The position numbers and the translations under genes were made by a program. The notes beneath the pieces were generated by a model that made no database searches, was not told the origin of the DNA, and saw nothing but the letters and a program-made list of their open reading frames with translations. This document shows positions 1 to 64,000 of a stretch of DNA of 64,000 bases, piece after piece (position 1 is the stretch's first letter; each line of letters starts with the position of its first letter). Source of the DNA: Brucepastera parasyntrophica. Lineage in GTDB: Bacteria; Spirochaetota; Spirochaetia; Treponematales; Treponemataceae. The stretch covers positions 2,692,501-2,756,500 of the forward strand of contig NZ_CP084606.1 of NCBI RefSeq assembly GCF_022376835.1, written 5' to 3'.

Positions 1-111
1 TGCGCGGGAACCGCTCAGTACAGACAGATAACAAATCTGCAGTTTTATGATGATGCCGGTGATTTTTCCTGCTCTGTTTTAAGAAGACTTTTTATCCGTT
101 TTTCCATCTGA
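1..111 (+). CDS. C-terminal end of an unrecognised upstream gene (partial)
   Basis: Frame 1 is open from the window edge to a TGA at 109-111, giving about 36 residues that end LRRLFIRFSI. The tail is basic and hydrophobic. I do not recognise it, and a stretch this short could be open by chance. It lies on the same strand as the potassium transporter that follows 42 bases later. Confidence 0.3.
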   Translation, partial: CAGTAQYRQITNLQFYDDAGDFSCSVLRRLFIRFSI

Positions 112-153
112 TAAATAACTGGATTCTTTTTATCAAATAAGCTATAAAGAAAT

Positions 154-1490
154 ATGCGCTTTCGCTTGTCGGCAGATAAGATTCAGCTCTTTTCTTATTT
201 TATCGGTATTGCCCTGCTTGGATCAGCTCTGCTGTCTCTGCCTGTTATGTATGTCTCCGAAAAACCGGCCTCATATATTGATGCCCTTTTTACTTCTGTT
301 TCTGCTGTCTGTGTTACCGGCCTTTCTACGCTGCCAATGGATATATATTCTCCTGCCGGATTGATAACTATTATGATATTAATAGAGCTGGGAGGCCTCG
401 GGTTAGTGACTTTTTTTCTATGGTATATTGCTATTCCGAAAAAGAAAGTCTCGCTTGTAAACAGGGCGGTAATCCGCGATTATTTTATCGAAGATGTTGA
501 AACCGATCCTAAAAAGATCATCCGGACAATTGCGATTTTTACCTTTGGCATCCAGCTCCTGTGTGCCATTATTTTATTCTTTTCAATGAGAACCTCCGGC
601 GCTGAAAACCCCCTTCTCGATGCTTTTTTCTTGCGGTGTCAGCTTTTTGCAATGCCGGTTTTTCACCATACAACGACAATCTCGGCAGTTTCGGCACGAA
701 TATTACGGTTGTTTTGGTAGTAAGTTTTCTGATAATAACCGGAGGGCTCGGCTTTACGGTACTTTATGATTTATTTCACAGCATAATACTGAGAAAAAAG
801 CGGCTCAGTTTTCATTCGAGGATGGTTTTACTTATCACAGCAATTCTTGTTGTATCAGGATCTTTGTTTTTTTTCTGTACCGAATATTTTTCCGCTTTGT
901 CTGATATGCCTTTGAAGAAAAAAATCCTGTCTTCTTTTTTTCAGGCGGTAACGCCCCGGACCGCGGGCTTTGAAATTATACCTCAGAGGTTTTTTGCCGC
1001 GCCAGCCAAACTGATTACAGTTATACTTATGTTTATTGGCGGATCATCAGGGTCAACTGCCGGCGGCGTCAAAACAACAACATTTTTTATCGTGTTTATG
1101 TATATCATAAAAGGAAACGCTGAAAAAACAAATATAAATCTGTTTAACAGAAAAATCGCGACTGCCACAATTGAAAAAGCTTTTAACATAGTTATGAAAA
1201 GCATGCTTTGCATTTTTATTTCCGTGCTGCTTCTTCTTTTTTCGGAAAGGGCTCTGCTGGAAGCAGGGCATTATGGGATATTTGATTTGCTTTTCGAGTC
1301 TGTTTCCGCGTTTTGTACGGTAGGGCTGACAATAGGGCTGACACCGTCGCTTTCCATTGCCGGGAAACTTATTCTCATATTTACGATGTTTTTGGGCCGA
1401 ATAGGCATATTTGCATTAGTACTTGGTTTTGTAAAAAGTGAAAAAGAAAAATTTGTTGAATTTCCTTCTGGTAAACTATTGGTTGGATAG
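154..1490 (+). CDS. ktrB: KtrB/TrkH-type potassium uptake channel subunit (frameshifted)
   Basis: Membrane pore subunit of a Ktr/Trk potassium transporter, with repeated hydrophobic membrane-pore-membrane units. Filter-like segments are visible as VSAVCVTGLST, VSAFCNAGFS, TAGGVKTTT and SVSAFCTVGLT, each with the expected Gly at the pore. The frame breaks at the T6 run 624-629: adding one T joins FF to LAVSAFCNAGFS and gives one protein of 445 residues, the normal family length. Without it the product is cut at residue 188. A TATAAA box lies 5 bases before the ATG and there is no clear Shine-Dalgarno. The regulatory subunit KtrA follows 9 bases downstream. The family assignment is firm; whether the break is real is not. 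Confidence 0.85.
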
Positions 1491-1499
1491 GAGTCGGTT

Positions 1500-2228
1500 A
1501 TGAAGCAGTTTGCAATTCTTGGTTTGGGAGCGTTCGGACAGAGAATGCTTGATGAACTTCTCGGCATTACGAGTGAAATAATTATTATTGATAAAGACCG
1601 GGAAATCATTGAAAAATATACCGATATGGCAAAGGCCGCCTATATCGCAGATGTTATAAATGAAACAGCGCTGACAAAGATTATTCCTCCGGAAATCGAT
1701 GCAGTTATTGTGGATTTGGGCGGCAAGCTGGAAAGTTCAATAATGGCAATCAGCTATTTAAAAAAGATGGGGATAAAAACTATTATCGCGAAGGCCCAGA
1801 GCGATGAGCAGGGGCAGGTCCTTACGCTTGTCGGAGCCACGCGGGTGATTTTTCCGGACCTTGAAGCGGCAAAGAGGATTACTCCCATGCTTGCGTCTTC
1901 CCTGCTTTTCAATTTTATGCCCATTTCGCCCAAGCTGGCTCTTGCGGAAATCAGGGCTAATGAAGCCTGTATAGGAAAATCCATCCGGGACGCGAATTTA
2001 CGCCAGCTGTTCGGGCTGAATATCCTTGCGCTCAGGAAAGAAAATGATGATGATTTTGTTTTTATCAACAATCCGTCATATGTTTTTATGGAGGATGATA
2101 TTCTGCTTGTAGCGGGCGAAGAGGAAAACCTTCTGAACTTTTCCCGCCAGCTTAAGGAATTGCCGCAGCCTCACAGTGCCGGGCTTTTCAGAAATTTATT
2201 TTCTTCACATACAAAAAAGCCTGTATAG
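1500..2228 (+). CDS. ktrA: KtrA/TrkA regulatory subunit of potassium uptake
   Basis: Cytoplasmic RCK protein of 242 residues that gates the KtrB pore in response to bound nucleotide. The N-terminal Rossmann fold has GLGAFGQRM and an acidic residue at the end of strand 2 (IIIIDKD). A TrkA-C/RCK-C domain occupies about residues 135-225. It is preceded by GGATAGGAG just upstream of the ATG and follows ktrB closely, so the two form an operon. Transcription ends at the hairpin that overlaps the stop codon. The assignment is clear from the domain order and the partner gene. Confidence 0.92.
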   Translation: MKQFAILGLGAFGQRMLDELLGITSEIIIIDKDREIIEKYTDMAKAAYIADVINETALTKIIPPEIDAVIVDLGGKLESSIMAISYLKKMGIKTIIAKAQSDEQGQVLTLVGATRVIFPDLEAAKRITPMLASSLLFNFMPISPKLALAEIRANEACIGKSIRDANLRQLFGLNILALRKENDDDFVFINNPSYVFMEDDILLVAGEEENLLNFSRQLKELPQPHSAGLFRNLFSSHTKKPV

Positions 2229-2247
2229 TGTTATTATACAGGCTTTT
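2215..2247. terminator. Bidirectional terminator between ktrA and malQ
   Basis: A perfect 13-bp stem (AAAAGCCTGTATA with TATACAGGCTTTT) and a 7-base loop, with A-run and T-run ends, so it works on either strand. It overlaps the ktrA stop and sits between converging genes. Confidence 0.8.
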
Positions 2248-2313
2248 CAGTCAAGGTTTAAGGGCTGCCTTGGTTTCAGGAAAAAGGGATTTACCTAGCA
2301 GCCGGTTCAAGTA

Positions 2314-3869
2314 TCAGTTTTCTTTCTCAGGCATATTGCGGGCGTACATAAATGAATATTTTCTGAGCCATGGTGCCTTTTCCCTGTCAAATTGCTGCGG
2401 AGTCATCCGCCAGCTCCAGTTATTTCCCAGTGTTGACGGAGTATTCATTCTTGCCTCGGACCCGAGCGCAAAAATATCCTGCATGGGGAAAACCGCAAAA
2501 ACCGCGACAGACATGAGGGCTGTCCGAATCAGTTCCGGGACCAGTGTTCCCTTTGTGATATTTCCCCAAGATAATTGATAATCAGATCAATTTCTTCCTG
2601 GGATGCATGGTCAATCCAGCCCTGCATGGTATCATTGTCATGGGTCCCGGTATATACGAGACAGTTCGGGATATACATATGCGGCAGGAAGGAATTGGTA
2701 AATCCGTCCTTGCCGGCTTCATTTATATCAAAGGCAAATTGCAGGACTTTCATTCCGGGAAGATCAAAATCGTCTCGCAGCGCCCGTACTTCAGGAGTTA
2801 TGAGTCCAAGGTCTTCGGCAAGAATGGGAAGGTCTCCAAGGGTTTTCTTAATAGCGTTGAAAAAATCGTGGTCCGGGCCTTTTATCCATTCTCCGTTTAT
2901 CGCGGTTTCCTCGCCCGCGGGGATTGCCCAGTACGCTTCAAATCCGCGGAAATGGTCGATTCTGATATAATCAACCATTGAAAGCATCGATTTGATCCGG
3001 GCGTTCCACCAGGCGTAATTGTCTTTTTTCATTTCATCCCAGTCATACAGCGGATTCCCCCATAATTGTCCCGTTGCGCTGAAGTAATCAGGCGGAACCC
3101 CCGCGACAAATTTCGGAGTGCCGTCTTTATTAAGCTGGAATAATTTCTGGTTCGCCCATACGTCCGCGGAATCCGGCGCGACAAAGATCGGGATATCCCC
3201 GATTATTGAAATACCGTTATCGTTTGCGTATTTTTTCAGTTTTTCCCACTGGGTAAAGAAGAAGAACTGGATGACCCGCTGGAGTTCTATTCCTTCGGCG
3301 TTTTTTTCTTTCCACTCAGTTATGGCTTTTTCCTGATATGTTGCGAGGTCTTTGGGCCAGTAGTTGTTCCATAATTTTCCAAAAAGGTTTTCGTCCTGGG
3401 CTTTTTTATCGTAAAAAGCCTTTATATTCATAAAGAGCGCGTAATTATCAAGCCAGTCTGCCTGTTCTTTTTTAAATTTTTCAAAATCGGTGTTCTTTCC
3501 TTTCGCGAGGAAATTCTTTGCCGCCTTTTCAAGCACCGGGATTTTCCACCAGACTACAGACCCGAAATCGACAGGCCCGTTATATGATATATATTCGGGC
3601 GGGTAAATATCATCATGCGTAACATATCCCTGATCTTTCAGTATATCAAGATCAACAAGAAGGGGATTGCCTGCAAAAGTTGAAAAAGACGCATAGGGTG
3701 AATCGCCATAACCTGTCGGCCCCAGGGGAAGTATCTGCCAAAGGGATTGACCTGCTTCTTTCAGCCAGTCAACAAAAAAGAAGGCTTGTTTTCCTATTGT
3801 CCCTATCCCCGGTGTGCTGGGCAGGGAAGTTGGATGAAGCAATATACCGCTGGAACGTTTCAGATTCAT
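2314..3869 (-). CDS. malQ: 4-alpha-glucanotransferase (amylomaltase), frameshifted near its end
   Basis: GH77 enzyme that transfers maltodextrin chains and releases glucose. Visible are the N-terminal RSSGILLHPTSLPS, the nucleophile region RIDHFRG, the acid/base region LAEDLG and TGTHDND. As read the protein stops at 446 residues after REHWSRN. The expected C-terminus (LIRTAL, FPMQD, GSEARMNTPST, GNNWSWRM) continues in the next frame to the stop at 2314. Adding one C at 2535-2536 restores SRELIRTAL and a 518-residue protein of normal length. A good AGGAG lies before the ATG. It probably works with maltose/trehalose-type catabolism such as the GH13 enzyme at 33.8 kb. Confidence 0.93.
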
Positions 3870-4079
3870 GGAGATTCTCCTTTTCCCGGATGGTCCGGTT
3901 TTAAGTTAATTAATAGATCTTTACCGCTCCTGCCCGGACATAATACAGCAGATATGCGGGGCGGGCTGGGTTAAGACAAGAATTTATTATATTTGGGCAG
4001 CGAAATACCCTGTGAATACTATAAATGATAAATTTTAATTCTGCAAGCATAAACGGATAGACGGATTTCCGGAAAACAA

Positions 4080-4106
4080 AAAACCGCCGGAGGGTCCGGC
4101 GGTTTT
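4080..4106 (-). terminator. Terminator of the fusA-ATPase operon
   Basis: A 12-bp stem (AAAACCGCCGGA with TCCGGCGGTTTT) and a GGG loop, followed on the minus strand by a T-run. It lies about 20 bases past the stop of the ATPase gene. Confidence 0.85.
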
Positions 4107-4128
4107 CAGTACTGCGTATTATTACGGA

Positions 4129-4812
4129 TTATTTTTCCGCAAGCAGAAGGGATTTAACATCCAGTTTCAGATCTGTAGTGTAATCTGTTTTATCGTGTTC
4201 TTTTATAACCCGGAGGGTAATCGAATCGGGAAGCGGTTCAAGGTACAGAATTACATCGATGTCATTTTCATAGGCTTTAATCGCGTCAGGAACGCCTTTT
4301 TCAGTCTTTTCCGTGTTCGCGCTGTACCAGACTGTCAGGTTTGCTTCTTTCGCAAATTCCTTCATCTTTTGCATTGCATCCGGAACTGCCTTTGAGAAGT
4401 CAAATCCGTCAATAATAACAGATTCCAGCTTTATTCCGCTGTCCATAAGGGCTTTTATTGTTTTGATTACCTGGGAGGTCCGCACCGTGTCCTGATTGAA
4501 ATTAAGGAGAATGCGCTTGCTTACCAGCTCGTTTTTAACTTCCCCAGCCTTGTCCAGGTTTTTCTTTTTTGCAAGTTCGTCGAAAATGTTTTCATACCAG
4601 GTAATTATATGATCAGCCTGCTGGTTGAAGGAAACATGCACTACTCCGGTGCCCTGGAGCAGTTTGTCAATTCCAATCTGGACCAGAATGGATGTCTTGC
4701 CCAAGCCTTTCCGGGATATAATGACGCCGATTTCGCCCGGTTTTACTCCGCCCCGTAATTCCTTTTCAAAAATTCTTACGGCGCTGCGTTCAATAAGATC
4801 CTGTTTAACCAT
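4129..4812 (-). CDS. RecA/KaiC-like P-loop ATPase, function unknown
   Basis: A 227-residue single-domain ATPase of the RecA/DnaB/KaiC fold. The Walker A-like loop SRKGLGKTS is near residue 35 and a Walker B-like strand ends in SVIIDGFD near residue 140. It has no DNA-binding or second ATPase domain. I chose the ATG at 4812 because AAGGAGA precedes it at good spacing; the longer frame from 4854 would overlap the end of fusA and has no ribosome site. The gene starts 11 bases after fusA and shares its terminator, so it is cotranscribed with the elongation factor. I cannot name the function. Confidence 0.75.
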   Translation of the reverse strand: MVKQDLIERSAVRIFEKELRGGVKPGEIGVIISRKGLGKTSILVQIGIDKLLQGTGVVHVSFNQQADHIITWYENIFDELAKKKNLDKAGEVKNELVSKRILLNFNQDTVRTSQVIKTIKALMDSGIKLESVIIDGFDFSKAVPDAMQKMKEFAKEANLTVWYSANTEKTEKGVPDAIKAYENDIDVILYLEPLPDSITLRVIKEHDKTDYTTDLKLDVKSLLLAEK

Positions 4813-4822
4813 TGCTGTCTCC

Positions 4823-6910
4823 TTACTTCTGTTCTGCCCTGCGTTTTTCTTCATACTCTTTTATAAGAGTTTCCGATACGCTTTGCGGTACCTTACCGTA
4901 TTTGGCAAATTCCATTGAATACTCTGCCTTACCCTGAGTTGATGAACGGAGAATGGTCGAAAAACCGAACATTTCGCTGAGCGGGACCTCTGCATCAACA
5001 CGGGTAAAATTATCGTCTTCAGTAGACGAAAGAATTATACCACGGCGTTGATTGATAAGTCCAAATATATTTCCCTGAAATTCTTCAGGACTTTCAACTG
5101 AAACCTTCATAATCGGTTCGAGAATAGCCGGTTTTGCTTTCGGATATGCCTCACGGAAACCGCCGATTGCGGCAAGCTGGAAGGCTATATCGGAAGAGTC
5201 TACAGGATGGGACTGACCGTCGTTTATAGTGGCTTTTACGCCGACAATCGGGAATCCGATAAGAGAACCCTTTTTGACCGCTTCTTTGAAACCTTTATCA
5301 CAGGAGGGTATAAATTCATTGGGAATTGCGCCTCCCTTTATCAAATCGACAAACTCGTAATCGTGTTCCGATGTCGGCTCGATAAATCCTGCGACGCGTC
5401 CGTACTGTCCGGAACCGCCGGTCTGTTTTTTATGTGTATAATTGAAATCCGCGCGCTGCGTGATTGTTTCACGATAGGCGACCTGGGGCTGGCCTGTCTC
5501 AACTTCACAGTTATATTCCCGGCGCATGCGTTCAATGTAAACTTCAAGATGAAGTTCGCCCATACCCTGAATAATGGTCTGGTTTGATTCAGGATCCACA
5601 TAGGAATGGAAAGTGGGGTCCTCTTTAATAAACCGGTTCAGGGCCTTTGCCATCTGGTCCGCTGATTTTTTGTCTTTCGGAGTAATGGAAAGGTCTATAA
5701 CCGGATTCGGAACAAACATTGAGCTCATCGCATAATTTAAACCGCCGCCGCAGAAAGTATCTCCGGAAGCACAGTCAATACCGAAAAGCGCTACTATATC
5801 GCCGGGCAAACCCTCATTGATATCTTCCATGGTCGATGAATTCATTCTGACCAGACGTCCAACCTTGAACTTTTTCCGGGCGCGGGTGTTATACAACTCG
5901 TCGCCTTTTTTAAGCATTCCCTGGTATATGCGGACATAGGTTAACTGTCCGTATTTGCCATCTTCCAGCTTAAAGCCAAGGGCTACAGTCGGTTTTGTTC
6001 CGTCGCTGTCAAGCGTTATAGGTTCTTCATTTTTATCAAGATCAAGCGCGACATTTTTTACCTCGGTCGGGTCCGGCAGGTACATGCTGACACCGTCAAG
6101 AAGCGTCTGGATTCCTTTGTTTTTATATGCAGATCCGAGAAAAACCGGAACAAGCTGTTCCGCCAGAGTCCCCTTGCGGACTGCCGCGTGAATCATTTCT
6201 TCCGTTTCCGCGCCTTCAAGGAAGGCTTCCGCAAGCTCATCAGAAAACATGGAAGCTGCGTCTATAAGCTCTTCCCGGTATTTTTGGGCCTCTGCAACAA
6301 GATGGGGAGGAATTTCCGCTACACGGATTTCCGTACCATTATCGCCTTCAAAATAGATAGCCTTCATTTTTACCAGATCAACAACGCCCTCAAGCTTATC
6401 TTCGAGACCGATGGGAAGCTGCATCATATATGCATTGAGACCGAGTTTTTCGCGGAGCTGCATACGGACCTTAAGGGGATTGGCCCCTGTCCGGTCGCAT
6501 TTATTTACAAATGCTATTCTCGGTACATGATAGCGTTTCAGCTGGCGGTCGACTGTTATGGATTGCGATTGCACCCCGCCTACGGAGCAGAGGACCAGAA
6601 TTGCGCCGTCCAGAACCCGGAGAGACCTTTCCACTTCTATGGTAAAGTCAACGTGTCCGGGAGTGTCAATAACGTTTATTGTGTTATCTTTCCACTGTAC
6701 CTGGGTTGACGCGGACTGAATCGTAATTCCGCGTTCCCTTTCCAGTTCCATATTATCCATGACAGCCCCGACTCCGTCTTTTCCACGGACTTCGTGTATT
6801 GCATGTATTTTATTACAATAAAAAAGAATACGTTCGGAAAGAGTTGTTTTTCCGGAATCAATGTGTGCGCTGATACCGATATTCCTCATTTTAGAAATAT
6901 CAACTGACAT
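4823..6910 (-). CDS. fusA: Elongation factor G (spirochaete/mitochondrial EF-G1 type)
   Basis: Ribosomal translocase GTPase of 695 residues. The G motifs are in order: AHIDSGKTT (G1), [11 protein letters not shown] (G2), DTPGHVDF (G3) and NKCDR (G4), followed by the usual domains II to V. The Ser in G1, where bacterial EF-G normally has Ala, and Cys in G4 match the EF-G1 class shared by spirochaetes, planctomycetes and mitochondria, so this is likely the spdEFG1 form rather than classical EF-G. The start at 6910 has GAGG upstream; a GTG five codons earlier overlaps that site and is less likely. No second EF-G is in the window. Confidence 0.95.
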
Positions 6911-7035
6911 ATTTTTATACCTCACTCGTTATTTTTTGCGATAAACGCAAATATTTTCCAAAACATGTTATTGTTTGCAGTATACCGAAAAAAAAGAGGC
7001 ATTGCAAGTGATGCCCTTTTCCGGCTCCTGGTTTT

Positions 7036-8474
7036 TTACTTAATTAAAATTTCCAGTGAAAAAGTTGCGCTGACGGGGCTGCTGTCGCTGAAAATCTGGA
7101 CCCGTCCTGAGAAATTTGCGGAATTTCCGGAAATCTTAAAATATGCTGAACCCGAGAGATCTATCTGATGAACAGGATCATATACTTTTTCTCTTTGTTC
7201 TATACTATAATATAACCCGAAAATATAGTCTTTGTGTATAGTTTGACGCAGTCCCGCGGAAAATTTTACATTCTGTAATCTTTCTTCAGTACCGGGATCC
7301 GTAATTTTTACTTTATATTTACCCTCAATTTTTGTGCCCGATTTCAGAATAGTAAAGGCCGTTCTGCCTTCCGTATCGAGGATATTATCTTTTTTTCCAG
7401 GGAAAATTTTCCGTTTACATACTTTGAGCTTATTTTTATGACTCCGCCCGCATAAAAACAGATTGTATCCTGCGATGCAAATTTATCAGCACAATAACGG
7501 TTGTATGAAGCAAGCAGGCTGAAATCTATTTTTTTTACCAGTTTCCGGTTAACCGGAATGGTGAACGCTGAAGACACAAAATACCGTTCCGGGATCGTTT
7601 CAATCGAACCTTTTAGGGTAATATATTCCCTGTCGGCGCGGAAAAGTCCGGCAGAAATATCCGCATATTTGAAATGAAGGGTAACCGCCGAATTGAGAGC
7701 TCCTTTTATATGCTGCAGAGGCCCAGCGTTCGCGAAAAATGAGGCGCTCCAGGTAAGCAGCTTGCTGTGAAAAACTATTTCCCCTGCGGGAATAAAAAGT
7801 CTGCTTTCCGGTACCTGAATTTGCGGCAGAAGCCATGAGGAATTCGATGACGGAATGGTTTTCCGTGTGCCTGCGAACAGTGACACAAGCAGGGAAGAAT
7901 TAAGCGGCAGGCCGGAAAATTCCTTATTAACAAACAGCCATGCGGGTTCCTCCTGCGGCTGAAACGGATTTAAATAAGCTGCAAAATTCCAGTTTTTAAT
8001 GAATAGCTCAATGCCTATTTCACTATCCGTAATTGAAGGCGTTTTTGTATTTCCTGAACTGAATACCGGATATGAGTGGGTTCTGAGGAATTTATATTCG
8101 GGTGAATACGTGTGACTGACCGGGTTTTTCGCGCGGGCGGGGAGTCCTGAAACCCCGACGCTCCCTGCGGTTATCGACCATTTCATATCAAGAAAAACCT
8201 TCGGTGTAAATCTGATGCCGAAGGAATAGACTGAAACATCGGTTATATCCGCGGGATTATCTGATTTCAGCAGCAAAAACCCGGAAAAGGGCGTTATCTT
8301 TGCTGAAAACTTTATGTCGGATTTTCCTTCCTGTATGGCATCACCCGCATGGCTGAATGCCGCCGAAAAACTGAGGGCATATACACCTGATACAGGATTG
8401 TTTTGCAGATTGAATCCCGCAAGAAAAACCAGAAAAAAAAGAATTCCGGGTTGAAACGGTTTTAAAAAACACAT
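7036..8474 (-). CDS. Exported or outer-membrane protein, unknown (frameshifted)
   Basis: The product begins with a signal-peptide-like stretch (KPFQPGILFFLVFLAGFN) and then shows alternating short beta-like segments typical of spirochaetal outer-membrane proteins. The frame is lost at the T7 run 7390-7396; one more base joins FSLEKK to DNILDTEGRTAFT and carries on to a TAA at 7036, giving 479 residues. Without it the last 17 residues are nonsense. No family is recognised. The start codon and the CAGG that would serve as ribosome site lie in the arm of a long hairpin (8474-8521), so translation may be controlled there, or the true start may lie downstream. Confidence 0.6.
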
Positions 8475-8521
8475 ACCTGCTTATTCAGCAAAATCAGTGT
8501 TTTTGCCTGAACAAGCAGGTA
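8474..8521 (-). promoter_or_regulatory. Long hairpin covering the start region of the 7036-8474 gene
   Basis: Arms TACCTGCTT and AAGCAGGTA close an inner stem (TTCAG-CAAAA with TTTTGCCTGAA), about 18 paired bases in all. On the minus strand the downstream arm holds the presumed ribosome site directly before ATG, and TGTTTTTT follows. It could be an attenuator, a translational block, or the terminator of the SPOR gene upstream. Confidence 0.45.
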
Positions 8522-8550
8522 TTTTTATTTTTCCGTTCTGTTAAATCCGG

Positions 8551-8672
8551 ATTATTCGAGGCGAGGGCTTATGGAATTAAACCCGGGGCCAAGTCCACGG
8601 GAGAGAAAAATACTCCAGACCGAAGGTCTGCAGCTCTTTGAGCTGACTGCTCTGCGGCGGAGTATTTTATTG
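8551..8672 (+). repeat. Mosaic structured repeat, copy 1 (short form)
   Basis: Starts ATTATTCGAGGCGAGGGCTTA, then TTAAACCCGGGGCC, CCACGGGAGAG, and a branched hairpin closed by AATACTCC/GGAGTATT that contains AGACCGAAGGTCT and CAGCTCTTTGAGCTG. It ends TATTTTATT. The central AACCTATAAAAA module of copies 3 and 4 is missing. The stop codon of the SPOR gene (minus strand) lies in its last bases. Confidence 0.8.
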
Positions 8673-9455
8673 TTTAGTTTTTACTTCCGAAACATAGCTT
8701 CCGGAAAAATCGGGCATATCTTTGACAGTTCCAAGCCAGTAATCGGCCTCCGCCTTTGTTTTGTAAGGACCCACGCGGACCCGGTATGTTGTTGAGGAAT
8801 TCACTTCCTTCGTAAAAATTTCTGCGTTCAAATAACGGGCGGTCAGCTTGTCCCTTGCCTTTTCCGCATTCAGTTTGTTTGAAAAAGACCCTGTCTGTAT
8901 CCAGTATTCCGTTACCGTGACCGGTTTAGCAGGCGGGGCCGGCGGCTTTGTCTGAGGTTGTTTTGGTTCCGGTTCCGTTTTTACCGGCTGTTTTGCCGGC
9001 ACGGGCGCTGCGGTCCCTGTTGAGGCCACCTGGGTTGACGGCGGTTTTATTTCCTGTCCTGAAGCGGTTGTACCAGGCTGTGTCTGCGGCGCCGGCGGCT
9101 GGTCGGGCGACCTGGTAATTCCTGAAACATCAAGGGTGCTGTAGCCGGGAATTACGGTTCCGCTTTGGACAATGGTAAGATTGATATTTCCCGACGGAGG
9201 GGTAAGCGGAGTGTCCGGACCCGGCGTTTTTTCCGGTTCCCTGACCCAGGAGTCAGGATCAATATTTTCCGGGGGATTATGATCAAGCGGATTCCGCACA
9301 TTTCCGGGAGTAATTTCAGGCGCAAAAGTCCTTGCCTGATTAAGTGACGGGCCGGTATTTTTTGATGGAGAGTAAAGGATTATAGCAGTACCGAAAATAA
9401 TCATTACAAACAAGGTCACTGCAGCAACTATCCACAATATTTTTTTCTGTTCCAT
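8667..9455 (-). CDS. SPOR-domain membrane protein
   Basis: A 262-residue single-pass envelope protein: a short cytoplasmic start, one membrane helix (about residues 6-27, LWIVAAVTLFVMIIFGTAII), a long Pro/Thr/Gln-rich periplasmic linker, and a C-terminal SPOR domain (YWIQTGSFSNKLNAEKAR to VRVGPYKTKAEAD). SPOR domains bind denuded peptidoglycan glycans at division sites. The start at 9455 has GAGG upstream and lies one base past the restored end of coaE. Part of the polA-coaE-SPOR operon. The exact role is unknown; it resembles FtsN/DedD-type proteins only in domain plan. Confidence 0.85.
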   Translation of the reverse strand: MEQKKILWIVAAVTLFVMIIFGTAIILYSPSKNTGPSLNQARTFAPEITPGNVRNPLDHNPPENIDPDSWVREPEKTPGPDTPLTPPSGNINLTIVQSGTVIPGYSTLDVSGITRSPDQPPAPQTQPGTTASGQEIKPPSTQVASTGTAAPVPAKQPVKTEPEPKQPQTKPPAPPAKPVTVTEYWIQTGSFSNKLNAEKARDKLTARYLNAEIFTKEVNSSTTYRVRVGPYKTKAEADYWLGTVKDMPDFSGSYVSEVKTKQ

Positions 9456-9456
9456 A

Positions 9457-10097
9457 TTAGGCCTCAATTCCCCTATATGAGAGTAGTTTTTCAAGTTTCA
9501 ATTCGAGTTTTCGAATGCTTCCCTGATTACACACTCTTTCTATATCGGTATCTTTTTCGAGGAATTTAGCAAAGAGAATTTTTTGTGCGGAAAATCGGGA
9601 AATTATCTGACCGGGTGGGATTTTCCGGCCAAAAAGTGCCCTGAAAAAGCGGATTACAGGGTTGGCGTCAATAAAAATGACGAATTTGCACTCTTCAAGT
9701 ATGGGGGATTTATATAAAAGGGGGCGTTAATGACTATTTTTTTACCGGAATTATCCTGTATGAATTTATAGAGCAGATTGTTTATTTCGGGATAAATAAT
9801 TGATTCATGAAGAGCCAGCAGGCCGGGATCGCTGAAAACTATTTTTCCAAGCTCCCGCCGGTCAATTTTTCCGTTTTCGTTGACAAGCCTGATTCCCTGA
9901 TGTCCCGCTTTGTCAGAAAATGCAGCAATTATTTTCTCCTGTACATTATCCAGGGCTTCGTGGGCTATTATATCGGCATCGGCGACGGTAAAGCCATGTT
10001 TTTCGAGTATTTCAGCGGCGCGGTTTTTTCCCGCGCACATTGGTCCCGCAAGACCTATTGCCGGCCTGTTCTTTTTATCCGCCCCTGAGTCGCTCAA
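9457..10097 (-). CDS. coaE: Dephospho-CoA kinase (frameshifted)
   Basis: Catalyses the last step of coenzyme A synthesis, phosphorylating dephospho-CoA. The P-loop reads GLAGPMCAGKN, followed by ILEKHGFTVADADIIAHEAL, the usual adenylate-kinase-like start. The frame breaks at the run G5 9720-9724 (C5 on the coding strand). Adding one base turns the ending NAPFYINPP into NAPLLYKSPILEECKFVIFIDA and continues to TAA at 9457, for 213 residues, normal for CoaE. The start is a TTG whose last bases overlap the polA stop (TTGA), with GGGGAG upstream. The SPOR gene begins one base after its stop. Confidence 0.88.
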
Positions 10098-12928
10098 TGA
10101 AAATCTCCCCAGTTCCGGCCCGATTCAATGCTTACGCTGAGCGGTACGGCCAGTGCAATAACTGATTCCATTTCATTGCGGACAAATTCTCTTACTTCCT
10201 TTGTCTCATGAATGGGTGCCTCAAGAATAAGCTCATCATGAACCTGGAGAAGCAGTCTGGTTTTATAGTCATTTTTCTCAAGCCCGCCGGAAATTTTTAT
10301 CATGGCTGTTTTGACAATATCAGCCGCGGACCCCTGTATGGGTGTGTTTACTGCAATACGTTCGCCCGCGGCCCGCTCAATTCTGTTTGAGCTGTTGATA
10401 TTCCGGATATACCGCCGTCTGCCCATAATAGTTTCCACATATCCCGTTTTAGCCGCCGCTTCCTTTATCTCGGTGATATATGACGCAACACCCGAATAGG
10501 TTTTGAAATAGGTGTTAATAAAACCTGCCGCTTCTCCCCGGGGAATTCGCAGTTCATTTGCAAGCCGGAAAGCGCTCATTCCGTACATAACGCCGAAATT
10601 GATTGTTTTTGCGGCCCTTCTCATTTCGGGAGTTACCGCTTCGGGGCTGACTCCGAAAATAAGACTTGCCGTTCTGCGGTGAACATCTATTCCGTCGCGA
10701 AAAGCCTGCTGTAAATTCGTATCGCCTGAAAGATGTGCAAGGATAACCAGTTCGATTTGTGAATAGTCCGCTGAAATAAGTTCGTATCCGTCTGCGGCGC
10801 GGAATGCCTGCCGGATTTTTCTTCCGTTATCATCCCGAATGGGAATATTCTGGAGGTTCGGGTCCCGGCTGGACAACCGGCCCGTAGCTGTTCCCGTCTG
10901 GATAAAATTTGTGTGGATCCTTCCTTCTTTATCCACAAGGGCGGGCAGGGCGTCAACATAGGTGGATTTCAGCTTTGCAAGAGCCCGGTAATCAAGAATT
11001 TTTCCGGGGACTATATCTTCGGAAGCGAGATCTTCAAGAACCGATGTATCGGTTGAAAAGCCTGTCTTCGTTTTTTTGCCGGGCGTGAGCTTGCGTTCAT
11101 TAAAGAGTACTTCCTGGAGCTGTTTGGGAGACGCAATATTGAATTCATGCCCGACGATTGTAAAAATTTCCTTTTCCGTCTGATCAATTTCTTTTTCCAG
11201 TTCAACAGAAAAGTCGGAAAGGGCGCTTTTTTCGAAACGTATACCGACAAGTTCCATATCTGCAAGAATGGGTATCAACGGCATTTCCATATCCGTGAAG
11301 AGTTTATCCAGTTTATATTCTTTCAGTTTTGGCGCAAAACGTTCATACAATTGCAGGGTCAGGTCCGCATCTTCGGCTGCATAGGCTGTTGCGGTCGGGA
11401 TAGGAACATCCTCAAATGTTTTTCCCTTCGGGACAATTTCATTATACGGTGTTGTTTTTAATCCGAGCTGGCTCGCTGCAAGGGATTCCAGGCCGAACGA
11501 TGACCAGTCAGGGTCGAGCAGCCACGCCGCGATCATGGTATCAAATAATGTACATCTGAGGGTATTTCCCGGACAGTCAGTAAAAAGGCCCTGCTGTTTC
11601 ATAATCTGATAATCGAATTTGCCGTTATGGGTAATAAGCAGCAGTTTCTTGTTCGTGAAAAGCCGTGAAAGGCCCGCGTATGCGGCCTTTTCAGGCATTA
11701 ACACCGGAGCTTCCTCTCCGAGTTCCGGTGCCGGTCCGCGGACCGGCACATATACAGCTTCTCCTGTTTTAAGAGCCAGAGAGAAACCGACGAGGCGGTC
11801 TTCCCTGACATTGAGTCCGGTCGTTTCGCAGTCAAAGGCCGCGTATTTTTGGGCAAGAATTGCGTCTATTAAACCGGAAAATTCATCAGGGTCGGTCAGG
11901 GTCCGGTATTTTCCGGTATTCTGTTTTAAATCGGTTTCCGCGCGCAAGTTTGAAAGAGGGTTCGCATATTGGAGCGAAACAGTTCCTTTTGATTTTCCGC
12001 TGCTGCCGGCGGCTTTTTCTGCATTGCCTTCTGAATCGGCGGTCCCGGTTGATAAGATTTTTTCATCGCCGGAATAAAGCCGGGCAACGCTGGGAATTCC
12101 TTCCCGCATAAGAAGCCTGGCCGCCGCGATATTGTCAAGAGAGGTACTTGAATAGGTATCAATATCCTTTTCAAGGGGAACATTTGTACACAGCTCAATG
12201 AGCCGCCTGGAAAAATAGGCAGACTCCTTGCCTTCCTTTATTTTATTACCTATTGCTCCCTGCAGTTCATCTTCATGTTCATAAATTCCGTCAAGCGAAT
12301 GATAGGTGTCAAGCATTTTAACGGCTGTTTTATCACCGACGCCCTTTATTCCGGGAACATTGTCAGAAGCGTCTCCGGTCAGGGACAGGAGATCGAGCAT
12401 TTGTTCCGGGTTAACGCCCCATTCCTGAAAAACCTCGTCTGAACCTATCTTTTTCCACCCGCCTGATTTGTCCGTTTTAAGTATTGAAACATGGTCACCG
12501 ACAAGCTGCATCAGGTCCTTATCGCCGGAGATAATAATGCATTGCCTTTTTTCTTCCCTGCACCGGACAGCCGCGGAAGCTATTATATCATCCGCCTCAA
12601 ATCCGTCCTGCCTGACGATGGGAATTCCAAGTGCGGTGAGGATTTCCTCAATAACAGGAATCTGTTCACGCAGATCTTCCGGTGTTTTTGCTCTGTTTGC
12701 CTTATATTCCTCATACATCTCGTGCCGGAAAGTCGGTGTGCGCGAATCAAAGGCCGCAATAAAAAGTTCCGGTGAATATTCACGGAAGAGGGTATGCAGG
12801 TTCCGGAAAAAACCGAATACTGCTGAAACATTTTTTCCCTGACTGTTTACAAGCGGCCTGGAAATAAAAGCAAAGTATGACCGGTAAATGAGGCCATAGG
12901 CGTCAAGAGTGTATAAGGGCTTTTTCAT
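10094..12928 (-). CDS. polA: DNA polymerase I
   Basis: A 944-residue repair and Okazaki-fragment polymerase. The 5'-3' exonuclease is N-terminal (DAYGLIYRSYFAF, GFEADDIIAS, GDKDLMQL), a 3'-5' exonuclease-like domain follows (AFDCETTGLN, and THNGKFDYQ), then the polymerase domain with TATGRLSS, motif A DYSQIELVILAHLS, motif B (RRAAKTINFGVMYG) and motif C VHDELILEAP. The Asp/Glu pair in CETTG suggests the proofreading site may be active. There is no Shine-Dalgarno before the ATG; TGC-TATACT ends seven bases upstream, so the message is probably leaderless. First gene of polA-coaE-SPOR. Confidence 0.95.
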   Translation of the reverse strand: MKKPLYTLDAYGLIYRSYFAFISRPLVNSQGKNVSAVFGFFRNLHTLFREYSPELFIAAFDSRTPTFRHEMYEEYKANRAKTPEDLREQIPVIEEILTALGIPIVRQDGFEADDIIASAAVRCREEKRQCIIISGDKDLMQLVGDHVSILKTDKSGGWKKIGSDEVFQEWGVNPEQMLDLLSLTGDASDNVPGIKGVGDKTAVKMLDTYHSLDGIYEHEDELQGAIGNKIKEGKESAYFSRRLIELCTNVPLEKDIDTYSSTSLDNIAAARLLMREGIPSVARLYSGDEKILSTGTADSEGNAEKAAGSSGKSKGTVSLQYANPLSNLRAETDLKQNTGKYRTLTDPDEFSGLIDAILAQKYAAFDCETTGLNVREDRLVGFSLALKTGEAVYVPVRGPAPELGEEAPVLMPEKAAYAGLSRLFTNKKLLLITHNGKFDYQIMKQQGLFTDCPGNTLRCTLFDTMIAAWLLDPDWSSFGLESLAASQLGLKTTPYNEIVPKGKTFEDVPIPTATAYAAEDADLTLQLYERFAPKLKEYKLDKLFTDMEMPLIPILADMELVGIRFEKSALSDFSVELEKEIDQTEKEIFTIVGHEFNIASPKQLQEVLFNERKLTPGKKTKTGFSTDTSVLEDLASEDIVPGKILDYRALAKLKSTYVDALPALVDKEGRIHTNFIQTGTATGRLSSRDPNLQNIPIRDDNGRKIRQAFRAADGYELISADYSQIELVILAHLSGDTNLQQAFRDGIDVHRRTASLIFGVSPEAVTPEMRRAAKTINFGVMYGMSAFRLANELRIPRGEAAGFINTYFKTYSGVASYITEIKEAAAKTGYVETIMGRRRYIRNINSSNRIERAAGERIAVNTPIQGSAADIVKTAMIKISGGLEKNDYKTRLLLQVHDELILEAPIHETKEVREFVRNEMESVIALAVPLSVSIESGRNWGDFH

Positions 12929-12935
12929 ACTGCAA

Positions 12936-12944
12936 AGTATAGCA
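12936..12944 (-). promoter_or_regulatory. Extended -10 promoter of polA (leaderless)
   Basis: On the minus strand TGC-TATACT, then TTGCAGT, then ATG. Transcription would start at or beside the A of the start codon. No good -35 is seen. Confidence 0.6.
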
Positions 12945-13056
12945 TATTTTCCTGAATAAGACGATTCCCTCAGAAAAAACAGTCAGATATTGCAGTTGGC
13001 TGTGAAGCCGGAGTACGAAGCCGGCTTATATTGTTTTTGCGCCTTCTCCCTGTTTT

Positions 13057-14643
13057 TCAATAGGCAAGAACTACGCCGGGGAGCGGAGGCCGCTGTATAA
13101 AATACATGAATTTAAAGGGATGAATATCAAGCGCGTTTGCATACCAGCCTGCAAGCCCCTCCCTGTCAATTACATTTACAGAGGGATTGTGTGAAAGGGG
13201 TAAAATAACCGAGTCTTTCAGAAGGACTTTTTCCGCGTCGGCCAGCAATTCGTACCGTTCTTTTGCTGTTTTCCGTGAGGCCGCATCGGTAATATACTTT
13301 TCAAAGGTAGTATTTTTCCAGCCTGAGTCATTAAGTGAAGACGCGGGACGGAACATTTCAAGAAAGGCAAGCGGGTCCGCAAAATCCCCAATCCATGATG
13401 TAACCCCAAGCGTATAATCATCTTTTCTGAGTGTCGCATAATATTCTGTATAGGGCCGGCTCCTGACTTCAATTTCAAATCCCAGTTCCTCCCACGCCGG
13501 TTTCAGTTTTTCAGCCAGTCCGAAATAATATTCCGATTCAGGGACGTATATAACCAGCGGCGGAACGGAAATTTCCGGAGGCAGGTTTTCTGCAATCAGG
13601 GCTTTGGCTTTTTCCATATCCTCTGTATTAATTCCCGGAACTTCCGGGTATCCTACTATGGGGAATACCAGGGTTGTCGCCGGAATAAGATAGTCTTCGC
13701 GCAGCCGGGTCCAGGGAACGGCCAGCAAAAGAGCCTCTCTGATTTTTGGATTTTGCCACGGACCCCATGTTGTGCGGAAAAATAAGTATTCTGTTGAAAA
13801 CATGGGAGCAATCTGAATTGAGGAAATATCGAGTATTCTGTTCAGGAGCATTGCGCCGGCAAGCCACTGAATTTCTCCCCGGTTGAACCGGGCAGTCAGG
13901 GACTCCGCGTCATTATCAATAATGACCCTTATACCGGGCAGATATACCTGTTCTTTATCCCAATAGTAGGGATTTTTTACAAAATATATTTCCGTATCGC
14001 TTACCGAATCAATGCTGAACGGACCGCTTGATACCGGTTTGAACCCGGGGCCTTTTTTGGTTTCCGTTGCGGCCTTGAAATTTGAGGGGTGAACAGCGCT
14101 GAATGCGTGGTGGCACAGTATTTTCGGCAAATGCTGTGCGGGCATGGCAAGTTTTACCGTGAGTTTATATGTTGAATCAGCCCGTATGCCGACAGCCGCG
14201 GGATCTGATGTTTTTCCGGTCCTGTAATCCGCGGCCCCTTCGATGCAGTCCAGCAATGACGCGTAAGGCGCATTGACTGAAGGTCTGAGCAGATTTAACC
14301 ATGAATCACGGACAGTCCGGGCTGTTATAAAATCTCCATTACTGAAACGTGCGTTTCTTCTTATAGTAAAGGTCCATTCCAGTCCGTCCTGGCTTTCAGT
14401 CCACGATTCCGCAATTCCCGGAACCGGGTCGAGATTATAGGGATCATATACAAAGAGTCCTTCATACATGGCTGTCATAACCTGGGCTTCATCGGCATTA
14501 TAGGCCAAATGGGGCCGCATATCAGGAAAAGAAGCTGAAATATTGACAACAAGTTCGGATTGAGGAAAGTCAGGCTCTGCGGAAAAGGCGGGTGCGCCAC
14601 ATAAAATAACGGCAAAAAGAATCGCCCAGCGGAATTTAGACAT
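13057..14643 (-). CDS. Oligopeptide-type ABC transporter substrate-binding protein
   Basis: A 528-residue exported binding protein of the SBP-5 (OppA/DppA) family. It has a cleavable signal (WAILFAVILCGAPAFSAE) with no lipobox Cys, then typical family features: MYEGLFVYDP, PGIAESW, WTFTIRRNARFSNGD, and VSSGPFSIDSV-type loops. GGAG lies before the ATG. No permease or ATPase genes adjoin it, so it either works with a transporter coded elsewhere or is an orphan. The ligand cannot be told from sequence. Confidence 0.85.
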   Translation of the reverse strand: MSKFRWAILFAVILCGAPAFSAEPDFPQSELVVNISASFPDMRPHLAYNADEAQVMTAMYEGLFVYDPYNLDPVPGIAESWTESQDGLEWTFTIRRNARFSNGDFITARTVRDSWLNLLRPSVNAPYASLLDCIEGAADYRTGKTSDPAAVGIRADSTYKLTVKLAMPAQHLPKILCHHAFSAVHPSNFKAATETKKGPGFKPVSSGPFSIDSVSDTEIYFVKNPYYWDKEQVYLPGIRVIIDNDAESLTARFNRGEIQWLAGAMLLNRILDISSIQIAPMFSTEYLFFRTTWGPWQNPKIREALLLAVPWTRLREDYLIPATTLVFPIVGYPEVPGINTEDMEKAKALIAENLPPEISVPPLVIYVPESEYYFGLAEKLKPAWEELGFEIEVRSRPYTEYYATLRKDDYTLGVTSWIGDFADPLAFLEMFRPASSLNDSGWKNTTFEKYITDAASRKTAKERYELLADAEKVLLKDSVILPLSHNPSVNVIDREGLAGWYANALDIHPFKFMYFIQRPPLPGVVLAY

Positions 14644-14963
14644 AGATACTCCATTTTTCGGCAGGCTTTAACTATGTACGCTTCTGCCGAACCCGGGAAA
14701 GATACTGTGATTTTCAGGGACCGGGCTGTCATTTGAAAACCATACCCATGAAAAACACCAAAAAGATATAAAAGTAACCGGACCGGTTCTCAAAGTTTAT
14801 CCGGGTGATACTAGTATGATACACCCTGAGTTTCTTTCAAAACCCGGTTAGTTTTGAAATTGCAACTCCTTTCTTTAAAATCGGTTACCGCTTTTATAAC
14901 TGATATACCTTTTTTTTAATTATATCAAGCGTAACTCTGTCCGGGTCTTTGAGTTATCCTTTT
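14644..14963. other. Intergenic region without a recognised gene
   Basis: 320 bases between the DUF1015 gene and the peptide-binding gene, both on the minus strand. It holds the promoter region of the binding protein gene, a short palindrome AACCGGACCGGTT near 14777, and T-rich sequence at 14911-14925. I see no riboswitch or RNA gene that I can name. Confidence 0.5.
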
Positions 14964-16298
14964 TTATCCAAAGAGTCTGCGGCATTCCAAGTAAAACCGT
15001 TTTTCGCTGGCTTCACCCATAGAAAAACTTTTCCGGGGCAAAGGCCCCCGTTTTCCTATAGTCATAAAAAAGGATTCCTTTTCAACCGGAGGGAGCAGAA
15101 TTGCTGTCGTGTTTTGTTCCTTTCCAAGCCGGAAAACCTCTTCTGACCCATGAATATAATCTATTTTTACTTTGGGGTTTTTCTCCAGAAATGTATCAAG
15201 CGCCGGCTGAAGCCTGCTTACCGCAAGAGCGGAATCAGGCGTTTCGAGGCAGGACAATTTTCCGCCGGAAACAAATCCGAACCTGGTTGAATCATCAGTG
15301 TTTACCAGTTCCGCAAGCTCTTTTTCAGAGCCGCAGGGGAGGATCGTCCCTCCCAGCTTTTTCTGCACAAACGCCGAAACCTCAGCTGAATCCGTTCCGA
15401 AAAGGACCCGGTGGATCGGTTCGAATGTCAGTCCTTCGTCAAACAGGTTTACAATTTCAACAAGGGCAAAACGGGCCGGATGCTTTTCAATATCCGGCGC
15501 GGCTGTGTTTTCTTTTTTGAATTCTTCCCATACTGCCTTCGCGGTTGCAAGGGAATGGTTTCCGTCTCCGACCGCAAACAGAAAACATGAACCATCATCT
15601 GAAGTGTTTTTCTCCGCAATACGGTTGAACGCGTCCGCTATGCGGCTGAATGCCTGTGTGCCGGAGATTTCCCAGCCTGTGATTGAACCGGCGTCCGCCA
15701 TCAGCGGCGTTTCATACAGGGGCGGATGTTTTTTTGCCTGTATTCCCGCCTCTTCTATACATATTTTTTCCGGATCGTTTATCAGCAGCATAATGTGGGG
15801 CAGTTCTACAGGAGCGCCCCTGCGGATTTCCATGCGGGGAGGAATCCTGTCTACAATCGTGGCCTCGGTGGCCCTGATCAGGGCCTTTGATCCCGGCCGC
15901 CAGTCATAGGCTTCAAGATCTATTGCGGCAACTAATCCCTTGCGGGTCCGTCCGTACGCGGTTTTTCGTTCTATATAAATGAATCCGTGCAATGGTTTTG
16001 CAAAAATTCCGGTATCGGCAGTATTTTCTGCAGAACCGAGATATTCCTTCATTTTGCCGCGGATGGAATCCAGTCTGGATTCCCTGTCATCATCTTCAAG
16101 ATAAATTTCAGGCAGAATGATATTCAGGGTTGAGGGGGCTCTGCCAACATAGTCGGCGGCAGTTTTCCAGTAGTTGCGGTCCTGCGTATATTGGTCGCAG
16201 GCAACAACAGCCCATCGCGAGAGATCATGGGTATTTTCCGGAATCAGAATATCCGGCACATGAATTCCTAATTCAGCCAGTGTTTCACTATAGTCCAT
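14964..16298 (-). CDS. DUF1015 family protein
   Basis: A 444-residue cytoplasmic protein of the DUF1015 family, whose biochemical role is unsettled. Family features seen: SRWAVVACDQYTQDR near the start, GDGNHSLATAKAVW in the middle, and IDYIHGSEEV near the end. I chose the ATG at 16298, because TATGAT ends seven bases upstream with TTGTCT 17 bases before that, matching the leaderless layout seen elsewhere here; ATGs at 16307 and 16310 lie inside or next to the -10 box. Its start faces rpoN, with about 140 bases between. Confidence 0.8.
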   Translation of the reverse strand: MDYSETLAELGIHVPDILIPENTHDLSRWAVVACDQYTQDRNYWKTAADYVGRAPSTLNIILPEIYLEDDDRESRLDSIRGKMKEYLGSAENTADTGIFAKPLHGFIYIERKTAYGRTRKGLVAAIDLEAYDWRPGSKALIRATEATIVDRIPPRMEIRRGAPVELPHIMLLINDPEKICIEEAGIQAKKHPPLYETPLMADAGSITGWEISGTQAFSRIADAFNRIAEKNTSDDGSCFLFAVGDGNHSLATAKAVWEEFKKENTAAPDIEKHPARFALVEIVNLFDEGLTFEPIHRVLFGTDSAEVSAFVQKKLGGTILPCGSEKELAELVNTDDSTRFGFVSGGKLSCLETPDSALAVSRLQPALDTFLEKNPKVKIDYIHGSEEVFRLGKEQNTTAILLPPVEKESFFMTIGKRGPLPRKSFSMGEASEKRFYLECRRLFG

Positions 16299-16305
16299 AA
16301 GAGTC

Positions 16306-16334
16306 ATCATACGGAAAAACAGGCACACAGACAA
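16306..16334 (-). promoter_or_regulatory. Promoter of the DUF1015 gene (leaderless)
   Basis: TTGTCT (16329-16334), a 17-base spacer, TATGAT (16306-16311), then GACTCTT and the ATG at 16298. Confidence 0.6.
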
Positions 16335-16439
16335 GTAAAAAGTATGCAAAATCTGAATAATCCCTGATAGCCGGGCCGATGATTTTCTTTTTATTTGTCT
16401 TGACCTTTCCCGCTTTTCTTCCTTATTCTGATACTTACC

Positions 16440-17861
16440 ATGCAGAGGCAAAAACAGACACTAGTGCAGCAGCAGCGTCTCTCCCTCAGCCCCCAGCTTA
16501 TGCAGTCAATCAAGCTGATGGCTATGCCTTTTGCCGATTTGCGTGAAACCATTTTTGAAGAACTTGAAAAAAACCCGGCCCTGGAAGTGATTTCAGATCC
16601 TTTTGAAACCTCAAACAGGCAGATGCCTGCGGCGCCGGTAAAGACTTTATCCCTGGCCTCCAAAAGAGGGCAGGAAGAAAGCGACCGCCACCTTGATTTC
16701 ATTGAAAATGCGCTGTCCCGGGGCGAAACCCTTCAAACCCACCTGCTTGAACAGCTTGGGGAAATGTCTGTATCCGGGCCGCTTGCGGACTTCAGCGCCC
16801 TTGTAATTCAAAACCTTGACAGAGACGGTTTCAATATTGTGCCGCCTGAAGAGCTTCCCGGGGCTGAGAACAAAAAACTGCTTGAGGAATCGGTCTTTCT
16901 TGTTCAGGGAATGGACCCGCCGGGTTGTGCAACCTGCGGCTTTCAGGAATCGCTTGTTGTACAGGCAAGACTCCTGAAACAGGATACTTCCTCTCCCCGT
17001 ATTATTTCCATCATTGATAAAACGATATACATCCTGGAAAATCATTTTTCCCTGCTTGAAAAGGCCCGTCCGGAGGTCCTTGTAAAAAACTTTGCTAAAA
17101 ACAGCCCTCCCGATTTTGTGATAACTCTGGCGGAAGCGGAAGAAATTTTAACCATTATCCGCAGCCTTGATCCTTTTCCCGGACGTATCTTTGACAGCGC
17201 TCCCGATTCCTACATTGTTCCCGATGTATTTGTAAAAAGGACGGAAGAAGGTTTTTCTATTGTCATCAATGATGAAGAAATCCCGGTTCTGGGAATTTCT
17301 CCCTTTTTTAAAAAAATGGAAAATGAAAAACATGCGCAGGGGATCGATGCAAAGGAGACCTCTTCCGAACGGAAATTTGTCCGCGAGTCAGTAAAAGAAG
17401 CCCGCTGGTTTATTCATACGCTGGAAAGACGGAACCAGACAATACGGAAAGTTGCTTCCGCCATTGTCGATTTCCAGCAGAATTTCTTTTTATATGGGCC
17501 CTCCCGTCTTGCCCCTCTCAGAATGAAGGATGTTGCCGAGGAAATCGGTATGCATGAGGCCACTGTGTCCCGCGCCGCAAACGGAAAATATCTGCAGTGC
17601 AGCTGGGGTATTTTTGAGATACGTTATTTTTTCAGTACCCAGGTCGGTTCGCCCCGCAGTTCCGGAACTTCTTCTTCCGCCGGACAGCATTCCCGCCAGA
17701 GCGTTAAGGAAGTAATCCGCCAGATAATCGAAAACTCTTCGGAGCCGCTTTCGGACCAGAAAATTGCCGACCAATTGGCGCTCCGGGGCATCAAAATAGC
17801 CCGCCGTACAGTCGCAAAATACCGTGCCGAATTGACCATAGGTTCATCCTATGACCGGTAA
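16440..17861 (+). CDS. rpoN: RNA polymerase sigma-54 factor
   Basis: A 473-residue alternative sigma factor that needs an enhancer-binding ATPase. Region I is Gln/Leu-rich (QTLVQQQRLSLSPQLMQSIK), followed by the core-binding domain, a helix-turn-helix (MKDVAEEIGMHEATVSRAAN) and the RpoN box near the C-terminus (ARRTVAKYRAEL). Its length and domain order are normal. It opens a cluster with hpf, hprK and HPr, echoing the rpoN operon of proteobacteria. No strong Shine-Dalgarno is seen before the ATG. Confidence 0.95.
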   Translation: MQRQKQTLVQQQRLSLSPQLMQSIKLMAMPFADLRETIFEELEKNPALEVISDPFETSNRQMPAAPVKTLSLASKRGQEESDRHLDFIENALSRGETLQTHLLEQLGEMSVSGPLADFSALVIQNLDRDGFNIVPPEELPGAENKKLLEESVFLVQGMDPPGCATCGFQESLVVQARLLKQDTSSPRIISIIDKTIYILENHFSLLEKARPEVLVKNFAKNSPPDFVITLAEAEEILTIIRSLDPFPGRIFDSAPDSYIVPDVFVKRTEEGFSIVINDEEIPVLGISPFFKKMENEKHAQGIDAKETSSERKFVRESVKEARWFIHTLERRNQTIRKVASAIVDFQQNFFLYGPSRLAPLRMKDVAEEIGMHEATVSRAANGKYLQCSWGIFEIRYFFSTQVGSPRSSGTSSSAGQHSRQSVKEVIRQIIENSSEPLSDQKIADQLALRGIKIARRTVAKYRAELTIGSSYDR

Positions 17862-17867
17862 AAAAAT

Positions 17868-17891
17868 AAATAGAAAGGTACCTTTCTATTT
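17868..17891 (+). terminator. Perfect 24-bp palindrome after rpoN
   Basis: AAATAGAAAGGT followed at once by its complement ACCTTTCTATTT, seven bases after the rpoN stop. It may be a weak terminator. The lack of a G+C-rich stem and T-run leaves an operator or processing site possible. Confidence 0.4.
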
Positions 17892-18081
17892 GTGAAACCA
17901 TATTCCCCTGAAATCAGAAATACAAAAAATAAACCGCCGGGTATATATTAAAAAGACCGCGCGGATTATGTAAACTTACTTTTGCAAATTACCGGAAACC
18001 GTATTATTATTTAGGGTAAAGTACCCGGAGGATTGCATCAGTTGAGCTTAACCCGGGACGTTATTATCAGGAGGTCCAGCC

Positions 18082-18375
18082 ATGAATATCAATGTGCAGG
18101 CAGTAAAGTTTACGTTGGATGAGGATCAGAAAACATTTATTGACAGGAAACTCGAACGGATTAAATATGCGGAGGATCTAATAACTGATATACTTTTAAC
18201 TATAAAATTTGACAGGAAATTTTCCTATGATTGTACGGTAAATTTCAGATGGGGCGGAAATGCCCATGTTTCAGCGGAAGATTATGAATTTAACGCGGGA
18301 ATCAACAAGCTGATGGATGTTCTTGACCAAAAGGTAAAAAAGGAAAAAGATAAGGTCCAGGAGAAAAACAAGTAA
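18082..18375 (+). CDS. hpf: Ribosome hibernation promoting factor (short HPF/RaiA)
   Basis: A 97-residue ribosome-associated protein with the beta-alpha fold of the HPF/YfiA family: MNINVQAVKFTLDEDQ at the start, the AHVSAEDYEFNAGI segment and a central amphipathic helix (LMDVLDQKVKKEKDK). It lacks the long C-terminal extension, so it is the short form that pairs 70S ribosomes into inactive dimers in other bacteria. CAGGAGG lies before the ATG. It sits between rpoN and hprK, as hpf does in the proteobacterial rpoN operon. Confidence 0.88.
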   Translation: MNINVQAVKFTLDEDQKTFIDRKLERIKYAEDLITDILLTIKFDRKFSYDCTVNFRWGGNAHVSAEDYEFNAGINKLMDVLDQKVKKEKDKVQEKNK

Positions 18376-18385
18376 TTTGAGACTG

Positions 18386-18408
18386 TCCGGCATTTTCAAA
18401 ATGCCGGA
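18386..18408 (+). repeat. Hairpin between hpf and hprK
   Basis: Arms TCCGGCATTTT and AAAATGCCGGA around a single C. A second pair, ATTGCC and GGCAAT, follows. There is no T-run, so this is more likely an mRNA processing or stability structure than a terminator. Confidence 0.45.
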
Positions 18409-18478
18409 TATTGCCAAAAAAAGCGGTGTTTCCGGCAATGTACTTTACAAGAAAGAATATAGCAGGGTATAGTTCGAT

Positions 18479-19468
18479 ATGCCTGTAAAACGGTTTTCCG
18501 TGCTGGATTTATTAGCTCTTGACCTCAAGGAACATGACTCTCTTGACCTGAGGTGCCTCTGCGGGCGGCGCGGTTTAATGCGGATTATTACAATTCCTGA
18601 TTTAAACCGGCCCGGACTCGCATTATCAGGCTTTTTTGATTCATTTGCCTATCAGAGGGTTCAGCTTTTCGGCCGGGGAGAAATGGCCTACCTGAATAAA
18701 ATCGTCTCCGAAGGAAAAACCGAAACAATACAGCAGCTTTTTTCTTTTCCGCTTCCCTGCTGTATTTTTACGCATAACCTGGAGCCTCCTCAGATACTGA
18801 TGGATCTGGCAGAGGAAGTGGGGTGTCCGGTACTCCAGACCAGTCTTGATTCAAGTGAATTTTCTTCGAGGCTGCTCAGAATTCTGTCAAATATTTTCGC
18901 GCCGAGAATTACCATTCACGGTGTTCTGGTGGAAGTATACGGACTCGGAATTCTCATTTCAGGTGATTCCGGTGTAGGAAAAAGTGAAACCGCTCTGGAA
19001 CTCATTGAAAGGGGCCACCGCCTTGTCGCGGATGATGTGGTTGAAATTTCCTGTGTTAACGGAAACGTCCTTATAGGCCGCGGTGCCAATAAGGTTATCG
19101 GACACCACATGGAAATCAGGGGGCTGGGGATTATTAACATAACCCAGTTATACGGCGTCGGTTCCATCCGGGAAAGCAAGGAAGTCCAGATTGTAGCCCA
19201 ATTGGAAGAATGGGACGCAAATAAGGTATATGACAGAATAGGTACCAATGAATTAACAATGGATATTCTTGGGGTCAAGGTACCAAAATTGGAAATTCCT
19301 GTTAAACCGGGAAGAAATGTTCCGATTATTCTTGAAACAGCGGCAATGAATGAACGCCTGAAAAGTATGGGCTATTTTTCTGCAAAAGAATTCAATCAAA
19401 ATGTTCTTAAATGGATTGAAACGGATGCAGCCCGGGCTCCATACTACGGCGATGAAGATTCATATTAA
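18479..19468 (+). CDS. hprK: HPr kinase/phosphorylase
   Basis: A 329-residue bifunctional enzyme that phosphorylates HPr on its regulatory Ser and removes the phosphate again. The P-loop reads GDSGVGKSE near residue 163, the HPrK signature follows (HHMEIRGLGIIN), and VADDVVE precedes it. The N-terminal domain (residues 1-130) is the usual one. HPr follows 42 bases downstream. Together they point to PTS-based control of carbon or nitrogen use. There is no clear Shine-Dalgarno; TATAGT lies 5 bases before the ATG. Confidence 0.95.
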   Translation: MPVKRFSVLDLLALDLKEHDSLDLRCLCGRRGLMRIITIPDLNRPGLALSGFFDSFAYQRVQLFGRGEMAYLNKIVSEGKTETIQQLFSFPLPCCIFTHNLEPPQILMDLAEEVGCPVLQTSLDSSEFSSRLLRILSNIFAPRITIHGVLVEVYGLGILISGDSGVGKSETALELIERGHRLVADDVVEISCVNGNVLIGRGANKVIGHHMEIRGLGIINITQLYGVGSIRESKEVQIVAQLEEWDANKVYDRIGTNELTMDILGVKVPKLEIPVKPGRNVPIILETAAMNERLKSMGYFSAKEFNQNVLKWIETDAARAPYYGDEDSY

Positions 19469-19510
19469 AAATTGAGGTACTGCCTCGTTTACCAGAGGGG
19501 ACACAGACAG

Positions 19511-19777
19511 ATGACAAGAAAAACTGTGACAATTAAAAACCGGGCAGGCATCCACGCCAGGCCTGCGGCGCTTATTGCGCAAACCGCCAACCGGTACGCT
19601 TCGGAAATCGTAATTGAACGGGATGATACCCGCATTAACGCAAAGTCGATAATGGGTATTATTACGATGGCTGCCAGTTATAATACCCAGTTAACCCTTT
19701 GTGCGGAAGGGACCGATGAAGCTGAGGCCATTGCCGCCCTTGAGTCCCTGTTTGAAAATAAATTTGAAGAAGAGTGA
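19511..19777 (+). CDS. ptsH: Phosphocarrier protein HPr (or NPr)
   Basis: An 88-residue PTS phosphocarrier. The active His is in NRAGIHARPAAL and the regulatory Ser in AKSIMGIITMAA, so it can serve both EI and HprK. I chose the ATG at 19511, which has GAGGGG upstream. No EI or EII genes lie in the window, and the setting beside rpoN, hpf and hprK fits a regulatory rather than sugar-transport role. Its last bases overlap the GTG of the next gene. Confidence 0.93.
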   Translation: MTRKTVTIKNRAGIHARPAALIAQTANRYASEIVIERDDTRINAKSIMGIITMAASYNTQLTLCAEGTDEAEAIAALESLFENKFEEE

Positions 19778-20946
19778 AACAGCTCCGTCTTGCTTTTTTT
19801 CCCGTTAAATATACTCTGCCTTTTTTAGTTACCGCAGCTGTACTTGTATTTTTAATTTCATTTTTAATCGCGGTTGAATCCTTTGAAAGTCTGTTCGCCG
19901 CGACTCTTTTTACAACCCCCAGGGGGATTCTGCTTTTTGTCGCCTTACCGATTACAGTGCTTGCCGCGGCCGGTTTCCTCATATATTTGATGATAAGCAG
20001 GGCCATGCGGGCAGGCGGACTCGGGCGTTTCGGGTTTAAGATATTCTGTATATTTGCCGCGCTCTGTTTCGCGGCTGTTATTCCCCAGACTGTCCTTACC
20101 GGTAAATTTGTCGGCGCCGCCCTCGGAACCTGGTTTAATAATTCAGTTACTATGGCCATGCACTCGGCGGAGGAATTTGCGCGATTATATATTGATGAAA
20201 GGGAACATCAGCTTGAAAATATTTCGACCCGCTACTTTAACGGGCTGGCAATACAGACCTACCGGGTTTTTCATCCTGACTGGATGAGCGAAATGCGGGT
20301 AATAGACGCTAACGCTGCCGCCTGCCAGGTATATCAGATTGAGGAAACGGAAGAATCATATGTATATTTTCCGATTGTTGAGGCGGGAGATTCAGGAGTG
20401 TTTTTAGGGGAAGAGCAGTTTTCCTCCATAAAAAACGGACTTTTTGCGGTAACACCGGAATATCCCCTGCTCCGGTACGGACAGGTCGTCCGGTACGCAA
20501 ACAATACATATGTATGCATTTATACTTCTCTGCTGCCTGCGGATTATCACAATAAAATGTCAAAAATCCGGGACGCATATAATCAGACCCTTGTCGTGGA
20601 TAAACTTGAACCGCTTTTACCTGCGGCCGGGTTCTGGATTTTCATTCTGTTTTTGCTTCCTTCCCTGTTAATGGTTTTTCTCCTTGCCTATTACGCCTGT
20701 TTCAGACTTTCGGATCCTGTCCGCTTTTTGTCGGAAGCGGCTTTGAAGATAGCCGATACGGATTATTCATACAGGATTGTTCCCCAGAAAAATGATGAAT
20801 TGGGAACTCTGAGTTCTCTGGTAAACGCGGCAGCCGATGGCATGGAAGAAGCAAAACTGCACCGCAGAAAGGTGTCTGTTTCCGATATAGAAACTGCCAT
20901 GCAGCAGCTGGAAAAAATGAACCCCCAGTTTTCAAAGGAAGAATAA
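19774..20946 (+). CDS. Membrane protein with HAMP domain, NtrY-like N-terminus without kinase
   Basis: A 390-residue protein: about three membrane helices in the first 115 residues, an extracytoplasmic domain of about 170 residues, another membrane helix (FWIFILFLLPSLLMVFLLAY), and a HAMP domain (DPVRFLSEAALKIADTDY, then KNDELGTLSSLVNAAADGM). This is the plan of an NtrY-type sensor, but it ends about 40 residues after HAMP with no PAS, DHp or ATPase domain. The stop overlaps the holA start by one base, so the short form is not due to a frameshift. The GTG start overlaps the ptsH stop. The function is not known. Confidence 0.7.
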   Translation: MKQLRLAFFPVKYTLPFLVTAAVLVFLISFLIAVESFESLFAATLFTTPRGILLFVALPITVLAAAGFLIYLMISRAMRAGGLGRFGFKIFCIFAALCFAAVIPQTVLTGKFVGAALGTWFNNSVTMAMHSAEEFARLYIDEREHQLENISTRYFNGLAIQTYRVFHPDWMSEMRVIDANAAACQVYQIEETEESYVYFPIVEAGDSGVFLGEEQFSSIKNGLFAVTPEYPLLRYGQVVRYANNTYVCIYTSLLPADYHNKMSKIRDAYNQTLVVDKLEPLLPAAGFWIFILFLLPSLLMVFLLAYYACFRLSDPVRFLSEAALKIADTDYSYRIVPQKNDELGTLSSLVNAAADGMEEAKLHRRKVSVSDIETAMQQLEKMNPQFSKEE

Positions 20947-21944
20947 TGTCTGCACCAATCTGGCTGTTCACCGGGCCCGAAATCGGAGAAAAAAAAGCCG
21001 CAATTGACCAGATACGTGAAACCGCTGTAAAAAACTGCGGCAATCTTGACAGTCATTCCCTCTATTTTCCTGATTCAAAAATGGGGGACGTTATTTCTCT
21101 TTTGCAAAATGGTTCTCTTTTCGCTGACGCCCGGTTTATTGTACTCCGGAATGCCGAGCAGATAAAAAAAAAGGAAGATATTGAACAGCTTGCATTATGG
21201 GTATCCGGTTCTGAAAATATAAAAGACGCCTTTCTTGTTCTGGTTTCGGATGAAACAGGCATTGATAAAAAGGTTGAAGCTCTTATTCCCAAAGATAAGA
21301 AAAGAATTTTCTGGGAATTATTTGAGGACCGCAAAGAACAGTGGATTAACGGCTTTTTCAGAAAAAACGGATATTCGATACAGCAGGAAGCTGTTTCTGC
21401 AATTCTCGAACTGGTTGAAAATAATACTGACGCTCTCCGAACGGCCTGTTCCCTTTTTCTCCTCTTTTTCCCGGCCGGATACTGTATTACGGAAAACGAT
21501 GTTGACAGTATTTTGACCCATAACAGGGAGGAGTCGCCTTTTTCCCTGTTTGATGCATTGACCGGAGGAGACCTTGAAGTTTCCCTTGAAATTCTGCGGA
21601 AACTGTCCCTGTCAAAGGAATTCGCTCCTGTGCAGGTAATTGCCGGGCTGACCTATTGCTTCCGGCGGCTTTCGGAATGGCACGGCCTGGCTGTTTCCGG
21701 GGGAACAGATGAATTCTCCCTGAAAAAAGCCGGTTTTACCAGCAAAAAGGCAATATCCCAGTACCGGAAAGCGGCTGTGCGCTGGGACGCCGAAACCGCC
21801 GGCAGAATTCTCGCGCTTCTCGCAAAGACCGATGGGGATATCAGAAAAAACGGTTCTGCTTTCCAGGATTTGCAGATGGAACTGTGTTTATATGCAATCC
21901 TGGAAAAAAACGGAAAAAAGCCGGCGGTTGCCGATTACGGCTGA
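20946..21944 (+). CDS. holA: DNA polymerase III subunit delta
   Basis: A 332-residue clamp-loader subunit that opens the beta clamp. Its start (WLFTGPEIGEKKAAIDQI), the delta fold (FRKNGYSIQQEAVSAILEL, ALTGGDLEVSLEILRKL) and its length match HolA. The N-terminal domain has the usual fold but no working Walker A. It is coupled to the gene before it by a one-base overlap and overlaps the converging outer-membrane gene by about 10 bases at the stop. Confidence 0.85.
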   Translation: MSAPIWLFTGPEIGEKKAAIDQIRETAVKNCGNLDSHSLYFPDSKMGDVISLLQNGSLFADARFIVLRNAEQIKKKEDIEQLALWVSGSENIKDAFLVLVSDETGIDKKVEALIPKDKKRIFWELFEDRKEQWINGFFRKNGYSIQQEAVSAILELVENNTDALRTACSLFLLFFPAGYCITENDVDSILTHNREESPFSLFDALTGGDLEVSLEILRKLSLSKEFAPVQVIAGLTYCFRRLSEWHGLAVSGGTDEFSLKKAGFTSKKAISQYRKAAVRWDAETAGRILALLAKTDGDIRKNGSAFQDLQMELCLYAILEKNGKKPAVADYG

Positions 21945-23623
21945 GTTTCGGTATTTCTGTTTGCCAGCGTTTTGGTTTCATAAAACCATTTGCAGCCCAT
22001 CTTGTATACCACTTCCACGGCCTTTTTGCCTGATATATGTTCAGCGTTAATTACATATCTGACATCAACTGACGCGTTCGCTTCAAGATTGTGCGGAAAC
22101 GGCCAGACAGCCTGCACGGTAACGCCGTGAATATATTTTCTGACTTTCCCGTCAAAATAGTCTTTTGTCGCAGTCCATTTTCCGGAATCATAATCATAGT
22201 AAACCGGAATATAATCCGGGTCGCCGGCGGCGCCCTGCACAATTTTGTTAAGATACACCGGCCCCTTGATTGTCAGAACATAGCCTGCCTCTATCCGTTT
22301 TCCGTCCCGGGAAAGGGCAATGCCCTTCAGCATAAACTGATCAACATCACCGCCTTCCGGGTGGCCGAGCGGAATATCAAAGCCGTCCCAGCCGCCGGTA
22401 ATAAGCTGCCGCTGATACATGGTTAAATAAGGCTGCCACCGGTTATAGGTCCATTCATCAACATGATTGTATTCAAAGTTGATACTGAACCGCCAGTTCG
22501 CCGCGGGAATGGGCAGGATAACCTTTGTGCCGATTTCCCAGCCCCAGCAGTTCGGCTTTGCGTCTTCCGATTCGGAGGGTGCCCGGGTATCATCCATGAG
22601 AAATTCCCCGTACACAAGAACATTCCGGACCGGTATAAACCAGGCGTCAAGAAGCAGCATTACATTGCTGACTCCGGGAGTATAGGTGTTATGCCAGTAA
22701 ATCGCGGGCAGAAAATTAAAGAGGTCAGGAATCTTCCCGCCGACCAGCTGCATTTCAGCCGCGCCGAAGCCGACCCTTGAAAAGGGTTTGAATTCAATGC
22801 GGTGATATGTGAACATTTTAAATGGAACGGAACTCTGGGTCGCCGCATCATGATTGCTTTCTGTATCCCATCCCCATGAATTTCCGTTCTGTTCCGAATA
22901 GGTTTGTACATAATATTCCTGTTCATTTAAATGTGACGCCGATGTTCCCCAGAGGCAGAACAAACGGAAATATTTTGTCCACCAGGAAAACTGGACATGA
23001 TCATACCAGCGGGCCTGGCCGTTCAAAAACAGATTTGATTCCCCGAGTCCTATTCCCGTTTTCAGGCGGCCCGCAACAACGGTTGCGTTCTTATTTGACC
23101 ACGAAAAATAACCGACCTCGGGAAAAGTCCACCAGCGCAAATATTCCTGCGGTTCCCAGATTGCAAGAAAGCCTGAACTGTCCGCATATTTTACTACCGA
23201 ATCATTAATAAAATCGAGCTGGAAAATACCGTAAAATGATGTTGAACCGAATTCAACAGCCCCCAACAGAATGGGATCGTCAAGTCTGAGCCGGTTCATC
23301 AGGGATGAATCGGACATTCTGTTAGTCAGATCGAGACCATGCCAGCCAAGAATAAAGGGCTGTATACTTACCTTCCCGCGTAAAAAAAGTCCCTCCTGGT
23401 TTTTTTCCGTAGCGATTCCGTAATATTCGGCTTCGGCAATTGAAATTGACTGAACTGTTGTAGGTATATTCCGGCCTTCGGAAATCATTCCCATATATGC
23501 CCACTCAAGCAGGGTATCAGCAGAGTTCAGGATTTTACCGTTCTGGGCAAATATATGGTAATGGGGCAAAAACAAAAACAATCCCGCTAAAAAAATCAGT
23601 GAATATCTTTTTTTTCCGTGCAT
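21935..23623 (-). CDS. Outer-membrane beta-barrel protein, Wzi-like candidate
   Basis: A 562-residue exported protein with a cleavable signal (SLIFLAGLFLFLPHYHIFAQ). The mature part is rich in Trp, Tyr and Phe in alternating strands (e.g. VAGRLKTGIGLGESNLFLNG, FRLFCLWGTSASHL), as in large barrels. Parts recall capsule-assembly Wzi-type or spirochaetal porin-like proteins, but I cannot assign a family with confidence. AAGGA lies upstream of the ATG. A possible small gene overlaps its start (TAATG). Confidence 0.65.
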   Translation of the reverse strand: MHGKKRYSLIFLAGLFLFLPHYHIFAQNGKILNSADTLLEWAYMGMISEGRNIPTTVQSISIAEAEYYGIATEKNQEGLFLRGKVSIQPFILGWHGLDLTNRMSDSSLMNRLRLDDPILLGAVEFGSTSFYGIFQLDFINDSVVKYADSSGFLAIWEPQEYLRWWTFPEVGYFSWSNKNATVVAGRLKTGIGLGESNLFLNGQARWYDHVQFSWWTKYFRLFCLWGTSASHLNEQEYYVQTYSEQNGNSWGWDTESNHDAATQSSVPFKMFTYHRIEFKPFSRVGFGAAEMQLVGGKIPDLFNFLPAIYWHNTYTPGVSNVMLLLDAWFIPVRNVLVYGEFLMDDTRAPSESEDAKPNCWGWEIGTKVILPIPAANWRFSINFEYNHVDEWTYNRWQPYLTMYQRQLITGGWDGFDIPLGHPEGGDVDQFMLKGIALSRDGKRIEAGYVLTIKGPVYLNKIVQGAAGDPDYIPVYYDYDSGKWTATKDYFDGKVRKYIHGVTVQAVWPFPHNLEANASVDVRYVINAEHISGKKAVEVVYKMGCKWFYETKTLANRNTETQP

Positions 23624-23832
23624 TAGGCTGTTCCTTGTGTCTTGGCCGCATTTTCAAAATGCATTTTTTTGAAAAGCAGGCCTGAATCAGGGGAAATCCG
23701 CTTCCCGGAAAATCTGAAAAACCAGGCCTGAGCGCTTCCATAGTATGCCACCATCTCACAGTTTATGGAAGGAGGGAAAAAGGCACAGCCGCCGCTGAAG
23801 AAAAGCGTTTCAAGTTTGTTCTTCTTTTTCAC
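23623..23832 (-). CDS. Possible 69-residue small protein between uvrC and the barrel gene
   Basis: From a GTG inside the end of uvrC, an open frame (VKKKNKLETLFFSGGCAFF...) runs to a TAA that shares one base with the next gene's ATG. That tight coupling argues for translation. The peptide is aromatic-rich (GSAQAWFFRFSGK) and matches nothing I know. Its ribosome site is weak. It may be noncoding sequence. Confidence 0.3.
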   Translation of the reverse strand: MKKKNKLETLFFSGGCAFFPPSINCEMVAYYGSAQAWFFRFSGKRISPDSGLLFKKMHFENAAKTQGTA

Positions 23833-25819
23833 CGGATTCACCCGCGAGCCGGGCAAGGGTATCAATATAGGATGAATCAGCCGGAGTTTCTGCCTTTCCC
23901 GCTCTTTTTTCCCTCTCATCATTTCTGAACTGTAAAAGGGCGGGTACCGCCGCAATAAGGTCCTTAACGGCTGATTCCGAAAGCGAAAGAAGTTCAGTCA
24001 GCCGTACCTGTTCCTCAGGATTATTAATTTTTCCGGCAAGATTCTCAAGGGATCCGTACTCTTTCAGTAAGCGCACCGCTTTTTTCGGGCCGACACCGGG
24101 AAGCGATTCAAAAATCAGGCGGGTATTTTCCTTTGTCCTCAGCCTTTGATTTCTGCTTGTTGCAAACCGGTGCGTTTCATCCCGTACCCGCTGCAGGAGC
24201 CGCAGGGCGTCCGAACGTTTTGGAAGACGCAGCGGCGTTGAATTTCCCGGCAAATATATTTCTTCATCCTGTTTGGCAAGGCCGATAACAGGGGTATCCG
24301 CCCCGAGCGAATCCAGAACTCCCTTTACCGCATTCACCTGTCCTATCCCGCCGTCGATCAGGATAAGATCGGGCAGATCGCTGTTTTCATTCAAAAGTCT
24401 GGTGTAACGCCGGGCCGTGGCTTCTCTGAGCGAAGCGAAATCGTCAATAACCCCATCGGTCGTCCGGAGCCGGTACATCCGGTAATTCTTCCTGTCCGGA
24501 TTTCCGTCGCGGAAGGTTATAAGACTTGCTACCGGCAGCCTGCCGCCTATGTGTGCGATATCAAAACCTTCAATTCTGGAAGGAATATCAGGCAGATTGA
24601 GAATTGACCTCAGTTCTTCAAGGGCGGGGAAATCTCCCTGTTCCCTCAACCGCCTGGAAGCGTCTTCCCTCGCATTGAACAGGGCAAGAGACATAGCCGC
24701 AGTATGGCGTTTTTCTTCCGTTTGACCATATCCCGGAACAGGCTCGGCGGCAAGAGAAATACCTTCTTCCTCATTTTCCTTCGGTTCGGGAGGAATTATG
24801 GCCTGGATCATTGTGGTAATTCCCAGCTGTTCCCTGAACCACTTTTCCGCAAGGGACAGACCTTCTTCTGTGGGAACAAAAATTCTCGGTGGGACCTGTT
24901 CGGGGTCGGTATAGAAAGCCATCAGGAATTCCGGCAGAATCTCTTCTTCATCTTTTAAAGTCCGGGCGCGGTACAGATCCCGGGCGACTAAACGGCCATT
25001 TCTCATTTTCAGAACAGCAAAGGTTACCATAGTGCCTTCTGAAGCCCAGGCAATATAATCCCTGGATTCGGGGTCCATATCCTGTACCGCATTCTGTTCC
25101 TGCAGTTCCTGCATCGCCGCGATTCCGTCCCGTATTCTTGCGGCTTTTTCAAACTGGAGGTTTTTTGCGGCCTCCTGCATTACAGCCTTCATTCCCTCCA
25201 GCGCCTGCTCGGAACCGGAATTCAAAAACTGTTCAATTTCACTGACTTCATTCAGATATTCTTCATGGGTAATTTTTCCGCAGCAGGGAGCTGAACACCG
25301 TCCTATATGATAATACAGACAGGGAGTATCACGTTTTTTAAACGTCCTGCACTGTCGCAGCTTGTAATTCCGTTTTATAAAAACAAGAAACTGATCCGTG
25401 GCTGGAATGTTCGGGAACGGGCCGAAATATTTTGCTCCGTCATTCTGAATGCGCCTCGTGCGGAAAAGACGGGGATACTCCTCATTGGTCAGTTTTAACA
25501 TGGGGTAGGTTTTTCCGTCTTTCAGATTAATGTTATAGCGGGGCTTGTGTTTCTTTATCAGCGTATTTTCGAGCATGAGGGCTTCATACTCATTGTCCGT
25601 TGTAATATATTCAATGGAATGAGCTTTTGAAACCAGAATTCTTGTTTTAACGTCCTTTGCCGAATTGAAATACGACAAAAGGCGGTTTTTTAACGACTTT
25701 GCCTTACCTATATATATTATCTGCCCGGTTTCATCCTTCCACAGATAAACTCCGCTGGATTTCGGGGCTTTCAGGGCTGTTTCATGCAATTTTTGACGAA
25801 TTTCTGCCTGTTCTTTCAT
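23810..25819 (-). CDS. uvrC: Excinuclease ABC subunit C
   Basis: A 669-residue dual-incision nuclease of nucleotide excision repair. The GIY-YIG domain is N-terminal (SGVYLWKDETGQIIYIGKAK), a Cys cluster follows (CLYYHIGRCSAPCCGKI), then the UVR motif, the RNase H-like domain (GFDIAHIGG, LILIDGGIGQ) and C-terminal helix-hairpin-helices (ESLPGVGPKKAVRLLKEYG). I chose the ATG at 25819, since TGG-TATGAT ends seven bases upstream; the ATG at 25831 lies within that box. It is divergent from the LamG-protein gene with only 45 bases between starts. Confidence 0.95.
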   Translation of the reverse strand: MKEQAEIRQKLHETALKAPKSSGVYLWKDETGQIIYIGKAKSLKNRLLSYFNSAKDVKTRILVSKAHSIEYITTDNEYEALMLENTLIKKHKPRYNINLKDGKTYPMLKLTNEEYPRLFRTRRIQNDGAKYFGPFPNIPATDQFLVFIKRNYKLRQCRTFKKRDTPCLYYHIGRCSAPCCGKITHEEYLNEVSEIEQFLNSGSEQALEGMKAVMQEAAKNLQFEKAARIRDGIAAMQELQEQNAVQDMDPESRDYIAWASEGTMVTFAVLKMRNGRLVARDLYRARTLKDEEEILPEFLMAFYTDPEQVPPRIFVPTEEGLSLAEKWFREQLGITTMIQAIIPPEPKENEEEGISLAAEPVPGYGQTEEKRHTAAMSLALFNAREDASRRLREQGDFPALEELRSILNLPDIPSRIEGFDIAHIGGRLPVASLITFRDGNPDRKNYRMYRLRTTDGVIDDFASLREATARRYTRLLNENSDLPDLILIDGGIGQVNAVKGVLDSLGADTPVIGLAKQDEEIYLPGNSTPLRLPKRSDALRLLQRVRDETHRFATSRNQRLRTKENTRLIFESLPGVGPKKAVRLLKEYGSLENLAGKINNPEEQVRLTELLSLSESAVKDLIAAVPALLQFRNDEREKRAGKAETPADSSYIDTLARLAGESGEKEEQT

Positions 25820-25826
25820 TGTACTT

Positions 25827-25835
25827 ATCATACCA
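25827..25835 (-). promoter_or_regulatory. Extended -10 promoter of uvrC (leaderless)
   Basis: On the minus strand TGG-TATGAT, AAGTACA, then ATG. No Shine-Dalgarno and no good -35. Confidence 0.6.
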
Positions 25836-25864
25836 TTCTGCCGATATTCTTGATAAGTGGTAAT

Positions 25865-27400
25865 ATGCGAAGAATTACATATATTTGTCTGACACTGATA
25901 GGTCTCATTTGGATGGTTTCTCCCGTGTTTCCGGAGGAAAAAGTCATTACGCTCGGCGGCGCAAAAGGCTGGGAGGCACTTTCCTTCTCGGACGGAATAA
26001 CCCGCGGTCCCGGACAGCTTGGCTTTGAATCGCTGATTCTTGATAATAAGGTCCCTGCGGAAAATTCCGCAGTACTGGATATGTATATCCCCTTTGATTC
26101 AGGCGGCATAACGGACCAGGCCGGGAATTATTCGGTAGTTTCTTCCAGGGTCCTCCAGATTGAAACGCCCCGGGCCCGGAAGGGCGGGGGCGCCGCGCTC
26201 TGCAATACTGCGGGCGAAGGTCTCGTCCTGCAGGGAAAGCCGGGAACGCTCTTTGCGAATCCGGGAAAGGCTGAATCGTTTACAATAGAATTCTGGATGT
26301 ATCCTTCTGTAATCGAAAACGGAAATATGCTTTTCCAGTGGCGCTCGTCAAATCTGGAAAGAAATACATCAATTTATCAGTATATTCATGCGGTTTTGAG
26401 CGGAAACCATATTGAATGGAGGTTTTCAAATATATGGAGGACTCAGGACGGCCGTTATTTTGATGTTTCCGTCTCAGGAAGAAAAAACCTCATGCCGGAT
26501 ACCTGGAGTTTCCATGAAATATCATATAATGCGAATACCGGACTCCTTGAATACCGGCTTGACGGACGAACAGAAGATATCCGCTATATAACTTCCACCG
26601 GCACGGCCCGGGGCGATATATATCCGGCAATTTTCGGAACTTCCGCCGCCGTGGAACTTGCCCCGGACTTTTCCGGCCTGCTTGATGAGGTGCGTATATA
26701 CCGTTCTCCCGCTCCTCCCGTAAGTCTTGAACGCATTCACGCTATAAACGGAAAATTCCGTCCGGAAGGCGGTCGGTTTGAATCCATGCCCATTGATTCA
26801 GGCGGGATTATGTCTTCGCTGAATAAAATAACCGTTGTTTCAGGTGTTCCGGAAGGCACCGATATTGCTTTTTTTGTCCGCTCAGGCGATAATTTTTATC
26901 AGTGGAATGATGTCTCCCCTGAATGGATTCCTGTGCGGCCCGGAACACCGATTACAGGTATTTCAGGCAGGTATTTTCAGGTCGCAGGTGAGTTGTATCC
27001 TGACGGGAATGGTGATTTGAGTCCCTACCTGACCTCCCTGAGCCTGTATTACGATCAGGACAGTCTTCCCCTGCCTCCGGCGCGGGTGTCTGCGGTTGCA
27101 GGCGACGCATCGGTGACCCTCAGCTGGATTTCTTCCATTGACTCCGATACCGCAGGATATCTGATTTATTATGGAGAACATTCCGGTGAATACCTTGCTC
27201 CGGGGTCCCCTCTGGACGCCGGCAAAAATCTTTCTTATACGATTACCGGTTTAAAAAATGGAAAGCAATACTATTTCAGCATTGCCGCTTATGATGATTC
27301 CGGTCCCGGTTATCCGGGGCCTCTTTCCCGTGAAGTATATGCCCGTCCCCTTGCAGTGCGAAAAAGCGAAGCCGGGGCCGATTCCCCGTATGCTCCATAG
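25865..27400 (+). CDS. Exported LamG-domain and fibronectin type III protein
   Basis: A 511-residue secreted or periplasmic protein. A signal peptide (YICLTLIGLIWMVSPVFPEE) is followed by a concanavalin-like LamG domain (about residues 75-300: SFTIEFWMYPS, GLLDEVRIYRS), a region of unknown type, and an FN3 domain near the end (ARVSAVAGDASVTLSWISS, GLKNGKQYYFSIAAYD). Such proteins bind glycans or other surface ligands. I chose the ATG at 25865 because it begins the signal peptide. A long TPR gene follows after a palindrome-rich gap. Confidence 0.75.
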   Translation: MRRITYICLTLIGLIWMVSPVFPEEKVITLGGAKGWEALSFSDGITRGPGQLGFESLILDNKVPAENSAVLDMYIPFDSGGITDQAGNYSVVSSRVLQIETPRARKGGGAALCNTAGEGLVLQGKPGTLFANPGKAESFTIEFWMYPSVIENGNMLFQWRSSNLERNTSIYQYIHAVLSGNHIEWRFSNIWRTQDGRYFDVSVSGRKNLMPDTWSFHEISYNANTGLLEYRLDGRTEDIRYITSTGTARGDIYPAIFGTSAAVELAPDFSGLLDEVRIYRSPAPPVSLERIHAINGKFRPEGGRFESMPIDSGGIMSSLNKITVVSGVPEGTDIAFFVRSGDNFYQWNDVSPEWIPVRPGTPITGISGRYFQVAGELYPDGNGDLSPYLTSLSLYYDQDSLPLPPARVSAVAGDASVTLSWISSIDSDTAGYLIYYGEHSGEYLAPGSPLDAGKNLSYTITGLKNGKQYYFSIAAYDDSGPGYPGPLSREVYARPLAVRKSEAGADSPYAP

Positions 27401-27407
27401 ACTTGGG

Positions 27408-27446
27408 TTTGTCAGGCACGTTTACAGTACTTCCTTGCCTGACAAA
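27408..27446 (+). terminator. Hairpin after the LamG-protein gene
   Basis: An 11-bp perfect stem (TTTGTCAGGCA with TGCCTGACAAA) around a 17-base loop, 8 bases after the stop. There is no T-run, so termination is uncertain. Confidence 0.45.
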
Positions 27447-27555
27447 CACTTCCAATCGGAACTCCCGTCATTCCTAATAAAGATGGGAATAAGTTACGGA
27501 ATTAAAGCAGGAGAAATCCTGCAGCCCCTGTTAATTCACGTTCCCGGAATGCTTT

Positions 27556-27585
27556 ATAGTCAAATAATTAAAATTATTTGACTAT
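27556..27585 (+). repeat. AT-rich inverted repeat with a 14-bp stem
   Basis: ATAGTCAAATAATT, loop AA, then the exact complement. Part of the palindrome cluster before the TPR gene. Confidence 0.8.
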
Positions 27586-27599
27586 TTCCAATTGTAAGT

Positions 27600-27641
27600 G
27601 TTCCTGATATACAGAATTATCTAATTCTGTATATCAGGAAC
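27600..27641 (+). repeat. Inverted repeat with a perfect 20-bp stem
   Basis: GTTCCTGATATACAGAATTA, loop TC, then its exact complement. It starts 14 bases after the preceding inverted repeat. The stem is AT-rich and is not followed by a T-run. Confidence 0.85.
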
Positions 27642-27787
27642 TTTAATTAACGGAGTATAAAAATATTTTCAGATATGCAGAAATAGCTGAAATATCTGCG
27701 GTATTCTGCTATATTATATATATTCAAGTAGATTATTTGCAGAATGTTCTTTTTTTTTGCGAATGGCTCAAGTGTTGGAGATTTTTC

Positions 27788-30558
27788 ATGGCTGATCAAA
27801 CCGAGATTGTACTGGAGCGTGCCAATTCGGCACTTATTGCCCGCGATTTTCCTTTTGCTGAAAAACTGCTTACCGGTTTGCTTAAGCAGGATCCTGACAA
27901 ACCTGAAGTTCTTTCCCTTCTCGGACTCGTCTATATGCGGAGCGAGCGTTTTGAAAACGCCCTTTCAGTATATGAAAAACTGGCAAAAATATATCCGGAC
28001 GATATTGACATTCTGAATAGCCTCGGGATTATTTACCGGCGGCTTGAGCGCTATGATGATTCCATAGCCGTACTGACTGAGGCCCGGCAAACCGGAAAAG
28101 ATCCTGAAACAGTCATATATAATCTCGGAAATACCTATAAACAAATGGGAAACTACGAGGAAGCCGCGGAATGTTTTCAGGAAGCCATTGAGCTGAAGCC
28201 TGATGATGTCCTTGCCTATAACCATCTCGGAAGCATTTACGCTATGAGCGATAAACCCGAACTGGCAATTCAAACCTATCAGCGGGGACTTCAGATTGAC
28301 CCGAATCACCCGTTTATCCATTTTAATCTCGGACATTTGTATAAAGTACTCAACCGCATTCCTGATGCCATTGCGGAATATACTGCCGCCCTGAAAACTA
28401 AACCCGGCTGGGTGGAAGCGCTGCGGGAACTTGCCGATTTATATGATAAACAGAACAATGGCCAGAATTACCGGGATACTCTGCGCCGTATTCTCGCTGT
28501 TGATTCAACTGATGCAAAGGCCCTGTCCGGACTCGGGCAGTCCGCCCTGCAGAACGGGCATGAAGAGGAAGCCCTTTCATATTACCGGAAAGCTGCCGAC
28601 AGCAATCCCGGAAATGTTGAAGCTATGCTTGGGCTGGTCAGGATTCTGGAAAAACGCGGAAGTTTTGATGACGCCGTCGCTGAATTGCGCACCTTTGAAC
28701 AGAAATTTCCAGATGTTGTGGAAATACTGCTTCAGCTTGCCGGCCTTTATGTACAGCTCCAGCAATATCCCGAGGCAAAGGGAGTTTTCAAAAAAGTTGA
28801 ACAGATCGCTCCCAACGATATTAACGCGCTCCGCCTGCAGGGAAAAATGTATGCCCAGCAGGGTGCTACTGAGGAGGCCGAAGTATATTTTTCCCGCATG
28901 CTTGTGCAGGATCCCTCCGGGGTCGATTTCAGGCTTGATCTTGCCGATCAGCTGACCGAATCCGGAATGCTTCCCGAAGCCGAGGACCAGTATCTTGCCT
29001 ATCTCAATGAACGGCCCAGAGACAATGCTGCCCGCATTAAGCTGGGCAATTTATATGAAACAATGCGGGACAATGAAAAGGCCGTTTCTTCCTATCGGCA
29101 GGTTTTGCGTTCGGACCCGGACAATACCGACGCCAGGGCAGCCCTTTCTCTTGTTTACCAGAGGACCGGCAGAAATATGGACGCGGTCCAGCTTGCGGAT
29201 GAAATAGTAAATCTTCAGGGAAGCCGGGGAACCCAGGATGATCTGAGTAAACTTTCGGAGTCTCTTGAGCTATATGAGCAGGCTGTAAACCGTTACGGCA
29301 TGAGCAATCCCGGGGTACTCGGCAAAAATCTGGATATGCTCCGCCCCAGGATGAGGAAGAAGCGGGCGCCGAAACCGCTCCGCTTCCTGAAGAAGAGCCC
29401 TTTGTTCCCGCGGACGAGGACACGGTGGATGTGTCTTCCTTTGATGAAGAAATCGCGGAAAATGAGGATCTGCCCTTTGATGAACTTGTCCAGCTTGACG
29501 GGGAAGAAGATATATCTCCCGATTCGCTGGACAGCCTGGCAGCCGATGAAGAACTTCCGCTCACCGGCGAAGATTTTTTTGACGAAGAGCTGAGTCCTTT
29601 TATTCCGGAACCGCAGCCCGAACCGGGGACTGAGGAATCTTCCCTTACCCTTCCTTCCGAGGAACCTCCTGCCGTTGCTGAATCTGTACCGCCGAAAGAA
29701 ACGGACCGGGACACCGGGCTTCGTGAACCGGTCGAATCTCCGCAGGAATATTCCCGGCCCGAAGCGGAAATACCTGACGGCGGAGAAGAATTTGCGGAAG
29801 ACTCTTTTCCTGCGGAAGAAGATATTATTACTGAAGATGTCCCCGAAATGATAGGCTCCGATATGGATCAGGAAATCCTCAATCTTGAACCTGAATCCAT
29901 ACCCGAACCGCCCGCTGATATGCCGGGGCCGGGAAATCCGGAACAGATTCCGGCGGATAACGCCCGGGAGCCTGCTGGGGAAGCGGGGTTTCCTGCGGCA
30001 GATTCGCAGCCTGAACCGGATATTCATGACGCTCCCGCCGTCGAAGAAACGGAATTTGAGCCTGCCGGAGATGATACCGGCGTTTCCGGGGAAGAAGGGG
30101 CGGAGGGGCTGATTTTTGTCTCTGATATAATCTCTGATGAGGCTGTCGCCGGCCATCCCGATATGCCGCTGCCATCGAGACTTCCTGACGATGAACGCTT
30201 TGAGGAAATACTGGCCGGAATTTCAAGCGAAGAACTGCTGGGCCTTCTTGTATATTTCAAACAGATTATTCTTGCTCTTCCGGAAGATACGCTCGCCGAT
30301 TATCTTATAAGCGATGAACGCATTCAACTGGAATATGTTATTGACTGCCTTTCAGGAAATCCCGGTATCAGGGAAGATAAAAGGATAAAAGAAATCAGGG
30401 AAAAGTATGCTCTTCACCGGACAAAACAGCCCGGCCTGCTTGAGACCTTTACTTTCCTTGAATCGCTTGTAACCATGCTGCCGGATCAGGGTTTAGCAGG
30501 TGCCCTACGCAATCATCTTGAACAGATCAGGACCAAAATTGAACAGGACAATGTATGA
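27788..30558 (+). CDS. TPR protein with acidic linker and C-terminal domain (frameshifted)
   Basis: About ten tetratricopeptide repeats fill residues 1-470 (e.g. VLSLLGLVYMRSERFENALS, AYNHLGSIYAMSDKPELAIQ), then about 230 residues very rich in Glu, Pro and Asp, then a helical domain of about 110 residues (FEEILAGISSEELLGLLVYF). It is likely a scaffold protein. No signal peptide is seen. The frame breaks at the C4 run 29344-29347; one more C joins LDMLRPQDEEEAG to the acidic part, giving 923 residues. GGAG precedes the ATG. Its last 8 bases overlap the next gene, so the oxidoreductase cassette is coupled to it. Confidence 0.75.
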
Positions 30559-31972
30559 TGTCGCCATTATCGGCGCAGGTGTAACCGGGACTTCCATAGC
30601 AAGAAAGCTGTCCCGCTATAAATTACGGATTGCACTTCTGGAAAAAGAAGCGGATGTTTCCTTTGGTACTTCAAAGGCAAATTCCGGTATTATTCACGGC
30701 GGCTTTCATCACAATAAAAAATACCTCAAAGCCAGGCTCGAAATTTCCGGGGCTGCCATGTTTGACCAGCTCCAGCGGGAACTGGGTTTTCCGTTCCGCC
30801 GCTGCGGCATTCTGGTCGCCGCCATGCACCATGACGAGATGGAAGCCGCGGCCCATCTGTTCCGGCAGGGACAGGAAAACGGCGCGCCCGGAATCGAATT
30901 CTGCTCCAGAGAGCGGATGCTCGAGCTTGAACCGAAACTTTCACAGAATGTGGTAGGCGGCGTATATGCGCCATCCGGAGGAATCATTGAACCCTACCGC
31001 TTTGTGTTTTCCCTGCTTGAAAGCGCCGTAAAAAACGGAACCACAGTATATACGGAATTTGAAGCCAGTCATGCCGAATGGGCTGAAAACTGCTGGAATA
31101 TAACAGCCTCGGACGGCAGGAATATTTTGGCCCGGTATGCGGTCAATGCGGCGGGACTTTACGCCGACAACATTTCAAAAATGTTCGGAGCTGAAGAATA
31201 TACTATTGAAGCCCGTAAAGGTGCGTATTTCCTGCTGGACCGGCTGGCCGAGGGCCATCCCCAGCGGGTTGTTTTCCCTGTTCCCTCGCGGATTTCCAAA
31301 GGGATGCTGGTTATTCCTACTGTTGAAGGAACAACCCTCATCGGACCCACCGCGGACCATGTTGATAATAAGGAAGATAAGGCAACAGAAGGAAACCATC
31401 TTGCCCTTATCTCCGCGTCCGCGAAACTGCTGGTCCCCTCGGTTTCGGAACAGGACGCGATTACGAATTTTGCCGGGCTGAGGCCCGCCCTGAACGACGA
31501 TTTTTATATTGCCTTTTCGGAAAAAGTCCCCCGGTTCCTGCAGGTGGCCGGGATCCAGTCTCCGGGCCTGACTGCCGCGCCTGCCATAGCCCGCATGGTA
31601 AAAGACATGCTTTTAAAAGACGGACTGGAATTATCCGAAGACCCCTCCTATGATCCTTTTATCCGTCAGACTGTTCCGGTCAGAACCCTTCCGGCAGAGA
31701 AGCGGGCCGAACTTGTGGAACAAAACCCGGCTTACGGCAATATTGTATGCCGCTGTGAAGAAATCAGCGAAGCCGAAATAGTCGAAGCAATCCGCCACGG
31801 TCATACAACGCTCGACGGCATCAAATTTTACACAAGAGCCCAAATGGGCCGGTGCCAGGGCGGTTTCTGTACGGGAAAAATAATCAGGCTGATACAGCGG
31901 GAAACAGAAATCCCATACAATAAAATAACAAAGCGCGGCGGCGACAGCCTGATTCTGGAAGGTGAATTATGA
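30551..31972 (+). CDS. GlpA-like FAD-dependent oxidoreductase with BFD [2Fe-2S] domain
   Basis: A 473-residue flavoprotein of the DAO family, close to anaerobic glycerol-3-phosphate dehydrogenase subunit A or L-2-hydroxyglutarate oxidase types. The FAD site is GAGVTGTSIARKLS, followed by FGTSKANSGIIHGGF; near the end a BFD-type domain holds the Cys ligands CRCEE and GRCQGGFC. I chose the ATG at 30551, which opens directly into the FAD fold. It overlaps the TPR gene by 8 bases and the next oxidoreductase by 4. The substrate is inferred, not proved. Confidence 0.85.
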   Translation: MYDVAIIGAGVTGTSIARKLSRYKLRIALLEKEADVSFGTSKANSGIIHGGFHHNKKYLKARLEISGAAMFDQLQRELGFPFRRCGILVAAMHHDEMEAAAHLFRQGQENGAPGIEFCSRERMLELEPKLSQNVVGGVYAPSGGIIEPYRFVFSLLESAVKNGTTVYTEFEASHAEWAENCWNITASDGRNILARYAVNAAGLYADNISKMFGAEEYTIEARKGAYFLLDRLAEGHPQRVVFPVPSRISKGMLVIPTVEGTTLIGPTADHVDNKEDKATEGNHLALISASAKLLVPSVSEQDAITNFAGLRPALNDDFYIAFSEKVPRFLQVAGIQSPGLTAAPAIARMVKDMLLKDGLELSEDPSYDPFIRQTVPVRTLPAEKRAELVEQNPAYGNIVCRCEEISEAEIVEAIRHGHTTLDGIKFYTRAQMGRCQGGFCTGKIIRLIQRETEIPYNKITKRGGDSLILEGEL

Positions 31973-33258
31973 CGGAAATCCGGTATGACGCTGCGATAAT
32001 CGGCGCGGGAGCGGCGGGAATGGCTTCAGCCTCGACCCTCTCGGACCGGGGATACCATCCTGTTCTCATTGACCGGGAAGAATTCACCGGAGGCATTCTG
32101 CTCCAGTGCATTCACAACGGTTTTGGCCTACACCGGTATAACGAAGAGCTGACCGGCCCCGAATTTGCCTTCCGCCTTGAAGAACAGATTGAAAAGGCCG
32201 GCATTCCGTTTTTGTCCCGGACTACTGTCCTTTCCATAGAAAAACAGGAATCGGAGTTCAGACTCCTTGTTTCTTCAGCTGAAGACGGCCTCCGGACAAT
32301 TATCTGCCCGGCGGTTGTTCTTGCGATGGGCAGCCGGGAGCGGAACCGGGGAAATATCAGGATCCCGGGCGACCGGCCGGCGGGAATATATACTGCGGGC
32401 CTCGCCCAGAGGCTTATTAACATTGACGGATATCTGCCGGGAAAAAAGGCCGTTATTATCGGTTCGGGCGATATAGGCCTTATTATGGCGCGCAGGCTCA
32501 CCCTGTCCGGGGCCGAAGTCGCTGCTGTTGTTGAAATCCAGCCGTACCCCTCCGGACTGACCCGAAATGTAGTGCAGTGTCTTCAGGATTATAATATCCC
32601 CCTGTATCTTTCCCATGCGACCACACGCATAAACGGCCGGGAACGGGTAACCTCAGTTGAAGTTGCCCCGCTCGAAAACGGCACCGTAAACCAGGAAAAA
32701 ACTTTTTCGATTCCATGTGACACGGTCCTGCTGTCGGTCGGACTGATTCCTGAAAATGAGCTTTCCGCAAAAACAGGAGTGGAACTGAATCCGGTCACAA
32801 ACGGACCCATTGTCAGGGCTAATCTGATGACCTCGGTACCCGGTATTTTTGCCGCCGGCAATGTGCTGCATATTCATGATCTGGTCGACAGGGTTGCCGA
32901 AGAAGCGGAACGGGCGGGCTGCGCCTGTGCGGACTGGCTTGATTCCGGCGGAACGGCCGTTCCGTCCGGAATTCAGCTGAAACCGGGGCTCAACATCCGT
33001 TATACAGTCCCTTCACAGATTATTCCGGAACAGAATATGCGGATTTCATTCAGAAGTATGGTTATAATTGACCGGGCGGTTGTCAGACTCGAGCAGAACG
33101 GCAGGGAGCTTTTTTCAAAAAAAATATCATGGGTCCGCCCCGGCGAAATGATCCAGCTGGATATTCCGCCGGGTACAATACCCTCAAATAAAATGTCTTC
33201 CGGTAATTCACCGGTTACCGTTTCGCTGTATAATGCTGAAAGTGAGGACAAAAAATGA
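31969..33258 (+). CDS. NAD(P)/FAD-dependent oxidoreductase of the glycerol-3-phosphate cassette
   Basis: A 429-residue pyridine nucleotide-disulphide-type flavoprotein. It has the FAD motif GAGAAGMASASTL, the NAD(P) motif IIGSGDIGLIMARRL and the second FAD-binding segment GIFAAGNVLHIHDLVD. CIHNGFGLHRY replaces a typical redox CxxC, so it is not a thioredoxin reductase. It overlaps its neighbours on both sides by 4 bases. In many anaerobes a GlpA-like protein, this family and DUF1667 occur together, and presumably form one membrane-linked dehydrogenase. Confidence 0.85.
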   Translation: MTEIRYDAAIIGAGAAGMASASTLSDRGYHPVLIDREEFTGGILLQCIHNGFGLHRYNEELTGPEFAFRLEEQIEKAGIPFLSRTTVLSIEKQESEFRLLVSSAEDGLRTIICPAVVLAMGSRERNRGNIRIPGDRPAGIYTAGLAQRLINIDGYLPGKKAVIIGSGDIGLIMARRLTLSGAEVAAVVEIQPYPSGLTRNVVQCLQDYNIPLYLSHATTRINGRERVTSVEVAPLENGTVNQEKTFSIPCDTVLLSVGLIPENELSAKTGVELNPVTNGPIVRANLMTSVPGIFAAGNVLHIHDLVDRVAEEAERAGCACADWLDSGGTAVPSGIQLKPGLNIRYTVPSQIIPEQNMRISFRSMVIIDRAVVRLEQNGRELFSKKISWVRPGEMIQLDIPPGTIPSNKMSSGNSPVTVSLYNAESEDKK

Positions 33259-33637
33259 CGGAAATGATTTGCATTCTGTGTCCGCGCGGCTGTCACCTGA
33301 GTGTAGGGGACGCTCCCGGCTTTCAGGTGACCGGTAATTTCTGTCCGCGCGGGGCCGCGTACGGCAGGGAAGAAATGGAATCCCCAGGCGGGTCGTAACC
33401 GCGACCTGTCCGATCCTCTTTGCTTCCGAAGAAGAGCGAGCCGGATATGCAAATCTCGGATTACCGAGACGTATTCCGGTGAAAACAAAGGAACCAGTGC
33501 CGAAATCAGATATTTTTGATCTGGTCAGGGACATAGCCGGAACCGCGGTCCCCCTTCCGGTCCGTATCGGGGACACCATTATCGAAAACTGGAGGGGACA
33601 GCATATATCTGTTATAGCTACCGGAAATGCGGGGTAG
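33255..33637 (+). CDS. DUF1667 family Cys-rich protein (frameshifted)
   Basis: A small iron-sulphur-type protein, third member of the cassette. Cys motifs are CILCPRGCHL and GNFCPRG. As read it stops after 47 residues; adding one C to the C4 run 33382-33385 turns SPGGS-stop into SPRRVVTATCPILFASEEE and gives 127 residues ending VIATGNAG, the usual DUF1667 length and ending. It overlaps the preceding gene (ATGA). It probably carries electrons or couples the two flavoproteins; this is inferred from the steady gene grouping. Confidence 0.8.
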
Positions 33638-33779
33638 GAATTCCGGTAGCTGAATCCATGTCCGCGTAAAATATGCGGTCCAAAACTCCGGAAAGGGATA
33701 GTTTTCGGATATTTGAGCAATTAACTCTTGCAAAATCTGCTTTGTACATGATAATATATTTGTGAGGAAAAATATTACT

Positions 33780-35351
33780 ATGCCAGAAACGCCAGCTTGG
33801 CTGAAAAACGCCATTTTTTATGAAATTTATCCGCAGAGTTTTTATGATTCAAACGGGGATGGAATAGGTGATCTCCAGGGAATCATACAGAAGCTTGATT
33901 ATGTTAAGAATCTTGGCTGTAATGCAATTTGGATGAACCCCTGCTTTGAATCTCCATTCAGGGATGCCGGCTACGATGTTTCCGACTATTATGCGGTTGC
34001 ACCCCGGTACGGTACAATGGACGATCTGCAGCAGTTATTTGAAGAAATCCACAAACGCGGTATGCATATTATCCTTGATCTGGTGGCGGGCCATACTTCC
34101 GACCAGCACCCCTGGTTCAAGGAATCCTCCAAACCGGAGCGGAACGAGTTTTCCGACCGTTTTATCTGGACCAAACAGGAATTTGACGATATGCAGAATA
34201 TGCGGGGTATGTACGGCATGACCGACCGTCCCGGCGCGTATGCGGTTAATTTCTTTTCCTTCCAGCCAGCCCTGAATTACGGTTTTGCCGAACCTGAATA
34301 TGACTGGCAGTTTCCCGTATATCATCCGTCCGCGATAGCCACCCGCGAAGAACTGAAAAAGATAATGCGTTTCTGGCTTGACAAGGGCTGCGACGGCTTC
34401 CGTGTCGACATGGCCCATTCCCTTGTAAAAAAAGACCTGGGAAGGCGTGAAACCATAAAAATCTGGCAGGAAATCCTTCCCGAGATGAAAACAAATTATC
34501 CTGAAGCCGCTTTTGTATCCGAATGGGGCTGGCCCACATCGGCAATTACCGCCGGTTTCCATATGGATTTTTATCTTCATTTCGGCGTCCGCGGTTATAA
34601 TGCCCTGTTCCGCAACGGCAAACGGAGCTTTTTCAGCGAAAAAGGCCTCGGCAATATAAAGTATTTTACCGAAGAATATATTGATCTTTTCCGTGAAACA
34701 AACAGTACCGGATATATTTCTTTTCAGACCGGTAATCATGATATGGTCCGTCTCGCAAAAGACCGCAGCCAGAGGCAGCTTGAGCTGGCCTTTGCCTTTT
34801 TGCTGACCGTTCCCGGAGTTCCCTTTATTTACTATGGTGATGAAATCGGAATGAAGTATGTGGAAGGACTGATATCAAAAGAAGGCGGATACAGCAGAAC
34901 CGGTTCGCGGACACCAATGCAGTGGACAGCGGGAAAAAATGCGGGCTTCTCTTCGGCGGATGCAGACAAGATGTATTTGCCCATAGATCCCGACCCCGAT
35001 TTTCCGACCGTGGAGAAGCAGGAAGCAAATCCGGCGTCTCTTTTGAATTTCGTAAAAAAGATGATCGGATTCAAACGGGAACATGCTGCGCTCGGCAGTG
35101 ACGCCGAGTTTTCCGTACTGTATGCCAGGGAAAATTTGTATCCGTTTATTTACAGCAGAAATACCGAAACGCTCCGTTTTGTAATCATCATGAATCCTTC
35201 GGAAGAACCCCAGACTGTTGCAAAAGATGAAGCAGGTTTTTCTCTTGCCGACGCAGAAGTCCTGATGGATATCGGCGGAGTTCCCGTAATTAAGGATGAC
35301 GTAATTACTGTTCCTCCGGAAAGCTGCTGTATATACAGGATGAACATATAG
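33780..35351 (+). CDS. GH13 alpha-glucosidase (oligo-1,6-glucosidase/trehalose-type)
   Basis: A 523-residue intracellular alpha-amylase-family hydrolase. The family regions are present: FYEIYPQSFYDSNGDGIGDL, a DLVAGHTSDQHPWF loop, the nucleophile in GFRVDMAH, the acid/base Glu in FVSEWGW and the TGNHDMVR region. The DSNGDGIGDL start places it with oligo-1,6-glucosidases and trehalose-degrading enzymes; which sugar is cut is unclear. GAGG precedes the ATG. It stands alone between the glp-like cassette and a hypothetical gene. Confidence 0.88.
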   Translation: MPETPAWLKNAIFYEIYPQSFYDSNGDGIGDLQGIIQKLDYVKNLGCNAIWMNPCFESPFRDAGYDVSDYYAVAPRYGTMDDLQQLFEEIHKRGMHIILDLVAGHTSDQHPWFKESSKPERNEFSDRFIWTKQEFDDMQNMRGMYGMTDRPGAYAVNFFSFQPALNYGFAEPEYDWQFPVYHPSAIATREELKKIMRFWLDKGCDGFRVDMAHSLVKKDLGRRETIKIWQEILPEMKTNYPEAAFVSEWGWPTSAITAGFHMDFYLHFGVRGYNALFRNGKRSFFSEKGLGNIKYFTEEYIDLFRETNSTGYISFQTGNHDMVRLAKDRSQRQLELAFAFLLTVPGVPFIYYGDEIGMKYVEGLISKEGGYSRTGSRTPMQWTAGKNAGFSSADADKMYLPIDPDPDFPTVEKQEANPASLLNFVKKMIGFKREHAALGSDAEFSVLYARENLYPFIYSRNTETLRFVIIMNPSEEPQTVAKDEAGFSLADAEVLMDIGGVPVIKDDVITVPPESCCIYRMNI

Positions 35352-35485
35352 GCTCCGTGCCTGTTCCCGTGAAAAACATACCTCCGCGTTTTACCTGTTC
35401 CGGTACCGGCGGAAAAGCAGTTTAAAACACATTTTGCATGCGCCTGGTCCCATGCGGACAGGATATTTTTCCCCGGATAAAAAAG

Positions 35486-36175
35486 ATGGTTGAAATACTT
35501 GAAGTTGAAAATGAAATACTGCTGGGCCTGCTGACTGCCGAACTCGATACATTACACATCGAGTATCTGGTCAAAAAAATAAACACAGCTGTCCTGCCAA
35601 TAAACAAAGGCACAGACGCCTTTGCCGTCATTTTTTCCGATGCGGTAAACAAAGAACGGATAATCGAAATTTATTTGGATTTAGCGGGACTCCCAAAAAA
35701 TGAAAAAGCTGCAGCGGAAGAACGAACAGAAAAAGAACGCAATAGCATAATGAAAAATATCCTGCTGATTCTTGCGGTTCTGATCCTGCTTTTCATAATA
35801 ATCGCGCAGAGAAAGTCACTGAATGAAATCAGGCGGGTCCTTGAAGTCCGGCATGAACCTTTTATATACAAATGGTCAGAAGATTTGCGGGAAGTAAACA
35901 CTTATCTCGAAATAAGCAATTATCATTTTGAAAAATGTATTGATAATGACCGGAACGGGATTTTTGAAACAGTCAGAATATATTTGCCGAATAAAATGAC
36001 TGTTATACAGGAAGATAAAAATCAAAACTACTTTTTTGAAAAACAGACAATTGTAAAAGATAATGAAATAATCTGTGAAAGCATATCAACGAAAGACAAT
36101 GGTTTTTTTGACCGGACGGTTTATTCGTGGCGAGGGTTTAATACCATGAATAAGTCCAGCTTTGTTTTTTTATAG
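35486..36175 (+). CDS. Hypothetical protein with DUF2007-like start and one membrane helix
   Basis: About 229 residues. The first 75 (LLTAELDTLHIEYLVKKIN, DAFAVIFSDAVNKERIIEIY) look like the small DUF2007 signal-transducing fold; a Lys/Glu-rich segment and one membrane helix follow (ILLILAVLILLFIIIAQ), then a soluble domain of about 110 residues. The last 17 residues (SWRGFNTMNKSSFVFL) are coded by repeat copy 2, so the native C-terminus may have been replaced. An upstream ATG at 35438 is possible; no strong ribosome site favours either. Confidence 0.55.
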   Translation: MVEILEVENEILLGLLTAELDTLHIEYLVKKINTAVLPINKGTDAFAVIFSDAVNKERIIEIYLDLAGLPKNEKAAAEERTEKERNSIMKNILLILAVLILLFIIIAQRKSLNEIRRVLEVRHEPFIYKWSEDLREVNTYLEISNYHFEKCIDNDRNGIFETVRIYLPNKMTVIQEDKNQNYFFEKQTIVKDNEIICESISTKDNGFFDRTVYSWRGFNTMNKSSFVFL

Positions 36176-36250
36176 GTTCTATGGTATTAAGCCCGAGTCC
36201 AATTCCACGGGAGAACAAACTACCCCGTGCGGAGTACGGGGTAGTTTATT
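36121..36250 (+). repeat. Mosaic structured repeat, copy 2
   Basis: TTATTCGTGGCGAGGGTTTAATACCAT pairs with ATGGTATTAAGCCCGAG, enclosing a TTTTTTTATAGGTT half-module. CCACGGGAGAAC and a strong hairpin (TACCCCGT/ACGGGGTA) end at TTTATT. The preceding gene's stop lies inside it. Confidence 0.8.
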
Positions 36251-36372
36251 ATAAGGATCAAAAAGTATACAGGATACTGATTTATGATGAGGAATCCGGC
36301 ACACTCACTATTGAGTAAAAAAAGTGCGCCGTCAAACATTCCTGTGGCTGAATCCGGCGAACCGGGAAAGAT

Positions 36373-37491
36373 TTATATCCGGATAATCCGTGACCGGGTT
36401 AAAACTTCATTTCCGGTTTCCGTTATAAGTATATCGTTTTCAAGACGGCAGCCGCCGTGCGCAAGATCATACAGCCCGGGTTCCAGAGTAACAACCATAC
36501 CATTTTCAAATATCCAGGGATTTTCTTCCAGGTTTTTGATAAAGGGTCCTTCATGGGCCTCCAGCCCTATACCGTGGCCGAGATTATGGGGCATTTTTTT
36601 TCTCCCCCTGCGGAAAATATCATCAACTTTCCTTGCCGCCTCCTTTGTCGGGGTTCCCGGTTTATACAGGGGGAGGGCGGACGCATACGCTTTTTCAACG
36701 AGAGACAGCATTTTTTCCTGGGCCTCTGTTAATTCGCCGGCCGCAATCGTCAAAGTCACGTCGCTGCCGTAGCCCTGATACTTTATACCGAAATCAAGGA
36801 TTGAAAGCCCTTTTGTTCCGAAAGGTGCCGCCGTATATGCCGGAAAGGCATGGATTCCAAAACTCCGGTCAGGACCCGCCGCCAGCGTTTCAAAGCTGGT
36901 GCCGTCTCCGCCTGCGGCACGGGATTCCCGTTCTATCAGCAGAGCGGCGTCCATTTCTGATTTTATTTTGCCCGTTTTTACCTGCTTTTCAATCAAATCG
37001 ATTATTGAATCAGTTATTTCACAGGCTTTTCTGAGCAGTGTAATTTCTTCTTCGTCCTTTATAGCCCTCATTGAACTTATTTCAGTCCAAATCCCTGATT
37101 CCCGGCACAAAACATCATATTCGAGCAGGGCCTCAACATACTGCAAAAACAGCGGGTAAGGGGTATTTCCCGGGATTTCGATATGCGACCCTTCAGGAAG
37201 TCCGATTTTTTCGGCGATTCCCCTGACTGTTTTAACGGGATTTCTCCCGAATTCGGTATACGGTACTACTACATCAACGGCAGCCATTTGTTTTGCGAGA
37301 TTTTCATCCCAGGGACATAAAACGGCATGACCTGTTATAGTCAGAATAAGCATAGCGTCTGAAGGATGCCCGGAAAAATACCTCAGCGCAGGATTCCTTC
37401 TGCCTTCGGTATCTTCGATGACCGCCATGGAAATACTGTTCCTGGCCATCCATGTATATAATTCAGCTCTTCTTTTATCATAGGTAATCAT
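36373..37491 (-). CDS. M24 family Xaa-Pro aminopeptidase
   Basis: A 372-residue metallopeptidase of the pita-bread fold. The metal ligands are in ILDFGIKYQGYGSDVTL (two Asp), PHNLGHGIGLEAHEG (His), TLEPGLY (Glu) and ENDILIT (Glu). The N-terminal creatinase-like domain covers residues 1-130. I chose the ATG at 37491; a TATAGT box lies nine bases upstream, and the longer frame from 37593 would run into the divergent transporter gene. It removes N-terminal residues next to proline from peptides. Confidence 0.87.
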   Translation of the reverse strand: MITYDKRRAELYTWMARNSISMAVIEDTEGRRNPALRYFSGHPSDAMLILTITGHAVLCPWDENLAKQMAAVDVVVPYTEFGRNPVKTVRGIAEKIGLPEGSHIEIPGNTPYPLFLQYVEALLEYDVLCRESGIWTEISSMRAIKDEEEITLLRKACEITDSIIDLIEKQVKTGKIKSEMDAALLIERESRAAGGDGTSFETLAAGPDRSFGIHAFPAYTAAPFGTKGLSILDFGIKYQGYGSDVTLTIAAGELTEAQEKMLSLVEKAYASALPLYKPGTPTKEAARKVDDIFRRGRKKMPHNLGHGIGLEAHEGPFIKNLEENPWIFENGMVVTLEPGLYDLAHGGCRLENDILITETGNEVLTRSRIIRI

Positions 37492-37573
37492 AATAACTCT
37501 ACTATATGCAATTTCTTTGACAGGGTAAAGCAAATACGGTATTATATAAACAATATTTACTGGAGGAAGGTGC

Positions 37574-38953
37574 ATGAACGTCTCTTTTCCCAAGAAGTGT
37601 TTATATGCACTCGGTCAATTCGGTCTGGTACTTTGTGCCTATAGTGCGAGCAATCTTTTTATATCATTTTATGTTACGCGGGGATTCTCAGGTACGACCC
37701 TGTTTCCTCCTCTGCTTAATGATCGGTATTTTTTCGGTTTTTTCACAATTACAGGTCTGATTATTGCGCTGGGAAAAATTGTTGATGCCCTCGGCGGCGT
37801 GTTTTTTGGATGGAAATCAGACGGCAGCAGATTCAAAAAAGGGCGGCGGGTCAGTTTTATGCTTATTTCCGCGGTCCCGCTCGCCATTTGTTCTTTTATG
37901 CTTTTTTTTCCTCCTTCGGAAATAAACATAGATTTGAATTCCGTTTACGTACTGGTAATAACCGTACTTTTTTATGTTCTGCTTTCATGTTATGCAACTC
38001 CCTATCTCGCGCTTATGACCGAACTCGGTCAGCGTCCGAAAGACCGCCTTTTGCTTGCCACTCTGCTTGCCTGCGCCACATCTTTTGCTTCCCTTCTCGG
38101 AAGCCGGATCATATATTTTATTGAAGTTGCGGCCATGCGGTACGCTGTTCAGCCGGTAACATCTTTTAAGGCAATTGTTACCATCTATGCGGTGATTTCG
38201 TGTATTTGCATGCTCCTGCCCGCCCTGTTAATTAATGAGGTAAAAATAAGCGATAGCAAGCCTGTCCGCGATTCACTGGGTCTTTCCGGACGGGCCGTAC
38301 TGAAAGATAAATATTTCCGTTCCTTTTTACTTTCAAACATTATGTTCCGGATTGCCTTTGCTTCGACCATTGCGGGGTTTTTCTGGTATATAACGCGGCT
38401 GCTGGGATTATCCGTCGATACTGCGCTTGCCCTCAATTCCCTGATCTTTTTCATTAATCTGCTGATTTTCTTTCCCGTCGCCTTTTTTGCGCAGCGGTAC
38501 GGAAAACGCAAAGTCCTGTTTTTTGCCGCGCTTATGTATATGCTGTTTTTAATTACAGCTATTTTTGCAGGCAGGTTCGCAATTAATCCTTATGCGCAGG
38601 GGCTGGTCCTCGCAATTCTTGTATCCATTCCATATTCTGTTTTTACGGTAATACCGAATGCGGTTGTATCCGATCTGACTGTTGCGGCCGAAAACCTGAC
38701 AGGCAACCAGAGGGGCGGAATGTACTTCGGAATTCATGCCCTGGCTGAAAAGACGGGAGAAATGTTTTCGACACTGCTTTTTCCGGTGATTATCGGGCTG
38801 GGGGCAAAATCTGTCAGTCCCGGGACCGAACCCAGCCACTTCGGACTTCGGCTTACACTGATTATTGCTGCCATTTTCACTTTTATCGGCTTTCTGTTTT
38901 TATTCGGCTACCGTGAACGTGAAGTCGCGACCCTGTTTGTTAACAAGGATTAA
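37574..38953 (+). CDS. GPH/MelB-like sugar:cation symporter (MFS)
   Basis: A 459-residue membrane protein with about 12 helices. The early Asp-bearing segment GKIVDALGGVFFGWKSDGS matches the MelB/GPH signature, and PYLALMTELGQRPKDR the inter-helix loop. This family moves glycosides with Na+ or H+. GGAGGAAGG precedes the ATG, and its start is divergent from the M24 peptidase (about 80 bases). The substrate is unknown; MalQ and GH13 genes make an alpha-glucoside plausible. Confidence 0.82.
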   Translation: MNVSFPKKCLYALGQFGLVLCAYSASNLFISFYVTRGFSGTTLFPPLLNDRYFFGFFTITGLIIALGKIVDALGGVFFGWKSDGSRFKKGRRVSFMLISAVPLAICSFMLFFPPSEINIDLNSVYVLVITVLFYVLLSCYATPYLALMTELGQRPKDRLLLATLLACATSFASLLGSRIIYFIEVAAMRYAVQPVTSFKAIVTIYAVISCICMLLPALLINEVKISDSKPVRDSLGLSGRAVLKDKYFRSFLLSNIMFRIAFASTIAGFFWYITRLLGLSVDTALALNSLIFFINLLIFFPVAFFAQRYGKRKVLFFAALMYMLFLITAIFAGRFAINPYAQGLVLAILVSIPYSVFTVIPNAVVSDLTVAAENLTGNQRGGMYFGIHALAEKTGEMFSTLLFPVIIGLGAKSVSPGTEPSHFGLRLTLIIAAIFTFIGFLFLFGYREREVATLFVNKD

Positions 38954-40554
38954 TTCTCGCCGCTGTCTGTTTTATCCTTATCCGTGTCTTTTGTTTTCCG
39001 GAGTTTTCCTCCAACTGCAGCGGCGACCCTGCCGAGAATGGGGTCTCTGCTTATTTTAAGAAGGATTATCCCTACCAGGCCGAAAATGAGTGCGCTGCAG
39101 ATGAGAGGAATTGTCTGCCCGGCTATTCGGCCGAGGCTTGCAAAGGGCTGGTATATTGCGGATTTAAAATACCAGACAGGCAATGCGGCAATAACCGAAA
39201 AAACGAGCATTTTAACGGCGTAAAGCAGCGTCGGGACTATTATTTTTCTGAATGCTTCCGGGTCTTTTTTCTGCAAAAAGAAAACCAGCAAAACCGTATT
39301 CGCCGCGCTCGCAAAGCTCAGGGCCAGCGCGATACCTCCGCCCCGCATCGGCTTAACCAGCAGAATTGCCATAATAATGTTGACGCTGAAAGAAACAACC
39401 CCGGCTATGGTAGGCGATTTTGTATCCTGTTGGGCATAAAATGCGGGCGCGATAATCCTGTTGAGTGCAATAAAATACAGTCCGCTGATGTGCCAGTTAA
39501 AGGCGGTAAGAGTCAGAAAAACTGATTCCTCCGAAAAATTTCTGTTTTTGAACAGGAGAATGATAATATTCTCTCCGGAAACGAGGGAAAAAAATGTTAT
39601 CGGAATGGTAATAAGGGCTATGGTATTCATTGCCTGGAGCAAAAGGGTGTTGAATGATTCCCAGTTTTTTCTTGCGGCAAGCCCCGATAAATCCGGCAAA
39701 ATGACGGTCCCTATTGAAACCGCGAAAATGCCCAATATCAGTTCCTGGAGCCTGAGCGAATACTGGAGGCTTGAAACAACACCCGGACCCGCATTGCCTG
39801 CAAGCAGGGTGGAAACAAGATCATTCAGCTGGTATGCAGCCATCCCGATTATGGTAGGCGCTATCAGTTTCAGAACAGTTCTGGTGCCGGGATTTGAAAA
39901 GGCTTTTTTCAGGGAAACAAAGAAAAACCGGAAGCCGCTTTTCAGCACAAAGGGCAGCTGAAAACCAGCCTGAATAATACCGCCAATCAATACTCCTATC
40001 GCCATCGCACGGGCGGGGTTTCCCGCCTTTTCATGCAATAAATACGTGCAGCCAATAACACAGAGATTAAAAAGGATGGGAGTAAAACCTGACGGTGAAA
40101 ATATCCGTATGCTATTGAGTATCCCCTGGAAAAAAGCAGCAATTGAAATAACGGCAAGATAGGGAAACATGATTCTTGTAAGCAGGATGGTTTCCGAAGT
40201 GGCTGTTCCGAAAAAGGGGATGATCAGCGGAGCAATAAGGATGCCGATGATAACGACCACAGTTGTTAAAAAAGAAACAAGCGTGAACACCGCGGAAAGG
40301 AAATCCTTGATTTCTGTTTTATTGTCCGCTTCGAGATAATGCCTGAATGTCGGAATAAAGGCGACTGAAATACTGTTTTCGGCAAAAAGCCTGCGCAGAA
40401 GGTTGGGAATAATGAAGGCCACCGTGAAAGCGTCCGAAAGCGCTGAGGTCCCCAAAAAGGAAGCCTTTGTCATTTCCCTGACAAGGCCCAGAATACGGGA
40501 AATAAATGTAAGCAATGAAAGTTTTGATCCGCTTTTTACCAGTGACTGTGCCAT
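38950..40554 (-). CDS. murJ: Lipid II flippase MurJ
   Basis: A 534-residue polytopic protein of the MviN/MurJ family, about 14 helices, that flips lipid-linked peptidoglycan precursor. Typical parts are SLLTFISRILGLVREMTKA and DAFTVAFIIPNLLRRLFAEN at the start and PTIIGMAAYQLNDLVST in the middle. The gene ends 4 bases into the converging symporter gene. I chose the ATG at 40554: TGA-TATGCT ends nine bases upstream and there is no Shine-Dalgarno. The C-terminus is a short Lys/Asp-rich tail. Confidence 0.92.
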   Translation of the reverse strand: MAQSLVKSGSKLSLLTFISRILGLVREMTKASFLGTSALSDAFTVAFIIPNLLRRLFAENSISVAFIPTFRHYLEADNKTEIKDFLSAVFTLVSFLTTVVVIIGILIAPLIIPFFGTATSETILLTRIMFPYLAVISIAAFFQGILNSIRIFSPSGFTPILFNLCVIGCTYLLHEKAGNPARAMAIGVLIGGIIQAGFQLPFVLKSGFRFFFVSLKKAFSNPGTRTVLKLIAPTIIGMAAYQLNDLVSTLLAGNAGPGVVSSLQYSLRLQELILGIFAVSIGTVILPDLSGLAARKNWESFNTLLLQAMNTIALITIPITFFSLVSGENIIILLFKNRNFSEESVFLTLTAFNWHISGLYFIALNRIIAPAFYAQQDTKSPTIAGVVSFSVNIIMAILLVKPMRGGGIALALSFASAANTVLLVFFLQKKDPEAFRKIIVPTLLYAVKMLVFSVIAALPVWYFKSAIYQPFASLGRIAGQTIPLICSALIFGLVGIILLKISRDPILGRVAAAVGGKLRKTKDTDKDKTDSGEN

Positions 40555-40563
40555 AATCAAACC

Positions 40564-40572
40564 AGCATATCA
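40564..40572 (-). promoter_or_regulatory. Extended -10 promoter of murJ (near-leaderless)
   Basis: On the minus strand TGA-TATGCT, nine bases, then ATG; the expected transcript leader is two or three bases. Confidence 0.5.
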
Positions 40573-40645
40573 CACGGAACCTCATTATTGAAGAGGGTCG
40601 CAGTTCCTTTTTCCATTCCGTCCGTTTACACAAAAACTTTTTTCC

Positions 40646-40665
40646 GTTACACTCTTCTGTGTAAC
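40646..40665 (+). promoter_or_regulatory. Inverted repeat upstream of purA
   Basis: GTTACAC, six bases, GTGTAAC: a perfect 7-bp inverted repeat between the divergent murJ and purA starts. It could be an operator, but no regulator is known to me for it. Confidence 0.3.
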
Positions 40666-40778
40666 AAACTTCCGGTTTTGCCTATTGAATGGCAGCCGGT
40701 TTTTTTGTGCTTGGAAAAACCGGAGAGAATATGATTCCGGTAATCCACTGTCCGGGTTCCGGAAAAGGATGCAGAATT

Positions 40779-42002
40779 ATGAATGTAGTAGTTATTGGAG
40801 CCCAATGGGGTGACGAAGGTAAGGGAAAAGTAGTTGACTATCTGGGCAATGAGTCCCAGTACATTGTCCGGTTTTCCGGCGGTGCCAACGCCGGCCATAC
40901 TATTGTAAACAATGGAGTACAATATGCCCTGCATCTTGTCCCATCCGGTATTTTGCATCCGAATAATACGGTATATCTTGGCGCCGCAATGGTTATCGAT
41001 CCTGAAGCTCTTTTTAATGAACTTGCTATGCTGAAAGAACATAACATTAACTGGGAGGGGAGGGTTTTTATCTCAGACCGCGCCCATCTGGTACTGCCCC
41101 GTTACCGTGAACTTGATATACAGCGTGATTCAATGCGGAAGCGGCCTATAGGAACAACGGGCCGGGGCATCGGCATTACCTACGCCCTTAAAAGTGAAAG
41201 AGACAGCATCCGTCTTGCTGATCTGACCTGGAAAGAAAAAATGGATGACCTTGAAGACGCCGACAGGGCTTTTCTTGAACCCTATCTCGACCGGCTGCTT
41301 TCAATGAAGGTGAATCTGACAACAGAATTATGGAATGCCCGCGGCAAAAAAATCCTGTTTGAGGGCGCTCAGGGCGCTCTTCTCGATCTTGATCTTGGGA
41401 CATATCCCTATGTTTCATCTGGTTTTTCATCGGCGGCAGGAGCTGCCATAGGCGGATGTATAGGACCCCGCGCAATAGATAAGGTTCTGGGCGTTTTTAA
41501 AGCCTATTCCACCAGAGTTGGCAATGGACCGATGCCGACCGAATTCAATGCCGACAGTCAGAGCGAGCTTTACAATTTTGTGCGGGACACGGGCCGTGAA
41601 TACGGTGTCACAACAGGCAGACCGCGGCGCTGCGGGTATCTTGACCTGGTCGCGCTCCGTTATGCCTGCCGTTCAAATTCGATAGACACACTGGCGCTGA
41701 CCCATCTTGACGTATATGACACACTGGATACTGTCGAGGCCTGTATAGCGTATAATATCGACGGAACAATTGTGGAAGAATTTCCGGCTTCGATAGAAGA
41801 TCTCAATAAGGCCACCCCCATACTGAAAACCTTTAAAGGCTGGAACACTTCCCTGAAGGAATGCCGGTCTTACGATGATCTTCCGGCAGAAGCCCGCGAA
41901 TATGTGGATTTTATCGAACTGTATACAGGGACCCGGATAGGAATTATTTCGGTCGGCTTTGACAGAAATGATACCTTTGTCCGGGAAAATATCTGGAAAT
42001 AA
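40779..42002 (+). CDS. purA: Adenylosuccinate synthetase
   Basis: A 407-residue enzyme that makes adenylosuccinate from IMP, Asp and GTP. It opens with VVVIGAQWGDEGKGKVVDYL, holding the Asp general base and P-loop, then GGANAGHTI, IGTTGRGIGITYA and GAQGALLDLDLGTYPYVSS, all standard. I chose the ATG at 40779, three codons before the P-loop, with AAGGA upstream. It is slightly shorter than the E. coli enzyme. It stands alone, with no other purine genes nearby. Confidence 0.96.
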   Translation: MNVVVIGAQWGDEGKGKVVDYLGNESQYIVRFSGGANAGHTIVNNGVQYALHLVPSGILHPNNTVYLGAAMVIDPEALFNELAMLKEHNINWEGRVFISDRAHLVLPRYRELDIQRDSMRKRPIGTTGRGIGITYALKSERDSIRLADLTWKEKMDDLEDADRAFLEPYLDRLLSMKVNLTTELWNARGKKILFEGAQGALLDLDLGTYPYVSSGFSSAAGAAIGGCIGPRAIDKVLGVFKAYSTRVGNGPMPTEFNADSQSELYNFVRDTGREYGVTTGRPRRCGYLDLVALRYACRSNSIDTLALTHLDVYDTLDTVEACIAYNIDGTIVEEFPASIEDLNKATPILKTFKGWNTSLKECRSYDDLPAEAREYVDFIELYTGTRIGIISVGFDRNDTFVRENIWK

Positions 42003-42339
42003 CAGAACCCTTTTTCCCTGAACCGCCGGGAAGGAGGAATATATCCTGCCCGGCGTCCTGTGTCTGATGCGATCAGGAAATATGTGAACCGCAATTTTCC
42101 TTGATTATTTCTGTATAACTATCGCCTTTGTCTCCAGAATTTTATCCGGTTGAAAAAAACCGTTATCCGTTTTTCAAAGATGCCGGCAAAATATTCTCCC
42201 CGGATATAAACTTTGACTGTTACTTCTCTGTATTTTATAGGCTATATAAGCATAAAATGATTATATTATATCTAGTGATTCAGGGTCTGTTTTAAACATA
42301 CCTGAAACTGTCAAAAATGACTGATAACGGGAGAAACCG
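42003..42339 (+). other. Intergenic region between purA and the acyl-CoA synthetase
   Basis: 337 bases. A CGCCGGG...CCCGGCG hairpin (42024-42055) lies just after purA and may be a weak terminator. AT-rich promoter-like sequence runs at 42230-42280. No gene is seen. Confidence 0.5.
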
Positions 42340-44051
42340 GTGGAAACAATACAGGATGTAGGAGCATATACATTAACAGGATTACTGGAAAACAGCATTA
42401 AAAAATTCGGGCCAAGGCCGGCGCTTGCCTTTGTTTCCAGTGAGCCCCTGTCATATGACCAGGTCGGTGAAAAAATAAACACGGTAAAAAATCTTTTATA
42501 CCGGCTTGGCGTAAACGCAGGAGATAAGGTCGCCCTGTTAAGTCCAAGCAGTCCGAACTGGGGGATAGCCTATTTTGCCATAGTTTCGCTTGGAGCAATA
42601 GCTGTTCCCCTTTTACCCGGATTTACCACTAATGAAGTTATCGCCTGCGTACAGCATTCCGGGGCAAAAACCCTCATTATTTCTTCCAGGCTTATGGACG
42701 TACTCCCGGACCCCTCAGGCGCAGGAGTTTCTACGGTGATAAAAATAGATGACTTTGAAGTTACCTCAGGAGCGGAGCAGCGCACCGGTGATGCTCCTGA
42801 AGTGTTTATTACGGAAGACGAGACGGCTTCAATTATCTATACTTCAGGAACCACCGGCCGTTCAAAAGGTGTGGAGCTGACCCACAAGAATGTTGTTTTT
42901 ACGGCTATTCAGGGACAGTTTTTCCAGCGGATAAATAAATTCGATATAGGGCTGTCTATCCTGCCTCTATCCCATGTATACGAATTTACGATAGGTTTTT
43001 TAATGTTTATACTTAACGGGGCCTGCATATTTTACCTGGAAAAAAATCCCACGGTTTCAAGCCTTCTCAGCGCACTGAAAATTGTACGCCCGACACTGAT
43101 GCTGAGTGTCCCCGCAATTATAGAAAAAATATATAAAAACAAGGTTGTTCCGACATTCACGGAAAAACCTGCTGTCCGCCGGCTGTACAAAATGCCTCCG
43201 TTCAGGAAAATTTTCCACCGGATCGCAGGGAGGTCTCTTAAAAAAACTTTCGGCAGCAGGCTTGTTTTTTTCGGGATCGGCGGATCAAAGGTTGACCCTG
43301 TGGTCGAAAAATTCATGAAAGAAGCAAAATTTCCCTATGCCATAGGATATGGTCTGACGGAAACTTCTCCCCTGCTTGCCGGCGCCGGCCCGAAGCAGAC
43401 GAAGCCCGGAACAATAGGTTTTGCAATGCCCGGCGTGGAACTGAAGATTCTCGATCCCGATTCTGAAACCGGAGTCGGAGAAGTTGTGGCGAAAGGTCCT
43501 AATGTTATGAAGGGATACTATAATGATCCGCAATTAACGGCATCCGTATTTACCGGCGACGGATGGTTTAAAACAGGCGACCTCGGTCTTTTTGATAAAA
43601 AAAACAGACTGTCTCTCAAGGGCCGTTCAAAAAACATGATCCTTGGAGCAAGCGGTGAAAATATTTATCCGGAAGATATTGAATTTGTGCTTAACCAGCA
43701 CCCCCTTGTTACGGATTCCCTGGTCGTTGAGGGTGATAATTCCTCACTCGTCGCGCTTGTACAGCTTGATGAAGACAAGCTGAAAGCAGAAGCTGAAAAA
43801 AATCCCCAGACCCCGGGCAGGTCGTATCCGGACTTGTTAATGATGCCGTATCGGAAGTTGCCTACCGGCTGCAGTATACCCGGGAATCGATCCTGAATGA
43901 AATAAAATTCTTTGTAAACAATCAGGTGAACCGTTTTTCCAAAATTGACAAGGTCGAACCTGTTGATGAATTTGAAAAAACACCAAGCCAGAAAATAAAA
44001 CGCTACCTGTATTCAAAAAAGGATGAGCCGGACAAAAAAGATGACAAGTAA
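42340..44051 (+). CDS. Long-chain acyl-CoA synthetase (AMP-forming), frameshifted near its end
   Basis: Activates fatty acids to acyl-CoA through an acyl-adenylate. Core motifs are all present: IIYTSGTTGRSKGVELTHKN, GYGLTETSP, GDGWFKTGDLG and GRSKNMILGASGENIYPEDIE. The frame is lost near the C4G3 run 43811-43817; one more base changes TPGRSYPD to TPGQVVSGLVNDAV and runs on to the TAA at 44051, keeping KIDKVEPVDEFEKTPSQKIK with the catalytic Lys. The full protein is 570 residues. The start is GTG with GGGAG upstream. It probably feeds imported fatty acids into phospholipids. Confidence 0.9.
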
Positions 44052-44106
44052 CTGTATCTGAAAATATCCGGCGCTGAAAAAATTCAATACCGGATGTTCC
44101 ATTCAT

Positions 44107-45625
44107 TTACGGCACACCGTTGACCATGGCGGCCTTTGCCTTAAAGAAATTTGTTGAATCGTCTCCGCTCAGCAGCCGGTAAAAAGATGTCGTTCCCCAG
44201 GGGCCGGCGCGTCATAAATAGACTTGTAGCTCTCAGAATCATAGTCAGCCACCGTATCGTTATCCACAGAACCGGCTATAATGGCGTGCCAGGTGTCTAT
44301 GCGCTGTTTGCTCGCTGTATAGGTAAAATAGCTGTTCTGGTCGTTCACCAGTTCCTTGAGGTATTGTACATATTTGGCTTTGAACTCATCAACCCGCAGA
44401 ATTTTGGTAAGCAGCGGACGCTCGTCGTCCTGTCCCCAATGGAGCGGGTCTTTTGTGCCGGCGTCGCCAAAATAGTAAAGATCATTTGATGTTCCCAGCG
44501 TATTGTCATAGTCATAGGGAATGAAATACACTTTCCCGTCTTCATCAAAATACAGGTAATAATTGTTTTTGTTATTCCAGTAATCATCCCACATACCGCA
44601 TACTACATTTACCGCATAAGTTTTTAAGAAAAGGTCCATATCCATTTTTGATTCAAACCACGCTTTTATCTCCGCCGGATTTGAATCATTCAGATTATTG
44701 AGTCCGTCTATAAAACTGAGCAGCTGATTGTATGCGGTTGTAAGAGCTGTTTTATTAGTTTTCAGATCATAATCGTAACGTCTGCTTTGGCTTTCATCAA
44801 GGTGGATATCTTCAACCCCGACAGAATAATATCCCCTGTTTACGAGATCAGGCCCTGCTCCGCCGGCCCAGCAGCACTTCCACAGATTTCCGGCGTCGCC
44901 GTCAAAATCTTTCCGGCCCTTCAGGAACTGCTTGTTTATTTCCTCAATCATGGCGTATACGCCGTAATAGGCCACATCGCCTCCGATTATTATGGTAAGC
45001 TTTGTATATGAAGCTCTCGGGGCCGTCCATACACCGTAGCGTTTAAAAAGGTCATAACAGTATATTTCCCGGACATGCATGGGGTCGCCCTTAAACCATT
45101 TCAGATTTACACCCTTCATGGCTCCGGACATTTTGTTATCATCATCGTCATCGAGCCATTCCTCAAAATCGACCTTGAAATGGGCGTGGTGGTAGGCGGG
45201 ATTCGAACTGCTGTGCGTCCCCCTGTGGCCCCCTCGGGCCTCCGGCGGCTGGTGTTTCCCCTGATACGTACGCCTATGTTATTCAGCCGCCATACGGAAT
45301 CTCCCTTTTTGTAGGCATAGTTTGCGTATACGGATTCTTCATTTTTCGGGTTCTGGTCATAATACTGGAGGAGTTTATTCCATTCCGCTTCCGTAAAGGT
45401 CAATACGGTCTCACCAAGAGTACTATTATCGAATATCGCATTGAGACTGGTTTCCCTGTTGCCGACTTTCGGATTGACATCGGTCCCTGTCCAGAACCCT
45501 TCCGGCGGATTTACAGGATTGGTATTATTATTTTCAGGAGCAGTTGACTGGTCGCACCCTGAAAAACATAAAACCATAAGGGCAGTTATCAAAATTGCCT
45601 TTGTTTTTATCAGTTTACATTTCAT
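44107..45625 (-). CDS. CotH-kinase-family lipoprotein (two frameshifts)
   Basis: A surface lipoprotein with signal and lipobox (ILITALMVLCFSGC), then a CotH-type kinase-like domain: VGIRIRGNTSRRRPEG, GVNLKWFKGDPMHVRE, YCYDLFKRYGV, MDLDLF-type helix and YFIPYDYDNTLG. Two breaks disrupt it. Adding one base at the C5 run 45229-45233 gives RPEGGHRGTHSSSNPAYHH, and one at 44200-44203 gives APAPWGTTSFYRLLSGDD, with a TAA at 44107 and 506 residues in total. CotH proteins phosphorylate proteins or are surface adhesins; which applies here is unknown. GGAGG precedes the ATG. Confidence 0.8.
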
Positions 45626-45848
45626 AAGGGCCTCCGACTGCTTTACATAATCATCATATACTTTTTCCGGCGGGTTTTTTATGTCCGGATATTTGAAGTA
45701 TAGCCCCATATTTTTGATAAAACAATCCGTAACGGTGTTTTTTTACTCTGTTTCGTTCCCGGCTGACGTAAAGAACCGGAGTTTTTGTACCGGTCAAAAA
45801 TATGCTATATCAGTTGCCGCGGCGTCTCCGTAACCCGGCTTTATCCGC

Positions 45849-46538
45849 TCAATAGGTTTCGGATTGATTATCAGATTCAGGCTGTCCCTGAATAACCGCC
45901 CTGTTTGAAGCAAATCCGATACCGAGGCGTTCCACGCCCATTTCAATAAAGCTGAACGCTTCTTTTTGCGTTTTTATGCCGCCCGAGGCCTTGACCCTGA
46001 TGTGTCCATCGGCCGCGTCCAGCATAAGCTGTACCGCTTTTTCAGTTGCGCCGCCTCCTGCAAAACCGGTTGAAGTTTTTACGAAGTCCGCCCCGCAGCC
46101 GGCGCAGACCTTTGTCGCCCGGACTATTTCTTCAGGAGTGAGAAAAAAAACTTCCAGAATGACTTTCAGGATGATCCCGCTGCTTTTGCATATTTTGGTG
46201 ACAGCGGAAATATCCCGGGCAACATAATCCCATTCCCCGGACCTGATCATTCCGATGTTGGCAACCATATCAATTTCATCCGCGCCCTGCGCGATATAAT
46301 CTTCAGCTTCACAGATTTTTACGGACGAAGGAACCGAACCGTGCGGAAACGCCAGGACACAGCTCACCCCTGTATCTGTTCCGGCTGTAAGTTTTTTTGC
46401 GAGTCCGATATCGCAGGGACGGACGCAGACTGTCTTGGTATTCCAGGTTATACAGTCCTGAATGGCCGCCGCAACTTCCTGGACGGTAAATTCGGGTTTC
46501 AGAATGGCGGCGTCTATATAATTGTTGATAGCAATCAT
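45849..46538 (-). CDS. deoC: Deoxyribose-phosphate aldolase
   Basis: A 229-residue TIM-barrel class I aldolase that splits deoxyribose-5-phosphate into acetaldehyde and glyceraldehyde-3-phosphate. The Schiff-base Lys is in HIRVKASGGIKT, with ADEIDMVANIG and DFVKTSTGF also present. Length and motifs are normal; KVILEVFFLT is a little unusual where many have ETCLLT. TGG-TATACT ends seven bases before the ATG and there is no Shine-Dalgarno. It is divergent from thrC with 65 bases between starts. Confidence 0.93.
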   Translation of the reverse strand: MIAINNYIDAAILKPEFTVQEVAAAIQDCITWNTKTVCVRPCDIGLAKKLTAGTDTGVSCVLAFPHGSVPSSVKICEAEDYIAQGADEIDMVANIGMIRSGEWDYVARDISAVTKICKSSGIILKVILEVFFLTPEEIVRATKVCAGCGADFVKTSTGFAGGGATEKAVQLMLDAADGHIRVKASGGIKTQKEAFSFIEMGVERLGIGFASNRAVIQGQPESDNQSETY

Positions 46539-46545
46539 ACCGGAA

Positions 46546-46554
46546 AGTATACCA
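46546..46554 (-). promoter_or_regulatory. Extended -10 promoter of deoC (leaderless)
   Basis: On the minus strand TGG-TATACT, TTCCGGT, then ATG. No good -35. Confidence 0.6.
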
Positions 46555-46588
46555 CACTTTCTTTTCCATTGCCCGAATTCTTTTCCTG

Positions 46589-46597
46589 TGATATAGT
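46589..46597 (+). promoter_or_regulatory. Extended -10 promoter of thrC (leaderless)
   Basis: TGA-TATAGT, then ATGTGC, then the ATG at 46604. The alternative ATG at 46598 would lie upstream of the expected transcript start. Confidence 0.55.
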
Positions 46598-46603
46598 ATG
46601 TGC

Positions 46604-48025
46604 ATGTTATATAGTGATACCAGGGATTCTTCCCGCCAGGTTTCTTTCAGAACGGCTGTCATGGAAGGAATGAGTCATAAAACAGGCGGTCTCTATATGC
46701 CTGTAACCATTCCCCAGCTTTCAAAATCCCTTGTATACCGAAATCCGGTTCCCTCATTCCGGGATATCGCCTTTGAAACCGCAAAACTATATATTGAAGA
46801 TGAAATACCGGAAGGCGATCTGATGGAAATCATCGTGGACGCCTATCCCTTTGCGGCCCCGGTTGCCCCAATTGACCGCACTACCTATGTACTGGAACTG
46901 TTTCACGGGCCTACCTGCGCCTTTAAGGATTTCGGGGCGAGGTTTATGGCGCGCGTTATGGCGTTTTTTAACAGAGATGAAAATGACCCCCTGCATATTC
47001 TGGTCGCGACTTCGGGCGACACGGGCAGCGCTGTCGGAAGCGCTTTTCACGGAGTACCCGGAATAGATGTTACCATCCTGTACCCGACAGGGAGAATTTC
47101 ACCCCTGCAGGAAAAGCAGCTTTCGACCTTTGATGAAAATGTACGGGCCCTGGCTGTTTCAGGGAGTTTTGATGACTGCCAGAAACTTGTGAAAACGGCC
47201 TTTACCGATGAATCGCTCCGGGAAAAGCTGCGGCTTTCTTCGGCAAATTCAATTAATATTTCCCGCCTTCTTCCCCAGTCCTTCTATTATATTCATGGCG
47301 CTTTGCTGGTACACCAGCGGAGCTGGCATGACAACAAGATTGACCAGCCCAGTCTGATCGTAACCGTCCCGTCCGGGAATTTCGGAAACCTGACATCGGG
47401 CCTTCTTGCGAAAAAAATGGGAGCGCCGATCAGGGGTTTTATTGCCGCGACCAATTCAAATCATACCATTCCTGACTGGCTTTCTTCCGGGCAATATGAA
47501 GCCCGGCCCTCGGTTGCGACGCTTTCGAACGCAATGGATGTCGGGGCCCCGAGCAATTATGAACGCATCGCCGCAATGTATACGGTTGAGGAAGCCCGCC
47601 GGATAATGGCCGGATACTGGCTCGATGATGACGGCACAATGGAAGCCATCCGCTCCTGTTATGACCGTACCGGTTATATTATTGACCCTCATGGGGCTGT
47701 CGGCTGGAAAGCCTGGACCGATACAAGGGACGGCGCGATGTCCCGGCTCCTTGCCGGTTTTTCCGTACCCGAAGGAATGCCCGGTCTGAGCGGCGGAAGA
47801 GATATTGCTCCCGAATGGGCGGCTGATTGCAGCGCAAAAAAATGTATAGGCATGATCCTGGAAACAGCCCATCCCGCAAAATTCGGTGATACGGTAAAAA
47901 AGGCAATAGGCCGTGAACCGTCAATACCCGAGCGCCTTGAAAAGGTTCTTGCCCTCCCGGACCGGTCCGTAAAAATGGATGCGGATTATACCGCGTTCAG
48001 GGAATGGCTGCTTGAAACACTGTGA
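46604..48025 (+). CDS. thrC: Threonine synthase
   Basis: A 473-residue PLP enzyme making threonine from O-phosphohomoserine. The PLP Lys is in GPTCAFKDFGARFMARV, and LVATSGDTGSAVGSAFHG and TVPSGNFGNL complete the cofactor site. It is the longer type with the N-terminal RDIAFETAKL segment. No other threonine genes are near. The start at 46604 is chosen from the position of the -10 box. It is divergent from deoC. Confidence 0.94.
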   Translation: MLYSDTRDSSRQVSFRTAVMEGMSHKTGGLYMPVTIPQLSKSLVYRNPVPSFRDIAFETAKLYIEDEIPEGDLMEIIVDAYPFAAPVAPIDRTTYVLELFHGPTCAFKDFGARFMARVMAFFNRDENDPLHILVATSGDTGSAVGSAFHGVPGIDVTILYPTGRISPLQEKQLSTFDENVRALAVSGSFDDCQKLVKTAFTDESLREKLRLSSANSINISRLLPQSFYYIHGALLVHQRSWHDNKIDQPSLIVTVPSGNFGNLTSGLLAKKMGAPIRGFIAATNSNHTIPDWLSSGQYEARPSVATLSNAMDVGAPSNYERIAAMYTVEEARRIMAGYWLDDDGTMEAIRSCYDRTGYIIDPHGAVGWKAWTDTRDGAMSRLLAGFSVPEGMPGLSGGRDIAPEWAADCSAKKCIGMILETAHPAKFGDTVKKAIGREPSIPERLEKVLALPDRSVKMDADYTAFREWLLETL

Positions 48026-48362
48026 TATTCAGTGGGACAAACACTGACAACTATTCTCCATAATTATAATGATCCCATTAAGTGATACTGTTTTCCTTCC
48101 TGTTCCGGGAACCGCCGCAGAAAGGCAGTTTCATTCTTATCGAATAAACCCGACCGGATAAAACAATTATTTTATTCCGCCGTCAATAGGCTGTTTTTTT
48201 TTCCTGCGGAAAATAATGGTATTGGAAACCCCGATACAGCAGGGGTCGTGTTGCCGGTAAAAATCCTGCCCGGCGGAATAAAAACATGGCGGTATAAAAT
48301 ATTCTGCGGTATACTTGTAGCCAGCGTACCATACATTATTCCGGTATGGCAGGAGGCACTGC
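48026..48362 (+). other. Intergenic region between thrC and the patatin gene
   Basis: 337 bases without a recognised gene. There is a T9 run near 48194 and promoter-like AT-rich sequence near 48295. No RNA or repeat is identified. Confidence 0.5.
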
Positions 48363-49478
48363 ATGAAAAAAGACGGACTGAAACTGGGACTCGCACTGTC
48401 CGGCGGAGGAATCCGCGCTACTATATTCCATCTGGGAATTCTTAAATTCCTGGCGGAGGCAGGGCTCTTTAACCGGATTGCCAGTATTTCTTCGGTTTCG
48501 GGCGCCAGCCTGTGCATCGGGCTGGTTCTCGCGAAGAATAACCTTGCATGGCCGTCCGGGCCGGAGTACCTTGACAGGGTTCTTCCTGAAATTGAAAAAA
48601 CAATAATGGAAAACAATATCCAGCGTTCGGTTTTGCTTGATCTTCCTTTTTCCCCGAAATACTGGTGGAACCGGGTTGAACTCCTTGCCCGTGTTGTGGA
48701 ACAGAAATGGGGAATTTACGGGAACCTTCAGGAATTACCCGCTCTGCCGTACTGGGAAATTAACTGTACAACATACGAGACCGGTAAAAGCTTCCGTATC
48801 CGCCGGGATTATATGGGTGACTTCAAAACAGGCTATACCCAGAACCCCGGGCTTTCCATTGCAAACGTAATAGCGGCTTCAGCCGGGTTTCCTGCATTAA
48901 TTGGTCCGTACAGGATTAATGCGCGCGGCTACCGCTGGACAAGCCAAAAATGGGAAGGGGAGGAGCTGGCGCCTCTGGATGATTATTACCACCTGTGGGA
49001 CGGAGGCGTATACGATAATCTCGGACTGGAAGCCCTCTATAAAATCGGCCGCGGTCTGGATGCTGAAATCAACTATTTGCTTGTCTGTGACGCGTCGGCT
49101 TCAATTGCCGTAAAAAAACGGAAGCCCAGTCTGTCTCCTTCAAATCTGAAAAGACTTCTTGATATAGCAATGGACCAGGTCGGCTCGCTCCGCTGCCGGA
49201 ACATATATTCATATGTTGTAAAGCAGAATGAAGGAGCTTTTATCAAGATCGGGAATTCTGCCGCTGAAATTTCGGAATCGGGCGGATTATCCCCTGATGC
49301 CGCCAGGGAGCTGATAAGCAGCTGTATGACCGCGGAGCAGGCTCTGTCCGTGCAGAATTATCCGACAACCCTGACAACGCCTACCGCTGAAAATTTCAGC
49401 CTTATTCTCCGCCATGGGTATGAAAACGCGAAATGCGTCTATGCCTGTTATATGAAGGAAGGTGCTGCCGGGCAGTAA
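48363..49478 (+). CDS. Patatin-like phospholipase
   Basis: A 371-residue Ser-Asp dyad lipid hydrolase of the patatin family. The oxyanion hole loop is LALSGGGIRATIFH, the nucleophile Ser lies in ISSVSGASLC (the SVSG variant), and the Asp is in the DGGVYDNLGLEAL motif. There is no signal peptide or membrane helix, so it is probably cytoplasmic. A strong GGAGG precedes the ATG. The substrate is unknown. It stands alone downstream of thrC. Confidence 0.88.
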   Translation: MKKDGLKLGLALSGGGIRATIFHLGILKFLAEAGLFNRIASISSVSGASLCIGLVLAKNNLAWPSGPEYLDRVLPEIEKTIMENNIQRSVLLDLPFSPKYWWNRVELLARVVEQKWGIYGNLQELPALPYWEINCTTYETGKSFRIRRDYMGDFKTGYTQNPGLSIANVIAASAGFPALIGPYRINARGYRWTSQKWEGEELAPLDDYYHLWDGGVYDNLGLEALYKIGRGLDAEINYLLVCDASASIAVKKRKPSLSPSNLKRLLDIAMDQVGSLRCRNIYSYVVKQNEGAFIKIGNSAAEISESGGLSPDAARELISSCMTAEQALSVQNYPTTLTTPTAENFSLILRHGYENAKCVYACYMKEGAAGQ

Positions 49479-49833
49479 AAAACTGACTTCCGAGTGCTGC
49501 TGCAATTTTTACTGACAAAAAAAGAAAACGCGCAGAGTTATAGACTTGTGTATCTTCCCGAATTATATTACTCTGTCAGAAATTCAATACGGAAAGACAA
49601 AAATATGTGTGTGTTTTGCATTGGATGGACGATGTTCCTGCTTCAAACGCTGTACTTGCTTCTTTGATATACAATACAACCGTCTGTTTTCTTTTCCAAA
49701 AGCATCATATAAAAGGCCTTCCATTTCCGGTTTTATGTATGCTGTTCCCGGAAAGGTCTTTCTGTTTATAACTGCGGAGAAATTCCGATACCACGATAAA
49801 GGCCGTGTTTGAATGTAAAGAAGGAGGGAGAAT
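49479..49833 (+). other. Intergenic region before the small secreted protein gene
   Basis: 355 bases. Open frames here (e.g. 49546-49812 and 49633-49774) have no ribosome site or recognised product and are probably chance. No RNA or repeat is identified. Confidence 0.45.
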
Positions 49834-50250
49834 ATGAAAAAGGGAGTAATTTTCGTCCTGTGTTTTTTCTGCTGTATCGCGTTTCCGGTATTTTCACAGG
49901 AGGCCGCCGGACATGAAGCAATCCGTGATTATATGCTGGAACGCGGTTATACCGAGTTCAATCCTCAGGAAGAATTCGCCGTCAACATTTTTAACAGAAG
50001 CTGCAGGGAAGTGCTGGGTGAGTCTTTTGTTTCCGGCGCGAAACGGTCCAATTTTTTTATTACGCTGAACGACGGACTGCAATACTGTTTTTACTTTTCC
50101 GAATTCCAGCCAGGTGTGCCGAACATAATTGTTACAATGGTCGCCGGGCCTGGAATGGGTTTTTATAAGGTGAACAGGGCAATGGAAGGCGAAACCGTTA
50201 TGGTAACCGGAGAAGACGGCAGAGAAGAAACCATACTTCTTTTCTATTAG
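49834..50250 (+). CDS. Small exported protein, unknown
   Basis: A 138-residue protein with a signal peptide (IFVLCFFCCIAFPVFSQE) and a short mature domain (AIRDYMLERGYTEF, IFNRSCREVLGESF, FYKVNRAMEGETVMV). AAGGAGGG precedes the ATG, so it is clearly a gene. The family is not recognised. Convergent with dCMP deaminase; repeat copy 3 lies between. Confidence 0.7.
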   Translation: MKKGVIFVLCFFCCIAFPVFSQEAAGHEAIRDYMLERGYTEFNPQEEFAVNIFNRSCREVLGESFVSGAKRSNFFITLNDGLQYCFYFSEFQPGVPNIIVTMVAGPGMGFYKVNRAMEGETVMVTGEDGREETILLFY

Positions 50251-50308
50251 ATGGAAGCCCAGGTCCGCCGCGGGTCCACATTTCCGGCCTTTCCTCTTTT
50301 CAGTTCCG

Positions 50309-50480
50309 TTTATTCGAGGCGAGGGTTTAATCCCTCAGACCGAAGGTCTGCCCTGCTCTGCGGCGGTTTTTATAAAAACCTATAAAAACGTTAGTTTTTG
50401 TAGGTCTCATGGTGTTAAACCCGAGACCAATTCCACGGGAGAGAAAAATACCTCGCTGCTCTGCGGCGAGGTATTTTATT
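50309..50480 (+). repeat. Mosaic structured repeat, copy 3 (long form)
   Basis: TTATTCGAGGCGAGGGTTTAAT; a CAGACCGAAGGTCTG hairpin module shared with copy 1; the AACCTATAAAAAC/GTTTTTGTAGG hairpin shared with copy 4; GGTGTTAAACCCGAGACC; CCACGGGAGAG; and a final hairpin TACCTCGC/GCGAGGTA followed by TTTTATT. The dCMP deaminase stop codon lies in that end. Confidence 0.85.
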
Positions 50481-50976
50481 TTTCATACTGCTGAACTTCG
50501 TCAAAAATATGCTCAATGGTAACTCCTGCCTGCCTGAACATGGAAAGCGTGTCCGAACTGTCCTGATAACGCCGTTCCGCCACAACCCGTTTAATCCCGC
50601 AGTTAATTATAAGCATTGCGCAGGTACGGCAGGGCGTCATCCGGCAGTACAGAGTGGCGCCGTCAATAGCGATTCCGAGACGGGCCGCCTGGCAGATCGC
50701 GTTCTGTTCCGCGTGAACCGTTCTCACGCAATGTTCGGTGACAGTCCCGTCTTCATGCTGCATTTTTTTGAACTGATGTCCGACGTCATCACAGTGGGGG
50801 AGTCCCGTCGGCGAACCGACATAGCCGGTTACCAGAATCTGGTGATCACGGGCAATAACGCAGCCTGAGCGTCCGCGCCCGCAGGTAGCCCGTTTTGCGA
50901 TAGCCCTGCACACTTCCATAAAGTACTCATCCCAGCTCGGACGAATGTATTTTTCTTCTGTTGTTTCATTTCCCAT
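50476..50976 (-). CDS. dCMP deaminase (ComEB-like)
   Basis: A 166-residue zinc deaminase converting dCMP to dUMP for thymidylate synthesis. Zinc ligands and the catalytic Glu are in VHAEQNAI and MTPCRTCAML; RSGCVIARDHQILVTGYVGS is the usual start of the domain. TGC-TAGAAT ends six bases before the ATG and there is no Shine-Dalgarno. The last codons lie in the end of repeat copy 3. Divergent from lon. Confidence 0.93.
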   Translation of the reverse strand: MGNETTEEKYIRPSWDEYFMEVCRAIAKRATCGRGRSGCVIARDHQILVTGYVGSPTGLPHCDDVGHQFKKMQHEDGTVTEHCVRTVHAEQNAICQAARLGIAIDGATLYCRMTPCRTCAMLIINCGIKRVVAERRYQDSSDTLSMFRQAGVTIEHIFDEVQQYEK

Positions 50977-50982
50977 AGGCAG

Positions 50983-50991
50983 ATTCTAGCA
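50983..50991 (-). promoter_or_regulatory. Extended -10 promoter of the dCMP deaminase gene (leaderless)
   Basis: On the minus strand TGC-TAGAAT, CTGCCT, then ATG. Confidence 0.6.
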
Positions 50992-51013
50992 CGGATTTTC
51001 CTGAAATGCAATT

Positions 51014-51035
51014 TTTTTACCGGCGCCGGTAAAAA
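51014..51035. promoter_or_regulatory. Perfect 22-bp palindrome between dCMP deaminase and lon
   Basis: TTTTTACCGGC followed at once by GCCGGTAAAAA. It lies between divergent starts, where a terminator would be odd, so an operator or an insulator-like terminator is possible. Confidence 0.4.
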
Positions 51036-51115
51036 TACGCCGTTCCTTTTACTTACTTTTCTGATGTAAAAAATTAACCAATTCGTTGCATCAGAAACAC
51101 TTACGACCGGAAACA

Positions 51116-51139
51116 GTCAAATTATCCGGATAAGTTGAC
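51116..51139 (+). promoter_or_regulatory. Operator-like palindrome upstream of the lon promoter
   Basis: GTCAAATTATCC and GGATAAGTTGAC: 24 bases with one mismatch per arm, ending 5 bases before a consensus -35. An outer inverted pair, TTTCTGATG and CATCAGAAA (51058-51097), lies just upstream. It is not the HrcA CIRCE element. Confidence 0.45.
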
Positions 51140-51144
51140 TATAT

Positions 51145-51172
51145 TTGACATTTCAATCTTTTTCAGGATATT
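51145..51172 (+). promoter_or_regulatory. lon promoter
   Basis: TTGACA (51145-51150), a 16-base spacer and GATATT (51167-51172). The expected start of transcription is at the ATG at 51179, making that the likely start codon. Confidence 0.5.
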
Positions 51173-51178
51173 ATGAGT

Positions 51179-53569
51179 ATGGCAGAAAAAAACATTGTAC
51201 CAATTGAACAACTATTACCGAACAAACTCTTTTTAATTCCGCTGACGGGCCGCCCGATTTTCCCCGGCATCTTCACTCCGATTATGATAAATAATTCGGA
51301 TGATGTAAAAGTTGTCGAAGAGGCATATTCGACTGACGGCTTTATCGGTATCTGTATGGTAAACACCGAGTCGGACACAACAACAGTTTCCGATTTGTGC
51401 CAGGTAGGTACTGTTGCGCGGGTTATTAAAAAAATAAACCTGCCGGACGGCGGGTTGAATGTGTTCGTTTCAACCTTAAAACGGTTCCGCATCAGGAAAA
51501 CAGTGAGCGAACGGGATCCCATGCTCGCCATCATTGATTATCTTGATGATGAGGAAGATGACACTTTTGAAGTGAAAGCTCTCACACGCGCGCTTATCGG
51601 AGAAATGAAAGAACTGTCGGAAAACAATCCGCTGTTCTCCGAGGAAATGAGGCTCAATATGGTGAATATTGACCATCCCGGGAAAATTGCCGATTTTATC
51701 GCAAGCATTCTGAACATAGATAAGCATGACCAGCAGCGCATTCTTGAAATTACCAATGTGCGCCAGCGCATGGAACAGGTGCTGGTATATATCAAGAAAG
51801 AGCAGGAACTGCTCCGCGTGCAGAAAAAAATACAGAGCGAAATCAATAACCGCATCGAGAAAAACCAGCGGGAATATTTTCTTCGTGAGGAACTGAAAAC
51901 AATCAAGGAAGAACTCGGCATAACGACCGACGCAAAAACTTCCGACTACCAGAAATTCAAAGACAAAATAGACAGTTTCAATTTTGAAGGAGAAACCAAG
52001 GAAACTGTTGAAAATGAACTTGAGAAATTCGCTCTGATGGAAACCAATTCCGGCGAATATATTATTACCCGCAATTACCTTGAAACAATTGTGAATCTTC
52101 CCTGGCTTCCGTCTCCGAATGAAAATTTTGATCTGAAGGAAGCCCGGGCCGTACTTGACGGCGACCACTACGGTCTTGAAGATGTCAAAAAAAGGATTAT
52201 CGAATATCTGGCGGTCCGCAAACTGAAAAAGGACACCAAGGGGTCCATTCTCCTTCTGGTCGGCCCTCCCGGCGTCGGAAAAACGAGTGTGGGCCGTTCC
52301 ATCGCCCGCGCAATGAACAAGGAATTTTTCCGCTTTTCGGTCGGGGGGATGCGGGACGAGGCTGAAATAAAGGGCCACCGCAGGACCTACATAGGAGCCA
52401 TGCCGGGAAAAATCATTCAGGGACTCAAAATCGTAAAGACAAATTCACCTGTTTTTATGATCGATGAAGTTGATAAGATGGGGCAGAGCTTTCAGGGCGA
52501 CCCTTCGAGCGCCCTCCTTGAAGTGCTTGATCCCGAACAGAATGTGGCGTTCCGCGATCATTATCTTGATTTGCCTTTTGATCTTTCAAATATTCTGTTC
52601 ATTTTAACCGCAAATACGCTGGACTCGATTCCGGGACCTCTTCTTGACCGGGCCGAAATCATACAGCTGTCAGGTTATATTGATACTGAAAAACTTGAAA
52701 TCGCCAGGAAGTATCTGGTTCCCCGAAGTCTCAAACGGAACGGACTCGGCAGAAATCAGGTTAAATATGACAAGGATTCCCTGCTGTTTATCGCGAACGG
52801 TTATGCCAGGGAAGCCGGAGTCCGCAATCTGGAAAAAAACCTGGACAAAATCCACCGGAAATTTGCCACTGAAATCGTATTCGGCGAAAAACCGGGAACG
52901 GAAAAATTCACTCCCGATATCGAAGCAATAAAGAAGATTCTCGGGAAGCCCATGTTCCGGGAAGATTCCGAAAAAAGAGCGGACATCCCGGGGACGGCCG
53001 TAGGACTTGCCTGGACAAGTATGGGAGGAGATACGCTTATTATTGAAGCGATTTCAAATCCCGGCAAGGAAGGTGTCCACCTCACCGGACAAATGGGCGA
53101 TGTTATGAAGGAGTCTGCGTCAATCGCATGGTCCTGGGTAAAACATTATATGACTTCGTCCGGTGAAATTGACGCGGCCTGGTATGAAACAAAGCAGATT
53201 CATCTCCATATACCTGAAGGCGCGACCCCAAAAGACGGTCCTTCCGCGGGTATTACGATGGCGACAGCTCTTTTGTCATTAATGAAAAACAGGCCGATCA
53301 AACCTGCTCTTGCCATGACCGGCGAGCTTTCCCTGACCGGACAGGTCCTTCCCATAGGTGGGCTCAAGGAAAAAACCATTGCCGCGCGGAGAAACGGGAC
53401 AAAGGAGATTATAATTCCAAAGGCTAATCTAAGGGACCTTGATGACATTCCCGAACACGTCAGAAAGGGTATAACCTTTCATCCGGTTACGCGGATGGAA
53501 GAGGTTGTCGAGTTAACCTTTTCCGCGAAAAAGGGGCCGGCAAAAAAGGCCGGAACAGGCAGGAAATAA
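51179..53569 (+). CDS. lon: ATP-dependent protease Lon
   Basis: A 796-residue AAA+ protease. The N-terminal substrate domain (LFLIPLTGRPIFPGIFTPI), a coiled coil near residues 190-240, the Walker A loop LLVGPPGVGKTSVGRS, Walker B VFMIDEVDKMG and the Ser-Lys dyad region (PKDGPSAGITMATALLSL, then the Lys about 43 residues on in PIGGLKEKTIAARR) are all present. It starts at 51179 if transcription follows the promoter noted; an ATG at 51173 with AGGA close by is the alternative. It ends at a clear terminator. Confidence 0.96.
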   Translation: MAEKNIVPIEQLLPNKLFLIPLTGRPIFPGIFTPIMINNSDDVKVVEEAYSTDGFIGICMVNTESDTTTVSDLCQVGTVARVIKKINLPDGGLNVFVSTLKRFRIRKTVSERDPMLAIIDYLDDEEDDTFEVKALTRALIGEMKELSENNPLFSEEMRLNMVNIDHPGKIADFIASILNIDKHDQQRILEITNVRQRMEQVLVYIKKEQELLRVQKKIQSEINNRIEKNQREYFLREELKTIKEELGITTDAKTSDYQKFKDKIDSFNFEGETKETVENELEKFALMETNSGEYIITRNYLETIVNLPWLPSPNENFDLKEARAVLDGDHYGLEDVKKRIIEYLAVRKLKKDTKGSILLLVGPPGVGKTSVGRSIARAMNKEFFRFSVGGMRDEAEIKGHRRTYIGAMPGKIIQGLKIVKTNSPVFMIDEVDKMGQSFQGDPSSALLEVLDPEQNVAFRDHYLDLPFDLSNILFILTANTLDSIPGPLLDRAEIIQLSGYIDTEKLEIARKYLVPRSLKRNGLGRNQVKYDKDSLLFIANGYAREAGVRNLEKNLDKIHRKFATEIVFGEKPGTEKFTPDIEAIKKILGKPMFREDSEKRADIPGTAVGLAWTSMGGDTLIIEAISNPGKEGVHLTGQMGDVMKESASIAWSWVKHYMTSSGEIDAAWYETKQIHLHIPEGATPKDGPSAGITMATALLSLMKNRPIKPALAMTGELSLTGQVLPIGGLKEKTIAARRNGTKEIIIPKANLRDLDDIPEHVRKGITFHPVTRMEEVVELTFSAKKGPAKKAGTGRK

Positions 53570-53602
53570 TACGGCCCGCTGAGCGGAATAACACAAAAAA
53601 TT

Positions 53603-53627
53603 ACCGGCGGGAAATATTCCCGCCGGT
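53603..53627. terminator. Bidirectional terminator between lon and the radical SAM gene
   Basis: A perfect 10-bp stem (ACCGGCGGGA with TCCCGCCGGT) with a 5-base loop, T-run on the plus side and A-run on the other. It serves converging genes. Confidence 0.85.
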
Positions 53628-53653
53628 TTTCATTCGGTCTGAAACAGATTTCG

Positions 53654-54927
53654 TCAGGTCCGGAGTGTAAGCGTTGTATAATCAAGATATTTATTTTCCA
53701 GAATAATTTCCGAAACAAAGGCTGCGAGTTTTTCATTCCCGAGAATATCCGCAATCGAAATACTGTTTTCCGGCTTATTATAACACTTATAATAAGTCTT
53801 GTTATAAGTGTTATAATAAGCTGCGCAGGCCTGTTCAAGTTTTGAGGTAAGAATACCGGTAAGCGGAAACGGACCGTTTCCGTCCGGGAGATATTTTTTC
53901 CGCCTGAGCGCCGTCCGCTCGGTTTTCAGCCATTCCGCATAGCGGCCTGTTGCCTTTTTCAGCGGGGCCGTGTCTGTTTTATGGAGCGAATATAAATTTT
54001 CCATGTGAATGAGCAGCACGAAAAGGCTGTCCGGCGGGGCAAGCAGATCGCGGTATACACGGTGAGGCACCATTTGGGGCATTCCCATCTCTTCCAGCAT
54101 TTTATTCCGGCCTAGTATGAGAGGATACTCATATGCCGGAAGCGGAATGCCCGACTGCCTGTTTTCCCTGTATACCATGTCATACAGGGACAGTACGTCA
54201 GGGTAATTATGTTTTACTGTTTCAACAAAAAGATCTTTCTGGCAGCCCGGCCTGAGAGTCAGTCCGCCCGGATATATAAAATCAGCGCCGGCCTCCCTTG
54301 CCGCAGAAAAAAGGCGCTCCGTTTCTTCCGGCGTGCCCGTAATTCCCGGACAGAGGGGCATTGCATATATTCCGCTGGAAAATCCCCTCTGCTTTGCCTT
54401 CCTGATAATTTCGAGTCTTTCCTGCGGCGGAGAGGCTCCCGGTTCAAGAACAGCGGCCTTTTCCGGATTGGCGGTTGTCAGGGTAACGCCGACAAGAACA
54501 TGGGGAAACTCTGCAAGTATATCAAAGTCGCGGACAATGAGATCGTTTTTTGTAAGAAGGACTATCGGCACTCCTGCCGGGGCAAGAAGCTCAAGTGCTT
54601 TTCTTGTCAGTTTCAGTTCTTTCTCGAGGGGCTGGTAAATGTCAGTTACTCCCGAGCTCATGCACAGAGCGCCGTATTCACGGGCTGTAACTTTTTTTCC
54701 ATGTCTGCGGACACCTGTTCAGGCAGATTGGCGCGGACGCAGATATCCCGTTCAAAATCGCCTTCCACATAATATTTTTCCGCCCGGCCGTCACAGTAAC
54801 GGCATCCGTGGGCACAGCCCCGGTAAGGAGCGAGTACCCGGTACAGGGAAATTAAAAACGATTCGGGCAGCATTGACCGGGTTATGCCGGTTTTTGCTTC
54901 AATAGTTTTATAAGACTGAAGGCTCAT
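53654..54927 (-). CDS. Radical SAM protein, spore-photoproduct-lyase-like (frameshifted)
   Basis: A 424-residue radical SAM enzyme. The cluster motif is CAHGCRYCDGRAEKYY near residue 38, then VPIVLLTKNDLIVRD and HVLVGVTLTTANPEKAAVLEP as in the SPL/DUF-type group. The frame is lost at the T7 run 54692-54698; one more base changes EKKLQPVNTALCA-stop to EKKVTAREYGALCMSSGVTD. An odd AT-rich insert near the end (AYYNTYNKTYYKCYNKPEN) comes from a DNA palindrome. The start abuts repeat copy 4 and has no ribosome site; Met-19 is the next choice. The function is unknown. Confidence 0.8.
53773..53821. repeat. Palindrome with a 20-bp stem inside the radical SAM gene
   Basis: GCTTATTATAACACTTATAA, a 9-base loop, then its exact complement ending CTTATTATAA-type. 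It is in frame and codes Tyr/Asn/Lys repeats absent from the family core, as expected of a mobile palindromic insert. Confidence 0.75.
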
Positions 54928-54931
54928 CCGT

Positions 54932-55088
54932 TTTATTCGAGGCGAGGGTTTAATACCTCGCTGCGCTGCTGCGTTTTTTATTAAAACCTATAAAAACTTT
55001 AATTTTTATAGGTTCCATGGTGTTAAACCCGAGACCAATTTCATGGGAGAACGAAACACCTCGCTGTTCTGCTGCGAGGTATTTTATT
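54932..55088 (+). repeat. Mosaic structured repeat, copy 4 (long form)
   Basis: TTTATTCGAGGCGAGGGTTTAATACC, a CTCGCTGCGCTGCTGCG module, the hairpin AACCTATAAAAA/TTTTTATAGGTT, GGTGTTAAACCCGAGACC, CATGGGAGAACG and a last hairpin ACCTCGC/GCGAGGT followed by ATTTTATT. It separates a lipoprotein gene from the radical SAM start. Confidence 0.85.
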
Positions 55089-55236
55089 GTAACGTTTTTT
55101 CGGAATTATTCCAGCATGGGAACCACAATAGATTTTGTTTGTATATTGAAAATTGAATTACCCGCGGGAAAAAGAGTCTTTGCTGAAAATCTTTCCGGTT
55201 TTCCGGACCTGAAAGATTTTCAGCAGAAAACGGATA

Positions 55237-55908
55237 TTATTTTTTTTCGTTCAGAGTTCCCTTGATGGTCAGAATATTGTTTGCGAAACCGAAATCAAGT
55301 TTTCCTTCATACCAGCGGGACGCCGCGGTATTATAGGTATCGGGAATCAGTGCTATCTTGTTCCAGTCAAGGTCGGCCATGTTTTCCGTATTTCCGCCGT
55401 CTTTTACATATTCAGGCAGCAGTACAAATTCCCCTCCGATATTCTCCGCAATGCGTGAGGCCGTCTTTGCGCCGGTGAGAACATCGAATTTTCCGTCTGA
55501 ATCGGTGGTCAGCTCATAAGCTGTTCCCCGGTGTACAAAGCGGACCTGAAGGGCTTTCCCGTTCTGGGTAACGGTCAGGGCGTCAGCTTCCATTACCTCA
55601 GGCGGCGCCAGCGGGAAAAGAAGCAGGTTGCGCAATGACATAGGCAGGGCAGGCTGTTTGGTCGCTTCCGTATCGAAACGGACCGTATCAAACCGGGCTG
55701 TTGACGCCGACTTGCTCGCTCCTGAAGCCGCGTCATACTGGTCTTTAAATGTCTGACCGTTGAAGGTCCAGCTCAGATAGTCGGCGGGATCTTCTGTTAC
55801 AACATTTTTCCGGGCATCCAGTTTAACCGTCTGTCCTCCGCAGGAAGAGAGGATTGCCAGAAAAGTAAGGCCTATAAATGTGCTTAAAAGCAGTTTTGTT
55901 TTATTCAT
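55237..55908 (-). CDS. Lipoprotein, unknown
   Basis: A 223-residue lipoprotein with a signal and lipobox (FIGLTFLAILSSCGG). The mature part has no recognised domain; it includes NPENMADLDW-type segments such as NTENMADLDWNKIALIP. GAGGAAAAA precedes the ATG. It lies upstream of repeat copy 4 and the radical SAM gene on the same strand, and is divergent from the small barrel gene. Confidence 0.75.
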   Translation of the reverse strand: MNKTKLLLSTFIGLTFLAILSSCGGQTVKLDARKNVVTEDPADYLSWTFNGQTFKDQYDAASGASKSASTARFDTVRFDTEATKQPALPMSLRNLLLFPLAPPEVMEADALTVTQNGKALQVRFVHRGTAYELTTDSDGKFDVLTGAKTASRIAENIGGEFVLLPEYVKDGGNTENMADLDWNKIALIPDTYNTAASRWYEGKLDFGFANNILTIKGTLNEKK

Positions 55909-56037
55909 TTTTTCCTCCAGTGAATAAAATGGGAAAACCCATACTAGAAAATATATTGCCGGGAAAAATAAAAGTCAAATAGGGGATAATGCAGCTGAAC
56001 CTCCCCGCGGGAAATCCTCTGCACAAATTCAGGATTA

Positions 56038-56059
56038 GTGTAAATTAAATAATTTACAC
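56038..56059 (+). promoter_or_regulatory. AT-rich palindrome upstream of the small barrel gene
   Basis: GTGTAAATTA, AA, TAATTTACAC: a perfect 10-bp inverted repeat in the divergent region between the lipoprotein and barrel genes. Operator-like. Confidence 0.4.
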
Positions 56060-56196
56060 CCGTTATTTGTTTTTTCGGAGTAAAATTATATAATATTGTT
56101 ATGCTGTTCCGCATTGCAGCAAATGAAACGAGCGGTTGTTTATACAGGTTTGAAGGTGTTCCGGATTGACAGAAAAATGTCCGGAGAGGAGAATAA

Positions 56197-56726
56197 ATGA
56201 AAAAACTCTGTTTGATGTCTTTTTTTCTTTTGATGATAGGGTCCGGCGTGGTTGCCGCGGAAAAAGCCAGGTTTGGCTTGGACCTTGGGGCGGGACTTTC
56301 ATTCGGCCTGATGGGTGAAGAAAGAGAAGGTGCCGCTAATCACGGCGAGGATAAAGTGGTCACTTTTTTATCGACCTTGCGGGGATCGGTGCATGTAGGC
56401 GGAAGAATCAGGCTGCTGCACAATCTGACTGCCGGCGTTCAGCTCGGCTTTAATATGATTACTTCCGGGACCGGTGATGATTCCGAAACGCTGATAGATA
56501 TTCCCGTTTACGGACTGCTCCGCTATGATTTGGGCATTTTCGGACTTGAAGCTTTTGGGGGTACTACATAAGCACAGTACAATCGGAGTATTATAATTTC
56601 AGCGGGCCTGAAATCGGCGCCAAAGTGAGCATCAGTTTGTTCTATGCTTCATTTTCAGTTGTTTTTGCCGATCCCCAATATTACAGGATTGCACTTGGTA
56701 TACAGGCCTCAACTTTTAAATGGTGA
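56197..56726 (+). CDS. Small outer-membrane beta-barrel-like protein (frameshifted)
   Basis: A signal peptide (CLMSFFLLMIGSGVVAAEK) and then alternating strands as in small OmpA-like barrels: RFGLDLGAGLSFGLMG, GSVHVGGRIRLLHNLTAGV, IPVYGLLRYDLGIFGLEAFGG. The frame breaks at the G5 run 56557-56561; one more G gives GGYYISTVQSEYYNFSGPE and an end at 56726 in an aromatic strand (ALGIQASTFKW), 176 residues in all. Ending on an aromatic residue is typical for barrels. GGAGAGGAG precedes the ATG. Confidence 0.7.
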
Positions 56727-56764
56727 TGCCGGGCCTGTTATTTTGCCCCATCCATATACAGGAG

Positions 56765-57559
56765 TCAGAGGTTAAGCAGCAGTTCGTCATTCACGAGTTC
56801 CTTCTTTTTCAGGGTGCGGAACCGTTTTACAATTTCATCAATGCTCAGCTTTTTCTTTTCCTCTTCATTAATGTCAAATATGATTTCTCCCGAATCCATC
56901 ATAAGCAGCCTGTTGCCGTATTCTATTGCCTGACTCATGTTATGGGTTATCATCATGACCGTCAGCCCGTAGCGTTCGGCGAACCGCCGGGTCAGATTCA
57001 TGACGATTTCCGCGTTCCGCGGGTCCAGGGCCGCGGTGTGTTCGTCAAGCAGAAGAATGTCCGGCTCGGAAAGGACTGCCATAAGCAGGGTAAGGGCCTG
57101 CCTCTGTCCGCCCGAGAGCAGTTCAACATTATCCTGCAGGCGGTTTTCGAGGCCCATATCAAGTTCGGCAAGGCGTTCCCTGAAATACGCCCGCAGGGTA
57201 TTGTTCAAACTTATCCCGAGTCCCTTGTATCCCTTCCGGTGGCAGATTACCATATTATCTTCAACCGACATTTTTCCTGCCGTCCCTGAAAGCGGATTCT
57301 GATATATCCTTCCAATATACCGGGCCCTTTTGTATTCAGGCATCCGGGTTATGTCTTTTTCTTTCAGAAAAATCTGCCCCGATGTCGGCTTGTATGTCCC
57401 TGCGATAATATTGTAGAGGCTGGTTTTTCCTGCGCCGTTTGAACCAATGACTGTGACAAAATCTCCGGTGTTTATAGTGAGCGATATATTTTTCAGGGCT
57501 GTGTTTTCATCCTGAGTTCCGTAATTGAATACCAGTGAAATATTTTCAGTTTTCAGCAT
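56765..57559 (-). CDS. ABC transporter ATP-binding protein (TrpZ-like)
   Basis: A 264-residue ATPase: Walker A GSNGAGKTS, signature LSGGQRQALTL, Walker B PDILLLDEHTAALD and the switch His in MMITHNM. It is the motor of the three-gene transporter with the permease and lipoprotein upstream; its start overlaps the permease gene by 14 bases. The set matches the ABC-sub-bind/TrpXYZ type, so tryptophan or a related molecule is the probable cargo, an inference supported by the shared operator with trpB. Confidence 0.9.
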   Translation of the reverse strand: MLKTENISLVFNYGTQDENTALKNISLTINTGDFVTVIGSNGAGKTSLYNIIAGTYKPTSGQIFLKEKDITRMPEYKRARYIGRIYQNPLSGTAGKMSVEDNMVICHRKGYKGLGISLNNTLRAYFRERLAELDMGLENRLQDNVELLSGGQRQALTLLMAVLSEPDILLLDEHTAALDPRNAEIVMNLTRRFAERYGLTVMMITHNMSQAIEYGNRLLMMDSGEIIFDINEEEKKKLSIDEIVKRFRTLKKKELVNDELLLNL

Positions 57560-58457
57560 TTGAACTATTCCTCTTTTTTGACAGAAGCCGGTGTCCGTAT
57601 TGCGAAACGATAAGGCAGATGATTATCAGCACCCCGGTAATAAGTTTCAGATCATTCGCGGTCAGGTTAATCAGATATCCGTACTGGCGTCCTGCATACA
57701 TTATTCCCCTGTAAACTATTGAACCGAGGATAACGCGAATCAGCTGTACTGAAATACGGTTCGAGCGGATCAGAAATTCCCCTATCATGACAGTGGCAAG
57801 ACCGGCGACGACTGTTCCGGTTCCCGAATGCACATCGGCAAAACCCTGGTACATACAGGAAAGCGCCCCTGAAACTCCGACAAGGCCGTTAGCCAGACAG
57901 ATGCCGGTAAGTTTTATAATTTCAGGATTCATCCCCTGGGAAATTATCAGCTGCTGGTTGGACCCCAGCGCGCCCAGCGTTATTCCGAAATCCGTATGGA
58001 AAAAAAGAGTGAGGACTACTATGATAACTGCCGCAAAAAGTATCAGAAAAATCAATACTCCATACGTTTCAAGATTATACCGTGCCGCAAAATCTGTTAT
58101 TTCCTTGAAAAGGGTTTGCACCCTGAGTAGCGAGAGATTTGCCCGGCTTGACATGACCCGCAGGATAACTGAGTGGAGCATTGTCATGGTAAGTATCCCC
58201 GCCAAAAGGCCGGGGACCTTCAGTTTCGCGTGAATTATGGCTGTAACCGATCCCGCCGCGGCCCCGGCAAGAAAGGCTGCAAACATCGAAATAAAGGGAT
58301 TTACTCCTGCCGTTAACAGAACAGCCATCACGGCCGCGCCAAGCGGAAAGGACCCGTCGGTTGTCATGTCCGCAAAGTCAAGTACCCGGAAGGTGATAAA
58401 AACGGCAAGGGCCATTATGCCGTATATTAAGCCTTCAGTTAAAATTCCCAGAATCAT
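57546..58457 (-). CDS. ABC transporter permease (TrpY-like)
   Basis: A 303-residue polytopic membrane protein of the branched-chain amino-acid permease family, with about eight helices and the EAA-like region LAGILTMTMLHSVILRVMSS; VLDFADMTTDGSFPLGAAV is typical of the subgroup paired with lipoproteins of the ABC-sub-bind type. It lies between the binding protein and the ATPase genes. The start is next to a GGATT-type site, which is weak. Confidence 0.88.
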   Translation of the reverse strand: MILGILTEGLIYGIMALAVFITFRVLDFADMTTDGSFPLGAAVMAVLLTAGVNPFISMFAAFLAGAAAGSVTAIIHAKLKVPGLLAGILTMTMLHSVILRVMSSRANLSLLRVQTLFKEITDFAARYNLETYGVLIFLILFAAVIIVVLTLFFHTDFGITLGALGSNQQLIISQGMNPEIIKLTGICLANGLVGVSGALSCMYQGFADVHSGTGTVVAGLATVMIGEFLIRSNRISVQLIRVILGSIVYRGIMYAGRQYGYLINLTANDLKLITGVLIIICLIVSQYGHRLLSKKRNSSNAEN

Positions 58458-58476
58458 AATCCTGTGCCTCTTTTGT

Positions 58477-59481
58477 TCATTTTACAGTTAATACGCCGTT
58501 TTCAATAATTTTACCCGCGCTTGCGAGAACATCAGGCGGAATGGTAATACCGCATATTTTCGCGGTGTCAAGATCAATGAGCAGATCGGATTCTGCCGGG
58601 TCTGTAATAAATTTTACGGGAATTTCGGAAGGAGGGGTACCATTCAAAACCTCTATTACCAGATCGGCGGTGGCTCTCCCCGCCTTGTAATAATCAAAAC
58701 CCTGCGCGATAAGGCATCCGCCGTTTTCCGCGCTTGTGGGATCAATAGAAAAAATAGGCTTTTTATTTGCGAGGGCAACTTCGATGAGGGCAGGCAGGGC
58801 CGAGTATACGGTATTGTCAGTGGTCAGGTAAATTCCGTCGACCCTTTTTATGATAACTTCGGCCGCCTGCTTTACTTCGGAAGAGTTTGTTATTGACTGG
58901 GCTATCAGTGTAATTCCCAGCTCTTTGCAGACATCCTGAAGTTCCGCAAAGGATGCCGCCGAATTCGCCTCTGAAGTGGTATATATATAGCCGAGAGTTT
59001 TGATCCCTGCAATTCTCTGAAACAGTGATATATTTTCATAAATGGGAAGCGCATCCGACAGTCCTGTCACATTTCCTTCTCCGTGTTCGACTGTGGTAAC
59101 AAGCCCTGCCACGACGGGATCAGTGACTGTTGCAAAAATGACGGGAATATCCCGGGTGGCCGCCGCCGCCGCGACTGCTGTCGGCGTTGCTATTGCCACA
59201 ATGGCGTCAACCCGGGCCGATTTAAATTTCGTTGCAATCTGCATAGCGGTATTTACATCTCCGCTGGCGTTCTGAAGGTCATAGACGGCGTTGATGCCCC
59301 GTTCAGCCAACTCATCCATAACGCCCTGTTCTACAGCGTCAAGCGCGGGATGCGCGGTAATTTTTGATATGCCGATAGTGTATAGTTTTTCTCCGGAGGC
59401 TGACGCTTTTTTTTCCGTGCAGCCTGTAAACAGCATAATGCCAAAAAAAACCGGAAGCAGTATAGTTTTTAACAGTTTCAT
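58477..59481 (-). CDS. ABC transporter substrate-binding lipoprotein (TrpX-like)
   Basis: A 334-residue lipoprotein with the lipobox LFTGC and an ABC-sub-bind domain: IGISKITAHPALDAVEQGV, VDAIVAIATPTAVAAAAAT, DIPVIFATVTDPVVAGLV, EVALANKKPIFSIDPTS. This family binds tryptophan, tyrosine or other small molecules. I chose the ATG at 59481 because AAGGAGAG precedes it. First gene of the transporter operon; two inverted repeats (59499-59520 and 59524-59541) lie just upstream and probably control it. Confidence 0.9.
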   Translation of the reverse strand: MKLLKTILLPVFFGIMLFTGCTEKKASASGEKLYTIGISKITAHPALDAVEQGVMDELAERGINAVYDLQNASGDVNTAMQIATKFKSARVDAIVAIATPTAVAAAAATRDIPVIFATVTDPVVAGLVTTVEHGEGNVTGLSDALPIYENISLFQRIAGIKTLGYIYTTSEANSAASFAELQDVCKELGITLIAQSITNSSEVKQAAEVIIKRVDGIYLTTDNTVYSALPALIEVALANKKPIFSIDPTSAENGGCLIAQGFDYYKAGRATADLVIEVLNGTPPSEIPVKFITDPAESDLLIDLDTAKICGITIPPDVLASAGKIIENGVLTVK

Positions 59482-59498
59482 GAGTATCTCTCCTTTTT

Positions 59499-59520
59499 TT
59501 GTTACTATTGATAGTAACAA
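59499..59520. promoter_or_regulatory. Operator candidate 1 upstream of the TrpXYZ-like operon
   Basis: TTGTTACTAT-TG-ATAGTAACAA: perfect inverted repeat, ten bases per arm. Its core GTTACTAT is close to that of the trpB site. Centre 59509-59510. Confidence 0.65.
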
Positions 59521-59523
59521 TTG

Positions 59524-59541
59524 GATTCTACTGGTAGAAAC
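59524..59541. promoter_or_regulatory. Operator candidate 2 upstream of the TrpXYZ-like operon
   Basis: GATTCTAC-TG-GTAGAAAC: inverted repeat with one mismatch, centred 23 bases from the first site, about two turns of the helix. Confidence 0.6.
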
Positions 59542-59602
59542 AAAAAAGGTCAATACAAAAAAATGAATTTTATCAAAAAAAAATGAATTTTTCCCCATTT
59601 CA

Positions 59603-59611
59603 TGATATGCT
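59603..59611 (+). promoter_or_regulatory. Extended -10 promoter of the first GGDEF gene (leaderless)
   Basis: TGA-TATGCT, GAGAGTA, then the ATG at 59619. No Shine-Dalgarno. Confidence 0.6.
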
Positions 59612-59618
59612 GAGAGTA

Positions 59619-60578
59619 ATGCATACTCTTCTGGGAAAAACAGAACTGTTTTCATCCCTTGATGGGGAAAAAATTGAAAGCATAATAGCTCATTCCGATT
59701 TTATTTCATTTGGCGCCGGGGATGTCATTTTTGACGCCGGCGATCCCGGCGACTGCTTATATATAGTAGAGGACGGTGAAGTTTCCATAATCCAGACCGA
59801 GGAAGGCAAGAGCAGAGAAATAGCTTTGTATATTGGCGGCGATTATTTCGGCGAAATGGATCTTATGACTGCCGCAAAACGGAACGCAAAAGCTGTCGCA
59901 TCGACCCGCTGCAGTCTGCTTCGCTTCCCCTCGGAAAAAACGACATTTACCGACCTCGTTGCGGAATATCCCGGAACAGGGGCATGGCTTTTGCATTCGT
60001 TTATCAGGGTAACTTCCGCGCGAATCCGTGAGGCAAATTCCCTGTTCAAGGATAATTCTCCTCTTGTAAATCAGCTCCGCGAACAGGTGTATGGCGATAA
60101 ACTCACCGGCCTTAAAAATAAAACCTTTCTCGAAGAAAATATTTCTTCCCTGCTGACGGACCGCGCCGCGCTGTTAATGATGAAGCCGGATAACTACAAA
60201 CTGATTAATGATACATACGGCCATGCCGCAGGCGACGATGCCCTGATCCTTATCGCAAAAGCCCTTCCGTCAATTCTTCCGGAAAATGCTGTTCTGGTGA
60301 GATTTATGGGAAATGAAATGGCCTTTCTTCTGCCCGGAAGCGGCAGGGAAGCGGCTTTTCAGTTTGCGGAAGTTCTCCGCCAATTTATGAATACCCTCGA
60401 TATAAGCCCGGTGACCGGCAATAAACCCTTTACGCTTTCCGTCAGCATAGGCATTTCCCTGTATCCGGATCATACAAATGATCCTGCGGAACTTATAAAA
60501 CTTTCCCAGGATTTACCCCTTGTCGGACGAGCGCGGGGCGGTAATAAAATTCTGTTTCCCGAAGATAGGGAGGAATAA
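59619..60578 (+). CDS. cNMP-binding protein with degenerate GGDEF domain
   Basis: A 319-residue protein: an N-terminal cyclic-nucleotide-binding (CAP-ED) domain (FDAGDPGDCLYIVEDGEVSI, GGDYFGEMDLM), a linker and a GGDEF-family domain. The active-site loop reads RFMGNEMAF where GGDEF is expected, so it is probably catalytically inactive and serves as a partner or sensor. I chose the ATG at 59619 for the -10 box seven bases upstream; the ATG at 59583 would precede the transcript. The second, intact GGDEF protein follows two bases downstream. Confidence 0.85.
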   Translation: MHTLLGKTELFSSLDGEKIESIIAHSDFISFGAGDVIFDAGDPGDCLYIVEDGEVSIIQTEEGKSREIALYIGGDYFGEMDLMTAAKRNAKAVASTRCSLLRFPSEKTTFTDLVAEYPGTGAWLLHSFIRVTSARIREANSLFKDNSPLVNQLREQVYGDKLTGLKNKTFLEENISSLLTDRAALLMMKPDNYKLINDTYGHAAGDDALILIAKALPSILPENAVLVRFMGNEMAFLLPGSGREAAFQFAEVLRQFMNTLDISPVTGNKPFTLSVSIGISLYPDHTNDPAELIKLSQDLPLVGRARGGNKILFPEDREE

Positions 60579-60580
60579 GC

Positions 60581-61537
60581 ATGGACGAACGTATATATGC
60601 TATTCTGAAATCGGCCGCTGTTTTTTCCGGTTTATCCTATGAACAGATAGAGGTCCTGTTTTCCTTAATGAAAGGACTGGAGTATACAAAAGGCCAGCGT
60701 ATTTTCACCGAGGGTGATCCCGGAAATGAAATGTTTATAATCGCAACGGGCGCAGTCGCTATCTCAATCACCCTGGCTGACGGAAAGGAAGCAATACTGG
60801 CTGAAATAAAGCAGGGCAGTTTTTTCGGTGAAATGGCGATTATCGAACACGCTCCCCGGTCAGCTACTTGTACGGCTCTTGCAGATACCTATCTGTTTTC
60901 ACTGAGCGCGGACAATTTATACTCCCTGATGGACATCCGCCCCGAAATGTCGGTCATTATTCTGACCAATATGCTGAAAATTACCACACAGCGCCTCCAG
61001 AATACCGGTTCCCTTGTTTCCGAAATGGTCCGGTGGGGTGAAGCGGCGAAAAAACGGGCGATAACAGATGAATTTACCCAATTATTCAACAGACGCTTCC
61101 TTGATGACGCGCTCAAAACCAGTTTTACCGATGCCTTTTTCAAAAAGAAGCACATGAGTCTTGTTATGGTCGATCTTGATCATTTCGGCCAGATAAACAA
61201 AAAATACGGCGAAGCCTTTGGTGATTCGGTCATTCTGGCCGCCGCGGATGTTTTCAAAAAAAATTACCGGAACACCGATATTCTGGCCCGTTATGGCGGC
61301 GATGAATTTACTTTTATACTGCCCGACACCAATCACAAGACTGCACTCAAAATCTGCAATGCGGTTTGCAGAAAAATGGCGAAAATTCCCTTCAGGGACC
61401 ATCCCGGATTCAGCCTGACCGCAAGTATGGGCGTCGCCTGTTTTCCGGAGCAGGCGGACAATATTGACAATTTAAAAGCCAGGGCAGACGATGCCCTGTA
61501 TAAGGCAAAAGAGGCGGGACGGAACAGAGCCTGCTAA
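60581..61537 (+). CDS. cNMP-binding diguanylate cyclase
   Basis: A 318-residue protein with the same plan as its neighbour: cNMP-binding domain (FTEGDPGNEMFIIATGAVAI, GSFFGEMAIIEHAPRSATC) and a GGDEF domain with the full motif in LARYGGDEFTFIL. RNTD lies five residues before it, matching the RxxD product-inhibition site. It should make c-di-GMP, controlled by nucleotide binding. GGGAGGAA precedes the ATG. It shares an operon with the degenerate homologue. Confidence 0.92.
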   Translation: MDERIYAILKSAAVFSGLSYEQIEVLFSLMKGLEYTKGQRIFTEGDPGNEMFIIATGAVAISITLADGKEAILAEIKQGSFFGEMAIIEHAPRSATCTALADTYLFSLSADNLYSLMDIRPEMSVIILTNMLKITTQRLQNTGSLVSEMVRWGEAAKKRAITDEFTQLFNRRFLDDALKTSFTDAFFKKKHMSLVMVDLDHFGQINKKYGEAFGDSVILAAADVFKKNYRNTDILARYGGDEFTFILPDTNHKTALKICNAVCRKMAKIPFRDHPGFSLTASMGVACFPEQADNIDNLKARADDALYKAKEAGRNRAC

Positions 61538-61611
61538 AGGGTCCTGAACCGCCGCGCCTCATCTTTTCCCGCTGCTGCCTTCTAAACAGTATGTGTTTTG
61601 AAAGACAGGAA

Positions 61612-62811
61612 TTATTGCCTGAAACCGTAATTTTCAACAATAAAATCTATATCCTTATCGCCCCTGCCTGACAGGTTCACCAGAATTGATTTACGGGGGA
61701 ATTCCTTTGCAAATTTCATCGCGTATGCGACTGCGTGAGCGCTTTCGAGGGCGGGTATAATACCTTCAACTTTTGAGAGTGTATAAAAAGCGTCCAGACA
61801 TTCTTCATCATCTGCTACCGTATAGTCGACGCGCTTTAAATCATGAAGCATGCAGTGTTCGGGACCTGAACCGGGATAGTCGAGTCCGCTCGCGATGGAA
61901 TATACCGGCTCCGGTTCGCCTTTTTCATTCTGCAGCATGTAGGACTTGAATCCGTGCATAACGCCCGGTGTTCCGTAGGTCAAGCTGGCCGCATGGTCCC
62001 CTATTTTTGTGGATCGTCCGGCGGGTTCTACTCCGACAAGCCGGACAGCCTCGTCTTCAAGAAATCCGGAAAAAATACCTATAGAATTTGAACCGCCGCC
62101 TACGCAGGCCGCTACTGTATCCGGAAGTTCACCTGTCATTTCAAGGAACTGCTCTCTCGCCTCTACGCCGACAACATGCTGGAAATCCCTGACCATCATG
62201 GGGAAGGGATGCGGACCGACCACCGAGCCGATGCAGTAAATAGTATTGACCGGATCTTTCAGATAGGCGTCGAAGGCGGAATCGACGGCCTCTTTCAGGG
62301 TTTTAAGTCCGTGTGTTACCGGTATAACCTCCGCGCCAAGCAGTTTCATGCGTATAACATTCGGGTGTTCTTTTGCGATATCAACTTCTCCCATATGAAT
62401 TTCGCATTCAAGACCGAAATAGGCCGCCGCCGTAGCAAGGGCAACTCCGTGCTGGCCTGCTCCTGTTTCGGCTATCAGTCTTTTCTTGCCCATATATTTT
62501 GCAAGGAGACCTTCTCCCATACAGTGATTCAGCTTGTGGGCTCCGGTATGGTTTAAATCTTCCCTTTTGAGGTAAATCCGCCCGCCGGTTATATTTGAAA
62601 GGTTCCGGCAAAAATATGTCGGAGTTGGGCGCCCCTGAAAGTGCTTCCTGATACTCCGCAGTTCAGAAATAAATTCATGGGATTTGCTTATGGAATAATA
62701 AGCGTTTGTGATTTTATCCATTTCAACCTGCAATTCCGGCGGTACAAAAGAACCGCCGTATTCGCCGAAATAACCTTTTTCATTGGGATACGATTTCAAA
62801 TAATCAGACAT
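61612..62811 (-). CDS. trpB: Tryptophan synthase beta chain (stand-alone)
   Basis: A 399-residue PLP enzyme that joins indole and serine. The PLP Lys is in [17 protein letters not shown], the phosphate loop is [10 protein letters not shown], and [15 protein letters not shown] and [17 protein letters not shown] are standard for TrpB1. There is no trpA nor other trp gene in the window. AGGAGG precedes the ATG at 62811. An inverted repeat (62851-62868) upstream is like those before the transporter. It may use imported or scavenged indole; other spirochaetes have such isolated TrpB proteins as far as I recall. Confidence 0.94.
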
Positions 62812-62850
62812 AACATGTTCCTCCTGATAGAAACACTACCAGTAAAAAAT

Positions 62851-62868
62851 GTTTCTGTCAATAGAAAC
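62851..62868. promoter_or_regulatory. Operator candidate upstream of trpB
   Basis: GTTTCTGT-CA-ATAGAAAC, one mismatch in eight between arms, close to the two transporter sites. A weaker site, with core ACTACCAGTA, lies at 62832-62849. Confidence 0.6.
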
Positions 62869-62940
62869 AATAAAATTATTTTATATTTTATACGTTTTCT
62901 CAGGTGATATTGGGTAAATATGGGGAGTTCTGTGGGGGAA

Positions 62941-64000
62941 TTATGTAATATACTGTGTGGTTTCTTCTTTTGTGAGCGGCCGGGCTATATGAATGGCATA
63001 CTCGCTTGTTTCCACAACCCTGGGCGAACCGTCTGTTTTTGTTTCGCCGTGTAACTGTACAACAGGATATTTCGGGTTTTCAGGATTAACATCGATTACC
63101 TGGCCTATTTTATTATTGGAAAGAAGCACATATATTCCTATGGGATACAGGGATAGGGAAAAAAGAAGAGCCTTTATTACTGTTTCATCATATTGTTTGC
63201 CCTGGTTTTTCATGATGTCAATAATGCCCGAGTAGGCGTCACGGGCTTCTTTATAGGGCCGGGGCGCGGTGGCGGCTTCATAGGAACAGGCCACCGCGAT
63301 AATCTTTGCATAAATCGAAATTTTATCCTTTGTGAGTCCTCTCGGATACCCCGCGCCGTTTTCCCGTTCATGATGTTCCAGAACACCAAGGCAGATATTC
63401 AGCGGGAATGAAAACTGCCGGAGGATATTATATGAGATAATGGGATGATTCAGAATGGCTGCTTTGTCTGTCTGGGAAAGAGGAGCATTCCCCGTATATA
63501 AATGGGAAGGAAGGTGTACCATGCCTATTTCATGGAGAATGGAGGTAATTCCCAGCTCAATAAGTTTGTGAATGGGAAAGCGGAGCTGCAAGCCAATGGT
63601 AATAGCGTATACAGTTGAACGCATTGCATGAATCACCAGAAAATGCTTGTCCCGTATTTCCTGCGTGGGCTGAACACGCAGGACAAAACTTTTGTTTTCT
63701 TTTATAAAATTGCACATATCCCTGACCCTGTCAGAAATAAGCTGGAACGGAATTTTCTGAGTTTTAATATAACAATTATAAACGCCCGCTATAAAATCCT
63801 GATAATCTTCGTATGCTTTTTCTACGGCGGACAATTTTGATTTATCGGTCTCACCCTGAACAGGAATTTCGGGCTCGGGCGGCGCGGAAACAGCCGCCGC
63901 TGTTTTATTCAGTTCTTCTTCGGATATTTCGGCCTGGGTTTCTTCCGCCGCGGAAACCGCCTCTCCTTCCGAATATGCCGTTTCAAAGGCCCATTCGCCG
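62941..64000 (-). CDS. HD-GYP-domain protein, partial at the window edge
   Basis: The frame is open from the right edge: an acidic, Ala-rich linker (about the first 55 residues), then an HD-GYP domain with HEIGMVHLP where HDIGK is usual and VLEHHERENGAGYPRG holding GYP. The HD-to-HE change and loss of the Lys suggest weak or no phosphodiesterase activity, though the GYP loop and histidines remain. The N-terminus lies outside the window, so partner domains are unknown. Confidence 0.85.
   Translation of the reverse strand, partial: GEWAFETAYSEGEAVSAAEETQAEISEEELNKTAAAVSAPPEPEIPVQGETDKSKLSAVEKAYEDYQDFIAGVYNCYIKTQKIPFQLISDRVRDMCNFIKENKSFVLRVQPTQEIRDKHFLVIHAMRSTVYAITIGLQLRFPIHKLIELGITSILHEIGMVHLPSHLYTGNAPLSQTDKAAILNHPIISYNILRQFSFPLNICLGVLEHHERENGAGYPRGLTKDKISIYAKIIAVACSYEAATAPRPYKEARDAYSGIIDIMKNQGKQYDETVIKALLFSLSLYPIGIYVLLSNNKIGQVIDVNPENPKYPVVQLHGETKTDGSPRVVETSEYAIHIARPLTKEETTQYIT

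Follow-up and report, generated by a model that had tools for sequence, protein, structure and literature searches.

Short palindromes are scattered through bacterial genomes, and their source and function are mostly unknown. The known operators of ROK-family regulators, such as TTTGTTC-N11-GAACAAA, have a left arm rich in T and a right arm rich in A (PMC4856308). The palindromic elements of Rickettsia are 105-146 bp long, have terminal inverted repeats, and often lie in genes; Correia elements can carry a binding site for IHF (PMC2229807 for both). REP elements are palindromes of 20-40 bp that occur in high copy number and usually bear a GTAG or CGTC tag (PMC3733652). The palindrome described here lies inside a gene of the spirochaete Brucepastera parasyntrophica, in a 64-kb stretch of DNA (the window). 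It resembles the rickettsial elements in form; its sequence places it best among ROK operators, as a putative dispersed copy.

An earlier note had reported a hairpin with a 20-bp stem and a 9-base loop in the coding region, more AT-rich than its surroundings. Indeed, all 20 arm bases are paired, and the GC content is 22%, compared with about 49% in the flanks. Together with 27600-27641, 53773-53821 is the longest perfect hairpin in the window. The coding-strand RNA folds with -25.3 kcal/mol (z = -6.0), and none of 200 shuffles was equally stable. The palindrome can be divided into three 25-bp modules shifted by 12 bp, and this 12-bp period leaves two of the three frames open on each strand.

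Table 1 Features of the palindrome and its host gene (positions in the window) and the eight copies in the genome (positions in the genome)
Feature	Position	Strand	Remark
Host ORF, C-terminal part of radical SAM protein (PF04055)	53654-54661	-	insert spans residues 281-297 (335 in total)
N-terminal part of the same protein	54658-54927	-	other frame; has CxxxCxxC
7-base T run (A run on coding strand)	54692-54698	-	frame change point; independent of palindrome
Palindrome, left arm	53773-53792	.	GCTTATTATAACACTTATAA
Palindrome, loop (9 bases)	53793-53801	.	TAAGTCTTG
Palindrome, right arm	53802-53821	.	perfect reverse complement of left arm
Operator-like module 1 (25 bp, RCTT-N17-AAGT)	53773-53797	.	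1 mismatch to ACTTATTAYNNNACTTATNATAAGT
Operator-like module 2 (25 bp, 12-bp shift)	53785-53809	.	1 mismatch on - strand
Module 3 (25 bp), imperfect	53797-53821	.	3 mismatches on - strand
Copy	27983		intergenic, between convergent 3' ends
Copy	650711-650759		intergenic, ROK repressor promoter
Copy	1202714		intergenic, between glnN and arsR (behind glnN)
Copy	1411209		intergenic, between oxaloacetate decarboxylase beta gene and small membrane-protein gene
Copy	1602574		intergenic, between ABC substrate-binding gene and PfkB sugar kinase, 68 bp before latter
Copy	1645277		intergenic, before MerR-like gene
Copy	2150957		intergenic, 37 bp, about 130 bp before SSS symporter
Copy in window	2746273		49 bp; the only one inside a gene (radical SAM)

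The host protein is distant to the PA0069 and Rv2578c groups, and a search of genome contigs revealed only distant relatives outside the spirochaetes. As the earlier note had stated, the palindrome leaves the reading frame unbroken near the C-terminus, where its codons (281-297) read AYYNTYNKTYYKCYNK. The gene as a whole is not intact in the assembly, being split by a frame change at the T7 homopolymer, and the palindrome is not the cause of this break. The genes for an SSS symporter (L075 5227-6695) and a type III glutamine synthetase (L071 5181-7273) are frame-split as well. Because these genes of this genome (one contig, completeness only 88%) are also split, homopolymer errors in the assembly are likely.

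To judge the insert, we collected radical SAM homologues from the same family and order and aligned them; its absence was thus assessed at 35-59% protein identity. In the homologues from G050, G011, G002, G055, G036, G033, G047 and G054, the preceding helix is almost directly joined to a conserved motif, N-(A/E/P)-(R/K)-L. Between these two elements the window protein carries AYYNTYNKTYYKCYN, and the G021 homologue has an unrelated linker of similar length at this site. Since the homologues that have the C-terminus lack the inserted residues, these are not conserved, and the palindrome is, as read from the alignment, an insertion of about 16 codons in a variable linker.

A search for further copies showed that the genome (3.24 Mb, one contig) holds exactly eight loci, which are near-identical. 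With up to three mismatches allowed, the 25-bp pattern had 29 matches, all inside these loci, compared with 0 and 1 for the reversed control, and a sequence-profile search of the genome returned the same eight loci, with no decayed, partial or intermediate copies to E = 1. Single-arm matches in this genome were discarded, as their frequency was at the level of the reversed control. The copies are 37-49 bp long. In each of them the half-site ACTTATTAYAA is repeated in 12-bp steps and two or three 25-bp dyads of the form ACTT-N17-AAGT overlap; a change in one arm frequently has its counterpart in the other, e.g. ACAGGAC...GTCCTGT at 1645277. The repeats flanking the copies are no longer than at random positions, i.e. 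there is no target-site duplication. No exact match to ACTTATTAYAAYACTTATNATAAGT was present in viral contigs.

Could the hairpin work in RNA, as a stabiliser of mRNA 3' ends, an attenuator or a terminator? It is very stable on either strand and lies near the 3' end of its gene, next to the convergent Lon gene. However, a T-run is missing and the stem is almost pure A and T, a different repeat, GC-rich and terminator-like, comes after Lon (about 53601-53633), no match was found in Rfam, and it is the sequence that is conserved between copies, not structure alone. We therefore regard an RNA role as highly improbable.

The likeness to rickettsial palindromic elements proposed in the earlier note holds in part. 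The locus shares with them a palindrome inserted in frame at a tolerant protein site, several copies, and homologues that lack it. Kinship was not supported: the spirochaete palindrome is 37-49 bp instead of 105-146 bp long, is unrelated in sequence and phylum, matches the dyad of ROK operators, and is intergenic in seven of eight cases, so the recurrent insertion into genes is absent (1/8 copies). At 650711 and 1602574, an in-frame reading would require an unlikely extension of the gene at its 5' end. The insertion into the radical SAM gene looks like an accident of the landing place and not like a protein-coding habit of the copies.

The sequence of the palindrome is very probably that of a ROK operator. 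The copy at 650711 follows TTGACAGG, and its end is 8 bp from the ATG that starts a ROK repressor gene (650768-651781), which is followed by an MFS transporter gene. The promoter reads TTGACAGGACTTATTATAACACTTATTATAAG..., and the palindrome fills it from just past the -35 box through the -10 region, between TTGACA and ATG; the window copy has no such position. In our searches this repressor was the only ROK regulator of the genome, the other PF00480 match being a kinase-sized ORF. A clear -35 box placed for repression was seen at the ROK copy only, and promoters were not evident at the window copy, 27983 and 1202714.

The same dyad was then sought in related genomes. Among 273 other genomes of the family, there were five scattered matches at two mismatches and a single one at no more than one mismatch (G004 2925596); a search of the order with at most one mismatch gave no match beyond this site. 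It reads TTGACATACACTTATTAAAATACTTATAATAAGTGTATGAATG, in the layout TTGACATAC, ACTTATTAAAATACTTATAATAAGTGT, ATGAATG, and a ROK repressor gene, again followed by an MFS gene, has its promoter here; the ROK repressors of the two genomes are 33% identical. Further ROK promoters contain the 25-bp dyad: ACTTTATAAAACACTTTTATAAAGT (G011), ACTTAGTAAAGATGGTTTATTAAGT (G067), ACTTAATAAAGTATATTTATTAAGT (G308), ACTTATCTAAAGACTTTAATAAAGT (G379) and ACTTAGTAAAGTACTTTTCTAAAGT (G036), and weaker ones were found in G353, G390 and G021. In these eight genomes, the dyad often stands directly after TTGAC. The dyad scores were reached by 0-7 of 300 dinucleotide shuffles each. As a control, we used the upstream regions of 14 pfkB orthologues: they scored at most 10/15, which was never reached by fewer than 37 of 300 shuffles, and none of them stood out. 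The motif thus occurs in ROK promoters of nine genera, including Brucepastera. About 8 of the 21 ROK-gene upstream regions examined have no dyad; many of these genes lie immediately behind another gene and seem to form a subgroup apart. In our reading, the 25-bp dyad is the predicted ROK operator generally used in the order. In L099, the region upstream of G004 1512458 (- strand), TTGACA is soon followed by a perfect palindrome of 42 bp (CTATATATTAAATATACTTTTTAAAGTATATTTAATATATAG) that precedes a further ROK-type gene.

Like the operators of NagC/Mlc, XylR and RokB, the site is an AT-rich dyad, with one half-site rich in T and the other in A, that covers the promoter of a regulator or of its target, here that of the ROK-MFS operon. 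It differs from them in having two or three overlapping 25-bp dyads that form near-perfect palindromes of 37-49 bp, in that its binding is predicted, and in that eight near-identical copies exist, one of them within an unrelated coding region.

These comparisons suggest that the window palindrome is probably a dispersed copy of the genome's own ROK repressor operator, amplified and tolerated in a gene. The operator would be the ACTT-N17-AAGT dyad, two or three of which overlap at a 12-bp shift. From its position over the spacer and the -10 region, a repressor bound at 650711-650759 would block transcription of the ROK-MFS operon, and a ligand, probably a sugar, would release it from its own promoter. 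In this lineage the operator may have been copied to seven other places, presumably by operator duplication, and one copy would have landed in frame in the radical SAM gene, at its poorly conserved C-terminal linker. The repressor may also bind the dispersed copies, including that in the window. The latter is taken as a tolerated copy because the linker around it is variable and no promoter lies within reach; its effect would be at most accessory, possibly that of a weak decoy. As judged from the genomes searched, the eight-fold amplification is specific to this genome. No copying mechanism is visible, with neither target duplication nor partner element at the copies.

The copies outside the ROK promoter allow two readings: they may be neutral or selfish copies, or sites added to the regulon. 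If all eight were working operators of one regulon, the radical SAM site would regulate that gene or its neighbour by roadblock or DNA looping. This would fit those sites that precede the PfkB sugar kinase by 68 bp, the SSS symporter by about 130 bp and two other genes by about 80-110 bp, and PfkB kinases and symporters are partly gene types under ROK control, as in Thermotoga XylR and others (PMC3750489). But some sites lie by convergent 3' ends or within the radical SAM C-terminus, the pfkB site is not conserved in relatives, and an operator made by point mutation would add no residues to the protein. A single working regulon is thus improbable, and no conserved regulon beyond the ROK-MFS operon was seen, the pfkB orthologues in relatives having no site.

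Alternatively, the palindrome may be a small selfish element resembling MITEs or REPs, or a spirochaetal equivalent of the rickettsial elements, which moved through its own hairpin or with the help of a transposase acting in trans and reached the ROK promoter by chance. The likeness among the copies of this genome exceeds that of ROK operators between genera, seven of the eight copies lie in intergenic, often post-terminator DNA, and the genome has a second, MITE-like palindromic family of about 50 copies. We nevertheless consider this explanation unlikely: the copies lack a terminal signature of their own, neither a related transposon nor older degenerate copies were found, and a chance landing would leave unexplained why the same dyad stands at the same place in distant ROK promoters. 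Like Correia/NEMIS elements and other bacterial MITEs, the palindrome is a short dispersed repeat with a possible protein-binding site that could alter nearby genes; unlike them, it lacks terminal inverted repeats distinct from the dyad, a TA or other target duplication, and a partner transposon. Assignment to the MITEs failed on the missing target-site duplication and on the absence, to E = 1, of an autonomous relative with the same termini, and assignment to the REP elements failed on the copy number of eight and the absent tag.

With a dispersed ROK operator as the preferred reading, it is conceivable, though rather doubtful, that the operator itself has turned into a dispersed, copyable unit of DNA that connects, or attempts to connect, new genes with the repressor, and that has even entered a coding frame. 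In a limited search of the literature we found no account of a dispersed operator of this sort. If the dispersed copies are bound, they would exemplify the growth of a regulon by copying of whole operators, as opposed to site-by-site evolution of bases, and the absorption of an operator copy into a protein. With a repressor site, some of the short palindromes found across bacterial genomes would also gain a concrete origin.

The second palindromic family has units of about 110 bp (ATAGTCAAATAATTTAAATTATTTGACTAT + TTCCGATTRTAAGTG + TTTCTGATATAAAGAATTAGCTAATTCTTTATATCAGAAAC + RTAACTTAAAGGAGTATA) at around 50 loci of the genome, each with two palindromes and terminating in AAAGGAGTATA. Two members lie in the window (27556-27660 and 51058-51140). 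The ends of the units, TATAGTC... and ...GAGTATA, resemble the terminal inverted repeats of MITEs, and in several copies the position of AAAGGAG would let it act as the ribosome-binding site for the gene that follows. Among 59 further genomes of the family only one weak match with three mismatches was detected, and Rfam contained no match.

Two further sets of repeats were observed. At L071 4440-4860 (genome ~1202139-1202559), three tandem repeats of ~215 bp, each with a TATACTTACCGGTAAGTATA-type palindrome, stand upstream of the genes for an arsR-type regulator and a P-type metal ATPase; these palindromes are probably operators of the arsR-type regulator. In the window, intergenic DNA at 54940-55080, 50445-50477 and 36134-36194 contains repeated GGGTTTAATACC(TCGCTGC) / GCAGCGAGGTATT sequences, which perhaps form a third small repeat family.
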